Shown: one piece after another, positions 1 to 64,000 of the stretch
How the letters are laid out: every line of letters starts with the position of its first letter
How positions within the stretch are numbered: the first letter of the stretch is position 1
DNA from: Cladochytrium replicatum
Lineage: Eukaryota; Chytridiomycota; Chytridiomycetes; Cladochytriales; Cladochytriaceae
DNA: 64,000 bases
NCBI GenBank assembly: GCA_025526935.1
Contig: JAHLKD010000069.1
Location: forward strand, 186,001-250,000
Reading direction: 5' to 3'
Made by a program: the position numbers and the translations under genes
Notes under the pieces: model-generated
Told to the model about the DNA's origin: nothing
The model's input: only the letters and a program-made list of their open reading frames with translations
Database searches by the model: none

Positions 1-33
1 ACGGGGGACCCGGGGCTGTCGCCCATTTTCCAC

Positions 34-2280
34 ATGTCTGAAGACGAAGCAGACGAATCTGGACAGTCTCGCAGAGACACCACTGCCAACTCGACTGTGC
101 GGGCGGGGGAGGCATCGGCATCAGCGCGGGGATATGCGGATCGACTAGATGTCGGACGGAGCTTCCGCAACCAGGTGGACGACGCCGACGACGAGGATAG
201 CCAGTACCATCGCCGGCACTCAGTTTCGACGGTCATGTCGGACAGTACGTGCGGGGACGCGCACCACGCCGACACTTCCGCCGCCGCGTCAGACGATGAG
301 CACCCGGACGCAACGGATGCAACGGACGCAACACCCCATCCTGCCGAAACCACCACCACGCGCACTCATCACGCATTGCATACGCTCGAGGAGGTGCACT
401 CGCCCGAAACGCTCTTCGCCCGCCCCGACGACGACACCACCGTCCCAACGCAACCCGTCCCCCCTCCGCCATCAGCACCGACCCCAGCGCCAGCCCGTCC
501 CGAAATCCACATCGAGCCATTCTCCGACGACCCGCGCACGGGAACCTCCAACCCGCTCTCGGCCCATGGCCCCATCCCCACACCGGAACTCTCTTCCCGC
601 CCACCTCCTGCGAGCGCCCCGGCATCGGTCGAAATCAACCCTTGGTCCCTGCAATGCTACGCGAACCAGTACTCAAAGCAGTCGTCGCTCTACGGCAAAA
701 CGCAGCAGTTCCTGCTCCTCCAGGACCTCACCGAGGGCATGAAGTACCCGTGCATCCTCGACCTCAAAATGGGGACGAGGCAGCACGGCGTGAATTCGAC
801 TCCGGCCAAGAAAATCTCGCAGGAGAAAAAATGCGAGCGTTCGACGTCCAAGAAGCTCGGGGTGAGGATCTGCGGGATGCAGGTGTACAAGCGCGATACT
901 GGGAAGTACACCTTCCTTGACAAGTACGTGGGCAGGCAGATCCACGCGGCGAATTTCAAGCAGAACCTGCTGTCGTTTCTGGACAACGGGTCGCATTTCC
1001 TGGTCGGGTACATTCCGAAAGTCATTGCGAACCTGAGGAGGCTGTACAAGGTCGTCGAGGGGATGCAGACGTACAGGTTCTACGCCAGCTCGTTGCTGAT
1101 TGTGTACGACGGGGCGTGGGCCGAGGAGGACGAGGAGGCCGATCGGGCAAAGAAGCAGTGTTGCGAGCGGATCTCAGAAGAGGAAAAGGAAGCCTCTGGC
1201 GACGACCGTGGCTCGAGTTCCGGGAAAGCGACGCAGTTCTTTGTTGGGAGCGAGAGCAGCGACGAGGGTGAAGCAGGCGTCCGCGCGCGCTCTCGCTCGC
1301 GCTCGTTCCCGCCTCCCCAGAGCTCCCTCCGCAACACCACCGCCGTCACAACGCCGCCCACTTCACCATCCCAACGACGGCGGCAGCAACGACGCCGGAA
1401 CACGGTGGCGTCGCTGACGGAGCTGGAGCCGAACAAGCCCACCAGCGACGACGAAGACGAGGAAGACAACAGCACGCGGGCGCGGCACCGGCGGCGCGAG
1501 GTGGACATCTCGATGATCGATTTCGCGCACAGCATATCTGACGCGGACAGGCTGCTCGGGCCCGACGACGGGGTTCCGGAGGACGGGTGGGTTGTCGAAG
1601 GGGGAGTGGAGAACGAGGACGGGGTGGAGTGGGGGGACGGCGTGGAGGACGAGAGGAGACGGGGGTCTGTGAGCGGGAAGCCGAGGCGGAGGCGGTACAG
1701 ACGCGTGCGGTTCCCGCCTACGACGCGGGGGCCGGACGGGGGGTACCTCCTCGGGCTGAAGAATCTGATCCGGTACTTTGAGGATATTCTGAGGGACCTT
1801 GGGGGCGTGCAGGTCGTCAGCTCGCTCGGGGAGACCGCCGCATCGGCGCCGCCGTTGATGGGAACCTCGGTCGTGTCGCAGCAAACTTCGGTGTCGTCGG
1901 AAGAGACGCCGGTAGCATTGGACCCAGTCTGGGGGAGGGGTGGCGTTCGCAACCACATCATGGTGACGCCCAACTCGCTCCCCCCGCTGCCCCCGTCGGA
2001 GCTTATATCGCTTGGCTCGCTCTCGCTGCAGCCGGCGTCGCTGCCGCCCCTAGGAGTCCCGGCGATCGGGTCGATCTTGTCGTCGACGACGATGGTGTGG
2101 AAAAAGGTTGGAGTCGAGGAGCTGGGGGAAGTCCAGGTCCAGCACGTCGCAAAGGATTCGTTGTCAAAGAGCCAGAGGGCGAACTTTGAGGTGGGGCCGT
2201 TGTCGGATCTGGTTCGTGGAGGGGGCGGGAACTCGGGGTCAAAGGTTGGGATTTCGGGAGAGAAGATTGAGACAGAGTAA
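34..2280 (+). CDS. KCS1: Inositol hexakisphosphate kinase (Kcs1/IP6K family)
   Basis: Single-exon ORF of 748 codons. The inositol polyphosphate kinase core is split by low-complexity insertions. It begins near residue 200 (NPWSLQCY), followed by the substrate/ATP motif PCILDLKMG near 239 (the family PxxxDxKxG), then [19 protein letters not shown] near 355, the IDFAHS metal-binding motif near 496 and [13 protein letters not shown] near 570. The family phosphorylates InsP6 to the pyrophosphate InsP7. The first ~200 residues and the ~170-residue tail are acidic or Ser/Pro-rich and probably disordered. The frame is open to the left window edge (codons 1-33 lack a stop), so the true start could lie outside the window; the ATG at 34 is the first Met visible. 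Family assignment is secure, the N-terminus is not. Confidence 0.9.
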
Positions 2281-2940
2281 AGCGGTGATTCGCAATTGAA
2301 TGGGTCGTTGTTGTCGTTGTTTTTCTATTGTTTTTGGGCAGTGAAGCATGAAAATGTACAGGTTTTCTTCTCGCAAGGTTATCATATTACTTTTTCTCTT
2401 TTTTATTGATTGATTCCATCTTATATTCTGATTTTTTTTGATTTTTTTTTGTTTTTGGGGGGGATGGGTTGGGAGGAGTGTGCAATGTATTTCGTATCTG
2501 CCTTTTTCTACTTTCAGTATATTTTCTAGTTTCTTTTCAACAAAGAGGAAATTTGAAATAGTCGGAAAAGAAGTTGACTTTCATGAGGTTGACGGTTTCC
2601 AGAAGATACTAAGAATAGATGAGGGTTGACCCTTCTGCGTTTCTTAAAAAATAACTGGTTGTTCATTCTTTTGTAAATACGCAAATCGCTTCAAACAATT
2701 CGTGGAAAGCAATGAAAAACTCAACCCTGGAAAGATTAAACTGAAACAAACCTACCTGCGTGCTTGCGTGTGCTCAAAACCAAGAGCCAGAAACGAAAAC
2801 GGCCCCGCCCAAAACCCAACCGCCTTCATACTCCAACGCCTCTAAAATTAAATACAGCCAAGAAGAAACCTTGTTGGTGAGAACCGAAAGAAACCCCCGA
2901 AATGGCTGTACAATCACAAAAACGCACTCTCTTCATTCCT
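2281..2940. other. Intergenic region between convergent genes
   Basis: This spacer lies between the 3' ends of the IP6 kinase (+) and RhoGAP (-) genes. It has a T-rich stretch at about 2390-2530, consistent with 3' untranslated/polyadenylation sequence. The short ORFs in it show no recognisable domain. Confidence 0.5.
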
Positions 2941-5900
2941 TCACGGCTCCAGCGCTCCTCCTCTTACGCTCTCATAACCCTTCGAACCAGTGGATGCGTC
3001 TTGCAATTTTGAATCGGCGACGGGTAACAGATCTCGCTCGTTCGAAAGTGGATCTTCATACAAAATTCCTTGCTGTACAAAGAAGGCTGGCCCGAAATCG
3101 GTGGTAAACCGTTCTGCAGTCTTTGTCGAAAAAAGATCTTCTTTTGCGCTCGCTTCGAGCTCCCCATCTTTTAATCCCACGCTGTTCTTTTCTGCCTCAT
3201 CGAGATCTCTGGGAAACTCGAAGGGCTCCTCGTCCCGAACGTCTGAGATCACAGACTTTGAATACGTTGTATCGCTCCCAAAAGGCTCCGATTCAAATGC
3301 AACCTCCCGTTCTGTGACAGTTTGTTGTGGGAGGCTGACCACCTGAGGTGGGGCCAATGCTGTCACCGATGCTATAAAAAATGAGGTTGTGAGTTACGAA
3401 TGTGAAGGTATTTCAATTAGTTGGTACTTTTGCTGGAAGCTCCAAGCTCTTCAATTCGCGGTAGGAGCCCCAGCAGCAGATTTTCCAGTTCGGGACTATC
3501 ACTATCAGATCCTTGTGCTTGCCAGTTTGGCGGACCAGAATCAACGCGCGTCGTCAAACCGGCGGCCATATCCTCGCCAATCAAGTCAGCACCAAAAATA
3601 TCCGATCGCACATCAGCAACAGGTTCGCTCAAGGCTGTTCGGAACTCGACAACGGGTGCCTTCCTTTCTATGTCTTTGCGCACTTCGAATTGATCGAGCC
3701 ACTGAGAAGGGACCACAATATCAGGATAGCCGACTTCAGAAGTAATAGTTTGCACAGATTCTACCACCTTGGGGCCGGCAGTCGGAATCAATGGCTGAGA
3801 GTCTACCTGCTGAGAGGAGAGCACCTTTGACATGACATCGGGCAAAGCTTGTTCCGTTTCCAGAACGTAGGACTCCAAAGTAGACGAGGCTTCCGCTTGA
3901 GCTAACGGTTCTGCAAATGAGACAAGCGGGGCACTGGCTGAATCGTTTCCAACTGTGTCCGTGATGGAAATCTGGCCACCTAATACTTGTGGTGTCGGCA
4001 CTTCCTCCATCTCCTCCTTTGCCAGAGAAGACAGTGATCCTACGACTTCCAATTTCCGCACTTCGAATGCGTCTGCGGCTACTTTTGGTGCACTGCTATC
4101 CGATGGCACGCTTGGGTTATTTTTGGCAACGTCTACGTTCCTACTAGTTGCCACGTTGGGGCCCTCTGAAGTCTCCGAAGGAAATTCGACAATAGTGCTT
4201 TCCGAGGCTCGAGGCTCGGCGAATACGTGATGAACGGCTTTAATGGGCATGGAATCCTTGGCGACGTCGTGATTCGAGGTAACAGAGGTTTCCAATACCG
4301 CGATTACATCCTGTAATAGTGAAGGCTGACTGATAAGTGATTTAGGTGCATCAATATTCGTCGAGCCTGATGCCGCATTGACGACAGTGGCAGGTTCAGT
4401 GTCTTTGCCATAGCTGACAACGTCTTTTGATATCGCCAGTGTTAGACTTGGTGCGAGCAAGGGCTCGGCAGTTTCGCTGCTCAAAAGATCAGGTTCCAGC
4501 GTAGAGGCTTTGGATGCCCCTTGAGGCTCTTCAACCGTTTCCACTGATTCCGTCTGTTGCTGAATCGATTCAACTGAACCCTTCGCTTGGTTCGTCTCCA
4601 CTTGGATTTCTGCTGTAGGCGTCGCATCTGTGTGATTATCCCACCCGCTCGAAGCCGTCGATTCCTCAAATGCCGTCCCGGTCGAAACCACCTCCGAAAT
4701 AACAAATGAAGGCTTCAACAGTTGTGCCAATTTTGAACTAAACGGTTCAGCACTTGCGGCGGTGGCTAGCTCCCGTTCTTGCCACTCCGAAAGCACCACT
4801 GGTTGATCAAGGCTGAGCGCAGAGCCTTGACCGCGTTGACCAATTTCTCTGATCTCGGAAACCCCATTAGATATGTCCGGCAGTTCAGCCATCTGTTCTC
4901 CGTCGGCAGAAAGTATTGCGCCGTCAGAAACTACTTGAAGTAAGACTTCTTCTGGTACAGACTCCACCAACTCATGGATTTCAGTTTCGAATGGTTCATT
5001 ATCAAGCATCTCCTGCACGACGAAGAAAGTGTTCGACTCGTCCTCAGCGTCAAGTTGTATCCTGCTCGGAGAGCGTTGGAAGTCGTCCCCAAGGGGGGTG
5101 CCGCTCACATATGGAGAATGAGGAGTGCTAAGGGCCTGAACTATTTCTTCCACGCTTGTCTGGATGTATCGATCTCCGTCCAACGGATATAGCACGCTAA
5201 CATTTTCGACAACAACCTCCTCGACGTAAGCATGGGACACCTCCGGACTGAACAAGAGCTGACTTTCCCGTTTCTTAGAGCCTCCTGCACTGCTCTCACT
5301 TCGTATGCTGTTTCTGTCCGCACTCGCAGGAGAAAGCATTTCGAGTCTGGCGCTGGTGCGTCCTGACTGCGACAAGGATCTCACTCTTGCCAGTTCCTGG
5401 GCCGTCGAAGTAGCATGTGCAAGCATCAGCTCAACCGCAGATACGGTCGGATTGATATCCTGCGTCTTCGATAGTGAAGATGACGCTGCAATGGCCGGGA
5501 GCTCCTCGGCATTGAAGCCGCCTCGGATTGGGGTTTCAACGGTGGCAAGATTAAACACGTTGTCGTATCCATATGCGGCCTGGACGTTGGCTAGCCCACG
5601 GCGTCGCTCTTTCCGCGAGCTGGAGTAAACCCGTTGGACACGAGCTTGGGGACCAGAGCTGAACTCGGATGGTCCACGAGAAACGGTAGGAGATGGGGAG
5701 CGCAGGTCCCCACTCTCGCCAACAACCGCCACTGCGCTACCGATATCGCTGTCATCCAGAGATATCTCAGAGTCGGTTCGCTCACCAGCCTTTCTGATGC
5801 CCAGCGGTCCCGGCATGCTTCGACGTTTGGGAGACCCAGTGGACGAACCCGTGCTCAACCGGTGGTGTTCGGAAGTGATTCGAACCATGCCGACTGGCAT

Positions 5901-8900
5901 TCCCACAGAGGCTCTCTCGAATACGCCCGTGCTGGCCCGATCATCTCCCAGAACTAATTTCAGGGATTCTTCAGCCCGCCCGCTGTTCCATTCCTCTCCA
6001 TCATTCTCCTTTCGCAGTGAACTCTTCCCTCGGAGGAGAGTTGGGGCGGGTGACTTCTCTGGTAGAGGACTAGGGCCTCGGCTTCCAACCACGGAGAAAC
6101 CCTCAAAGTGATACGCTTCGGCATCGTCACCTTCGCCTTCTTCACCGAATGTGGGAGCTTCTTCCTCAAACTCGATTGGCCCAAACACCCACTCTGCCTG
6201 CTCGATGAGAATCTCAGCAATCGAGCATTGGTGCTGCATGTTCTGCATAATAAGACCGATCGAGTCTTTCGCCGGTGGCGGTTTAAGCAAGTTGGGTCCG
6301 AAAATGATGGAAAGGTTCCGAATGGACATCTTGTTTATGGGTGATTGGAGTGACACTCGACGAAGGTGCTCGCACACGTACTTGAGACACGCAAAGTGTC
6401 TCGCTGGCAAAGAATGAACCAAATCTTGTATTGTGATCATTTTTGCGCGCCAATCGTCCATTTCTGTAGTCAGTTTGCGTCAGGCGGGATAATAATTCCG
6501 GATCGATCAACTTACGTGCTGCCTCGATGAATGCATCGTACAAATTGTATGTACAGATCGGCTCCTTATCTGGTGGCAACCCATCTCTCAGGTAGCCTTT
6601 AATGACACCAGTCACAACGTGCACGTCATTGTCGTACAAACTCGATCCAGAAACCATTCCAGGTGTCAACGGCCCCATAGGCGAATCTCTCCCATAACCA
6701 GCAACGTTGGGCAACTGATTATCTCTGCCGTGGAAACTGAAAAAGTTTCCATATCCCTGCTGTGACTGCCTTCCGTGCTGATATGACGGAGTATTGGCAA
6801 GTGGTGGTGTTGGTGCTCCACGGCCAACTTCTATCCCCGGTCCCATCGACTGACGCTTCTGGGTGCGAACTGACGATGGAATAGGCGGTACAGGAGGGGG
6901 TGCAGCGGTCTCCCAGTCCCGCGACGCGAACTCCGCTGACGATCTTGACGACGAAATCGTTTCTGTGAGTGATAGCCGAGAAGCGCGTCTGGCAAGCGAA
7001 GGCGTGAAGTCCGAGATGAATGGGCTGGATAGAGATGAGACAAGCGGTGACGACGACGCTGGAGGGTACAAGTGAACTTTGGTAGGATCGAGATCGAACA
7101 AGCGACGAAGCTTGTCTACTGTTGCAGCACTCCCGGAAACTCGATACAATCCTTCAGACTCCAGTCCGATCTGTTCCACGAGAGTGATACATTTGCGAAG
7201 GATTAATGGAACCTCTGCCCCATCTGCTTCCCCGGTCGTCACGTAACTGCTGGCACCTGATGGCGGCCTAGATTGCTTTGTTCCCACTCTTCTTCGCAAC
7301 GTCGATGTGTTCGAGTTGATGGTGTTGGATCGATGGATCAACAACCCACCAGCAGGTTGGAAGAAACCGGTCACCGCCCCGCGAACCAATGCTGCAGGCG
7401 AGAGATCTCTTTCCTTCGGCCCGGGAGCGACAGGTGATGTGGTTGGTGCCGATGGGTTGGAAAATTTGTTGAAGAATGGGAAGAAAAGCTTTGAATTTCC
7501 GGCCAAGGCAGCCGCCGATGCCGATTGCGGGCCGGCCATCGTAATTCCGCCGACCTCCGGTGTACCTAGTGGGCCAGGTTGGGCAACTGTTTGCCGCATT
7601 TGCATGACCACTTCTGGTGATGCAGGAATCGGAGATGATATTACCAACTTCGATGCTTCCGTCTTCGTTTTGAGTTGATCCTTCTTTTCCTCCTTCTTGT
7701 CTTTTTCTCCTTTCCCTGCTCTCGCCTTATCACGGATCGCGGAAACCACGTTTGTGACTGCATTTCCTCCCTGCCCTTTGTTCATCGTTGCGGGAGACTG
7801 TGGTTGTGGTGGAGAAGCCGTGTTCGTCGCATTGCCTTTGCGATCCTTCTCTTTCGCTTTTCCTTCACGCTCTCTTGTCGTGGTGTTCGACCGGGTGAGG
7901 CCCTCATCGATTGGTGGAGGACGCTCGACAATTAGTTCCCCGGCAGATACAATCGGATTATCTAGCTTCCTGAAATCCATTGGGGATGAAATGCTTATCT
8001 TTGATTTCAAATCTTTCCCGGAAGATTGCTGAGCGTTCGAAGAAGCTGGCTGGCTGTCGGTGTGATTACCAAGTCGAGAAAAAAGTTTCTTCGCCATATT
8101 CTGTTTTCCTTGCCCAGCAGATGGATTTTCTGACGCAGACCGTCCAGGCGACATTCCAGGTACACCCGATGTGACAGGTTCTTGGATGTATGCAGGTGTG
8201 AAGTCCTTTGGAGGTGTGGGAGGAACCTTTGGATTCAGCGCGGAACTAGAAAGCGGGAGTATAGGCGAAGCAGTTTTGGATGGCGGATGCACCTTTGTCG
8301 TGGAAGTCTGAGCTTCCCCCTTATCCGGTGTTGGCGGAAGCAAGAACTCGGGGGTTTGCACAGACGATGTTGCAGAGTATGCTGGCGAGGTCGCCGCAGC
8401 GGCCGCAAAAGCTGCGTCCTGTTGTTCATCCAACACGGCGTTGCTTAGTCTCAGCAATGACTTTGCAAACTCGCTTGAGTCACCCAACAAAGATTCAGTC
8501 GATGGGATCCTTGGTGTTCTTCGCCCTCCTTCGCCATTGCTTTCTGATGACATCTTCTTCAGCCGCTCAGTACTATCTGCAACAGGAGCAGAGCTATTCG
8601 ACGTCTGGATATTGGAAACCGGTGACTTGAACAGATTTGTTATATGGCTCGAACGCGCATCCACACTATTTTGTCGAGAAAGAGATATTCTCTCTTCCTT
8701 TGTGACCAATCCAGCCTCGGGGGCGACTGTTCGAATGGCATGCATCCACTCGAACATCTCTTGCTTCCTAAGCGGCGTTTCTGTGTGCTGTGTGGAAGCA
8801 GCAGAAGCACTGCGATTGAGTATTGAATGCAAACTCGTGACGGTGCCTTGCTCATGACCAACACCGGTAAAATAGCTTGAAATATTTCCAGAGGGCTGCC

Positions 8901-10615
8901 ATCCAGTGCTTCCTACACCGTCATCCCAGATCAAGAAATCGAGAATCAATTGATCGAGATGATTAGGTGCTGAACCGGGTACTACTCTTCCAGATGTGTA
9001 CTCCACAAGAAGGTAAGAGTAAGCATTTGATGGGGTGAAAGAGGTGGCAAACATGTCTGACACTGGCGTTGTAATCTCAAAATTTGACATGATCATTTGA
9101 TTCAGCCGTGTATGCTTGACCAATTCCACTTGAACATTGTTCAGGGAGACATAATGAATCAAAGTGCGCTAAACAGTATGACGAAATCTTCAGAGGAACA
9201 TCCAAGAAAAAAAATGATAGCCGTACCGGAGAATTACGAAAATCACCAGTAACAAAAGACCGTACCGATCGCACTGATCGCAGACTGCGTTGACTCTCTG
9301 AAGAGTGTCTGCTATGATGGCTATCTGAGGCATCGTCCGCAGTTGCTGGTGGGGGATGTTCAGGTCCTCCGCTCCCACCAGATGCTGTTCGCCCGTGCCT
9401 CCCAGGAATAGCAGGACGATCACGACTGGCCAATCCTGAAGAAACGTGCGGGGCAGGCAAATGCTTGTTTGCGGCATTATTTGAGGCTGCAGCCAAGGCA
9501 TTTAGTCCTCCTGACTGAAACGAAAAGTTTGGATCCATGAATGACGCACGCTTCCCCAGTCCAGTTTGCCTATCCCTTTTGGGCCACTTAGAGAATACAT
9601 TCAATGCCTAGATAAAAATTGAAAGTTAGATATTCCAAATGAACCATTTACGTTCCGCTCACTTTTGGATAGCCCGAGCCACTTTCACCACGAGAGAGTA
9701 ACGGAATCGCACCAGTAACACGACTTCCAGCACCCCTACTTGAGTTTCCCATTGCTGGTGAGGTTGGTGGTGAGGCATGGGCGACAGATGCTCTTCTGGC
9801 TAGGCTGGTGGTAGTGGCTCCTGGTGGGATGGCAGTGGGAAATACAGACGCCTCACTTCCTAAGGCATAGAAAAACATATATCTTCCACGAATTTCACAG
9901 TATAAAAGCGCCCATTCATCATCGGAGATGTTTTCGGATACGTGCTCAGTAGGTCCGCGTGTGGAGGAGACTGTAAAGGTTGACGACGAGGATGGCAGAG
10001 GTACGTTCAAAGGCAAACTAGCCGAAAAGGTTGATGAAGCCGAGACATGCGAGGAGTCATGCTGCACGTTTTGAAGTGCTTTCTTCTTTCCTCCAGTCAA
10101 GAAACTCGCAAAATTTCGACCCAGCTGCCGGGAAGACGAAGCAACCATCTCAGCAGCGGAGGAGGCAGTAATGCGAGAACGGTTTGCGACAGAAGTTGTT
10201 GATGGTGACGGAGAGCTACTACGACCTCTCGAGCCAGCGCCTGCGGTCCGTGCCGAGTGGGATGAAGGGAAGTCACGACGCAACACATATCCGGACTTCA
10301 ATAGAGGCCAGGCTGATATTGTTTCTGTCAATTGATGGGACAAGTCCGCTGTCATTATCAAGTCACTCATCTGTAAACAAAACTGATGGTTGGTACACCG
10401 TCAACGACTGCAGGAAGTGCATGAAAACTCACGGAAAGGGGAGGTAAATTAGCAGCTGGCAAGACTGCAGGTTTCAATTCTTCGGGGAGAGAGTCTGGGC
10501 GGAAACGGATGGAATCGAATGGATCCATGTGTTGGGAGAGGGAACCGGAAGAGAAGGTCTCTGCAGATGTACCAGGATTTTCACTGGTTGGCCGATTGGA
10601 GTCAAACGCAGCCAT
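2941..10615 (-). CDS. Large PH-RhoGAP protein (Rho GTPase-activating protein)
   Basis: Six exons read by eye: 10615-10433, 10370-9663, 9607-9227, 9168-6516, 6463-3428 and 3371-2941, with introns of 52-62 nt. The exons total 7392 nt and stay in frame, giving about 2463 residues. A PH domain starts in exon 2 (WPLLKSGYVLRR, then LLYCEIRGRYMFFYAL) and resumes after a long insertion at RTLIHYVSLNNVQVEL, ending with EMFEWMHAIRTV. The RhoGAP domain carries the arginine finger in EGLYRVSG, then VIKGYLRDGLPP, and continues across the intron into FACLKYVCEHLRRV and MSIRNLSIIFGPNLL. About 1000 C-terminal residues are acidic, Ser/Glu-rich and without a recognised fold. The role is probably to inactivate Rho/Cdc42 at membranes in polarity control (inference from family). 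The ATG at 10615 is the first in-frame Met; the frame is open a little further upstream. Confidence 0.88.
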
Positions 10616-11048
10616 TTCAACGAAGTGGAGGTAGTAGGGTTGGAACAAGACAAGGCGTTCTGGACAGTCGGTAGCAAACAGAGCATGAGATAGACCAGCC
10701 AAACTAGTCACGGCAGCAGGCAGAGACACGTCGTCACGTCGTGTGGGTTAAGGCGGGGACGAACGAGATGGCGTTGTGGCTAGGCAGGTCAGGGTGCCGA
10801 ACAAATAATGTGGTGATAATTATAATAATGGGTGTTGGTATTACTCCATGTAAGGTTAGGGATGGTGGAGATGGCCGTCGCGACTGGATCAAGAGTACAT
10901 GCACAGTATTGACTTATTATCAGAAATACTCGATATGTTATTTCAAAATCGATTCGCTTCTCAGAAATTATTACATCTCCATACAAGATTGGAACAAGCT
11001 TACATTTACAAATACAAAAACAAAGTGTTGCAACACTTAACTCTCATT
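10616..11048. other. Intergenic: RhoGAP upstream region and transporter 3' flank
   Basis: This stretch holds the upstream region of the RhoGAP gene and the 3' flank of the transporter gene, both on the minus strand. It includes an AT-rich part at 10795-11040. I see no gene in it. Confidence 0.4.
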
Positions 11049-12502
11049 TTAAGCCTTCGCAATAGCCTCGTGTTCGGGCCCGTGGTGGCCAACTTTGACT
11101 TTCTCGGGAACCCTCGAACCGTAGACAGCGAAGAAAAGAACCATGAGGAACCCAATCATAGGCATGAAGAAACCACGAGCCGTAACTCCAGTGGCATCGC
11201 CAACAGCAGCCATGCAAAGCGGCCAGATGGAACCTCCCAAGAGAGACGACACCATGAAGGACGCACCCTGCTTGGTGTGCTCGCCGAGGTTTTCCATCGC
11301 AAGAGTAAAAATAGTCGGGAACATGATCGACATGAAGAAGTAGGTTGCCATGACTGCCACAACCGCACCGACTCCCGTGCCAGCAATCAAGTAAGCGCAC
11401 AACGCGGCACCACAAAGTGAGTAAATCGCCAACAGAATACGCGCGGAGATGTACTTCAATAGAGCTGAACCAATGAAGCGAGCGATGGTGAACATGACAA
11501 GCGAGTAGGTGAGGTACAGCGAAGCTTGGCTGGAGGAGATGCTGATACTCTCCGTCACAACGTTGATGAACAGACTGGCGATACCGAATTGAGCACCGAT
11601 GTAGCCGAACTGAGCAAACACTCCCCAGATAAGATTCGTGTGCTCCCAGATTTTGGTTTTCCGGAGCTCCCCGCCATCAGCTTCAAGCCCTCCCTCATAG
11701 GCTACTTTTTCCGCTTCGTTAATTTCGGGCAACTTTACGAAAATGAACGCAATCATGATGAGAAAGACGATACCAGCTACGCCGAGGTAGACGTATTTCA
11801 CTATAAAATGTGATAATAAGCGTCTGGGCGTCAAGAATGTCGTCTACCAGTTCCTACCGGAAGTAAGGTCCCCAGCGCCAGTCTTCACCCCAGAGCCGTT
11901 GTAGTCGCTACCTCCAAAAAAGGCATAGCTTGCAATAACGGGCCCGATAACGCTACCGATTCCGTTGAAACTTTGCGAAAGGTTGAGACGGAATGCCGAT
12001 GAGCTGGTGGGACCAAGAATGGCAATGTAAGGGTTCGCCGCCGATTCGAGGGTTGAGAGCCCGCATGCAACGACGAAAATGGCGACAAGCAAGCCAGGGT
12101 AGGTGAGGTATGATGAGGCTGGGTACATGAGGATGGCACCGAGGATGTAGAGACCCAGACCGAAAATAATGCCGATCCTGATTGATTTTGGAGGTTTGAG
12201 ATATGTGGAACCCTCATTCTTCCATTGATTATTCACCTGTAGCCGAACCTGCGGAGGATAGCTCCAGCAGGGTAGATACCCATCACAAAATAAGCGCCGC
12301 AGTATGCCAGCTGCAACAGGGTCGACTGAGTTCTGGAAATGCCCAGAACTTCTTGAAGATGCTTGTTCAAGACATCCAATAGACCATAAGCGAGACCCCA
12401 GAGGAAGAACAGCGAGGTGACAAGGATCAGAGGACCCCAAAGTGTCTTCTGTGCTGCGGCGGCATTCTGAGAAGTTGTGATCGGGGCGCTGATTCCTCCC
12501 AT
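11049..12502 (-). CDS. FucP-type MFS sugar symporter (FHS family)
   Basis: Three exons: 12502-12237, 12177-11858 and 11800-11049, giving about 445 residues, the normal length for the family. N-terminal FFLWGLAYGLLDVLNKH, then STLLQLAYCGAYFVMG, FGLGLYILGAIL, STLESAANPYIAILGP and NLSQSFNGIGSVIGPVI are hallmarks of the L-fucose/glucose/galactose:H+ symporter family; twelve hydrophobic segments are expected. The splice at exon 1/2 (CAG|GTGAAT to AATCAG) restores GYRIGIIFGLG. A read-through ORF in another frame across this intron is a shadow. Likely a plasma-membrane sugar importer; the substrate (fucose, glucose or galactose) cannot be told from sequence. Confidence 0.9.
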
Positions 12503-13184
12503 GTTGTAGAAATGGTGGTTGGGCTTGACGGGAGGAAGCGGTGGGCTTTTAAAGGAGAGGAGGATGCCCCCAAACGTGACACATCAGATGGTGTTTTCGC
12601 TTTTTGCTCTGATTTTTACTGCTTGTGGGGCTGTCTCGGCGTGAAACGCCGGATCCGAAGAGGCGCGCACTCGTGACTTTCCCGATAAGGAAACAAAATC
12701 CCCCCGAAACATCGCTGCGCCTCAGGCAAAGTCCGGAATTAACGGGACTGCCAAATTTAATTTGCGGCCACCGAAAAGATTTGCATTATCAGTCACACCA
12801 CCCACATGGTGGATGTAGATCGGAACTTTTGTTGGCGCACAAGAAAGAATATCCTGAAATAGTTCTTCCTCCTGCCATGAATCCATCTGAGGTTGGTAGC
12901 GCACCCAATTGGATGGTGGTAGGCAATCGTTAATTCGCATATCTTATGGATTCGTTGAGTGAGTGTTTGATCCGGGCCGATTGGCATTCCGGCATGCAGG
13001 ATGATTTTAACCAAAGATCAGTCCACATCGAAATGTACATATAAATGGACCAGCTGCTTAGGTTTTCCATCTCACCCCAAGTGAACCCCGTGCTTGACTG
13101 TTGAACTGCTCAAGAGTACAAGTCCGAACATCCCAACATCCTGATCCGCTGTGGCTTTCTGTTGACGCGCCGTCATCACCAAAA
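12503..13184. other. Divergent intergenic region
   Basis: This spacer between the transporter (-) and the orphan gene (+) probably carries both promoters. I recognise no motif; short ORFs here have no recognisable domain. Confidence 0.4.
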
Positions 13185-14216
13185 ATGCCCCCAAATTTTC
13201 GTGCTGGGCTGGGTGCCCTCAAGTTTGTCAGTTCGGCTGTCGACCCAGATTCGCTTGACGATGCTCTTGGTATCCTCGTGGACATGTGCGGAGACGGTCG
13301 GATCACGGACGACAACCTTTGCGAGGCCATCGAAGACGCTGTCAAACTCCCTCCCGCAACTCATCGACGGCCAATCGAAAGCAATAAAGGACGAATCCAA
13401 TCCGTCCTTTTCTCTGCGATCCAGGTCAATTCATTAGAAACCTCGAGAGAATCCCGACTTGAAGCAAACGTTCTTGCTCTGCTCACAGTGTGTCTCACAT
13501 TGATCTGCGCAACGCACTTATCGCCATTGATCGCACTCTTTGGGATCCTTGCTCTGTGTACGACTATGGTCCTAATTCCACGACGGTATTTCCTTCCACT
13601 TGTTTACATTCACGCTCGAGTGCATGGCCATCCAAGTTGCGAGAAGAAGGATCTTGGGACAAAGCTGATCAAAAGCGACATCCAACTCTCCATTGCGCGT
13701 CCAACCCTCGAAAATCTGGAGGTGATGTCGCCAATGCCCGCAGAAGAATTAGCAGCCAAAGGCAGGCTAGCAGCACGAGTCCAACCTGCGCCGATCATCA
13801 TTGCAACATTCTCTGGCATCGAAGCACGTCTGGATTACATAATTTACACAGAGAAAGGCGATCACAAAATAGGGGTGATGTGGATCAACTGCTATGCCTC
13901 ACACGTTCGGTTAGATGGCGTCGACCAACTGTACTTGCTGGATACCAACTCTCCAACCGTGCATTTCCTTGTTCGAATCCCGCATGGAACCATCTCAAAA
14001 GCAAAGAAGCATGAAAAGATCACACCCGGTGATGATCGAAGTTCGGCCGGATACTGTATTCTACATAATGATGGAATAGGGGTTTCAATCTTACGAGAAC
14101 GACGAATCGTTCTCGCCCCTGGAAACTCCCCCCTCTCCTTACCGCTAGGCGACAGGCGGCTCGTCTCCAGGTCCGTGCACCCCGTACCCCGAAATAAGAC
14201 AAAAATAATAAAATGA
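13185..14216 (+). CDS. Orphan protein with two predicted membrane segments
   Basis: Uninterrupted ORF of 343 codons from the ATG at 13185 (the frame extends upstream without an ATG). Residues ~95-130 contain two adjacent hydrophobic stretches (LLTVCLTLICATHL and LIALFGILALCTTMVLI) followed by basic residues, suggesting a membrane hairpin. The rest is soluble: an acidic N-terminal part and a C-terminal part with PIIIATFSGIEARLDYIIY and KIGVMWINCY. No family recognised. The C-terminal ~40 residues overlap the LTR-like remnant on the other strand, so the original stop may have been elsewhere. A real gene is likely from length alone; function unknown. Confidence 0.5.
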   Translation: MPPNFRAGLGALKFVSSAVDPDSLDDALGILVDMCGDGRITDDNLCEAIEDAVKLPPATHRRPIESNKGRIQSVLFSAIQVNSLETSRESRLEANVLALLTVCLTLICATHLSPLIALFGILALCTTMVLIPRRYFLPLVYIHARVHGHPSCEKKDLGTKLIKSDIQLSIARPTLENLEVMSPMPAEELAAKGRLAARVQPAPIIIATFSGIEARLDYIIYTEKGDHKIGVMWINCYASHVRLDGVDQLYLLDTNSPTVHFLVRIPHGTISKAKKHEKITPGDDRSSAGYCILHNDGIGVSILRERRIVLAPGNSPLSLPLGDRRLVSRSVHPVPRNKTKIIK

Positions 14217-14239
14217 AATACAAAAATAAAGGCTCCTCA

Positions 14240-14480
14240 GAAAAAGACATATTTGGTGGATCGCGGACTGTGGGTTATGGGCTTCAAGTTTGTGAAGACC
14301 TTGTTGGTGGATGATGATGTTGTTGTTGTTGTGGGTGCTTGTGAAATTGAGAGAATGGGCGGCTATTTATACGAAATCGGTTAGGGTCCGCCAGAACCAG
14401 AGGGGATGGCCAAACTCCCTACAATATTGGCTTAGTGATTAGCCATTGCGCACGGGGATCAAAATAAGCTCATGCGCACA
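14240..14480 (-). mobile_element. Copia-like LTR fragment (promoter half)
   Basis: On the minus strand this segment aligns by eye with the LTR near 49.8 kb. Both share a GAGCTTA block, a CAATG block, GTAGGG-GTTTGG, then TATAAATAGCC and TTCTCTCAAT. The TATA-like box is at 14364-14371. Ends and target-site duplications are not identifiable, so this is probably a diverged solo LTR. A 76-codon minus-strand ORF starts just downstream of the would-be transcription start (14250), but no gag motif is recognisable. Confidence 0.5.
14364..14371 (-). promoter_or_regulatory. TATA box of LTR-like remnant
   Basis: TATAAATA on the minus strand, embedded in sequence conserved with the 49.8 kb LTR. Confidence 0.45.
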
Positions 14481-15124
14481 CGGATCGTACAACTAGGTAG
14501 TAAGTGGTGTACAGGAGTGGCATACGTAACTGATGTGGATCAGGGGACGGGAGAACAATGTTGAATGTGGTTTACGTACTCTGACCCCGGATCGATGGAT
14601 ACACGCTCCGTGAGGATACAGCCGTAAGTGAATGAGACTCGTGACTCAATGTTAATGTAGACGATCTATGCACCGTCTCGATCGCTTCTTGGCGACTTCG
14701 CCGTGTCGATTGCAACGGAGGAGTTCTTTTTGGGGTACCTCCTTCTCCATATCAAGTTCAATAACTTGCCCTTTGTTTTAGTTTCTCAATGAACTCTGAT
14801 CAAGGCAGGCTTGAAAATCATCTTTCTCCTTTCAACTGAACAATACTTGATGATCCTTATGCCGTAGTACTATTTATGGTGACCATCTTCTACCAGTAGT
14901 AATGTGAGAGCTTCTGCCGCAAACAACCGTGTTTGCACACATGCAAGAGTATGTGAAAGGACAACAAAGAAATAGAACAGTACAAGAAATAGCGGGATGC
15001 ATGCAATTTAAAGGAAATTGGCAAAAGGTAACAACGACAGGCAAGAAAAACGAATGACGAGTTTGCAAAGAAGCAGACGCACAAATCTAACAGCAGGCAA
15101 ACCGTGCGGAAAGAAAACGCAAAC
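14481..15124. other. Intergenic, no gene seen
   Basis: Non-coding-looking stretch between the LTR-like remnant and the 3' end of the next minus-strand gene. It may contain further eroded LTR sequence, but I could not match it to the second copy. Confidence 0.3.
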
Positions 15125-16750
15125 CTACCAGCCTCTTCCCTCTTTTGGTGGGATTTGTGCCTTCGGAGGGGGTTGTAGCTGAATAGGCACACTATTGTCA
15201 GCGTTACTTCGTTGATTCGATCCACTGGGATATACAGCAGAGTGGACCACCGCTGGTGACATACTTGGGTTGTTGACTGTGCTGGAGACAGTCAGAGCTG
15301 GGGAGTTTTGCACAACCTGAGCATGTTGTGACGGAGGCATTGCGTGACCCTTCGCTGGCACACTGGGTGTACCCCGCAGCTGCTCGTGTGCCAAAGACGG
15401 TCTTCTTCGTTTTGGTTGAGGCGGTAAGTTGTAATTATACTTTGGACCGGTGATCGAGTAGGCGGATGAGGCCACGCTGGTTCCGAGCGAGGGAGAATCA
15501 AGGAACGAATCATACGTCAAAGAGTCGCTCGCGACTGAGGGAGAGGATTGTGGGAGAATTGCAAAGTCGTTGAAGAGGAAGGGGATGCGGTTTGCAGCGT
15601 ATGTTGGGGACGGTGCGGCGATGGTGGTTTTGCTGTCGATGTTTCGTGGGGGAACTCTTGAGAGAGATTGCGTTCCAAATACTGAGGGGCCGGAACTGCT
15701 ACTCGAAACATAGCTCTGTGCAATGTTGCTGCCTCCACCAATCACAACACCAATCACAACCCTCAACTCAGGCTCTCTTCCATGGCTCATCAACGTGTTT
15801 GTTGCAATGCCTTCCGATGTAGATTTTGAGAGCAGTTGTTGCCCGTTCACGAGATCCTCACCCACTGCTGCAAGCCCTCCACCCGTTTCCCTCCTCGTTT
15901 TGACATCAAACCCATCCAAATAAGATGAGCGTCGTTTCGTAATCGAGTTTATCGAGGCCCTTTCACTCAATTTCCGCATTCCCACGTCGGAAGTTGTAGA
16001 TGGACGTCTCGTCGTCGATTCTGACAGCTTCCTTCCCAAAGTCCCGGCCGCCCGTGTCAGAGTCTCAAACATCATCGTCCACGACGACTGCGTTGAGAAT
16101 CTCCGAGTGCCTTCGTTGGGGCCCACAACATGAGTTGCAGCTTTCATATCGTTCCACACCGCCATCATCTCCTCAGGATCCGCCACATCGCTCCCAAGGA
16201 CCGTGCGTCGATGACCGTATCCCGTGATAGGACCCCGGAACTCGGACGCAGGTCGACGAATCGTCGGCGCACGTTCCATGATCTCGTTGTTTCGCTTGAT
16301 TTCGTCTTCGACTGCGTATTTCCGGAGTTTGCGTTGCAGGCGTCCCGGCGAGGACCGGTAGCGGCGCCAACTTAGGTGTCCGATCAGGGCCAAAAACGAA
16401 AACAAAGCAAGCGCGAAGCAAATGATGACGATGGGAGAGAGAGCTATTGTGTTTGTGTTTTGGCCGGATGATCCGGTGTTGCTGGCTTGTGTGCTGGTAC
16501 TTGAAGGTGCAGAAGAGGTGCTTTGAGGAAAATTAGTAGAGGTAGATAGTGATGTTGGACCAGGCACAAAGTTTGTCGGTGATGCGTCAGCAGTGAGAGA
16601 TAAGGACAACACGGCTCCCGAATGTGACGCTGCTATTGCTTGTGAGGAAGCTTGAGAAACAGTTGAGGTGCGAAGAGACGTGGGAACTCCAGTCAACGGG
16701 CCAGCGACAGTTCGCGAGGTGGACGACAAAGGAGGTCGTATGGTGCTCAT
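15125..16750 (-). CDS. Ser/Thr-rich single-pass membrane protein (sensor-like architecture)
   Basis: Uninterrupted 541-codon ORF from an ATG. Residues 1-~105 are very rich in Ser/Thr/Ala, as in O-mannosylated stalks. One transmembrane segment follows at ~108-128 (SPIVIICFALALFSFLALIG), then a basic stop-transfer region (WRRYRSSPGRLQRKLRK) and a ~400-residue cytoplasmic tail rich in Ser and Pro. No cleavable signal peptide is evident, so the TM probably serves as signal anchor. The layout resembles fungal cell-surface stress sensors (Wsc/Mid2 type) but there is no WSC cysteine domain. Function is inference from architecture only; a hypothetical membrane protein is the safe call. Confidence 0.6.
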   Translation of the reverse strand: MSTIRPPLSSTSRTVAGPLTGVPTSLRTSTVSQASSQAIAASHSGAVLSLSLTADASPTNFVPGPTSLSTSTNFPQSTSSAPSSTSTQASNTGSSGQNTNTIALSPIVIICFALALFSFLALIGHLSWRRYRSSPGRLQRKLRKYAVEDEIKRNNEIMERAPTIRRPASEFRGPITGYGHRRTVLGSDVADPEEMMAVWNDMKAATHVVGPNEGTRRFSTQSSWTMMFETLTRAAGTLGRKLSESTTRRPSTTSDVGMRKLSERASINSITKRRSSYLDGFDVKTRRETGGGLAAVGEDLVNGQQLLSKSTSEGIATNTLMSHGREPELRVVIGVVIGGGSNIAQSYVSSSSSGPSVFGTQSLSRVPPRNIDSKTTIAAPSPTYAANRIPFLFNDFAILPQSSPSVASDSLTYDSFLDSPSLGTSVASSAYSITGPKYNYNLPPQPKRRRPSLAHEQLRGTPSVPAKGHAMPPSQHAQVVQNSPALTVSSTVNNPSMSPAVVHSAVYPSGSNQRSNADNSVPIQLQPPPKAQIPPKEGRGW

Positions 16751-17041
16751 CTCAGCATGCCATCAAGAAATGACAACAATATCAACGCCCTTTCATACGA
16801 GGCTTTTGTTTGGCTCGATTGAGTTACCGCCTGATGACAAGTTTGTTGATTGGCGGGAACAAACGCCTCGTTTTTGAAACATGATTCTCTGATTCTAAAG
16901 TTTTACTACTCACGATGTCTGCTTAATGTTTAATAAACGTGTAGTGGGCGGGGATTTGCTTCGGGTTACTGTTCACAGAGAGTCAGATGCCGATAATCGT
17001 CTTCAGTTTATTCAAAGCTGGTCGTTACAGACATAATATTT
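16751..17041. other. Intergenic, no gene seen
   Basis: Upstream region of the minus-strand membrane protein gene and 3' flank of the epimerase gene. No motif recognised. Confidence 0.3.
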
Positions 17042-17131
17042 ACTGGCAGAGTAGTGAAAAATTAGATATATCCCGATATGAACCTTACTGGCAGAGTAGT
17101 GAAAAATTAGATATATCCCGATATGAACCTT
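17042..17131. repeat. 45-bp direct tandem duplication
   Basis: Two adjacent copies of a 45-bp unit beginning ACTGGCAGAGTAGTG and ending ATATGAACCTT, 17042-17086 and 17087-17131, apparently identical. They lie just beyond the epimerase stop codon, in its likely 3' UTR. Confidence 0.9.
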
Positions 17132-17142
17132 GAACGGTCCGC

Positions 17143-18486
<1,344 letters not shown>

Positions 18487-18549
18487 AATGGGTTAATTTG
18501 CTCCGCACAGGTGAGAAAGTTGGGCACCGTTACACAGACACACGTCAGA

Positions 18550-19880
18550 GGCTTTGCTGCGTGTGAAGTAATTACAAATTTTGGAGTTCTCGCTCGCTAG
18601 ACACGAGGGCAGTCCCGACATCAGGGATATTCACCCCAGCATGCAACATGGAATCATACGAGTGCAGAGATGCTCTGCTCTGCCGCCCGCGTGTCACGCT
18701 GGGCAGCATCCGCTTCCCAAAGACCAACTTCCTTTGTGCAGAAAGGATCCATTTTTGGACGACACCATTGTCTTCGCTGGTCGACTTCCAGATCCGAAAG
18801 CAAAAAGCTCACAAATTGTGGGAGCGCGTTCGGAAGCGGGCTGCGAGGCCGTCAGTTCACTCGTTATGGCGGAAACATCGGTGGGATGTCAGCGCAACTG
18901 CATATCCCAGAGGAGCTCACTTGGGATGAAAACTATGGTCAATGTGCGTTTGCCTCCACCTGGTGGAAGGAAGCATAGCGATTGGGAGTAGGTTTACGAG
19001 GAGCACGACGAGGAGGATGATGCAGTGACACCTGAGGAGCTTGGGATCGATGTTAACGGAGCAAGCTTTACATACCATGTGTTTGCCAGAGGGCCCGATC
19101 AGATGGTTCGGGTGAAGGTGCTGCAAGGAATGTCGCCTGCCATTCTGATGATGACGGCCCTGCTTCCAGAAGCGTGCCAGGCTACTGTATAAGTTTGGAG
19201 ATTGTGGATGGCCAAATTTTGTTTTAACAGTTTTAGTTCTTTCAAGAGGAACTGGCTGGGTCTTGGATGCTAGAAATGTTCCGCGACAAAGGAGTTTTTG
19301 ATCCATCTGGCGCGAGTGAGGCGTTGACGGACTCATGATCCACGAGATTCAGGAACTCGAGTCAACCGCCAACCTCTGCGTTCCAAACTCGCCATTCCCA
19401 GCCCAACGCTTTGGGCAACAGCACTATCCCCATTACCAGTACAATTCAGCTTCTTCGTCGAGCGTCTCGTGAGCGGAATGCTGTCACCTGGAGGTCCAAT
19501 GACCCCAGGCGGATACTACCCGACTCGCGGGGCATCGCTGGATATCGAACACGCACAGGTGCTGGCTGATTCCACTCCCAACTAGTCTCCACCTTTGCTC
19601 ATTCGTGCATTATCAGGGAATGGCCAGCCGTGTTCCAAATGCTGAATTGCCCGACAATGGAAATGTCGAGCTCGATGTGGACGACTTTTTGGGAGTGCTT
19701 CCCTGGGCGTTGGGGGAGGTGTTGGTGCAATTGGTTGCGGGCATGAGATGCATTGGTTTTGACGTAAAGGAAATGAATAGAGCGGCGGTCTGGCTTTCTT
19801 ATACACTATGTGGTTGAAGTCGTTTAAGTTAACACTTGGACAGCGATACGAGTCGTACATTCAGTATTAACACTTTACAT
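18550..19880 (+). pseudogene. Eroded coding-like region, unidentified
   Basis: Open stretches in shifting plus-strand frames suggest a decayed or heavily spliced gene: FTRYGGNIGGMSAQLHIPEEL near 18.87 kb, then after a TAG EEHDEEDDAVTPEELG and SFTYHVFARGPDQMVRVKV near 19.0-19.1 kb, then LVSGMLSPGGPMTPGGYY near 19.5 kb and NVELDVDDFLGVLPWALGEV near 19.67 kb. I cannot join them into one frame with good splice sites and do not recognise a family. It could be a real gene with introns I failed to place. Confidence 0.3.
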
Positions 19881-20719
19881 CGAAAATGAAGGCTTCGAAT
19901 GCCTTTCGGATTAGCAGTTGAGGCGTTATGATTCTTGAAACTGATCTCAGTTTGGCCAGGAATTTTAAGTCAAGAAATGGGTCCGCAAACAAAGGGGGTT
20001 GAAGCAACTCAGTCGATACATCGCACATGTATCAGCCAAATTCAAGAATAGGAATGAAAACACGCATTTGTCATGTAGATGAGTTGATCCCATCTGAAGA
20101 CCGTCTTGACTGGATCAATTTGAACTAACGCCATTTCTAAGGAAAAATGTGAACCATTGCGACGGTCTCGGATACAAATGTTCTTACAAGGTAAATGAAG
20201 CTGATGGGAGTTTAACATGGTAAATGCATTCCCCCAAATATAAATGGTCGATCGAGGAGTACACGAATGCTAACATCTCCTTCGCGACCCAAAAGCAACT
20301 TCGTTACCACCAGCTTACGAAAGAGGTATCGGTCGTGTTTGGTTTCCGTGCTTCGTCTGCCTTAATCAGTGAACGACGAGGTTTTTCGGTTTATCCCTTG
20401 GTCAGCTTCCGCGGCCTCCGGATCTCACCGGTCAGAAGAATCGCCAAGCACCAGGTACGAAGAATACTGCAAGTGCCGGGAGCTTGAATGGGGGCACCGT
20501 TGAGTGCGGTGGGTGAATGAGACTAGAGACGAAGGGACGCGATGGATCGAGCGCTTACAAAGAGATTAACATTGACTAGTCGGGTCACAGCAACAAACAA
20601 GTCTGATTAAAATTGTCGACTACAATTTTTAAAACAACCCAGATGTCAAAGCCACTGACCACCCTCCTGATCCCACAACCCACAACGAAAGGCTCATTCC
20701 GTGATCTGTTGTTCTTGCA
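19881..20719. other. Intergenic, no gene seen
   Basis: AT-balanced stretch upstream of the TPPII-derived locus. An 87-codon plus-strand ORF at 20224-20487 has no recognisable domain. Confidence 0.3.
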
Positions 20720-23349
20720 ATGCATCCCGCACCAAACCCTCCGCTGCCATTCCCTACGCACCGCTTGCTGAACAGGATCGACACTCAGGCTGCTGCTTTC
20801 ATCAAGAAATTCAACGCTTATGATGGCAGAAACACAGTCATTGCTATCCTGGACACCGGTACTTCTGCATAGTTGATCGCTTTTGCCCTTTCTCGCTCAT
20901 TTATTCTTGCGAAGGTGTGGATCCAGGTGCTCCAGGAATGCAGGTCACCACCACTGGTCGGTCAACCTGACACCTGGGCTACACAATGCTGAGGTTCAAG
21001 GTTTCGACACCAAGACTATTGATGCGGGACCGCTGTTCCGTGTGCCGGTTACTGTTGTTAAGCCCTTGCCGCGCGAGGCAAGCGGCGTGTATAAGTTTGA
21101 AAGTTTTCGATTCGAACCGGGCACTGTTGAACGGAGATTCATTGCCGTTCCTGCGGATGCCAACTTTGTTGGTGAGTCGAGTGGGTGTGCTTCCGCAACA
21201 ATGAAGTACTAAAGTTTTGCCTTACTTCGCAGAGATCATCATGAAGACAGAGACCCGCCCGGTTCCTGCGCGATCTTACATACACACAATTCAGCTTGCC
21301 CCTCAGTCGCGGTTCGACAAGCATGAGTACCAGACAAGTGTACAGTTTGGAAGCTCGCCTCCTGGAGAAGAAGTGGAAACTACATTCTGGAGCAAATACA
21401 TTCCGTGTTTGAGTGGAACAACTATGGAGGTACGTTAAAATGTGTCATCTCGAAAATCAAGTTGACATGTGCATGGTTTCGGCTGCAACAGGTATGTATT
21501 GCCCAGTTCTGGTCAACTGTGGATCCGACCGTCGTTTCGATTGAAACCAAGTAATTCTGTGCGGCAGCTCGGCCGCAACCGGAGCAAGTGATGGAGTGCA
21601 TGGTGGTGGCGGAGGCACCACTAGCGGTCACCTTTTCCTCGACGCCGGTTCTTCTGGTTTCTCGCGGGTTGATGTCGTTTCTACCCTGCGAAAGGAGGAG
21701 ATCAGCCCCTCCATCACCCTTGGTAGGCGACTCTCAAGGTGATTGTTCCGCCTTGAACTATGTTAATGATGCTGCTCTCTTCAAAAGACACGGCGAGGAA
21801 AACGATTCGGCCGAACCAATCTAGTATTCGGCCACTCGGATCTCGTGACGTCCTCCCAGACACGAGGCAGGTGCAAGAGCTCGTGCTCACGTACAATGTC
21901 CGAACTGTGGAAGGTGTATCGGTCACACCCCGCTTCCCGAGATTCCAAGACGTGTTGTACGAGTCTTGCGTCGAGAACTTTGCTTGCATTGGTAGGTCCG
22001 GAGAGATTGACAAGCGTGCAACAGGATTTTAATATTGGGTTCAGTTTTTGATGCGCACAAGCGAATGCTTTCATTCCAAGACGTGAATCCCAAATCAGTC
22101 AAACTGGGGGAAGGCGATTATGTGGTTCGAGTGCAAGTGACGTTGAACCAAGTTGATTTGCTCGAGAAACTCGTAAATATGCTCATGGTCTTGTTATGTG
22201 CTACCTTTCCAATTCAGTTCCCACTTTTAACCTTGCGTCGCTTGCAGGACACGTCGCTTTCAATCCGTGAATCTGTGCATTTATTCCCGTCTTGCTGGTG
22301 TGATCAGTGGAAGCGGTGAATCTTACAATAAGCGGACTCTCCAAAAGGGCCAGCGTGATGTTATGTGGGTGGCTGGCGTGAACGACAAGGCGGTGCCCAA
22401 GGATGTCAAACCGGGGGGCTACCTACTCGGAAAGCTGGATATCTTGGGTGGCGGAAGGAAGCTCGAGGAGAGCCTCTACAGCGTGATCTACGTCGTCCCA
22501 CCGGAAGCAAAGTCTAACGGCGACGGAAACGGAAACGGCGGCGGCGGGTCCAGTGCCGGAGAAGAAAAGCCTGACGATCACACGCTGTTGAAAGCAGGAA
22601 TCCGCGACCTGGATATTTCGTGGCTGAAAAAGTTCGGTGCGGAGGAGCAGAGGGACGAGTTGCTTGCGCGGCTTGAGCGAGGAAACCCAGACCATCTGCC
22701 GCTGCTTGAGGTAAAGCTGAAGCTTCTCGTCGCGAAAGCCGAGAAAGCCCTGGGCAGCGCAAACGGAGACGTGGAGGCGCTTAAGCAGCTGCTCTGGAAC
22801 GTTGCGGAGACAGCGGACAGGATTACCGGCCTCATTGATCTGGACAAGCTTGCGATTTACTACGGCGTGAAACGGGACGTGAGCGTCAGCGTCGACAAAG
22901 AAAAGGCAACGAAGAAGGAGATGGACAAGTTGAAAGAAACTGCGGTGGTCGCGCTGGGCTGGAAGACGTGGGCTCAGAAGGAGTTTGTTGTACTTGAGCA
23001 AGGCGTTGCTCCGGCCGAGGAAGGCTCTGCCGGGCTGCCGAGCACAGAAAGACCCGCAGCTGATTCGCCTCTTGCCGAATTCGATTCAGCACTTGCGAAG
23101 TGGGCTGAGTGGCTCGCGGATCCTCGAGCGGACGGGAGGTACCTTCTTCATTGGCTCTGGAGGAGCAAAACGTGCCGGCACTACGGCATGGCTCTTAAGG
23201 CAGTGAACAAGTATCTCTCCGATCCGAAGAATGCTGCTGCAGGAGCGAACGGGGAGAAGGATGAAGTGGGAAAAACATGGAGGAAGCTGGTGGATGTCAA
23301 AGATGGAGCTGCTCAAGGAGCTTGGTTGGGGACTGTGGGCCCAATGTGA
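20720..23349 (+). pseudogene. TPP2: Tripeptidyl-peptidase II with catalytic core deleted
   Basis: Starts MHPAPNPPLPFPTHRLL and runs to VIAILDTG (subtilisin Asp motif); an intron (20859-20914) leads to VDPGAPGMQVTTTG. At ~20955-20965 the sequence jumps to NLTPGLHNAEVQGFDTK and AGPLFRVPVTVVKP, which in TPPII lie far downstream of the subtilisin domain. The catalytic His and Ser regions are absent, and the two sides are in different frames (the upstream frame meets TGA). A second frame break lies near 21550. The C-terminal part is otherwise well kept, with plausible introns: YIHTIQLAPQSRFDKHEYQ, GSRDVLPDTRQVQELVLTYN and a long final exon with KGQRDVMWVAGVNDK. Intact TPPII is ~1250 residues; roughly 760 remain (estimate). 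Presumed non-functional unless the gap is an assembly collapse. Confidence 0.85.
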
Positions 23350-23910
23350 AGAGAAGTGGATCCCCTTAACGTTTCCCAAGGAGTATGCACTCTTTTGAGT
23401 TGGCTGTTGCTCTTACAAAATGAGCCCTCAAAACGATATGTGAATGGGAACAGAGTGCGAAACTGCGTGGGCCCGCCAGCAAAGTGATTGTCACTTCGCT
23501 TTGGCATCCGAGAATATGGATAGATAATGCCTTGAACACAGCTGGTGGAGCTGTTAATGCATTAGAACGGGACAACCAACTCTTGGAGCAGCTTTCCGCG
23601 GAATAACAGAAGAAACACATAAATGTTCCAAGAGCACAGGAAAATTCCGGAACGTCGCTCCGGATCCGTGCTTCGGTGATAGATTTGAAGTTTCGGCGTC
23701 CAGGGAAATGCGTTTTTGAAAGTGCATTAAGTAAAATATAATCATCATATCGGAAATTGCTTCCGCCGTGAACGAGAATGAATGAGGTGTGAGACAACAG
23801 TAAAGACGGGCTAGGCAGAATGTCCATCATCAAAAACAAGATTAAAGCGAAGGAGCAAAGATTGTGAAGGCATAAAAAAACTAAAATGAAACCCCACATA
23901 AATTGAATAA
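23350..23910. other. Intergenic between convergent loci
   Basis: 3' flanks of the TPPII-derived locus (+) and the PL14-like gene (-). No gene supported. Confidence 0.4.
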
Positions 23911-25094
23911 TCACATCATGGCTGATCCAAACAGGATCCAGCTGATTGTAAGCATGAACATGAAAACACCGCCCGCGGTTGCCCGACCTTTCCTTCCACC
24001 AGACGTAGTCGACGACCCTGGTGGCGGAATAGGCGCGTACTCGCCAGTTCCGATCTTTGCCGAAATGCCCGCAAACTCGGTGAACGTGTCTCGCGGCGGA
24101 GCCCAGGCGACCGTGCTGCCGCCAAAGAACGAGGAGAACATGATGGTTGTCGGCGGCAGCGATGCGGTCACGGTGCTGTTTGCGTCTTGGAAGAGGACGC
24201 CGGTCGTGTTGATCACGACGTTTCCGTTCTGGGAGACTTGGACGAGACCGTTCTTTTGGCCTGGTGTGTTGAGACGCACGTAGATTCCCATGTTGTTCCA
24301 TGCACCGGCATTGAACCTGACAGAAAAGTGAGATTAGCTTATCAGCAAGGGTAACTCAAACAACCGGGTGCAAAATTGAATACTCACTTAAACAAACCCC
24401 GACCCAACGACATTCCATATTGCTCGTCGCACACATTGGGTGCTTGGCACAGGTGTGTGTTGTTCTTCGAGACGTATACATACGCTTCGCCCGCACCGTT
24501 TTGCCGCCACATCAACCGAACCGAGAAGCAGTTAAACCCTGATTTGCGATATGAGTAAGGTGTGATTACATTGCGAATCCTGTGCAATTTTACCATCGGA
24601 GGCACGACCACCGCTGCAAGCGAAAACATTCGGAATCAACGTCCCGCCAAAGATTCCGGGGAGAGTACCGCCAAGGTTCCATGGGAAGTCTGCTGGGAAG
24701 TATACTTGGTAGTTCAGCAGCGCCTCCGTGATGGTCCCGTTTCCGGGGTACCCAAACGGAGTAAGGTAGAACTGCGAGCCACCGATGACGCCGAACTGGT
24801 TTGGCGAGGGTGCTTGGTATGTTCCGGCGGGGTAACCAACACGGAGCGACACGGGGAAGTCGGTTGAGATTGGAGTGGTGGTCACAACAGTGAGGTTGTT
24901 GTTTGTGAAGGCACCGCCTCCAGTGCGGTTGCCTCTGTAGACCGGCCATGCGGTTGCGTTGGCAAGTGACACGGCATTGGAGCCTAGTGGGAGGGCGTTG
25001 AGATCGAGCGAGTATTGTGCGGACTGAAGTGAAGTGTCAGTACATGAAAACAAAGTAGCCAGAGGAAGCGTACCGGTACAGCAATCTGCGACAT
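23911..25094 (-). CDS. Polysaccharide lyase family 14-like protein with GPI-type tail
   Basis: Four exons. The first is 21 nt (25094-25074, MSQIAVP); then 25023 to ~24580, ~24540-24388 and ~24312-23911. Features resembling fungal PL14-like (glucuronan/alginate lyase-related) proteins: SLRVGYPAGTY, GGSQFYLTPFG, LLNYQVYFPADFPWNLGGT, LPGIFGG, a CSGG motif, FNCFSVRLMWR, and NMGIYVRLNTPGQKNGLVQV. The C-terminus has a Gly/Ser/Thr linker, basic residues and a hydrophobic end (GGVFMFMLTISWILFGSAMM) like a GPI-anchor signal. No N-terminal signal peptide follows the chosen ATG, which is odd for a GPI protein; the real start may be missed. Probably a cell-surface polysaccharide-binding or -degrading protein (inference). 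Confidence 0.7.
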
Positions 25095-25140
25095 TCTTGC
25101 GATAGTAGTGATTTGACGGGTGGCCAGGGTATGGGTCCAA

Positions 25141-25148
25141 CTTTTATA
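25141..25148 (-). promoter_or_regulatory. TATA-like box of PL14-like gene
   Basis: TATAAAAG on the minus strand about 50 bp upstream of the chosen ATG at 25094, a short but plausible spacing for a TATA promoter. Confidence 0.5.
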
Positions 25149-25442
25149 GCTTTTAAACTTGGACGAATAACCTTAGGTGGTGAAGATGAAAAATTTTGCT
25201 GATCAAAGTTGGGCAAAGTCGACGGAAGCCAACACCTCAGACGATCAGATCACAAAGGTTGGAGCATCGTTGCACTTAGAGCACTGTAAGTCACACTCTT
25301 CGTTTTATGATTGTTGCGACTTTTCGAGTCTCAGGAACTGACGAAACACATAGAAAGACCAAACCGGACAAAAAAATACACAGAAGTGGAAGAAGCGGAT
25401 GGTTTCAATGCGAAAGAGGTAGAAAAATGAGAAGCGTTGCGC
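25149..25442. other. Intergenic, no gene seen
   Basis: Upstream region of the PL14-like gene and 3' flank of the annexin gene. No gene seen. Confidence 0.3.
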
Positions 25443-26775
25443 TTAGTGGCTCAACAATGCGAGCAGAAGCCTTTTGAATTCCCACTCATGAGTCGTTTTG
25501 GACGCAAGCCGGTCCATCAAGCTGTCACCAGTGTATTTCTGGTATGCCTGTTTGACCTTGGCACGCAGCGCAGGGTCACGGTACCGTACGGCAAGGCGGA
25601 TGAGAAGGTCGTCATGCCGACCCCATCCTGAAAAACATCAAGGGACAAATGGCATATTAGGAAAAATTGGCTTCAAGAATGATACTGCTTCAAAACGTAC
25701 CGCCGATGGCACGCTGGTACAAAAGCGCGACGTAGTGAGGATGGTCGTCGATCGCCTGGGTGACTGTGACACACGCAGTCTCGAACTTGCCCATGAACTC
25801 GCTCTTCATGACGCTGATAATATCTGTCCTGTAAGTGGCGAATGAGCATTGAACTAAAATATCCATCAAGTAGCGACCCGTACTTGTTCTTTGATTTAAG
25901 CGGGTAGTCGGCGAAAAGTTTGCGGAGATGAGACTCTGAACGGAGAGTCAGTACTTCGATGAACATCTCGGGGTCTGCCCCAAATCGTCCTTCTGATGCC
26001 GCGTACAGCAACTCAATGTCGTCGTCAACTGCGGCTTGATTAACCACACCAGTGTCTGGCCCTCGCTTGCCTTCGAGGGAAGCGAGAAGTATGTTTTCAA
26101 AGTTTCCACCCGCCTCGTCTTTCACATCGGCCATGATGTCCCGGCCGTACAAGTTGTTGTATGTTGTACGAAGCTTGACGACGTCTTCGGTAGGTCGACC
26201 GAGCAGGAGCTCGCAAATGGTGGGCAAATCGAAACCCCATCCTTCCTATCACGAAGGTCATGAAATATCAACACTCAGATAAATGGATGTGGTATGAGCA
26301 AACATACGAAAGCTTTATGGAGAGCGACCGCTTCCACGTTCTCAAGGGGAGTTACAAGGGCTTTGGCCAAGCTCCAATATGCGCCTTTCAAGGTACATAA
26401 ACAAAGAAAATGAGCAACATGAATGCAGAAGCTTTGGTGAGAATGATCACCACCTTTGTGGGACGCAAAAGCTTCGGTAAGGTGGCGTTTTGTCTTTTCG
26501 TAGAACTTTTCCTGGATCAAGAGCAGATCCGAGTGGGAATTTCTCGACAGAACTTCGGTGATGACAGAGGTTCTGGGGGTGATACCACCCAACGCGCGAA
26601 TCAGACGAGTAGCGTCCCGAGCGATAGGGTCCCTCTCCTGGCAACAAGACACGCATGAAAAGTTGCGATAAGCAAGATAGAAACAGCCTCATACGCTTTC
26701 ATCGTCGACGATCCTTGGCAGCCAGCCGAAGTAGTCAAAGTATCCGCAACAGTCGTAGGGCTCGAGGAATTCCAT
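25443..26775 (-). CDS. Annexin
   Basis: Six exons from the ATG at 26775 (MEFLEPYDCCGYFDYFGW) to the stop at 25443, giving ~310-320 residues, typical of a four-repeat annexin. Repeats: RDATRLIRALGGITPRTSVI.. (1), KALVTPLENVEAVALHKAF/EGWGFDLPTICELLLGRP and LYGRDIMADVKDEAGGNFE (2), IELLYAASEGRFGADPEMF.. with TDIISVMKSEFMGKF (3), and GWGRHDDLLIRLAVRY with KYTGDSLMDRLASKTTHEW (4). Annexins bind acidic phospholipids in a Ca2+-dependent way. The canonical GxGT calcium loops are altered (GGIT, GWGF, GRFGA, GWGR), so Ca2+ affinity may be unusual. The short Tyr/Cys-rich N-terminus is compatible with a regulatory head. Divergent neighbour of ALDH7, 260 bp apart. Confidence 0.9.
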
Positions 26776-27035
26776 GTGAGAAATTGGAAATTGGAATTGA
26801 AGTTGAAGTTGTGGGATGTCTGTGCTCACGTGATTGAAGGTGGCATTTATTGGTGATTGAAGTATTCTTGCCATTTATCCTGATGCTATGTATTGTACTT
26901 ACCAACACCATTGCTCCGCTCTCCTGCTCTCTTCTGTCCGTGTTATTTATTTTCTCTATTTTTAATATTCTGTTAATCTCAGGTTCACGACCCAAGCCCC
27001 TTCCTCGGCACCACAGTAAACGAGCAACCAAAATC
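26776..27035. promoter_or_regulatory. Shared divergent promoter region, annexin/ALDH7
   Basis: The 260-bp gap between the two divergent start codons must hold both promoters. No TATA box is obvious. Confidence 0.45.
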
Positions 27036-29039
27036 ATGTTCCGCTTTACCAACTTGAGCTCCTCCCGCTTGATCCTCTCCAATGCGAGGAATCACTTCCG
27101 ACCATACTCCTCTCTGACTGATTCGGCCTCCATCCTTAAGTCCCTCAACCTCACTGGAAAGCTCTCTGCCGTGTACGACGGAAAATGGCATACAGGTACC
27201 GGCCCGAAAATCGTCTCGACGAACCCTGGGACCGGCGAGACCCTCGCAGAGATCAACTCCGCCAGCCGTGAACAGGTGCTCGCCGCCATCCAGGAGTCAA
27301 AGAACGTCGCGCGATGCTGGAGGGAGACCCCTGCGCCGATACGTGGGGACGTCGTGCGCAAGATCGCGGACGCGCTGAGGAGGAACAGAGAGAGCTTGGG
27401 GGCACTGATCAGCTTAGAGGTTGGAAAGATCCGATCTGAGGGAATTGGAGAAGGTTTGGGATCTGCCCAATCAAACGACCATGTGATAACTGATCGATTT
27501 CTTGTCGTATACAGTGCAAGAGTACATCGACGTCTGTGATTACGCATCTGGGATATCGCGTGCGCTACACGGTCGTGTGATCCCATCGGAACGAGCATCT
27601 CACCTTCTCCTGGAACAGTTCCACCCCGTTGGACTCGTCGGCGTCATCTCTGCGTTCAACTTCCCCGTTGCCGTTTACGGGTGGAACCAGTCGCTCGCCT
27701 GTGTGACCGGAAACACTACAATCTGGAAGCCTGCTCCATCAACGCGTGCGTATAACTCTTGAATACGAAATCAGTGATCTGATTGTTCAATAGCACTGTC
27801 GTCCATCGCTGTGACAAAGATCGTTTCCGAGGTATTTGAGGAAAGCGGGCTCCCTGGTGGTCTAGCATCGATGGTGTTGGGTGGCACCGAAGCCGGAGAG
27901 ACCCTGGCAACAAACTGCAACGTGGATCTCGTGTCCTTCACCGGCTCCACGCACATCGGCCGCAAAGTCGGCGTTACGGTACAAGAGCGGTGAGTGATCC
28001 TTGCGCTCGCTCCCCATTTAGCGTGCTCAAATGTGTTCCCTCTCACAGTTTCGGGAAGAGTTTGCTCGAGCTCGGCGGCAACAACGCAATCATTGTCTGC
28101 CCCGATGCGGATCTCGACCTCGCGCTCTCCACGATCCCGTTCGCAGCCGTAGGCACCGCTGGACAGCGCTGCACCACTACCCGTCGTCTCCTCCTCCACT
28201 CCTCCATCTACGACTCGCTCCTCCCACGTGTTCTGGACTCGTACAGCTCGCTCATGTCCCGTATCGGCGACCCGTTGGACTCGCGCACGTTGATCGGCCC
28301 GTTGCATTCCAAAGTGGGGGTCGAGGCCTTTGAGCGCGCTGTCGAGGACGTCAAGAAACAGGGCGGACAGATCGTGTTTGGAGGCAAAAAGGTTGATCGA
28401 CCGGGATTCTTTGTCCAGCCGACGGTGACAGTGGGGTTGAAGGGGTCCGAAGAGGTCGTGAGGAAGGAGGTGTTTGCGCCTATCCTGCATGTGCTCAAGT
28501 TTGACACGTTCGAGGAAGCGGTGGAGATCAACAATGCGGTCGGGCAAGGTTTGTCTAGCAGCTTGTTTACGAGGGACCCGGCAAAGTACTTCAAGTGGAT
28601 TAGGTAAGGACCTGTTGATGCATTTCTGTTTGCCGTGGCGTTCTGAGTAAGCTTTGATTGCAGTGCATCGGGATCTGATTGTGGAATCGGTGGGTTCGCT
28701 CTGTGACCCCAGTTCCAACCAACAGGCTGAAATCTTTTTCAGTCAATGTAAACGTGTCGACGAGCGGTGCAGAAATCGGTGGGGCGTTCGGTGGTGAAAA
28801 GGAAACTGGAGGTGGACGTGAGGTAAGCCAGCATATCCGCCCAGCACCAGGAGCAGCTGATCACATTCTAAACTTTGATCAAGTCGGGAACTGACTGTTG
28901 GAAGAACTACACCCGCAGAATGACGAGGTAATTTCTGATTGCTCATATTTGATTCGGTGCTGAGATAACTTTAATGTACATCAGCACTATCTGCTATGGC
29001 AACGAGGTTGCCCTCGCACAAGGCGTGCAATTTACTTGA
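27036..29039 (+). CDS. ALDH7: Aldehyde dehydrogenase family 7 (antiquitin type)
   Basis: Eight exons: 27036-27453, 27515-27745, 27794-27989, 28049-28603, 28664-28689, 28743-28822, 28884-28927 and 28985-29039. The 26-nt exon 5 encodes the end of SASGSDCGI. Motifs: [33 protein letters not shown], catalytic Glu in LLELGGNN, catalytic Cys in [13 protein letters not shown], and the ALDH7 signature [19 protein letters not shown]. It ends LAQGVQFT, matching antiquitin. The first ~26 residues are rich in Arg/Ser without acids ([19 protein letters not shown]), a likely mitochondrial presequence. Family role: NAD-dependent oxidation of alpha-aminoadipic semialdehyde in lysine breakdown and aldehyde detoxification. 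Confidence 0.93.
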
Positions 29040-29771
29040 TAATTTATGGGACCCACCAACTCTAATGGGCGTGTCTTTGTATTTCTGGAGGACTGGACTA
29101 CATGTGTGAGAAGACCAAGGATTGTTACAGTTGTGGCAGTATTCAAAATATCCACAGAGTACAATTAAATATTGGCACCCACACAGAGCAGGTTATGGTA
29201 GCCGGATAAATCCAACAACCATGGATCTAGGCCATGCTCTTGCAGAAGAATATCTTCTCGGCGGTCGCTCAGCCCACGTCAAACATTAGGCCCTCCAAGA
29301 GAGTAAATAGTATCAGTCGAAACAACGAGAGTAAATAGAAACACAGGTCAGCTGCCCAATATCAAACAAAACATATTTCTCTCATCAACGCAATTCTGCT
29401 CAGTCTGCCATAACCTGATTTCTCTTGAATCAATCCATTGGATCCATACATTCTACTCGATTTGTCTAGAATAAAAAGCTCCCATCCTCGGCCCAATACA
29501 TCCTCCGCAGTGAACGCTCGTTGCCGGGTCCGCAAATCAAAGAACAAACTGAAGGGCTTTTGTTGGATTATGCAAGTTAGTGGACTCTATTACAGTCACT
29601 TTAGCAACTATACACAAAACAACACACTGCGACATAACAAATAGACTGGAGACAATGCAAGTCTAACCGCATTCGAGAAAACTGATACGCGAACTACGAA
29701 CTACGGTGAGCATGTTTTGATAATCAATCGTTCTACCACATTTTGACGTTCGTGCTGTTCCTAAGCAGTGC
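29040..29771. other. Intergenic, no gene seen
   Basis: 3' flank of ALDH7 followed by unremarkable sequence. Small ORFs on both strands show no domain. Confidence 0.3.
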
Positions 29772-30155
29772 ATGGAAAAAGAGTCTACTACGGTCCTGCT
29801 TCCGAACGGTGATGATTGGACCAAAACCGGTGACACAATGGAAACATCCCTCGACAGCTGGCACACGATCTCAGTTAAGCTTGGATTCGAGGACTCTGCG
29901 GTTGAATTGGGCCACAAAGACGACGTGGGAAAAGCACCGGCAGATATGTCAACTACCAACGGAGTGTCGGATGATCTACTTGTTGAACAGCCGCCGGCAT
30001 TGCTCTTGGAGACGTTCAGTGTCAAGTCTCGGCTTCTTTCATCGCCTACGGTGGAATCACCCTACATGGATAACACGGGACTTACGGGTGGATTGTCTGA
30101 TTTTGGACAGTTTCACGAGATTGCATTCGTGAGGATGTTGTTTCAGAGTTTGTAG
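29772..30155 (+). CDS. Small hypothetical protein
   Basis: 127-codon ORF from an ATG, acidic and soluble (begins MEKESTTVLLPNGDDW, ends FVRMLFQSL). It has no recognised motif and is also open on the opposite strand for ~120 codons, so the coding evidence is weak. Confidence 0.25.
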   Translation: MEKESTTVLLPNGDDWTKTGDTMETSLDSWHTISVKLGFEDSAVELGHKDDVGKAPADMSTTNGVSDDLLVEQPPALLLETFSVKSRLLSSPTVESPYMDNTGLTGGLSDFGQFHEIAFVRMLFQSL

Positions 30156-30767
30156 ACATTTTCCCGCGTTGAAAGCTGTTTTTATCCTCTTTACAAAATA
30201 ACGAAACAGTAAAACACTTGGGTTGCCGTTTGGGTGCCTACTGTGAACTTAGTTCACTTGAACTTTCAGTTATGAATATTAAACTGAACACGAAATGCCG
30301 AGCGAGAGAGATCTATGGTTGTTATTGGGGAGACAGTGACAACCGCCAAATCTGCCTGTAGCAGGCGTAGGAATGCGACTCTGACTACTGAGCAAATCGG
30401 AATAACACTCAAGCTTTAATCAACCAGAATTTACTTGAGGAGAATAGGTAGTTTCTTGTTTCGCCCCAGCGCTGGCTGACTTGTTCCGTTAGCATTATCG
30501 TCTCGTAAATCCACAATGTTCGTGCGGCTTTCCGTCGTGTTATTGAACTTGAGACCTATGTAACTCCCCCACACCATCATTCATAGCCTACAGGTAACCT
30601 TTCACTCAAATCCGTTCACATTCTGTTTGCAATGTAAGCTAGCACTGTTCTCAGAAATAGGATCAAATTGGATAAAGCCTGGCGATTCAGAGAGTCAAAA
30701 TCCCATAATATTCAAGAGATGTTCACCACAAAAGAAATATACTGGGGAGCACTCTGGCACAAAAGCA
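30156..30767. other. Intergenic, no gene seen
   Basis: No supported feature in this stretch. Confidence 0.3.
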
Positions 30768-32278
30768 TCAAATCCAACAATAGACAACAAAGGGAGTCGA
30801 CGGGGTGTCGGTTGGGATGGTGTCGGTGTTGAGGGAGAGCGAGAGGGCGGTAGTAGTTGAGGGTGGGGAGTTCGGGTTGTTGGTGCGGATAGTGCGGATG
30901 CCGCCGTCGTCGCCGATGATGTCGTACTCGTAGATTCCGTAAAGCAATGGCCATGAGTTGGTGTTTCTCGCGTCGCCTGCATAGAGCCATGTACTAGAGA
31001 AATAGAAGTCGTTAATACACCATTGAGCAATGAACGACGATAATTTAACTCACTAGTTCCCATCCACGGCAATTCCACGCGGGTTCAACTCCGGCTCAGC
31101 AAGCAATCCAAACTTCCGAAGCATTTTTCCGGTATATGTACTCCATTCACGCACATCGTTCAATGCGTTCATCGTAAACAGCCCCCCGTGGTCAGGCACC
31201 ACAGCGATTGCAGTGATCCCAATCGCAGCCGGCGCATACGGATACCCCTGTTTCGTAGTGTCGTCCTCGCGCCCCCCACCAACGTCCCATTTACAGTGCT
31301 GATCCCGTACTCCTTCACAAGGGCATCGGTGTGGTTAAACACGTGCAAGAGCACACCCGAATATGCGTCGTACATTCGCACAGTCCCGTCCAAACTCCCA
31401 GAATACACTGTGCCATTCTGCTCATCCACCTCGATCGAAGTGATTGCGCCAGTGTGGCCCGAAAGTGTACGCAAGGGCGCGATGTTGTTGTCGCCCAGAT
31501 GTTGACAACCTTGTCTCGTCCGCCAGTGAACAACATTCCGCGGTGAGGGAACACAGCTGTCGAGTCGACGGCCATGCCTCCGTGTCCATCAAATACGAGC
31601 TCCTCGGCAAGAGCGTTCCCGGTCTCGTTGGAGAACATCCTAAACTGTCGAATTTTACCCTTCACAGACTCGGTCTCCTTGTCTTCCACAAACAATCGAT
31701 CTGGATCCCGCGAATAAACGAGAGCGACCCTTCCTCCCCTTTAGTGCATACACCCTTCTTGTCTTCAAGTAAGGTTTGTCGGGATACTGAGGCTCGTCCC
31801 TGTCTGTGTGTTGCTCGCCGAGCTGGCGGGGAGCTAGTATATTAATGCGGCGGAAGCTGCGACCATGACACCGACGCCTACTATAAAGATCGCAACACAT
31901 CGAGTGACGGGGTATCGTTTTGGACGGGGGAAGCGGTAGCGCGGTGGGGCCCTTGCGGGTACGGAAACATCGTCGTAGGATCTGTATGGAGGAGGGACTT
32001 CGACGGCGGCACCATCGATATCAACGTATGCATCCTAGGGGCGGGGGAGAACTCGGACATCGTCGTTGATGGCTGTGGAAGCTGTCACTTCTGCACGGCG
32101 CTGTGCGTTCTGGCGTCTCGTCCACGAACCGTACGCCGGTGCGTCGTGGTGGAGGAGAACCGAGAGGAGGAGAACCGAGAGGAGGAGCAGCGCAATGCTC
32201 AGTGGAAGGCGGATGAGCATTGCTGTCGACATCGAAGTCCGTCGCGAGAGGACGCATCTCGTCAAGAAGGATGAACAT
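30768..32278 (-). pseudogene. Membrane-anchored WD40-like beta-propeller protein with frame breaks
   Basis: Minus-strand pieces give, in order, a Pro-rich N-terminus from the ATG at 32278, PPPYRSYDDVSVPARAPPRY, a basic-flanked TM segment (CVAIFIVGVGVMVAASAALIY), then VYSRDPDRLFVEDKETESV, GMLFTGGRDKVVNIW, LRTLSGHTGAITSIEV, VYSGSLDGTVRMYDAYSG, a 47-nt intron, ITAIAVVPDHGGLFTMNAL, another intron, and GIAVDGNYTWLYAGDARN. The GGRDKVVNIW and SGSLDGTVRMYDA units are WD40-like. Breaks: TAG directly after the TM segment (possibly an unrecognised intron), an unresolved frame change near 31750, and a one-base frameshift near 31495 inside a GGG run. Either decaying or affected by sequencing indels. Confidence 0.6.
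32152..32181. repeat. 15-bp tandem duplication in coding sequence
   Basis: A 15-bp unit (GAGGAGAACCGAGAG) occurs twice in a row; on the minus strand it encodes a repeated GSPPL block of the WD40-like protein. Confidence 0.75.
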
Positions 32279-33079
32279 GCGTTCAAATAGGAGCTGGAGA
32301 ACGAGGTCTCCAGAAGAATCAGAGAATATAAAACTGGCATAGGCTCTAGAGATGCTTTTCAATATAGATTGACGATGATGATTCTGAATGTATGCCACAA
32401 TTAACAAATAGAAAGAGATGAAAATGAAGAGATAGTTGTCGCAGTGGCAGTAAAGCACGGCTCCGGGATGAAGCCCTTCGGCAATCATCACAACTCCACT
32501 TGATTACCATTACCGCCGAATAGCCTTCTTGACAATAATATCACACCGCAAACCCAAACCTTCTCAATGAAATATAGCTCGTCGTTCGGAGCTAATAATC
32601 AATGGAGCAGATGCGATTGGGCCGAATGAACCGACTAAACATATCGAATTTGAATTTCGCTGTGTGTTACATCTTGTTGATCTCCACTTATTTTTTTAAT
32701 CAATGCTATTTGGAAACACTAAAAATCAAAACATTTTTGGTTTCTGACGTTGAAACTGAGCTCTGTGTGCAATTCCGGGCCTGTTCGGTGATCTCGGTAT
32801 CCTCAGATCAGTCCCCGGTACGTTGGTAAGGCCACTCCATCCAGCATTGTAGATAAGGAGCAGCAGAATCGAAGTCCATAAGTTCAATCAAACGCTATTG
32901 ATGAATAATCGTTCGCAAAAGCTGCCGATCATGAACGCACAGGAAAATGTAAGGAAATGGGATAGATCACAGTCACGTGTATCGAGAGTCATTACTAGAC
33001 AGCACTGCCACTAAGAGCTGCACTCTTACAAAAAGTTTGATGTTGAAAAGGAAGGATATGAATCGACAGAGGGATGAAA
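32279..33079. other. Intergenic, no gene seen
   Basis: AT-rich, with short ORFs only; I see no domain or promoter I can defend. Confidence 0.3.
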
Positions 33080-34066
33080 TCACGCACAACTCTCTTTTGG
33101 ATCCTGTTTGTTACGCCCACAGGAAAGATCGGCAAGCGTCCGATTATAACGGATGTTTCCTTTGAGGACTTTTAATACAACCCTGCGCGCATCCAGCCAT
33201 TTTGGAAATTCCTTTTGGCAAAAATACTTTGATTTGGCTGAGAAGTCTGTTTCACAATCGCAGGGCTCTTTGATCCCCGAGTCCAGTGCACGACGGACAT
33301 TCGCTCGTTTGTCGTGCCAGAGTATTCTTTCGCGGACGGAGCAGCTAATTCCCATAGTAATGGATCAACAGGGATATCATTTTGGAAGCAGGATAATAAT
33401 CCTAATTGGCAACATCAAATTTCCTAGGCGCTTCTTCACCACGATCTTTGGCCCACAGCTCCAAAAGGCCTGGAACCACCGTGGATTAGCCACCGTGGTA
33501 CCGTTTGTGAATGGTTCTGGTGACCTAGTTCTCCTCATTGATTCAACGAGCTTCATTGCATGGATTGATGTCGCTGTTATTGCGACCATCGGAATCATTG
33601 GCGTTTGTCTTGGTAGAAGACGTAGTGCGAGTTTTATCCATTCCATGGGAAACTGGAACAATTTCAATGACGATGTGGATTCGGTCACATGCAAACCGAG
33701 TTTGCTGTCAATACTGAAAGGAGATCGTGTTCTGAGCCAAAACGAAGGATCAACTGCTGCAGCTTCTGACCGCTCCAAACGAAGAAGGTTCTTATGAAGC
33801 TCACGTTGAACTGAGCGGTCCAGGAGTATGACATGGAAACGAATGCCGGCGAGCACGGCCCTCTTCCCCGCAGCTTTGTACAAAAGCATACTACTCGAGA
33901 CTATTGGGCAGAGCCGCCTGTACAGATTGAAAAGCAAATACATAGTTACAAATGTGAGCCAACGTTTTTGAAAGGACACCAAAGCGAGCAGAACACTCAC
34001 TCGAGTTTTCACTGCGGCAGGTGCACGACGAATGCTTGCGTTCTCAGTTCCTCGACGGGACATCAT
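33080..34066 (-). other. Ambiguous ORFs, coding strand uncertain
   Basis: A 229-codon minus-strand ORF (34066 to 33377, starting MMSRRGTENASIRR) overlaps a 214-codon plus-strand ORF (33153-33797, with a hydrophobic LIDSTSFIAWIDVAVIATIGIIG stretch, written in part). A further minus ORF follows at 33355-33080 (FPKWLDARRVVLKVLKGN). A good-looking GTGAGT..ACAG intron (33918-34000) lies in the 229-codon ORF, but removing it gives an early stop. None matches a family I recognise. One of them may be a small membrane-protein gene, but strand and structure cannot be settled. Confidence 0.3.
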
Positions 34067-35104
34067 CTAACTGACAGGATAATCGAAAGGTGCAAAAGAG
34101 CTGAAAATAGCACATTTATATGAGTTACCTTCAGCTGGGGAAACAAAATATGTGCAAACAGACTTTCGAATTGTCCAAACAAACAACCAGGACTTATGCC
34201 AATCACATTGCTTGGAGTCATCGATTGGACAAAGTGCCAAATAAACATGGAAATGGGACCTCCGGGACGCAAAACCTTTTTATCCACTTCCTATGATTTT
34301 TTTAGACGAAACGAAGAAAGCTCTTCAAAACTGTTTGTAACTAACTGTTTGAGCTCATTAGGCAAATATCTATTTTCGTGTGGTGAAACTTAGCACTGGG
34401 CAATTCTGACGCCGCTCCTCCATGTGCAATATTCACGAAACAAAAGCAGAACGGTGCGAAAATTGTTGTCGAGGTTGATAAACAGCAGCATGATCGAAGC
34501 TCCGACCAGATTTGATTGCCCACATCGTCAATAATGTCCCTGAGATTTCCCGCTTGAGACTTTATTATTGTTAGTTGAGGTTACAAGAAGCCGGTAATTC
34601 GTCAACTTGCTCCTTCATTTGGCTGCTTGAAACGGATATATCATGTCGAGTTTTTGAAGCGGAAGAAGTTAGGCGCGACGATATATCCGGAGAGATGAAA
34701 ATTTAAGTTCCAAACGCGCAGTTTACAACCTCAACTGGTCAGGGTCACTGGTGGGAAATTCCGTGGCAGATCCACTTCTTATGTTTGATACAAGGAGGTT
34801 ATGGCCACTTCAATGTTTTATGTCCCACAAATCTATTTCTATAATTCTTATTAGATATATTTAAAGCAGCTCTTCTTAAAAATTACTGGTAGAAATGAGA
34901 ACCCATAAACTTGCGAGTGCCAGTGGTGCAACAGACGGTTGGGATAGTTATAGCATGCGGTCATATTGATAATTACACTTTTATACATGAGAATATACTT
35001 GCTCGGTCATAGCGGCAGCATAAAAAAATACCATAGTAGAGTGCGACGCCGCGAATCCTTCCAATGAAAAGGCGATCGACATTTTTGGCCAACTAACTTG
35101 GATT
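34067..35104. other. Intergenic, no gene seen
   Basis: AT-rich stretch downstream of the first P450. Short ORFs only. Confidence 0.3.
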
Positions 35105-37313
35105 TCAAGCTATCGTCCTCCTTCTGAACAATAGTTTCACGACCCCTGGCTTCAGAGTGATCCCATGGGTAGTTTTCCCAACTTGCTTGCGGCATTCCTC
35201 ACGTGCAGATGTCTCGATCTCCTCCTTCGTGCCGTTCTTTCGTACTTCTTCCTCCGCCATTTCGGGTGAGATTCGCCAGGTGTAGTACCGATTGAGCATC
35301 GTCAGAGCACAAACAAACTCGACTTGCGAAAACTTTTTCCCGAGACACGCACGAGCGCCAACGCTGAAAGGCGCAAAGGCGTACCGGTGTGTGTTCTCCA
35401 TGTCTCCGGAAACCCAACGCTCGGGTCTGAACACCTCGGGATCAGGCCCCTATTGGACGCAAATAGTTTGAAAAGTTGAAGAAACGAAAATCATTTCCGA
35501 AAATTACCCAGTATTTTGGGTTCATATGAAGCGGAATGAAGCTGATGTGGATACTGGTGGACTCGAGCTCGGGCTCACTGACGTTCTCGCTGACAGGCAC
35601 TTGGTACTTTCCGGCGAGAAGTGGTTGGAACTGGGCGGCTCCTGATGATCCGGGTCCGGCCACCTTTGGAACTTTGATGAAGTCAGTCAAATGTTTGTCG
35701 ACCATTCACATTAGAAACGAAATACTTACCGAGAGATACAGTTGGCGACACACGCATTGATTCGTTCATGATCGCCTTCAAACGATTATATGGTCATCAT
35801 TAGCGATAAAAAAGAACTAGTTCTGTTTACCATAGTGAATGGAAGCATAGAGAAGTGCTTGTATGCTGGGGCTTCGTCCAGGGGGATCACTTTGTTCGTT
35901 TCCTCGTAAAGCTTTTCCTGATACTCAGGCTGAAGTGCCATATACGCGGTAGCATAGCTCAGCACATTTGCTGTGGTCTATGTATCAGATGGTGTCTATG
36001 AGCTTTCAAAAACGGGAATCGATTGTTGAGTAGAATACCTCGTGGCCCTAAACAATAGACAGGCCACAGTTACTAAACTGGGAACTGCGAAAACATTGGA
36101 GGACTTACTGCAAAAAGGAAGATGAACATCGATGAGATCATCTCCATCTCACTCATTCCCTTCTCCGAATCAGGTTCATTGTCCGTCGCTTTGACGAGAG
36201 CCGCCAACAGGTTCGCCTTTTCCGTCTTTTCTGCACGAGCTTGCGAAACAAGCGATTGTATGTGGCGTCCGAAATCAGAAAACCCGACGTCGATTTTGCT
36301 GAGGTACGGGACTGGCAGCTTCAGGGCCCACTTTGGGTAGAAGAGATACTCGACCAGGTGCACGGCAATGATCTCCAGAGAGCGCTGAAAGCTGAAGGTG
36401 AACCCTTCTGGAGCGTATCCTTCACCGTCGAATTCAAAGGCGACGCCGAAAGCTGCGTCCGAAATTACAGAGAGGGCAACCCGGAACATCACCTGGAAGG
36501 TAAATTAGAACCCGACAATGGCTGTATGTCCGAAAACTTACGCTATGCACGTCCACCTCTGTCTCGTCGTTCCCACGAGCAAGGTTCTCAGATTTCCATT
36601 TTGCAAACAAACTTTCGAGTGTCCGCATTGTCGATTCATGGACGTATGCATTATTCTTCTCGTTGAAATGCGGGCCAGTAATACGGCGATGGCGTTTCCA
36701 TCTATCGAAATATTTCAGATGAATCAACAAACTTTCGGAATAGGAAACACCCACTCTTCCCCTTCAGCGGTAACGACGTTGTTCCCATATATCCTCAAAA
36801 CTTCGTCTAAATTGCAAAACGTTAATTTATCCGCAACCACTTTCTAACCTTTCTTCAATAAACTCACACAAATCAACCTGCTTCGGGAATTCGGAAGTCC
36901 TTGACAGAGCAATTTCACGAACAGCATCGGCATTCGCGACTTTAATCTCGGTATAAAAGGGTGTAACGATCGCGAACATATCGTCTTCCGTGTCAGCGTA
37001 CGGCTCATACTTGGTGATGACCTCCCATCCGTTCGCGAGTTTGAACCCGAGCTTGCGCAACGTGTCGCCTGCCACCATCCTTAACATAAGAGATCCGTAT
37101 GGACTTCAATGCGGATCAGAAATTTCTGAAACTTAGTTTTATCCCAATTGAGACTTACATCGAGTAAATGATCTTCATGTTCGGGTTGATTCGCCTGAAA
37201 GCAGCCCCTCGACGATACATTTTGATATACAGATAAGCAATCCATGACAATGCAAAGGCTGAAAAGGCGGTCGCGAATGCCAAAAGTGGAATGAGGATTG
37301 GCTTGTTGGCCAT
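35105..37313 (-). CDS. Cytochrome P450 monooxygenase, copy 1
   Basis: About ten exons. N-terminal signal anchor MANKPILIPLLAFATAFSAF then a TM-like stretch and a basic hinge (KMYRRGAAFRRINPN). Helix-C region: EEWKRHRRITGPHFNEKNN. The I-helix is split by introns: FIFLFA, a 9-nt exon for GHE (36039-36047), then TTANVLSYATAYMAL. ExxR in MNESMRVSP, FRPERW, and the haem loop FAPFSVGARACLGKKF with the Cys ligand. Ends FRRRTIA at 35105. An ER-bound haem monooxygenase; substrate unknown. Domain order and motifs are complete. It is a paralogue of the P450 at 40.7-42.9 kb, sharing the KRHRR.AGPHF/ITGPHF block and intron positions. Confidence 0.92.
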
Positions 37314-37813
37314 AAGAGGATTGTGGATCCTTTTGGTTATTTGCGGAGAAGAAGACGGTGCGAATCCTTTTAAATGACTTGGCTTCGTGTACTAGTCGGA
37401 AATGCTCAAAGTTGACTTTCCCGATCCAGACTGAGTTTGCAGGGGGTGTGGGAAAGTGTGGGAGGCAGCAGCAGGTTCCGGAACCTTAAAAGGATCCGTG
37501 TTCCGAAGCTCATGTTGAACAACGGAAACGTGGGCGCAAAAGTTCATCTGCTTTGTAGAAATATTTGCTGAAGACACCTATACCGAGAGTGATGAGTTAG
37601 TGCAGCACTTCGTGATCCCCAGTTCCCGATCACAATGTTTTCCTTATAGAATTGGTCAGGAGTGGGAGTCGCACATGGGAACTATGCGTAGTTATTAACA
37701 CGCAAACTTCTCGGCTCGGGCGAAAGCAGCGCACTATTATCTCCGCTACAATTAACATGTGCTAACGATCATGTCACGACCACTGGCAGTCCCTTACCGT
37801 GGAAATAGGGAAA
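37314..37813. other. Upstream region of P450 copy 1
   Basis: Probably contains the P450 promoter; no TATA box stands out. Confidence 0.3.
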
Positions 37814-38107
37814 TCACCGGGCCACCCGTGCCGGTTCGGCAAGGTCGCTCACCTTCCGCTTTTTAGCTCGAGGCGGTAGCTGTATTGTGAGCGTGATATG
37901 GTCCAATATTGCACATTTCGCTTGTGTTGAAAAACGTTCATCCCAAATAATTCGGAGTATTTCCTTGAAAGCTGGTCGTAGCGGCAATAAACTACCGGTC
38001 GATAATTCAAAATGCCTCCCAATTTGATATCGCCACTCGAGCGCTGCAGCTCTATGTAATCGCGCACGTAAAGATGAAAGGCCGAGCAAAGTCTTGAACC
38101 TGAACAT
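37814..38107 (-). CDS. Small hypothetical basic protein
   Basis: 97-codon ORF from an ATG, Arg/Leu-rich, ending with a KKRKV-type basic cluster (PRAKKRKVSDL) that resembles a nuclear localisation signal. It lies 200 bp beyond the BCS1-like stop on the same strand and could instead be its 3' UTR. Weak evidence. Confidence 0.25.
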   Translation of the reverse strand: MFRFKTLLGLSSLRARLHRAAALEWRYQIGRHFELSTGSLLPLRPAFKEILRIIWDERFSTQAKCAILDHITLTIQLPPRAKKRKVSDLAEPARVAR

Positions 38108-38307
38108 ATGCCATTTTGTTTGCTGGCAATCACGTAAATGGGACAGGATCTTGTTTCAGAAAAATGCTTCTTGTTGGGCACAAAAGTACATAGATACTTT
38201 ACTAAAACTGAAGAGGTAAACAAGAAGATAATTTGCTTACAGGATTTCATCGTCGTTCCTCACAATATCATCGTTTACTCCTCCTGCTGCAACTTCTCCC
38301 TCTCCTT

Positions 38308-40326
38308 CTACTTTTTCTCTTTCTCCTTCGCATCCTTTGCCTTCCTCCTTCTTTCTTTCTCAAGCGCCTCCTCGGTCATTCGCTTCAGCTCCTCCACGAC
38401 CCATTCCGCTGCACAACTTGCTGCCTTCTTCGGGGAACTCTTGTGCAACATGAGATATCCCTGGATCGCAGCCATCGATACCTTGTTCTCCTTGAATGCT
38501 TTCGAAAAATCTTCCGCAAGCTCTCTGTGAGTGCTTCCCGGGAAGAATTGCAAGAACAGATCTCGGGCTTGCCACTGCGTTGCGAGATCAAAGAATATTT
38601 TGCGGTCGACACGACCCGGTCTGATCAGAGCCTAAAGAATAAAGGAACGAAGTATATCTCAGCGAAGATAGCCGCATCAAACATAAATATTTTACCGGAT
38701 CAAGCTTCTGTTTATGCCAAGACAGCGAAACATCAGTTGAATTGCTGTGTAAGAGTGAATGGCATACCGTACCTCAATGTGGTTTGTAGTCATTACGACT
38801 ATACGTCCCTCTTGGGCTGCTGCACCATCCAAAGCATTTAGCAACCTGCGAACGTAATTTGATACAGAAAAGTTGAGAAATATCATTTGTGAATGATACA
38901 CTTCATACCCTGAGAGTGTTACTCGCGACACTCTATCAGTTGGATCCTCGGAAGCTTCGTTTGCACTTCTGGATCCAAATGCAGCGTCTACGTCTACTCA
39001 AAAATTAGCAGATTATGAGGCTGAACTCCGCGTGTGCATTGACGCTACCTTCGAGCAAGAGAATACACCTGGATGATGTAGTCGCCAATTTTTGCGCCAA
39101 ACCTGATTGGAGAGACGTCTGGACAAGGAATCGTATGATACAGTACACAATGCTCACCATCGTCAGTCATCCCGGAACCAGTCAAACTGACTATGAATAT
39201 ATTTAGGCGAAGTTCTCCAGCCAGAGCTTGTAGTAAGGATATAAGTGGTCAAAAAATGCCATATTTGTAAGCTACCACCATACCTGTTACAAGCGACGTT
39301 TTTCCTGTTCCCGGATGTCCATAGAACAAATATCCTCTTCTGTATGGAATTCCACGATCTGCATACCACTTTTCAGAGTTGAAGAACTCCTTTATGTCAT
39401 CGATAATGGATTCAGCAAGTCCTTTCTCCAGAACGACAGTTGAGAGTGAGCGCGTTGGCCTTGCCCGGCTTCTTCTCCACCCTCCCTGCCAGTGGTCCCT
39501 GTCTACAACAAAGACAATCGTCTTCATTTTGTCCTTGTTTACCGACATGATCCGGGCCTCTTCAACCATGGCGTAAATCTTCTCTTTTGATCTCCCGAGC
39601 TTCGAGATTGTAAGAGTGTTGGAACTACGCTGACCACGGTTCATGTTCTCGCCACTTGGGTTGGTATTCTGGCGCATATACCACATCAGTGTGTTCTTGT
39701 AAATGAAGTAGTTTGTTCCTTCAACGTCGTTCATCAGCCGTGAAATTAGAATCTGTGTGCCCATGTACCGTCTCCAGGAAGATAGTAGGCCTTTTTATCC
39801 TCAGTTTCCTCGTTTCCATTGTCTCGAATTTCGGTCCAACTTATGTCACCAGGGTAGGCATTTGGACGAGTGGAGGCGGTGACAGATGCGGTGAACTGGG
39901 CATGCCCGCTCTCTAATAAGTATGCCACCACCCATCTGTTCACATGCGTCAAAGTTGGCGACCAGATGAGTTCATGATCGGGATACAAACCTGAAAGTAT
40001 CGTCTTGAGAGTCACATGTTACTGTGGCAAAGACATATTGGGAGAAGAAGGACCTGATGGCCATAGAATTGTATTGAATGAACCATATCACTCCCCCGAT
40101 CCACACAAGGGATTGACCTGGTCAATTGAAAGTGTTCAAGATCACGTTGTTTGAAAGGGACCATCTTGATTGAAATCATACCTCCAGCTCCGCTTTTGCT
40201 ATCGCTATTGTTAAGTGAATAGAGCACGTGAGGGAATGTCCTGATGATCACGGCTACCAGGCCCGCCAAGACGGCTGCCACGAAGCATAGAAAAGCGATT
40301 GGTAGTGCAACGAGTTGGGAAGACAT
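38308..40326 (-). CDS. BCS1-like AAA ATPase
   Basis: About ten exons. The N-terminal membrane segment LVALPIAFLCFVAAVLAGLVAVII follows MSSQ; then the BCS1_N-type region (IRSFFSQYVFATVTCDSQDD, RWVVAYLLESGHAQF). AAA core: STVVLEKGLAESIIDDIKEF, GIPYRRGYLFYGHPGTGKT (Walker A with His where BCS1 usually has Pro), Walker B in CILLLEDVDAAFG, LLNALDGAAAQEGRIVVMTT, NHIE, a 12-nt exon for KLDP (38696-38707), and ALIRPGRVDRKIFF (arginine fingers). Ends with a Lys/Glu-rich helix (ERRRKAKDAKEKEKK). BCS1 inserts the Rieske protein into mitochondrial complex III, but fungi carry several BCS1-like paralogues of unknown role; this is probably one of those. Confidence 0.9.
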
Positions 40327-40662
40327 TGTAGTGACGATGGCGGGAGCTATCGCTGATTATAAACAATTTGTCTCCAGCCAAGTCACTGCTAAGAAGCACT
40401 TGGCACATATTAACAATTCGAAAGCAACTTAACCATTGAACTTTATTTGTTGGTCCATAAATCTATAAATTGATAAGGGATCAAAAGGGGATTTAAACTG
40501 CTATTTCCTAATTGGTTAACTGGCTCTGGAATTGTTTATGACGCCTTTGGATAAAATCACTTCGAAAAGTCAAATTGGTCGTCATTCATATGGGAACAAA
40601 TTTCTCGATTGTGGCTTGTATCCATCAGATCCACAACTACACAATCTTAAGTTTGTGGATCA
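40327..40662. promoter_or_regulatory. Divergent promoter region, BCS1-like / P450 copy 2
   Basis: 336-bp gap between two divergent start codons. AT-rich; no specific element recognised. Confidence 0.4.
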
Positions 40663-42911
40663 ATGTTGTCGTTTGTGGTTGCATTCCCGATCACGGTCGT
40701 TGTTGCCGCGGCACTATGGACAGTTTATCTCTATGTCCAAATGCTCCGTCGAGCAGCTGAGCTCCGCAAGCTGAACCCTGATATCCCGATCTATACCGCA
40801 TTCAACCGTTCCACGGGGGTGACAAAGTTGTTTTTCGTCGGTGTGCAAAGACGCTTGGGATTGCCCTTCACTCAAGGATGGCAGATGCGCACAAAATACG
40901 AAAGATTCCAGAAGAGGTGCGTGGGATAGGCGGGCTGTTGCTCTTTGCTGATGGGAATCCTTATCCAGTAAGGACGGAATAATTGCAATCGTGCATGCGT
41001 TTGGTGTTGAGTATCATGTGGCGAACCCTGAGTATGTTCGGCACATGGCCATGAACGGCCAAGATTTCAGAAAGCCAACGGAGCTCTGTAACTAGGAGAA
41101 ATTACCCTCAACTTACGCTAGTTGACCAAAAATGCTTCTTTTAATATACAGACGCTATCGTCGACATCTTTGGAGAGACTTCGATTCTCTCTGCGGACGG
41201 TGATGCGTGAGAGTCACAATCTTTTAGCGCGTGACCGAAATGTTGCTAACCGAATGTCCTAGATGGAAGCGGCATAGAAGAGTTGCAGGGCCTCATTTCT
41301 CAGAGAAGAATAACGCAGCAGTCAACGAAACAACCTTAAGAATTGTCCGATCTTTGACAGAAAAGTCGACTGTCAAGGGTGAACTAGAAATCGACCCATT
41401 CGACGTGAGTCCAGCAAAGATGGCTGCTACCGGGCTTACTGAAGCTTATCAACGCATCAGTTTGCAATCGAGCTTACTCTCGGTGTGCTTTGCGAAGCAG
41501 CGTTCGGAGTGACGTACGAGGTTCATAGCCAGGTAAGCAGTCAATTCTAGCGACTTAAATCTCCAGCTAACGAGCAGAATTAAGGGCGAAGTACCTCCTG
41601 GCTTCCACATGAGCTTCCAAGAAGCCCTCAACACAGTGAAAGACAACGTTGGATTTTATCTCCTTGTACCTAAACCCCTTTTGAAATCAATTCCTATGAA
41701 GTTCACCCAGAAGCTATACAATGCGTTCTATGGTTTGTTTTGGCGTCTGAATCATGTCACAAAAAATGAGTCTCTTTCCAGATTTCGAACAGCATGTGTT
41801 CAGATTGATTCGAAATGCGCGAGAGAACAAAGATCAAATTTCGGGGACGCTATTATCGAATATGGTTCGAGCTGTTGACGCCGATTCTGACAGTAGAAAC
41901 CACTTGTCTGAGCAAGAGCTCCTTGCAGACAGCTTCATCTTTTTCAGTGCAGTAAGTTCAAGTATTCATCCATATTTTGATCAATATCTGATTGTTTCAC
42001 TCCAGGGACACGAGGTATACAGACCAGAGGAATGAGAAAAGCTGGACACACACTTACGTTCAGAATTGAATAGACGACAGCAAACGCTTTGACATTTACT
42101 ATGACACTTCTGGCGCTGCATCCGGAATATCAAGAAAGGTTGAGGGAAGAGGTTATTACTGTCACAGGTGGAGCGGGCAAGCTCCCAGAATACAGGCAGC
42201 TCCGAGAACTCAAGCTTCTTAACGTAACTTCGTCAAATCGCTCACATACAAAAACAAGATAAACCCGTTGCCATTGTAGGCTGTCATGAACGAATCTCTT
42301 AGAATGTTTCCGGTGGCCTCTGAGAGTAGGTGCTCTCCCACAGCCGTGGAAATATTGTTTACTTTCCCATTTATACTGTAGTTCCCAAGGTGGCTAGCAC
42401 GGGAGCAAATGGAACAGCCAAATACCAGAAGCTGGGCAACCATTTCATCCCAGCAACATCGGGGCCTGTTAATCACTTTGACAAGCATGTTATTCAGATC
42501 AGCCATGTTGCTCTGCACAACAACCCAGCATATTGGGGGCCAGACCCGGAGGCATTCCGACCCGAACGCTTCCTCGAGCCCGCTATGACTGCCGAAGACG
42601 AAGACGACAATGCCACGATGCTTCCCATACGACACTATGCGTTCACGCCGTTCTCAACTGGTGCGCGTCGATGCATCGGACAGCGCTTCAGCCGTTCCCA
42701 GTTCCTTTCAGCGGTTGCGTTCTTGGTGATGGAGTACAAGTGGGGTGTGTCTCCTAAGGTGGTCGCTGGGAGGGAGAGAATGGGAAAGGACGAGATCGAA
42801 GCTGCTACTAGGCGGTACGCTGAGCACGCTCTTGCGGAAACTAATGGAATGCCGACAATCCGGATCGGAGCGGCGGTGAAACTATTGCTGAGGAAGAGGG
42901 TCCAAACCTAA
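40663..42911 (+). CDS. Cytochrome P450 monooxygenase, copy 2
   Basis: Starts MLSFVVAFPITVVVAAALW (signal anchor) with basic hinge QMLRRAAELRKLNPD. About eleven exons. Helix-C block AWKRHRRVAGPHFSEKNN, then FAIELTLGVLCEAAFGV; I-helix FIFFSA, the 9-nt exon GHE (42006-42014), then TTANALTFTMTLLALHPEY; ExxR in MNESLRMFP; NPAYWGPDPEAFRPERF; haem loop FTPFSTGARRCIGQRF. Ends LRKRVQT. All P450 landmarks present; substrate unknown. The divergent BCS1-like gene separates it from its paralogue on the other strand. Confidence 0.92.
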
Positions 42912-43146
42912 CACTTTGCTAACTGCTTTGACATTCTTTTTCACCATCCATTTTGACTATTATTATAGCTGTTTCTGTACCTCATTTTTCGGATTGCTCT
43001 GCTCAAATATAAACAAAGATGAAACTGTCCCGCACCCCCAAATGCCTCTGAATCACTTTGCACTGATTCAGTTCCCCAAAAATTTCTAGTGCCTCCAAAG
43101 CGCCACTTGTTCTGCCCATCGCATAGAGAGTGTCGGACACCACCCA

Positions 43147-45862
43147 ATGGCCGGCGAAAAGAAGAAGACTGTCGAAAAGAAGCCCTCGGAGAAGAAGCTT
43201 GCCGACAAAAAGGGTGCTCCGTCGAAAGATGCCCCTGCCGGGCCTGCTGAGGTGAGGATCCAATATGCTGACAGAGAGCTTCCTGCCGAAGCGATTGCTC
43301 CATCTTGCCAGACCAATTTTCTGACGAGCTCCTTTCCATTATATTCTCAACCGATCAATTTGACCGACCATTTCCGGGCGAGTCAGGCAGAGTACATTGC
43401 TCATCGCATTGCAATGTTTGATGACCTGAAGAAGAAGCACAATGAGTTTGTCGCTGGTAGTCTTCAATTCTTTACACCATTCCTTTTTCTCACTTCCGCT
43501 GGCACATTCCAGCGCAACCCCGTGTCCCCATCAAGATCACCTTGCCTGACGGTCGGGTCATGGACGGAACATCTTGGGAGACTACCCCGCTCGATATCGC
43601 AAAGATGATTCGAAAATCTCTTGCCAACGAGGCCGTCATTTCGCGGGTGGATGGCGAGTTGTGGGATTTGGTCCGCCCCTTCGAAAAAGATGCGACCTGT
43701 GAAATTTTAACCTTCGAAGACGAAGATGGTGAGTTGGAGAAGAACAAAGAATTAAGCTTAATTCTCATTCGGACGTTCAGGGAAGCAGGTTTTCTGGCAT
43801 TCGTCGGCACACGTCCTGGGTGAGGCGTGCGAACAGCACTGGGGTTGCCACTTGTGTCTGGGACCTCCTCTTGAGGACGGTTTCTATTACGAAATGGGGA
43901 TGGAAGGGTACGTATAAATCCGGGTTCCGAAAGTCGGTCCTCACAAGTTTTGTCAGGTCTGCCTCTCAAACAGATTACCCTGCCCTGGAGAAGCTTGCAT
44001 CGAAGGCAATCAAAGAAGCTCAGCCATTTGAGCGTCTTTTGATGACGAAGGGAGAGCTGCTCGAGATGTTCAAACACAACAAATACAAGCAGCGCTTCAT
44101 CAACGACAAAGTACCGGATGGAACCTCCAGTACTGTTTATCGCTGTGGACCTCTGATCGATCTTTGCAGAGGTCCGCACGTGCCGCACACTGGAAGGATC
44201 AAGGCATTCAAGGTCACCAAGGTTAGTACAGTAATTTTGTGAGATGAATTGCTCTCTGATTGCATCGTTTCTGCTAATAGAACTCGTCATCATACTTCCT
44301 TGGCGATGCAAAGAATGACTCGCTACAACGCATTTACGGAATCTCGTTCCCTGAAGCCAAGCAGCTGAAGGAGTGGGAGCAAATCATGGCGGAGGCTGCA
44401 AAGCGGGACCACCGGAAGTTGGGCCAGGTGCGTCTTCATGAGGATAATCCCGTGAGAAAGTGCTTCAGTGGTATTGAATCACACTTCCTTCACAGGAGCA
44501 AGAGCTATTCTTCTTCCACGAGTTGAGCCCAGGAACTGCATTCTGGCTACCGCACGGAGCAAAGATCTACAACACTCTTATTGAACTGCAACGCGTAAGT
44601 GCTGTAGTACGTCTTAAGCGACGAAATATTGATGGAACCCTTCAAATTTTCAGAATGAGTACCGAAAGCGTGGATTCCAAGAGGTAATTTCGCCAAACAT
44701 GTACAACACCAAGCTGTGGGAGATCTCGGGACACTGGCAGAACTACCAAGAAAATATGTTTGGCTTCGAGGTCGAGAAGGAGAAGTTCGCTTTGAAGCCG
44801 ATGAACTGTCCCGGCCATTGTCTGATGTTTAAGCATCGAGATCGCTCGTACCGTGAGCTTCCTCTTCGAATGGCTGATTTCGGCGTTCTTCATCGCAATG
44901 AGTACTCGGGTGCATTGAGTGGACTCACCCGAGTTCGTCGATTCCAGCAAGATGATGCCCACATTTTCTGCACCATGGATCAGGTATAAATTGTGAATTT
45001 CTTGAGAAAGATTGTAAAGCTAAAGGTTTTTGAGTAGCTTGCTGCAGAGATGGATTCTTGCATGGACTTCATCAACCACATCTATGGAATATTTGGGTTT
45101 ACTTTCCAAATGGCGCTTTCTACCCGCCCTGAGAAGTACCTTGGTGAGCTTGAAACCTGGAACAAAGCCGAGGCCATTCTCGCGGACGCTCTGACCAAGT
45201 TCACCGGCGACCGAAAGAAATGGAGCATCAACGAGGCAGACGGTGCATTCTACGGACCAAAGATCGACATCACCATCCAGGATGCTCTCAAGCGGAAATT
45301 TCAGTGCGCCACCGTGCAGCTCGATTTCCAGCTCCCTGAACGGTTCGGTCTCGAGTACCAGAGCAACGACCCCGCCAACCCTCTGCAGCGACCCGTCATG
45401 ATCCACCGTGCCATCCTCGGTTCCGTGGAGCGTTGTACCGCAATCTTGATGGAGCACTTTGGCGGAAAGTGGCCCTTCTGGCTGTCTCCGCGTCAGGCCA
45501 TCGTGATCCCCGTCGTTCCCGCCTTCAACGCGTACGCCGAAAAGGTCGCCAAGCGCTTCTTCGATGCTGGGTTCGAGGTCGAAGCCGACGTGAGCGACCA
45601 GACCATGCAGAAGAAGGTGCGCAACGCCGAGCTTGGGCAGTTCAACTTTATGTTTGTGGTTGGAGAAAAAGAGCAGGAGGGCGAAGCGGTGAACGTACGA
45701 AACCGCGACCAGGACCAGAAGGACAAGGGACGTGGAACCATGGTTCCTGTGGAGGAGATGATTGCCGTGTTCAAGGTCTTGAAGGAGACCAAGGCGAAGA
45801 GCAGTGTGGGGTCGGAGTTGACTGCACCGTCGGTTGCGAAGAAGGCTGATGCCAGTGCTTAG
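43147..45862 (+). CDS. THRS: Threonyl-tRNA synthetase, upstream copy
   Basis: Nine exons: 43147-43251, 43387-43456, 43513-43728, 43781-43907, 43957-44221, 44281-44427, 44496-44594, 44654-44983 and 45038-45862. Lys-rich N-terminal extension, TGS domain ([16 protein letters not shown]), editing/SAD domain with [16 protein letters not shown] and [19 protein letters not shown], class II core with MNCPGHC (Zn ligand Cys), motif 2 in [31 protein letters not shown] and motif 3 in [16 protein letters not shown], then the anticodon-binding domain. Charges tRNA-Thr; the N-terminus has no mitochondrial presequence, so cytosolic. Tandem partner lies 385 bp downstream. Confidence 0.95.
44171..44947 (+). 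repeat. Near-identical ThrRS block, copy 1 side
   Basis: 777 bp that match 47190-47966 at a constant offset of 3019 without indels, through four introns. I noticed about three substitutions, all in introns. Confidence 0.9.
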
Positions 45863-46247
45863 ATGGAAATTGACGTTTGAATACATTTTGATTATCATTC
45901 TTGTTGAAGTCAAAAAACTTGTTTGGAAGTACATCCATGTGATCTCTGTGAGCGATTTATCATAAAATGTATGTTTTGCAGGATTTTTGGATTATGGAGC
46001 CCTGCTGACTCTATCAGGCCATATTGTACCTGAATACGCAGCTTACGTAATCCTTCGCTGTGAGAGTATGACCGATAGTCAGGTTAAACAGCTGTCCCAC
46101 AACCATACCTCTCTGCATTTTCTCTAAAGGTCCAATTGTGGGACAGGATGATATTTTGGACTGAATCACCAGAACCAACCTCTCTGTTCGAAAATTTTCA
46201 TCGTTATAAATTTGGGTGGGAATGGTGTCTTCACAACAACCTGAGAA
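45863..46247. other. Spacer between tandem ThrRS genes
   Basis: 385 bp holding the 3' flank of copy 1 and the promoter of copy 2. No other gene. Confidence 0.5.
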
Positions 46248-48884
46248 ATGAAGCCCACTGAGAAGAACTTGTCCGACAAGAAAGGTGCCAAGTCAAAGGA
46301 TTCTTCTTCCGGATCCGCTGAGGTGAGAATTCACAAGAACAATGACTCTGTTCTCTTTGGAACTGTCGATCGCTAATTTGCTCGTGCTTTATCAGACGAA
46401 CAAGCCGGAGTACATCGCTCACCGCATTGCCATGTTCGACGAGCTAAAGAAGAATCATAACAAATTCATTGCCGGTATGAATATCCAATTGATCTCGCTC
46501 ACTCTAATTCGGCGCATTTCAGCCCAATCGCATGCCCCCATCAAGATCACTCTACCCGATGGCCGAATCATGGATGGAAAATCTTGGGAGACTACCCCGC
46601 TCGATATCGCTAAGATGGTTCGAAAATCGCTCGCCAACGATGCTGTGATTTCACGGGTTGACGGCGAGTTGTGGGATTTGACTCGCCCCTTCGAAAAAGG
46701 TGCGACCTGCGAAATTTTGACTTTCGAAGACGAAGATGGTGAGTTGGAGGAGGCCGGAACGTTGTACTGGATTCCTTTTTGAAATGCACATGTGCAGGAA
46801 AGCAGGTTTTCTGGCATTCGTCGGCACACGTCCTGGGTGAGGCGTGCGAGCAGCACTGGGGCTGCCACCTGTGTTTGGGACCTCCTCTTGAGGATGGTTT
46901 CTATTACGAAATGGGGATGGAAGGGTTCGTAGAGTAATTCTTTCAGAATGGCCGCAGGACTGATGATGTTACTAGGTCTGCATCGCAGGCTGATTACCCG
47001 GTTCTTGAAAGGCTTGCGTCGAAGGCGATCAAAGAATCCCAGCCTTTTGAGCGCCTTGTGATGACCAAGAGTGAGCTTCTTGAGATGTTCAAACACAACA
47101 AATACAAGCAGCGCTTCATCAACGACAAAGTGCCAGATGGAACTTCCAGTACGGTCTACCGCTGTGGGCCGCTCATTGATCTGTGCAAAGGTCCGCACGT
47201 GCCGCACACTGGAAGGATCAAGGCATTCAAGGTCACCAAGGTTAGTACGGTAATTTTGTGAGATGAATTGCTCTCTGATTGCATCTTTTCTGCTAATAGA
47301 ACTCGTCATCATACTTCCTTGGCGATGCAAAGAATGACTCGCTACAACGCATTTACGGAATCTCGTTCCCTGAAGCCAAGCAGCTGAAGGAGTGGGAGCA
47401 AATCATGGCGGAGGCTGCAAAGCGGGACCACCGGAAGTTGGGCCAGGTGCGTCTTCATGAGGATAATCCCGTGAGAAAGTGCTTCAGTGGTATTGAATCA
47501 CATTTCCTTCACAGGAGCAAGAGCTATTCTTCTTCCACGAGTTGAGCCCAGGAACTGCATTCTGGCTACCGCACGGAGCAAAGATCTACAACACTCTTAT
47601 TGAACTGCAACGCGTAAGTGCTGTAGTACGTCTTAAGCGACGAAATATTGATGGAACCCTTCAAATTTTCAGAATGAGTACCGAAAGCGTGGATTCCAAG
47701 AGGTAATTTCGCCAAACATGTACAACACCAAGCTGTGGGAGATCTCGGGACACTGGCAGAACTACCAAGAAAATATGTTTGGCTTCGAGGTCGAGAAGGA
47801 GAAGTTCGCTTTGAAGCCGATGAACTGTCCCGGCCATTGTCTGATGTTTAAGCATCGAGATCGCTCGTACCGTGAGCTTCCTCTTCGAATGGCTGATTTC
47901 GGCGTTCTTCATCGCAATGAGTACTCGGGTGCATTGAGTGGACTCACCCGAGTTCGTCGATTCCAGACCGATGATGCCCACATTTTCTGCACCATGGATC
48001 AGGTATATATGATAAATTTTCTTGAGTGAGATTGCCCGGCTAATAATGGTGGTAATTAGCTTGCTGTAGAGATGGATTCTTGCATGGACTTCTTTCACGA
48101 GATCTATGGAATATTTGGGTTTTCTTACCAAATGGCGCTTTCCACACGTCCGGAAAAGTATCTTGGCGAACTTGACGCCTGGAATAGAGCCGAAGACGTA
48201 CTCGCCAAGACTTTGACCAAATTCCTTGGAAATAGAAAAAAGTGGGCCATTAACGAAGGTGATGGGGCTTTCTACGGCCCGAAGATCGACATCACCATCC
48301 AGGATGCGCACAAGCGGAAGTTCCAGTGCGCTACTGTGCAACTCGACTTCCAGCTTCCCGAACGTTTTGATCTCGAATACCAGAGCAACGACCCTGCGAA
48401 CCCATTGCAGCGACCCGTCATGATCCACCGTGCCATCCTCGGGTCCGTGGAACGCTTCACCGCTATCTTGATGGAACACTTTGGCGGAAAGTGGCCCTTC
48501 TGGATTTCTCCGCGTCAGGCCATCGTGATCCCAGTCGTACCCTCCTACAACGATTACGCTGAAAAGGTGGCCAAGCGCTTCTTCAATGCTGGTTTTGAGG
48601 TCGAAGCAGACGTGAGTGATTCAACCATGCAGAAGAAGGTGCGCAACGCCGAGCTTGGGCAGTTCAACTTTATGTTTGTGGTTGGAGAGAAAGAGCAGGA
48701 AGGCGACGCGGTGAACGTGCGAAACCGCGACCAGGACCAGAAGGACAAGGGACGTGGAACCATGGTTCCTGTGGAGGAGATGATTGCCGTGTTCAAGGTC
48801 TTGAAGGAGACCAAGGCGAAGAGCAGTGTGGGGTCGGAGTTGACTGCACCGTCGGCTGCGAAGAAGGCTGATGCCAGTGCTTAG
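46248..48884 (+). CDS. THRS: Threonyl-tRNA synthetase, downstream copy
   Basis: Same nine-exon layout: 46248-46322, 46396-46474, 46523-46738, 46798-46924, 46976-47240, 47300-47446, 47515-47613, 47673-48002 and 48060-48884. It begins [18 protein letters not shown] and lacks about ten residues of the Lys-rich start of copy 1; an upstream ATG in the leader is out of play because its frame stops at once. All catalytic, zinc and editing motifs are kept ([39 protein letters not shown]). Some exons differ clearly from copy 1 ([17 protein letters not shown] against [17 protein letters not shown]), others are almost base-identical including introns. The donor of intron 4 is GTTCGT, weaker than copy 1. 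Appears intact. Confidence 0.93.
47190..47966 (+). repeat. Near-identical ThrRS block, copy 2 side
   Basis: Partner of 44171-44947. The sequences immediately outside diverge (codon after RRFQ/RRFQT changes; flanking introns differ). Confidence 0.9.
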
Positions 48885-49340
48885 ATGGAAATTGATGTTT
48901 TGAAACAACGCTGTCCAGAACCTGGAAGTTAAAAGATTCTTGTGTGATTCGGCCTACTCTTCGGTCCGGAGATTCGCTTCTTGGTATCCTTCTGCTACCT
49001 CGTCGAACAAAGAGATCAAGCATAATAGAGAACCATGATAAATTTCATTATCACCGCAGTGGAGGGTGTAAATTTGCTCTGCTTTGCATTATAATACATA
49101 TGGCACTGCCAGCCGTATGTTACGACTGGATAAAGAACACAAATCAAACTACCAAATATGGGCAAAATATACTCTAAAAATGATTCTTATCACTTGAAAG
49201 AGGAATCACGAGTATAGCCCACAATAGCTTGACTTGTTTGGTTGCCATTGGCAACCATAAAACAACAACCTGAATAAAATAATATAATCAGTCACGCATA
49301 GATTGGCACAAATCACAGTGCAACACACACACAACCAATA
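48885..49340. other. Intergenic, no gene seen
   Basis: 3' flank of ThrRS copy 2. A 77-codon plus-strand ORF has no recognisable feature. Confidence 0.3.
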
Positions 49341-49599
49341 AAGAAACCCGGAAAACAGTCTCTCAACACCCCCAAAAGAACCCGACGAGAACTCCTGAAA
49401 CCACTGTCATGGTGTGCGCTGCAAATGAGGCATAGAAAGAGATTTGGGGAAAGAGTTGGGGAATGGGATTTCCTTTCATTTGTTTAGAATTTAATCAATT
49501 TTGGTTTTGTTTAGGATTTAATTTTTGATTTGTTCAGATTTATGTTAATGGCTCAGAAAATGGAACGCGTGACCACAGATCTAAGAACCAGTTGCAAAT

Positions 49600-50115
49600 A
49601 GCAACAGATCATCCTGGACAAACTACTGAGTGACCTGGAAGACGATTTCAGAAGCAGTAGGCTGGTTCTCTTGCTCCAAGTGTTCGGAATTTGCCTTCTG
49701 ATTGCTGTAGAAGCAAGGAGTTACTTGAAGGTTATTTTACTTTCAGGAGACAGGTCAACACTGTGTGTGTGTTGGTGAAAGGAGAGATCTGGGATTGAGA
49801 GAAGGAGGATCGGGCTATTTATACATAAATGGATGTTGAGCCCATAAAAACGGGAGCATGCCCAAACCCCCTACGAAATGGGCTGAGTCAAACAAGTCAT
49901 TGAGCGTATCGTTATTAAGCTCAACTCAGCTGCTGGGCAACATCTGTTAAATTCTGTGTATCCTTGGAGGGCTTACCTATTATTTTGCGCAATAGGATTT
50001 TTCTCTTGGGCTTGAGAACTGGGCCAAGAGACGGAACCTGGAGCTGTTGTGCCAGCCAAAGTACAGCTAAAAACGCCCTAAGGCTGCTAGGAGAAGCCCG
50101 TGGGTTTTAACAACA
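49600..50115 (-). mobile_element. Copia-type LTR (3' LTR remnant), inner end unresolved
   Basis: Minus-strand LTR beginning TGTTGTTAAAACCC at 50115, directly preceded by a purine-rich CAAATGGGAGA tract as in Copia polypurine tracts. A TATAAATA box lies at 49816-49823, with a pyrimidine/CA-rich stretch after it as in an R/U5 region. The lower boundary is uncertain: no TG end or primer-binding site could be fixed. No gag-pol ORF is present, so this is a solo or heavily deleted copy. The promoter half matches the remnant at 14.24-14.48 kb. Confidence 0.6.
49816..49823 (-). promoter_or_regulatory. TATA box of Copia LTR
   Basis: TATAAATA on the minus strand, conserved in position with the box at 14364-14371. 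Confidence 0.55.
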
Positions 50116-50127
50116 TCTCCCATTTGG
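50116..50127 (-). other. Polypurine tract of Copia-type element
   Basis: Minus strand AAATGGGAGA-like purine run immediately upstream of the LTR start TGTTG, the usual second-strand priming site. Confidence 0.55.
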
Positions 50128-50808
50128 GACCGTGTTGACGGATTGATCGATCTTCAATTCCGGGCGTTGATCTTGAGGGCCTTAACTTCCCCTGCTGTGC
50201 ATTAACTGATTTATCTCATCTGCCGGTGTGGTGGGCTGGCTGTGGTCTTGGCACGAAATCCATTCCTTCATCTACAGCAGCAGTGGAATTATTTTGGGCT
50301 CCCTATTCAGAATGCCATCACTTGCCGCTGAAGCTGAATCGTTGCTCTCCCCTGGTTGTAACCAGGTGTGTGGGACTTAAGGTTCGGTGGGTCCGAGTTC
50401 AGTGGCGACCCGCATCAAACCCTTTGTGTCGGGTCGTGATTGTCCGGGGACCCGGCGGGTCACTGACGGGTACAAAGGGAATACCCGGACCCGAAGTGGT
50501 TGAAACCCGTACCTGACCCTGACCCGCCTGGGTTTTGCTGCCCAGGCGAGGATATGAACACTTTGTGTCTGTGTGGACAGTGTGTTATTTAGAAACACTA
50601 TCGTAAAAAGAAACAAAACTCCGCTGAACAATCACAAGTTGATAGGTGGAACAGCCCAAATCAGCTTCTGTATCAGGTTCATATCGTCAGAGTCCATCCA
50701 CCACTGGTTACGTCCTTTGCCAACCCAGTCCTAATGAACCGATCGATGTCGTCATTTGAAAGCATGAAATCCTTGGCTAAACCTGTCGTCCAAGGTTTCC
50801 AATCCACC

Positions 50809-52290
50809 TCAGGGAGCGTTATGGACGAAAGATGCCCGATGTATGCCATCCAGCCACTCAGAAGGATATGCATCCACTAATGCCGTGAACATGCGATAGA
50901 TAGTGGCAGACGTACTTAGCGAATTATTGTGCCGTATCCAGTTTCCGAGCAAAATGTGCACCCTGAGAAGAGTGAGGCTGCTCCGAGCACTGCTACTTGA
51001 AGTTGATATTCGGCTTGAGCGGTCATCTGATTCAACAAATATGGGCCGTAAGAACTCATTTTGGGAGAGGACTTCGTAGTTAACGTTGACGTACTTGATT
51101 GATGGTGGAGGAGACGGCAAATTAAGGTCATAAATAACCTCATTGATCCTATGCATCTGGAAGCAGATACCTTGGATGACCTCTTTCACCAAAAGGATAG
51201 CCGTACGACGGTGCTGCTGCAGGCTAAGCAATGCAAGGGAACTCGTTGGAGAACTGGTTCGATGTTCCTTCGGAATTCTACCAATCCCCTTGATAGCTGA
51301 CAATATGCTTATTGGGCCGCCTGTTGATGTTGCCGCCGCAGGTGCTGCAGCTCCTGAATGACCAGCCTGTCGTTTCAGAGCAGCAAGCTCTCCCTCCAGG
51401 GGGGTCACACGTGATTTCCATTGTGAAATCTCCTGGGAAGTCGCCTGCTTCTCCCTTTCCATTGCAGCGGTGATCTCCCTGAATCTTGCTAGCTCTTTGT
51501 GCTCACTGTGCTGAATCAACGCACCCGCCCTGCCCAATTCATCAATGAGAGCCTTCTCTCGCACTTCTGCTGCGATGCGGGTCCTTCTCTCATTCATCCC
51601 CGTCTCTTCAAGATCTTTTGTCATATTCAACAGTCGTTCTGACTGTTTGAGGACCTGTTTTGTCCTTTCACGGTCCTCATCTGCTCGTTTGATGGTCGCT
51701 TGGAACTCTTCAACCTTTGCAGTTACAGGCATTCCTTTGTAAATGCCGTACTTGTGTCCCTGCCACCTATAAAAGTCCAGAAATGTTGTTTCCTTCTGAA
51801 AGGAAGAGCTTTTCAAGCACTCCATACGATAGGCGTTTGCTGCTGTTATGAACTCCGTTCGTCCACTCCATTCATCGTGAATTTCATTCAGGGCTTGACG
51901 AACTAGCTTGCTGTCAGAGTTAAGTCGGTCGATCAACCCTTGAAGAACAAATCTTGGGCCGCATTCATCACGATTTGTTTGACAGTTGCTGATGAACTCC
52001 TCCGAGGCGTAGCTGTGGCCGCTTGCTTTGAATTTTCTATACCAAAGTCGTATGTCTGAAGCAGGACAGAGTCCGTCGATGAGCAAATAGTCAGCATCCC
52101 CTTTAGTACCACATCGCGCCGGTTTCTTTGAAGGAACTGTCGATTTGACATCAAGGCCCACTTCAGCTTCTTCCACTTCAGAACCCGATCCCAGAGATGT
52201 TTCAGGTGCAATCACCGGTTCTGCACTTGATTCTCTTTCAGATGATGGTTTGGATTGTTTCAAAGCTCGCTTCTTTGTAGTTCGAGGCAT
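50809..52290 (-). CDS. Intact passenger-like ORF with coiled coil, unknown function
   Basis: 493 codons, no intron, from the ATG at 52290 (MPRTTKKRALKQSKPSSERE). Basic then acidic low-complexity N-terminus; a globular region with DYLLIDGLCPASDIRLWYRKF and FLDFYRWQGHKYGIYKG; then a long charged helix (KVEEFQATIKRADEDRERTK through REITAAMEREKQATSQEI), probably a coiled coil; an Ala/Gly linker; and a C-terminal region with VKEVIQGICFQMHRINEVIY and LLRVHILLGNWIRHN. No family recognised. It shares its element and strand with a transposase that has several frame breaks, yet remains open. Confidence 0.55.
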   Translation of the reverse strand: MPRTTKKRALKQSKPSSERESSAEPVIAPETSLGSGSEVEEAEVGLDVKSTVPSKKPARCGTKGDADYLLIDGLCPASDIRLWYRKFKASGHSYASEEFISNCQTNRDECGPRFVLQGLIDRLNSDSKLVRQALNEIHDEWSGRTEFITAANAYRMECLKSSSFQKETTFLDFYRWQGHKYGIYKGMPVTAKVEEFQATIKRADEDRERTKQVLKQSERLLNMTKDLEETGMNERRTRIAAEVREKALIDELGRAGALIQHSEHKELARFREITAAMEREKQATSQEISQWKSRVTPLEGELAALKRQAGHSGAAAPAAATSTGGPISILSAIKGIGRIPKEHRTSSPTSSLALLSLQQHRRTAILLVKEVIQGICFQMHRINEVIYDLNLPSPPPSIKYVNVNYEVLSQNEFLRPIFVESDDRSSRISTSSSSARSSLTLLRVHILLGNWIRHNNSLSTSATIYRMFTALVDAYPSEWLDGIHRASFVHNAP

Positions 52291-52429
52291 GGTGTTTGTA
52301 ATGTTTGTCGTGGAAAGATACAGGCCCAGTGTTCTTAGCCGGAATGTTACAGGGAATGTATGCAATAATACTTCCCTGACACTATAGTTTTCTACGCGAT
52401 CTGAATAATAATAAGCTAGGGAAGAACCT

Positions 52430-53170
52430 GGCTAGTAACATTGATAGAGAGGTTAGCTGTACTTGATAGAGATCACTGAAGTACCGTAAATGAGTTGAGA
52501 AAGTGTCGGGGTGGATGCTAGTAACATTGATAGAGAGGTTAGTTGTACCTGATAGAGATCACTGAAGTACTGTCAATGAGTTGAGAAAGTGTCCTGGTGG
52601 ACAGAATCTGGAGACAGAGTGTCACTGTGTCTGTGTGGGTAGCAATAGGATTCTGTCCACCGGTACTTGAGTGATCTGTATCCAATACAACTAACCTCTC
52701 TATCAATGTTACTAGCATTAGGATTCTGTCCACCGGGACACTTTCTCAACTCATTGACGGTACTTCAGTAATCTCTATCAGGTACAACCAGCCTCTCTAC
52801 AAGTACTACTCGCAATAGGATTCTGTCCACCCGGACACTTTCTCAGCTCATTGACGGTACTTCAGTGATCTCTATCAAGTACAACTAACATCTCTACAAA
52901 TACGACTCGCAATAGGATTCTCTCCACCAGACACTTTCTCAACTTATTAACGGTACTTCAGTGATCTCTATCAGGTACAGCTAACCTCTCTATCAATGTT
53001 ACTAGCAATAAGATTCTGTCCACCCGGACACTTTCTCAACTCATTGACGGTACTTCACTGATACTTCACTGATCTCGATCAAGTACAACCAACCTCTCTA
53101 CAAATACTGCTCGCAATAGGATTCTGTCCAGGCGGTCACTTTCTCAACTCCTGGACGGTACTTCAACAGA
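52430..53170. repeat. Left foldback repeat array of hAT element
   Basis: A ~95-100 bp unit containing ATTCTGTCCACCCGGACA, ACTTTCTCAACTCATTGACG, GGTACTTCAGTGATCTCTAT and AACCTCTCTATCAATG. About two copies lie in reverse orientation (52430-52615), then about five in forward orientation (52640-53170), with 80-95% similarity judged by eye. Confidence 0.85.
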
Positions 53171-53196
53171 TGAACAGTCTACACAACAATTTATAT

Positions 53197-55391
53197 TTAA
53201 AAGAGTGGGTTATCATCAGTTGCTTCCAATTCTAATACCACATCAAAATCCTTGCCAAAATTATGCACCTTTACAAAATCCTCACTAAAATCACTTTTTG
53301 AATCTAGGGAATCATTTTTGAACGGTTCTTCAGCACTCAATTGATGCAACCAGTCATGACGGCACATCAACTCATTTATTGTTCTTGGAGCAAGGCGGTT
53401 GCGAGTTGCAGGTACCAAATCAACCCCGGCTGAAAACTTTCGTTCGACTGGAGCGCTTGTTGCTGGTATTCCTAAATAGTCCATTGCCATCTGGCTTAGG
53501 GCTGGAAAGTTCACACTTCCAACGGTCTTCCACCAGTCCATAATATTGATTGGCTTCCCATCAGAATCAATACCGCGGAGTACCTGATCGCCAAGATAGC
53601 GATCCAGCTCATCTTTTTCCTCAGGAATCTCTTCTTGCCAAATGAAAACAGATCTAATGGCTCTCAAGCGTTCAGCGTCTGTTTTTTTCTGTCTATCACC
53701 GGAAGCTCTGCTCGAATCGTGTCGACATTCTGGAGTGTTTCCAAAAACATCGGCACCACTGTTCTTGATTTTCCGTGACTTATACGATTCCTCCCAGACT
53801 TTCCGCACTAGGGTGACCTGATCCCTTCCTACATCTTTCTCCCAAGCCTTTTAAAATCGATAATATTGATCCTTAAAGCGAGGATCGAGTCCTGTAGCAA
53901 CTGCTAAACACGGGCTCTTAGCGATTGAGTAATATATTCTCAGCTTATCTAGTGCATTTCGAAATGCTTTGGTGAAAGTTTCATCCAATTCTGCCTCCTC
54001 TAGGTCCTCCAGTTGATTGATAAGATCGTTGTAAAATGGAATAACAAGCGGAAGTGTTGGATATCTAGACCCCTCGATTGCCTTTGATATAACCTCGAAA
54101 ACACTCAAACCATCCCGGATCTTCTGTAGGACCTCCCATTGCTTTGGATTTATTGACCAATCTTTCAAAGAATCTTCAATCCAGCATATTTTGTCCATTG
54201 CCTCTCCGAGAGTAGCTGTAAGGCTTGTTTGACCATATAGAAGGTGCTATTCCAGCGAGTTGTCACATCGATAATTGGTAATAGAGGAACCAGTTTCACA
54301 AATCGGCACGAATCAATAAATGAGCTTTGTCGTTTTGGGGAAGACCGGATTAGCCGTCGAAGAAGGGTTATGACATTAACGCTGGAGTTATCGTCATTTG
54401 CGACTGTGTCCCCTGCGGGCGCGAATGTATTGATAAAATCCTTTGCTGCAAGATTGATAATGTGTGTCATACACCGCATGTGTTGAGTTTCTGCACACCA
54501 CGCAATATCCCTATCTTCCAATAGCGTCTCCAGCTTAGCACTCATGGTAAAGTTGTTTGAACCGTTGTCGGTTGTAATGCACAATAAGCGTTCACTCGAT
54601 AGCATGCCAAGTTCATCCAGACACTTGACAAGCTGATTAGCCATGGCGATGCCTTCATGCTTTCCAACCATCGGAATCATTTGCAGCAGCAAGTCCTGCG
54701 GCTCCCATTCTTTCGTGATGAAGTGGGCAGTAATTCCAAGAAAAGAAATCTGGTTCTTCGATGTCCAACAGTCAGCTGTTATTGATACTTTTGAAGGCAA
54801 ACCAACAATCAGACCTTTAACGAGCTCCTTCTGCCTATCGTAAAGATCCATCTCCTTTTGCTTCACTGCTTTTGCCGTCTTTGTGTATAGTTTGGCTGAA
54901 AAGTCTTCAGCATGCTGACAAAGAACTCGTTCTCCACAACAGTAAAGCCTGATTGTCTGCAGCAATCCAGTCCAAAATCCACCGCCACGCTACGTCTGGA
55001 TTGAACACAAAGTTTGCTCCTTCTCCTGCGAGCCGAAATTCAATGTCTGTTGTCCCTTGGGGACGACAGACAACAGTCCAAGCGACCTCGCAATACTTCC
55101 ATGGTGGTTTTTCAGATGCCGGAAGATGTTTTTTGTTGATCCTGTCTTATCGACCTTCTGGCTCCACTTGCATTTCGCAACCAAACATGTTCTCAGACCA
55201 TTATCAACCTTATAGTAATCCTTCGCTATGCCGCCTCGACTACCTCTACAGTCCGACATGCTACCAACATCTGCGTCTGATGAAAGCATTGATGGTTGAA
55301 CTGATCCAGCTGCAGGCTCCTGTCGCACTGAAGAGTCAGCAAAACTAACGTCGGCAGGAAGCTCTGGTGCACGCTGAGAAGCCAGGCCCAA
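53197..55391 (-). pseudogene. hAT-family transposase, decayed
   Basis: Minus-strand frames give an N-terminal BED-type zinc finger (CLVAKCKWSQKVDKTGSTKN then HLKNHHG), a region WRWILDWIAADNQ, then TADCWTSKNQISFLGITAHF, ITTDNGSNN, HMRCMTHIINLAAKD, DVTTRWNSTFYMVKQAL, and the C-terminal dimerisation block MDYLGIPATSAPVERKFSAG with RTINELMCRHDWLH. Frame is lost near 55000-54900 (TAG and shifts), near 54215 (one-base shift before MDKICWIEDS) and at TAA 53851-53853 (QYYRF*KAWEK). No intron explains these. Non-autonomous today. Confidence 0.85.
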
Positions 55392-55739
55392 CTAGCTGGA
55401 GTCATTGGAAGAAGATGTGGAGCTCAGCTCTCGAGCGCTGTTGTTGCCACCGTGTCCTGATACACGTCTGCGTTTGTCCTGCATGCTGTTCCCCTCGCTG
55501 GAAGCCTCTGAAATTTGGGGGGTTTGCAGACTTCGCTTCTGTGTGTCAAGCGGATGACTGTCCACCAGTCTTTGACTTGCGTCGGATGCTGCCTTACGCT
55601 TTGGTTCAACAAAGGCGGCGTCCATTTTTGCTGTGGTGTGGCTGGAAAGTTACTGACTCTAAGTGTCCAGGTGCACAGAAAGCACAGCTCTCGAGGTCTG
55701 TCGTGGTAGAAATTGTTTGTTACAAAACTTCCGTTGTGA

Positions 55740-56160
55740 CTTCTTGGAAAGTGTCCGGGTGGACAGAATCGTATCGCTACCAACATTGATAGAGAGGTTA
55801 GTGGTACTGGATAGAGATGACTGAAGTACCGTCAATGAGTTAAGAAAGTGTCCGGGTGGATAGAATCTTATTGCTAGTAACATTGATAGAGAGGTTAGCT
55901 GTACTTGATAGAGATCACTGAAGTACCGTCAATGAGTTAAGAAAGTGTCCGGGTGGACAGAATCTTATTGCTAGTAACATTGATAGAGAGGTTAGTTGTA
56001 CTTGATAGAGATCACTGAAGTACCGTAAATGGGTTGAGAAGTATCCGGGTGGACAGAAAATACATGCCTCGATGTCTGTTGTGATGCAAATTGTTTGATA
56101 CATACAAAATTTATATTGCGTCTTCTTGGAAAGTGTCCGCGTGGACAGAAAGAACAATAG
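55740..56160. repeat. Right repeat array of hAT element, inverted relative to left
   Basis: About three copies of the same unit in reverse orientation (55765-56060), flanked by two copies of a second unit (AAGTGTCC..GGACAGAAA-GCAC..CTCGA.GTCTGT, ~55660-55760 and 56040-56140). Together with 52.64-53.17 kb it brackets the transposase with subterminal inverted repeats. Confidence 0.8.
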
Positions 56161-56350
56161 CTTCGTTTTAGCTTCCCTATCACATCGGTTTTTACTCGGG
56201 TCTGATTTTTGACCCGAGAAGGGTTTTCCTACTGGACCCGATACCCGACCCGGATCCGACCCGAAAATTTTCCATGAAAACCCGACACTCGGGTCGGGTA
56301 CATTTGGTCAATGGACCCGGACCCGACCCAAAAGACCCTAAAACCCGCTG

Positions 56351-57130
56351 GTAAAGTCAGCAAGATTGATGAGCTTCTCCTGCAGACCCCGTGAAGTTTC
56401 GCCATCATTACATGAACCTGGGCAGTTCCATTTTGCCCAAATAAATGTCCCATCGACACCAAATCAGAGTGTCCCCATGACAAAAACAGAGTGAAAGCAG
56501 ACATTGTTAAGCGCATTCTGTGTGTCTGCTGATGACGGTGTTTGAACTCTGTAGTTTTTGCCGTCAACGAAGCCAAAGCGCTTCAACACCAAAGGTTCTC
56601 TTGATTCCATTGATGCTGCCAATGCTTTCTGTGTCTCAAACAACAGGCATTTGATTGCAGCTGGCTCACATAAGCGATGTGCTTCATGTAAAGCAGTTTC
56701 AGCTTTTAGAAAGACTCTCGAAAGCACCAAAGGTGGAAATGCAAAAGAGCTTGCTCAGAGTCTTGTACTCCATTGTTCCTGCGTAAAAGTGCAAAAAAGC
56801 ATTAAAAGTACGGCGCTCTTGTCTAACATCCGTGATGGCCGCCCTGGTCTCCCCGCCCCTGATTTGACAATGTAAAACAAAAAAAACCTGTGGTAAGAGT
56901 TGAAATATGGAAATCATCTCTGTATCCTCCATACCAATTTCAAGAAGCTCATCAAATACAGCTCTACCAATGAGACCTGTCATGGGCACATTCATAAAGC
57001 TTGTACGATGGGCTGTTGGATGGTGATTCAAGTGCCTGAGACAGCAGGCAATTTAAATTCCGTAAAGATTATTGCACTTGGTAAAGAAGGAGGGACGCGT
57101 AGGCCAGCTTCAACTACTCTTGATGTTCCT
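56351..57130 (-). pseudogene. PIF/Harbinger-type DDE transposase fragment
   Basis: Minus-strand pieces: MEYKTLSKLFCIST, FLKAETALHEAHRLCEPAAI, RFGFVDGKNYRVQTPSSADT, QNALNN..HSVFVMGT, then after a frame break GVDGTFIWAKWNCPGSCNDG and ETSRGLQEKLINLADFTSG. The FGFVDGKNYRVQ and NCPGSxND blocks are typical of Harbinger-like DDE nucleases (D in VDGKN and in SCND). Frames shift repeatedly and the C-terminal part is missing where the hAT end begins at 56350. Confidence 0.75.
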
Positions 57131-59059
57131 CCTCCTCCAACACAGTTGCACAAATGATGAACTGCATGGATTGGTTTGGTGCCAAATTTGGATATATTAA
57201 ATTATTTAGACATCCTTGTAACGATTGTAACGAGCGGGTTTTGGAGAACAGATTTGTTTGTTACCTGTACCAAACCTGTCACAAACATTTGTGGCGGGTA
57301 CCAAATTTGGTTGGAGGACATCCAATGGGAAGCAGAACCCAAATAAGAACATATAACACGCCCTAGATTCACTCGTTCTGATTGATCAACATAGAATTTC
57401 GCATGTATAACCTAGCAAAGTGAGTTCTGGTGTGTCGACTTGTTGGAATTCTATCAAATCCCAAAATATCGTCATCATGCTTTGTTCTTTCATTGTCTGG
57501 TATTTTGTTCTTCACTTTCTAGGATCTGGAAGTGTCCACGTTGTATCTTACCAGAGTAAAGACGTCAATTGAGAAGCTCATCTCAATCTCTATGAAAACT
57601 TCAGGAAAAGCAACGAAAGTCATGGTGTGGACACAAAGTTTGACAATCAAAGGTCAAATAGAAACAAAATTGCCAAAAAGCTGCAGAACCACGCAGACAA
57701 TATCACAACAAATTACATTATCTCCACATTATACTTGTTGTTGCTTTTAGTTCCCTACTCATGGGATTTCTTGTCCTGAGATCCTTTAAGCTGTGTTGTG
57801 CTGCCATGTGGACCATATGCTGCAACATCCAAGTCAATTTAGTCTTGGACATCACAAAATAACTATCTTAAAGCGATTCCTTCTCTGTGCTTAAGTACAT
57901 TTCAATTATTTCACAGAAAAATTGAAGTAGAATGCAATGTACGCACGGAACGGATGAATTAGATAGCATAAAGTTCCCTTGTCATTAACTTGTTTGGGAA
58001 GTGGAGGTACTTCAAAACAACGGATTCCATATTGGGTGAGATTGACACGGAGTTATGTAAGGCCTAATCATTTCATGGTCCAAACTGCCATCGAACAGCT
58101 CGCTGCAAGGATTGTTGCGGAGAAAGGTATGAGCTTCCTCTGGATTCTGGATGTGATCGTGAGCTTCCTCTGGATTCTGGATGTGATCGTGGACTCTAAA
58201 AGCAGTTGGAACCACGAAAGATATGTATGAGCTTCTCACACTGTGACTTTAGGCAATCCTGAACTGGGAAGACTCTGTCTCTGATGTTTCTGAAAAGATT
58301 TTGTAAATGGATGCTGAAATAGCATGTGAACTATTGGACTGTGAGCGCAGTGCCGAAATGTGAACGAAAGTTCCGGGGTGACTGTGATCAGTTTCAAGAA
58401 TAGAATCGAGCCGTGCACCTGTATAATGCTTTGTGATCGGGAAAACTGCGCAAAGCTCAGACGGAAAGCGGACACAAAAGGAGAGCTTAAAACCTATTCA
58501 GTTTCTGAAGTATCTGAGCAAAGGGCAAACATTATACTCACTGCGACTAAATCTAAAATGAGTGCTTCTGTTGGAATTCCATCAAGAATTACAGACTCAT
58601 TATAGATATCTCAACATCTTGATTTCACCAGGCTTCCAATTCACGTTAAGGTTGTCTCTCTCCAATCAAAATGTGATCTCGTTTCTCAACCTTTACAGCA
58701 AAAACTCGAGCGTTTTTCATGACTGGTCGTTTCCCTGTGACAAGCCACCGCTCACGCTCCTTGATCCGCACAATTATGTCTTCTACTCTGATCCCCAAGT
58801 ATTAATATTTGTTGGCACAGCAACCAAATGGCGCAGTCTCCAGTAAAACTGCTGAAACTTTTGCCGCAAAGACCGGATCACACCAGCATTCGCAAGTCCA
58901 GCGCTCATGCGCATGGTGGGTCTGCTCTGCGCTTCTGGTAAGGTGCATGTTTAACCTGACTGCCGATATCGCTTCGAAACACAGACCAAATCCAACACGT
59001 ACAAGCATTATTGAACAAAACTTTTGAAACGCTGGGGCCGATTCAAGTGATCATTCCTG
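57131..59059. other. Gene-poor region, probable transposon debris
   Basis: Only short ORFs. At ~57185-57310 two CCAAATTTGG-like blocks (GGTGCCAAATTTGGATA, GGTACCAAATTTGGTTGG) bracket ~110 bp. A 30-bp tandem duplication lies at ~58130-58190. No gene supported. Confidence 0.4.
58131..58190. repeat. 30-bp direct tandem duplication
   Basis: Two adjacent copies of a unit beginning GAGCTTCCTCTGGATTC and ending GATGTGATCGT, apparently identical. Confidence 0.9.
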
Positions 59060-62000
59060 ATGTCTGTAGAGCAGCATACTCATTCAGGTGCAGCTATATA
59101 CAGCCAACAGCGGCAGCTTCAACCGAGCTCGACACTGTCCCTGGCACGGAAGCGAAATATCTCGGCTGGGAGCTCCCTGGCGTCAATATTCAACAGCATG
59201 ACAAATGGGAGCGAAGTCGACAAGCAAAAATCAGGCTCGCCAAAGATCTCCATTTTATCACCAAAGACCACCTCACCGCAACTGTCAAAATCACCCTTTA
59301 CATTTCCGACTACAATCTTTTGGCAAGCACTCACATGGCCACCCAGTCACCAAATTCCCACCCAGTTCTGCTTAACAATGATCACACAATGGCAGCTCCC
59401 TCCGCCGATTCTACCCACTCCGTTTACACCCGTGTCGTCGCCCACCGCTATTCCCATCCCTATATATTCGGTTCCTCCCTCACCGCCTCTGTCACTTCCC
59501 AATTCATCAATATCACGATCTCCGTCGTCTCCACAATTTATGTACATAGATCCGGAGGATTTGGAGAGGATACTGACGAGCGGGACGCGAATGACAAAGC
59601 TCCCCACAAAGGCAAGCTCACGACCTGAAGATCGGGGAGCTTTTCCCTCCTCAAATATCTTGGGAGTCTCGCAAGAAGAAGAGTCTCCTCTCGACAGGTA
59701 TTTCATCTAGTTAACGGATTTTTGAGCCAACTAATGACGCTCTAATAGTTGACTTCCATGCCATAAAGGAAATTCGCCTTAACCAAAACACCAAAGCGTT
59801 CGAGTTTCATGGAAAGCTTCCTGATGCTGAGGATCGCTCCTTTTCCATTATCTACGTTGGGGATGGTGAATACAAGATGCTAAATCTTGGTATTTATTGA
59901 ATTTTTTCAATGATTCAACTTTGTATTGAGAAAAACTTCAGTTGCTCCCGATAGGCAAACCTGCTCGTTGTGGGTTTCTGGACTGTACATGCTCCTGTCA
60001 CAAATCAACCATCCTACTCGAACAAGCTCACCAGCGCAGTTGTACACATCAACAGCAGCTTGGCTGCGAAGAAAGTGGCGGGAGGGTGTTTCGCAAACAT
60101 ATTCTTCTGGGGAAAGGTCTGCCTCTGCTTCTCCGGCTTTATCCCCGCTGTCCTCCGAGGTCGGGGTGGACGGCCTTAATCTAGATGGAGTGACCACGCT
60201 CCTTCGGCGACTCAACATGAACGTATCCAAATCGGAAGTGAAGGCGATTTTTAAGCCTGCGGACGTTTCCAAAGGCACGAACCTCACTTTCGAGGCATTC
60301 GACAAGCTCTATAGGCAAATTCGTTTTCGGCCAGATATTGCGGAGATCTTCTCGTCGCTTGCCAGAGCAGAGATTTTCGCGCTGACCTTCGAAGAGTTCA
60401 AAAACTTTATGACTCACACACAAAAGGTATGCGATTTATGATTAATCTCCGGCCGATTCTCATCTCAGAAAAATAGACGACCTGGACAGAGGAGAGATTA
60501 CGAGAAATTTATTAAAAGTTCTCATCCAATCACAGCGCTGATTCCGCGAGCAGTGCTCGAATGGAATGGACCATTTCGCCGCTTTTCTTCTTTCCACGTA
60601 CAACTCTATCTTCCCAAAAGCGCAGATGGAAGTGTGCGAAGACATGACGCAACCTCTCTGCGCCCACTTTATTGATTCCTCGCACAACACATATTTGCTT
60701 GGAGACCAGATTGCTGGAGAAAGTTCTATCGAGGGATACGTCCGCGCACTTCAAAGAGGATGTCGTTGCGTTGAATGTGAGTTGAAATCCTTTATGTTCA
60801 TTCCTAACAGACTTCTCATTGCAACCTCGCAGTGGATTGCTGGGATGGACCAAACAACCAACCAGTGATCTACCATGGGAGGACGCTGTAAGTTCTTTCG
60901 ATAAATTTGAATACTGGTTTCGCTTGAAAGGATGCTTTACTCATCTCACAGTGTAGAACGAATAAAATCCAGTTGCGGGACATAATCGAGGCAATTGCCA
61001 CTTACGGATTCGTTACATCGCCGTACCCTATCATATTGTCCCTTGAGATGCATTGTTCCGTGATGCAGCAAGAAGTCATTGCTCAGATCTTGCAAGAGCA
61101 TCTGGGAGAACAACTTCTGACTGGCGACATATCTTCATATCCCAGTCCAGAGAGCTTGATGAAGCGAGTGTTGGTCAAGGTAACAATCACCTCTGCACGC
61201 CATCCATTTCGTTGTACTAAACAGATACACAGGGCAAGCGAATGCCTCCTCATAACCTCTCGGATGAGTACGAGACAGATGTGGATGATGAAGAAGATGC
61301 GGGCTATTCCGAAGAGGTTTATGCGAATGGGATTTCCACAAACAGTCTTGGTTGTTTGGCTTCAACCTCGAAGCCAATTAGCTCCACTCCACCACAGTCT
61401 TGGTTGTTTGGCTTCAACCTCGAAGCCAATTAGCTCCACTCCACCACAGAACTACGCTGGTGGATTCCTTGCAAAGAGATTTACACCTGATACCATGAAA
61501 GGCATCGAGTTGGTATCCGATGCCATTATCCCTATCCCGCCAGACGCCGTCACAAATGATGATGAAGGAAACGAAGAATCGAACGGCGAGTTCGCAGTTG
61601 CCGATACAGAGAGCGTCGAGCAGCTCCCGGAGTTTCAGGAAGAACCTAGTGGCCGCAGTGTTGTGCCCCGAGGAATGGGTGGTTTGGGTTTGGTGAGCCT
61701 ACTGGATGGCCCGGCGAGTAATCCACCGCCAGTTCCGCTGCCGATCCGGGTTAACTCCCCCGCAGCTTTCCCAACCATTACTTCGTCGGGCTCTGCGACT
61801 GCACTAAAACGACTGCGATCAACCGACGAGATGAATACTCTGGGGAGGCGTCAGAGGGAGCGAACGCGTGTCAAGATTGCGCGAGCACTGTCGGAACTAA
61901 TCTTCCTCTTCATAAGCGCACGACATTTCAACGGCCTCGAAGAGAATGTTCAGGGCGGCGTGCTGTCGTTGTCGGAGCGCAAGATGGACCGCCTGGCGGT

Positions 62001-63017
62001 GAAGGAGCAGTTGAAGATGATCAAATTCACGCGTCGGCGGATCGTGCGGTGCTATCCCAAAGCCATCAGGTTCAGCAGCTCTAACTACGAGCCTGTTCGC
62101 CAGTGGGCGGGTGGTGTCCAGATGGTGGCGCTCAATTTCCAAACATGGGGTGAGTTGTAGAACCTATTCGATGGCTAAGTCAACTAACACGATTTTGACC
62201 AAAAGATCGCTCAATGGAAGTTAACACGGCTATGTTTGCTGTGAACGGACACTGTGGCTATCGGCTGAGGCTAGCGTACTTGAGAGAGCCTGGGGGGGCT
62301 CGTTGCCCACCGATGCAACTTACAATTAAAACCATTTCGGGACAGCAGCTCCCAAGAGCCAAAGAGAACTCGACTGGTATCGTTGATCCGTTTGTTGAGG
62401 TTGAACTTCTGGACGGCAGTGATGCGGATGTTAACTGCCAGAAGACCCGAGCAGTGTCTTCAAACGGTATATCTATTTCTAGCTGCATTAATTTGCGACT
62501 GATGAATTGAACAGGATTCAACCCTCGCTGGAAGGAATCATTTGTTTTTGCGGTGGTCCAGCCAGACCTCTCGTTTGTGAGGTTCTCTGTGTATGATAGC
62601 GGTGCGAAAGGTGGATCGGATCTGATTGGTATCTACACAATATGTTTCAATTCCATAGAACAAGGTAAACTTTTCTTTCTCATCAAAAAGGTTCCTAACG
62701 ATTGCCTCTCAATAGGTTACCGTCATGTCCCATTGTACAACTTAAGTGGAGAGCTTCATCGGCTCTCCACACTATTCGTATACATATCGAAATCTGCACT
62801 GTCACCCACGCACCGTCGGGGCTCTTCCTCCGAACCAGTTGGCTTGGGAAGCTTTAAACTGGAGGAACCACAAGCGATCGCCGGGAATGACTCTGATCGG
62901 ACATCCACGTCAACCATCGGGACTGCGTTTGCGGTCGCTCTTGGGGCTGTCAAGTTTATGAAACTTATCAAGCCATCGGGGAGAGGACGTGGAGGAAGAG
63001 CAGGTGGAAAAGGTTAA
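59060..63017 (+). pseudogene. PLC1: Phosphoinositide-specific phospholipase C, frame-broken
   Basis: All PI-PLC parts occur in order: LERILTSGTRMTKLPTKA and ISWESRKKKSLLS with PH-like VDFHAIKEIRLNQNTKAFEF; EF-hand-like NMNVSKSEVKAIFKPADV; X domain with DMTQPLCAHFIDSSHNTYLL (catalytic His), CRCVE/LDCWDGPNNQPVIYHGRTL (second His) and PYPIILSLEMHCS; Y domain with RRIVRCYPKAIRFSSSNYEP and GGVQMVALNFQTW; then a C2 domain (STGIVDPFVEVELL, NPRWKESFVFAV). Introns are mostly clear (acceptor AACGAATAAA restores LTNKIQLRD). Breaks: a one-base shift near 59620, a stop/frame change near 60540-60565, and a 52-bp duplication in the X-Y linker. It would hydrolyse PIP2 to IP3 and DAG if intact. Could be a working gene with sequence errors. 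Confidence 0.8.
61343..61446. repeat. 52-bp tandem duplication in PLC linker
   Basis: Two adjacent copies starting CAGTCTTGGTTGTTTGGC at 61343 and 61395. 52 is not a multiple of three, so reading through shifts frame and ends at TAG around 61431. Confidence 0.92.
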
Positions 63018-63234
63018 GTCATGGACTGTTGATGCGGGGTATCACTATTGACGTTTATTGTTGATTGGTTAACGGGACGAGAATAATGCTTGGGAAAACC
63101 TGTAAATACAGTTTCCTTTTGTGATTTAATGATGGTGTTGTTGGACAAGTTGTTTTGATCTGGCTCTTTTAAACTATCTGATGAAATAAAGGAAAGCTAG
63201 GAAATTTTTTCTGGCAAGGTGGATTCGGAGCAAC
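63018..63234. other. 3' flank of PLC
   Basis: T-rich sequence downstream of the PLC stop, with an AATAAA-like ATGAAATAAAGG near 63181; probable polyadenylation region. Confidence 0.4.
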
Positions 63235-63670
63235 GTGGGGCAGGAGCCAACCGGCATGATCTTGGGATATTGTTCCAACTTCTTTACTTGTGGAACAAGT
63301 AGATTGCTGCAGTGATCCTGCTGGGATGCGGAGCGCGAACGACCTATCGGCTCAAGATTTGGTATCCCAGATGATAGCCTGTGGGGCAGGAGCCAACCGG
63401 CATGATCTTGGGATATTGTTCCAACTTCTTTCCTTGTGGAACAAGTAGATTGCTGCAGTGATCCTGCTGGGATGCGGAGCGCGAACGACCTATCGGCTCA
63501 CGATTTGGTATCCCAGATGATAGTCGTGGGGCAGGAGCCAACCGGCATGATCTTGGGATATTGTTCCAACTTCTTTCCTTGTGGAACAAGTAGATTGCTG
63601 CAGTGATCCTGCTGGGATGCGGAGCGCGAACGACCTATCGGCTCACGATTTGGTATCCCAGATGATAGCC
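63235..63670. repeat. Three-copy tandem repeat, unit about 145-146 bp
   Basis: Units start GTGGGGCAGGAGCC at 63235, 63381 and 63526 and end GGTATCCCAGATGATAG. Copies differ at only a few bases (such as TTTACTT/TTTCCTT and CTCAAGAT/CTCACGAT). The minus strand is open through all copies, giving a repeated peptide (IGRSRSASQQDHCSNLL), which may be incidental. Confidence 0.93.
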
Positions 63671-64000
63671 ACTGAGCATGAGTTTGAATGATAGGAGAAT
63701 GTCCAGCGCAGCGACTGTGGGCGAAGGAGCTGCCGGATCTAGAATCGATACAGCCGAACAGAATCGTGACGCTGGCGAGCTTGGAATCTGATGTTGGAGG
63801 GGGCCGTCCGATATCATTTATCCAACGAGCGCAACAGCTCGCTGCGCAAGCACAGTCTGGTGCTGGAAGCAACCCCACATCACCCAATTCGAGGTACTTA
63901 AAATGGCCATCGCTTCCGAAATCAATAAGCTTTAGTCTCCATATGGCCTAGCTCTGTTGAATAAAACGTCGTGGAAGTTCGCAATATGTAACACAACAAA
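63671..64000. other. Window edge, no assignable gene
   Basis: An 87-codon plus-strand ORF from the ATG at 63688 (MIGECPAQRLWAKELPDLES, ending at TAG 63949-63951) has no recognised domain. It may be an exon of a gene continuing beyond the window or simply spacer. Confidence 0.25.

Follow-up and report, generated by a model that had tools for sequence, protein, structure and literature searches.

Why does a fungus keep two threonyl-tRNA synthetase (ThrRS) genes side by side, nearly identical in some stretches and clearly diverged in others, and what could the second one be doing? The question is raised by Cladochytrium replicatum, in which two intact ThrRS genes, here called A and B, lie in tandem on contig JAHLKD010000069.1 (Table 1). 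The window analysed is the whole stretch of 64,000 nucleotides that contains them.

The gene pair and its relatives in the assembly

Both copies splice to intact nine-exon open reading frames, as the original prediction had claimed, and their introns are of the GT-AG type. In the alignment the start codon of B corresponds to codon 11 of A, and an in-frame TGA is found at 46242-46244, two codons upstream of the B start. A domain scan of A and B gave the TGS, tRNA_SAD, class II core and anticodon-binding domains, in this order, in each, and the best PDB matches of both were human cytosolic ThrRS structures (4hwt, 4p3n and 4ttv; residues 303-707 of A and 296-700 of B). The two copies share with the human enzyme these four domains and also the zinc and editing residues, while B differs from it by a Thr at the motif-2 Gln.

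The same prediction had counted two cytosolic copies, and both A and B are indeed intact; the assembly, however, holds three ThrRS genes of cytosolic type, plus one of mitochondrial type. The third, copy C, is on contig C31, and its locus is syntenic with that of A, since a matching cytochrome P450 stretch lies beside each of them. Some segments of the assembly are duplicated: MCM domains were found at 8 places and RPB2 domains at 4, one RPB2 pair having a dS of 0.48 in one exon. If a whole-genome duplication is considered as the reason for copy C, the duplicated segments could be either homeologues or very divergent nuclear haplotypes.

The mitochondrial-type gene (matches at C10:398462-400219) shares 53% identity with A across residues 422-699, and the best PDB match of its C-terminal open reading frame is 3ugq. 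The genome thus has a ThrRS of the 3ugq type, as a gene separate from A and B that keeps the motif-2 Gln. Reading B as a mitochondrial isoform is not supported, because it has no N-terminal extension and this separate gene exists. A mobile element was also rejected as an explanation of the hairpin between the two genes: the 121 bp surrounding it have no match elsewhere in the genome.

Table 1. Features of the ThrRS locus (positions in the window)
Feature	Position	Strand	Description
ORF with C-terminal part of cytochrome P450	42330-42911	+	upstream of A; counterpart beside copy C at C31:97541-98134
ThrRS copy A	43147-45862	+	9 exons, 727 aa; cytosolic type; conversion donor
Exons of copy A	43147-43251, 43387-43456, 43513-43728, 43781-43907, 43957-44221, 44281-44427, 44496-44594, 44654-44983, 45038-45862		
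Homogenised segment 1 in A	44170-44947	+	778 bp, 3 mismatches; exon 5 end to exon 8, introns 5-7
Gln442 codon of A	44948-44950	+	CAA; motif-2 glutamine, E. coli Gln381
Homogenised segment 2 in A	45602-45873	+	272 bp, 5 mismatches; exon 9 3' end and 11 bp past stop codon
ThrRS copy B	46248-48884	+	9 exons, 720 aa; divergent copy, conversion recipient
Exons of copy B	46248-46322, 46396-46474, 46523-46738, 46798-46924, 46976-47240, 47300-47446, 47515-47613, 47673-48002, 48060-48884		
Homogenised segment 1 in B	47189-47966	+	A-type sequence; offset 3019
Thr codon of B	47967-47969	+	ACC; same site as Gln442 of A; all three bases differ
Homogenised segment 2 in B	48624-48895	+	offset 3022

Homogenised segments and the direction of conversion

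Ectopic gene conversion is known in general to homogenise tandem duplicates, and the A-B pair resembles such cases in its mosaic identity, introns included, and in the sharp ends of its segments. A and B were scanned for near-identical segments with a mismatch penalty, significance being taken from 1000 shuffles; a gene-conversion test had been proposed with the original prediction, and two segments passed this one. The first (p < 0.001; score 715 against 89 for the best of the shuffles) has its mismatches at 44230, 44267 and 44484, all intronic, and agrees to within one base with the block first pointed out at 44171-44947 and 47190-47966, with about three changes. The second (p < 0.001 in the same scan, 5 mismatches in 272 columns) bears out the further near-identity expected at the 3' end. 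The next four segments were below significance (p 0.31, 0.31, 0.85 and 0.89), and one of them lies in exon 4 (43783-43832); although exon 4 is 95% identical between A and B, its scan result was not significant and we did not retain it as a third conversion patch. The mismatch rates of the two segments, 3/778 and 5/272, give marginal support (Fisher p 0.03; p 0.046 at silent sites alone) to conversion events of different age.

Non-coding sites were homogenised along with the exons. Introns 5-7 are 97, 99 and 100% identical between A and B, whereas introns 1-4 and 8 are at 39, 54, 54, 54 and 67%, against a baseline of 36-49% for shuffled introns after alignment; several introns had been described as diverged from the start. 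Uniform constraint as the cause of the identity is rejected, because only introns 5-7 are near-identical while the others have diverged.

The direction of the conversion comes from copy C. In segment 1 the A-C dS is 0.65, against 0.68 and 0.80 elsewhere, while the B-C dS falls from 1.30-1.39 elsewhere to 0.66 (the segment 1 figures also cover the 44168 codon and the last part of exon 8); segment 2 follows the same pattern, with 0.54 for A-C and 0.47 for B-C. Judged by distances rather than by a tree, the closest pair is A-B inside the segments and A-C outside them, where 422 codons contain 54 amino-acid differences between A and B, 10 between A and C and 55 between B and C. Since the shared segments show about the distance to C that A has in the rest of the gene, these distances indicate that A-type sequence overwrote B, and B as the donor is ruled out. 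Patchy gene conversion in an older duplicate pair, as originally proposed, is therefore supported, and the conversion is ordinary in kind.

The relative age of the duplication can be judged from the same comparison. Ala520 and Cys586 are common to A and C, which depart at both positions from the consensus, while B keeps the widespread residues, a Gly found in all 80 of the prokaryotic ThrRS surveyed and a Phe present in 78 of them. Because B lacks these changes common to A and C, and because B-C dS is well above A-C dS outside the segments, the A/B duplication is probably older than the A/C split, although in this comparison among copies of one genome a faster clock in B could in part mimic an older duplication.

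A changed motif-2 codon at the edge of segment 1

The active-site change of B, and not the conversion, is the notable part of the pair. Between 44170 and the 3' end of exon 8, A and B differ in coding sequence solely at the Gln/Thr codon, which adjoins the 3' edge of segment 1 and had no place in the original prediction. The A-B pair differs here from other duplicates homogenised by ectopic conversion, in that its long segment ends at the codon of an otherwise conserved catalytic residue. The 38 bases that follow the Thr codon are identical in A and B (segment-scan p 0.85) and could be either converted or original. We infer that the Thr of B predates the conversion.

In E. coli ThrRS the equivalent Gln381 binds the carboxylate of threonine, according to PMC9880928. 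Two patterns that leave this site out yielded 586 confirmed prokaryotic ThrRS stretches, and in the best 80 of these it is Gln in 80/80. Among eukaryotic enzymes, the comparison covered four PDB alignments and the genome's own copies: Gln is present in human 4hwt, in 5zy9 and 6vu9 and in mitochondrial 3ugq, as well as in A, C and the mitochondrial-type gene. A DNA pattern for the Thr form was found in 0/299 genomes of the prokaryotic or viral collections, against 275/299 of the same genomes for the Gln form; in viral contigs 18 stretches fitted a pattern, and none codes for a relative of exon 8 of B. A full-text literature search, judged by titles and abstract openings, gave no description of such a ThrRS pair. 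Because its motif-2 Gln is replaced by Thr, we describe B as a divergent ThrRS paralogue rather than as a proven enzyme.

Constraint on copy B and its possible roles

The history to which we give somewhat better than even chances starts from an old tandem duplication of the cytosolic ThrRS gene. A would have kept the housekeeping role. B, under purifying selection as it diverged, would have fixed Thr in place of Gln at the residue for the threonine carboxylate. Gene conversion later replaced two or more separate stretches of B, introns as well as exons, by A sequence, and the long one stopped at, or skipped, the Gln/Thr codon. B, presumably expressed, would most likely still fold as a ThrRS isoform that activates threonine less well or in an altered way and persists next to the normal enzyme. 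Of this history, the data establish how the pair is built, the conversion and its direction, the changed codon and the lasting constraint on B.

Alternatively, B could be a redundant copy, slowly decaying or kept for dosage, in which a mildly harmful Gln to Thr is tolerated because the activity comes from A and C, while conversion from A happens to keep the gene readable. The median dN/dS on the B branch is 0.088 (300 bootstraps, 95% 0.05-0.14) against 0.014 for the A-C pair, a ratio of about six that speaks for this reading, and from C to the next matching stretch on C31, 1.1 kb, there is no second ThrRS. Nor are conserved positions significantly spared: in the unconverted segments B changed at 2/40 invariant positions and at 37/339 others (Fisher p 0.41), and at 95% conservation at 4/67 and 35/312 (p 0.27), so that the constraint on B is weaker evidence for enzyme activity than dN/dS suggests. 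However, a dN/dS of about 0.09 indicates that B is under purifying selection, and together with a reading frame and splice sites still intact at a dS near 0.8 it does not fit neutral decay. Moreover, no fewer than two base changes turn a Gln codon into one for Thr, and here all three bases differ, beside a block with no other coding difference. We regard redundancy as possible but unlikely.

It is less probable still that B is a catalytically dead pseudo-synthetase serving in regulation, tRNA binding or A/B heterodimers, with conversion of the core keeping the dimer interface matched. The ribosomal protein mL39 derives from ThrRS and has lost the catalytic role, and mL39 proteins align to A and B solely within the TGS/editing region; the residue changed in B also contacts the substrate (PMC9880928). 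Against this, B retains the motif 2 and 3 arginines, the other carboxylate-binding Gln and the zinc ligands, which in E. coli numbers are Cys334, His385 and His511 (PMC3907816) and are present in A, B and C. Altogether, B keeps the 11 other catalytic positions checked and 4/4 editing positions. HxxxH and CxxxH, the ThrRS editing-site motifs, are likewise found in A, B and C. The B equivalents of His309, Cys334, Arg363 and Arg375, however, lie in segment 1 and owe their presence to conversion rather than to the history of B itself.

The original prediction had proposed a resistant or regulated form. Antibiotic producers carry self-resistance ThrRS duplicates, and an intact second ThrRS with an altered active site may be analogous to these bacterial cases; a resistant or stress-specific isoform nevertheless appears quite improbable. 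The E. coli Leu489 equivalent, which we take to be the borrelidin-resistance site, is unchanged in A, B and C. Substitution at the motif-2 Gln is not known to us to confer resistance, and we found no link of this residue to drug resistance. In contrast to self-resistance loci, no biosynthetic core enzyme was found among the eight neighbouring reading frames scanned: five had Pfam matches at E 0.001 and three had none, the matches being P450, hAT dimerisation, BCS1_N, PI-PLC and a sub-threshold EF-hand. For obafluorin, the passage of PMC9880928 considered here does not name Gln381 among the residues that bind it or shift. Finally, an assembly artefact, a repeat collapse copied into both places, is very unlikely, for although 778 bp exceeds the usual short-read length, the block has three intronic differences and one codon at its edge, both its flanks are unique and segment 2 has five differences of its own.

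Returning to the favoured history of an altered isoform, B may be a specialised or weakened version of ThrRS. More tentatively, it could represent a second lineage of cytosolic ThrRS that has persisted for long in fungi, in which the carboxylate site was rebuilt by Gln to Thr, selection guards the change and conversion from A refreshes the remainder of the catalytic core, for a new job in regulation, in an altered response to substrate or inhibitor, or as a heterodimer partner. If B is active, a seemingly fixed ThrRS residue would be replaceable and the role of the motif-2 Gln381 would become directly testable; if it is inactive, B would be a new pseudo-synthetase. Either way, the pair, with C as outgroup, would offer a clear example in nature on which to ask if selection limits gene-conversion tracts at a single codon.

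The tandem pair and its homogenised segments

Both ThrRS genes, A and B, are intact after splicing, the domain scan found the complete ThrRS domain set in each, and their top matches in the PDB search are cytoplasmic ThrRS entries, presumably human. The start codon of B, preceded two codons upstream by an in-frame stop (window 46242-46250), aligns with codon 11 of A, and B therefore is without the lysine-rich N-terminus of A. Between the two genes lies a hairpin (z -2.2; 4 of 200 shuffles fold equally well), whose sequence, searched for in the same genome, matched only itself.

Features of the ThrRS loci and of the related duplicated regions
Feature	Position	Counterpart	Description
ThrRS A	43147-45862		+ strand, nine exons, 727 aa
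ThrRS B	46248-48884		+ strand, nine exons, 720 aa
Segment 1	44170-44947 (A)	47189-47966 (B)	778 columns, 3 mismatches, p < 0.001
Segment 2	45602-45873 (A)	48624-48895 (B)	272 columns, 5 mismatches, p < 0.001
Edge codon	44948-44950 (A), CAA	47967-47969 (B), ACC	directly after segment 1
Inverted repeat	46092-46146		11 bp, between A and B, forms hairpin
hAT-family dimerisation domain	53197-53850		in ~10-kb stretch 3' of B
ThrRS copy C	C31:94535-97252		minus strand; DNA 84% identical to that of A
Duplicate segment	30793-63927	C31:87791-105118	syntenic but rearranged, 69-85% DNA identity (P450, ThrRS, PI-PLC region)
RPB2-type gene	L108, C39:321001-324744	L109, C18:352140-355867	86% identity over 3.7 kb

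A and B differ in 343 of 2635 ungapped columns. In a segment scan with 1000 shuffles two segments were significant and the four next-best were not; they coincide with the near-identical block and the near-identical 3' end described in the original prediction. All three mismatches of segment 1 fall in introns. Introns 5, 6 and 7 are 97, 99 and 100% identical, while introns 1-4 and 8 reach only 39-67% (shuffled introns, 36-49%). This pattern rules out coding constraint as the source of the identity and fits gene conversion, in support of the predicted conversion mosaic, introns included. A difference in age between the segments has marginal support (Fisher p 0.03 over all columns, 0.046 at silent sites).

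A glutamine-to-threonine change at the segment edge

The codon following segment 1 encodes Gln442 in A and Thr in B; it is the sole coding difference between 44170 and the end of exon 8, and 38 identical bases follow it. In the alignment Gln442 corresponds to E. coli Gln381, the motif-2 glutamine binding the threonine carboxylate (PMC9880928); a conserved His four residues further on is the equivalent of His385, a zinc ligand according to PMC3907816. Prokaryotic ThrRS loci were picked by two other motifs, and of the 586 stretches confirmed, the best 80 all had Gln at this site. Those 80 share 75 invariant positions: only B deviates at the Gln381 site, only A and C at position 520 of A (Gly in 80/80 and in B, Ala in A and C), and all three copies at two others. 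A motif-pattern search of 299 genomes of one phylum found the Gln form in 275 and the Thr form in none. In the same genome the pattern matched A, B, C, a mitochondrial-type ThrRS on contig C10 and one place on contig C36 absent from the ThrRS matches; only B, among the four ThrRS genes, has Thr.

The ACC codon would be either the first unconverted triplet or an island within converted sequence. Since a segment by definition stops at a mismatch, its end at this codon is by itself no evidence of selection. Most simply, in either case, the Thr codon would be an old feature of B that conversion left in place, because CAA to ACC requires three changes; a multi-base change after conversion is possible.

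Copy C and the direction of conversion

The assembly (50.5 Mb, 198 contigs) holds a third cytosolic-type copy, C. The P450 upstream of A and window 58805-63010 match its contig, C31, at about 79%; one ThrRS gene was found at the syntenic locus, with the next matching stretch 1.1 kb away, and the ~10-kb stretch after B has no match beside C. The RPB2-type pair (dS 0.48 in one exon) indicates that ThrRS is not the sole duplicated locus. Part of the genome exists in two strongly diverged versions, and contigs C31 and C69 may be either homeologues or very divergent haplotypes.

Outside both segments (422 codons), amino-acid differences number 54 for A-B, 10 for A-C and 55 for B-C, with dS of 0.87, 0.73 and 1.34; the corresponding dS values are 0.004, 0.65 and 0.66 in segment 1, and 0.058, 0.54 and 0.47 in segment 2. 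These distances give good support for A as donor and B as recipient, because the shared segments are about as distant from C as A is elsewhere. A and C have Ala520 and Cys586 (A numbering) in common, against the widespread Gly and Phe of B, so B probably branched off before A and C separated; these sites are no absolute markers, since Glu and Met stand there in the mitochondrial-type gene and residue 586 is Met in human ThrRS.

Constraint on B and its possible role

With exon 4 excluded (380 codons), dN/dS was about 0.09 on the B branch (bootstrap median 0.088, 95% 0.05-0.14) against 0.014 for the A-C pair, and B is therefore constrained, yet more loosely. In the unconverted parts, changes in B did not significantly spare conserved positions (2/40 vs 37/339, p 0.41; at 95% conservation 4/67 vs 35/312, p 0.27), a result that counts against B being a fully normal enzyme. 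Of the residues checked besides the Gln381 site, B keeps all four in the editing site and all 11 catalytic ones; four of the kept catalytic positions lie inside a converted segment and are uninformative on B's own history. The main rival explanation is a redundant B in slow decay; a resistance form found no specific support here. Most likely B would serve as a diverged isoform of the cytosolic enzyme whose activation of threonine is altered.
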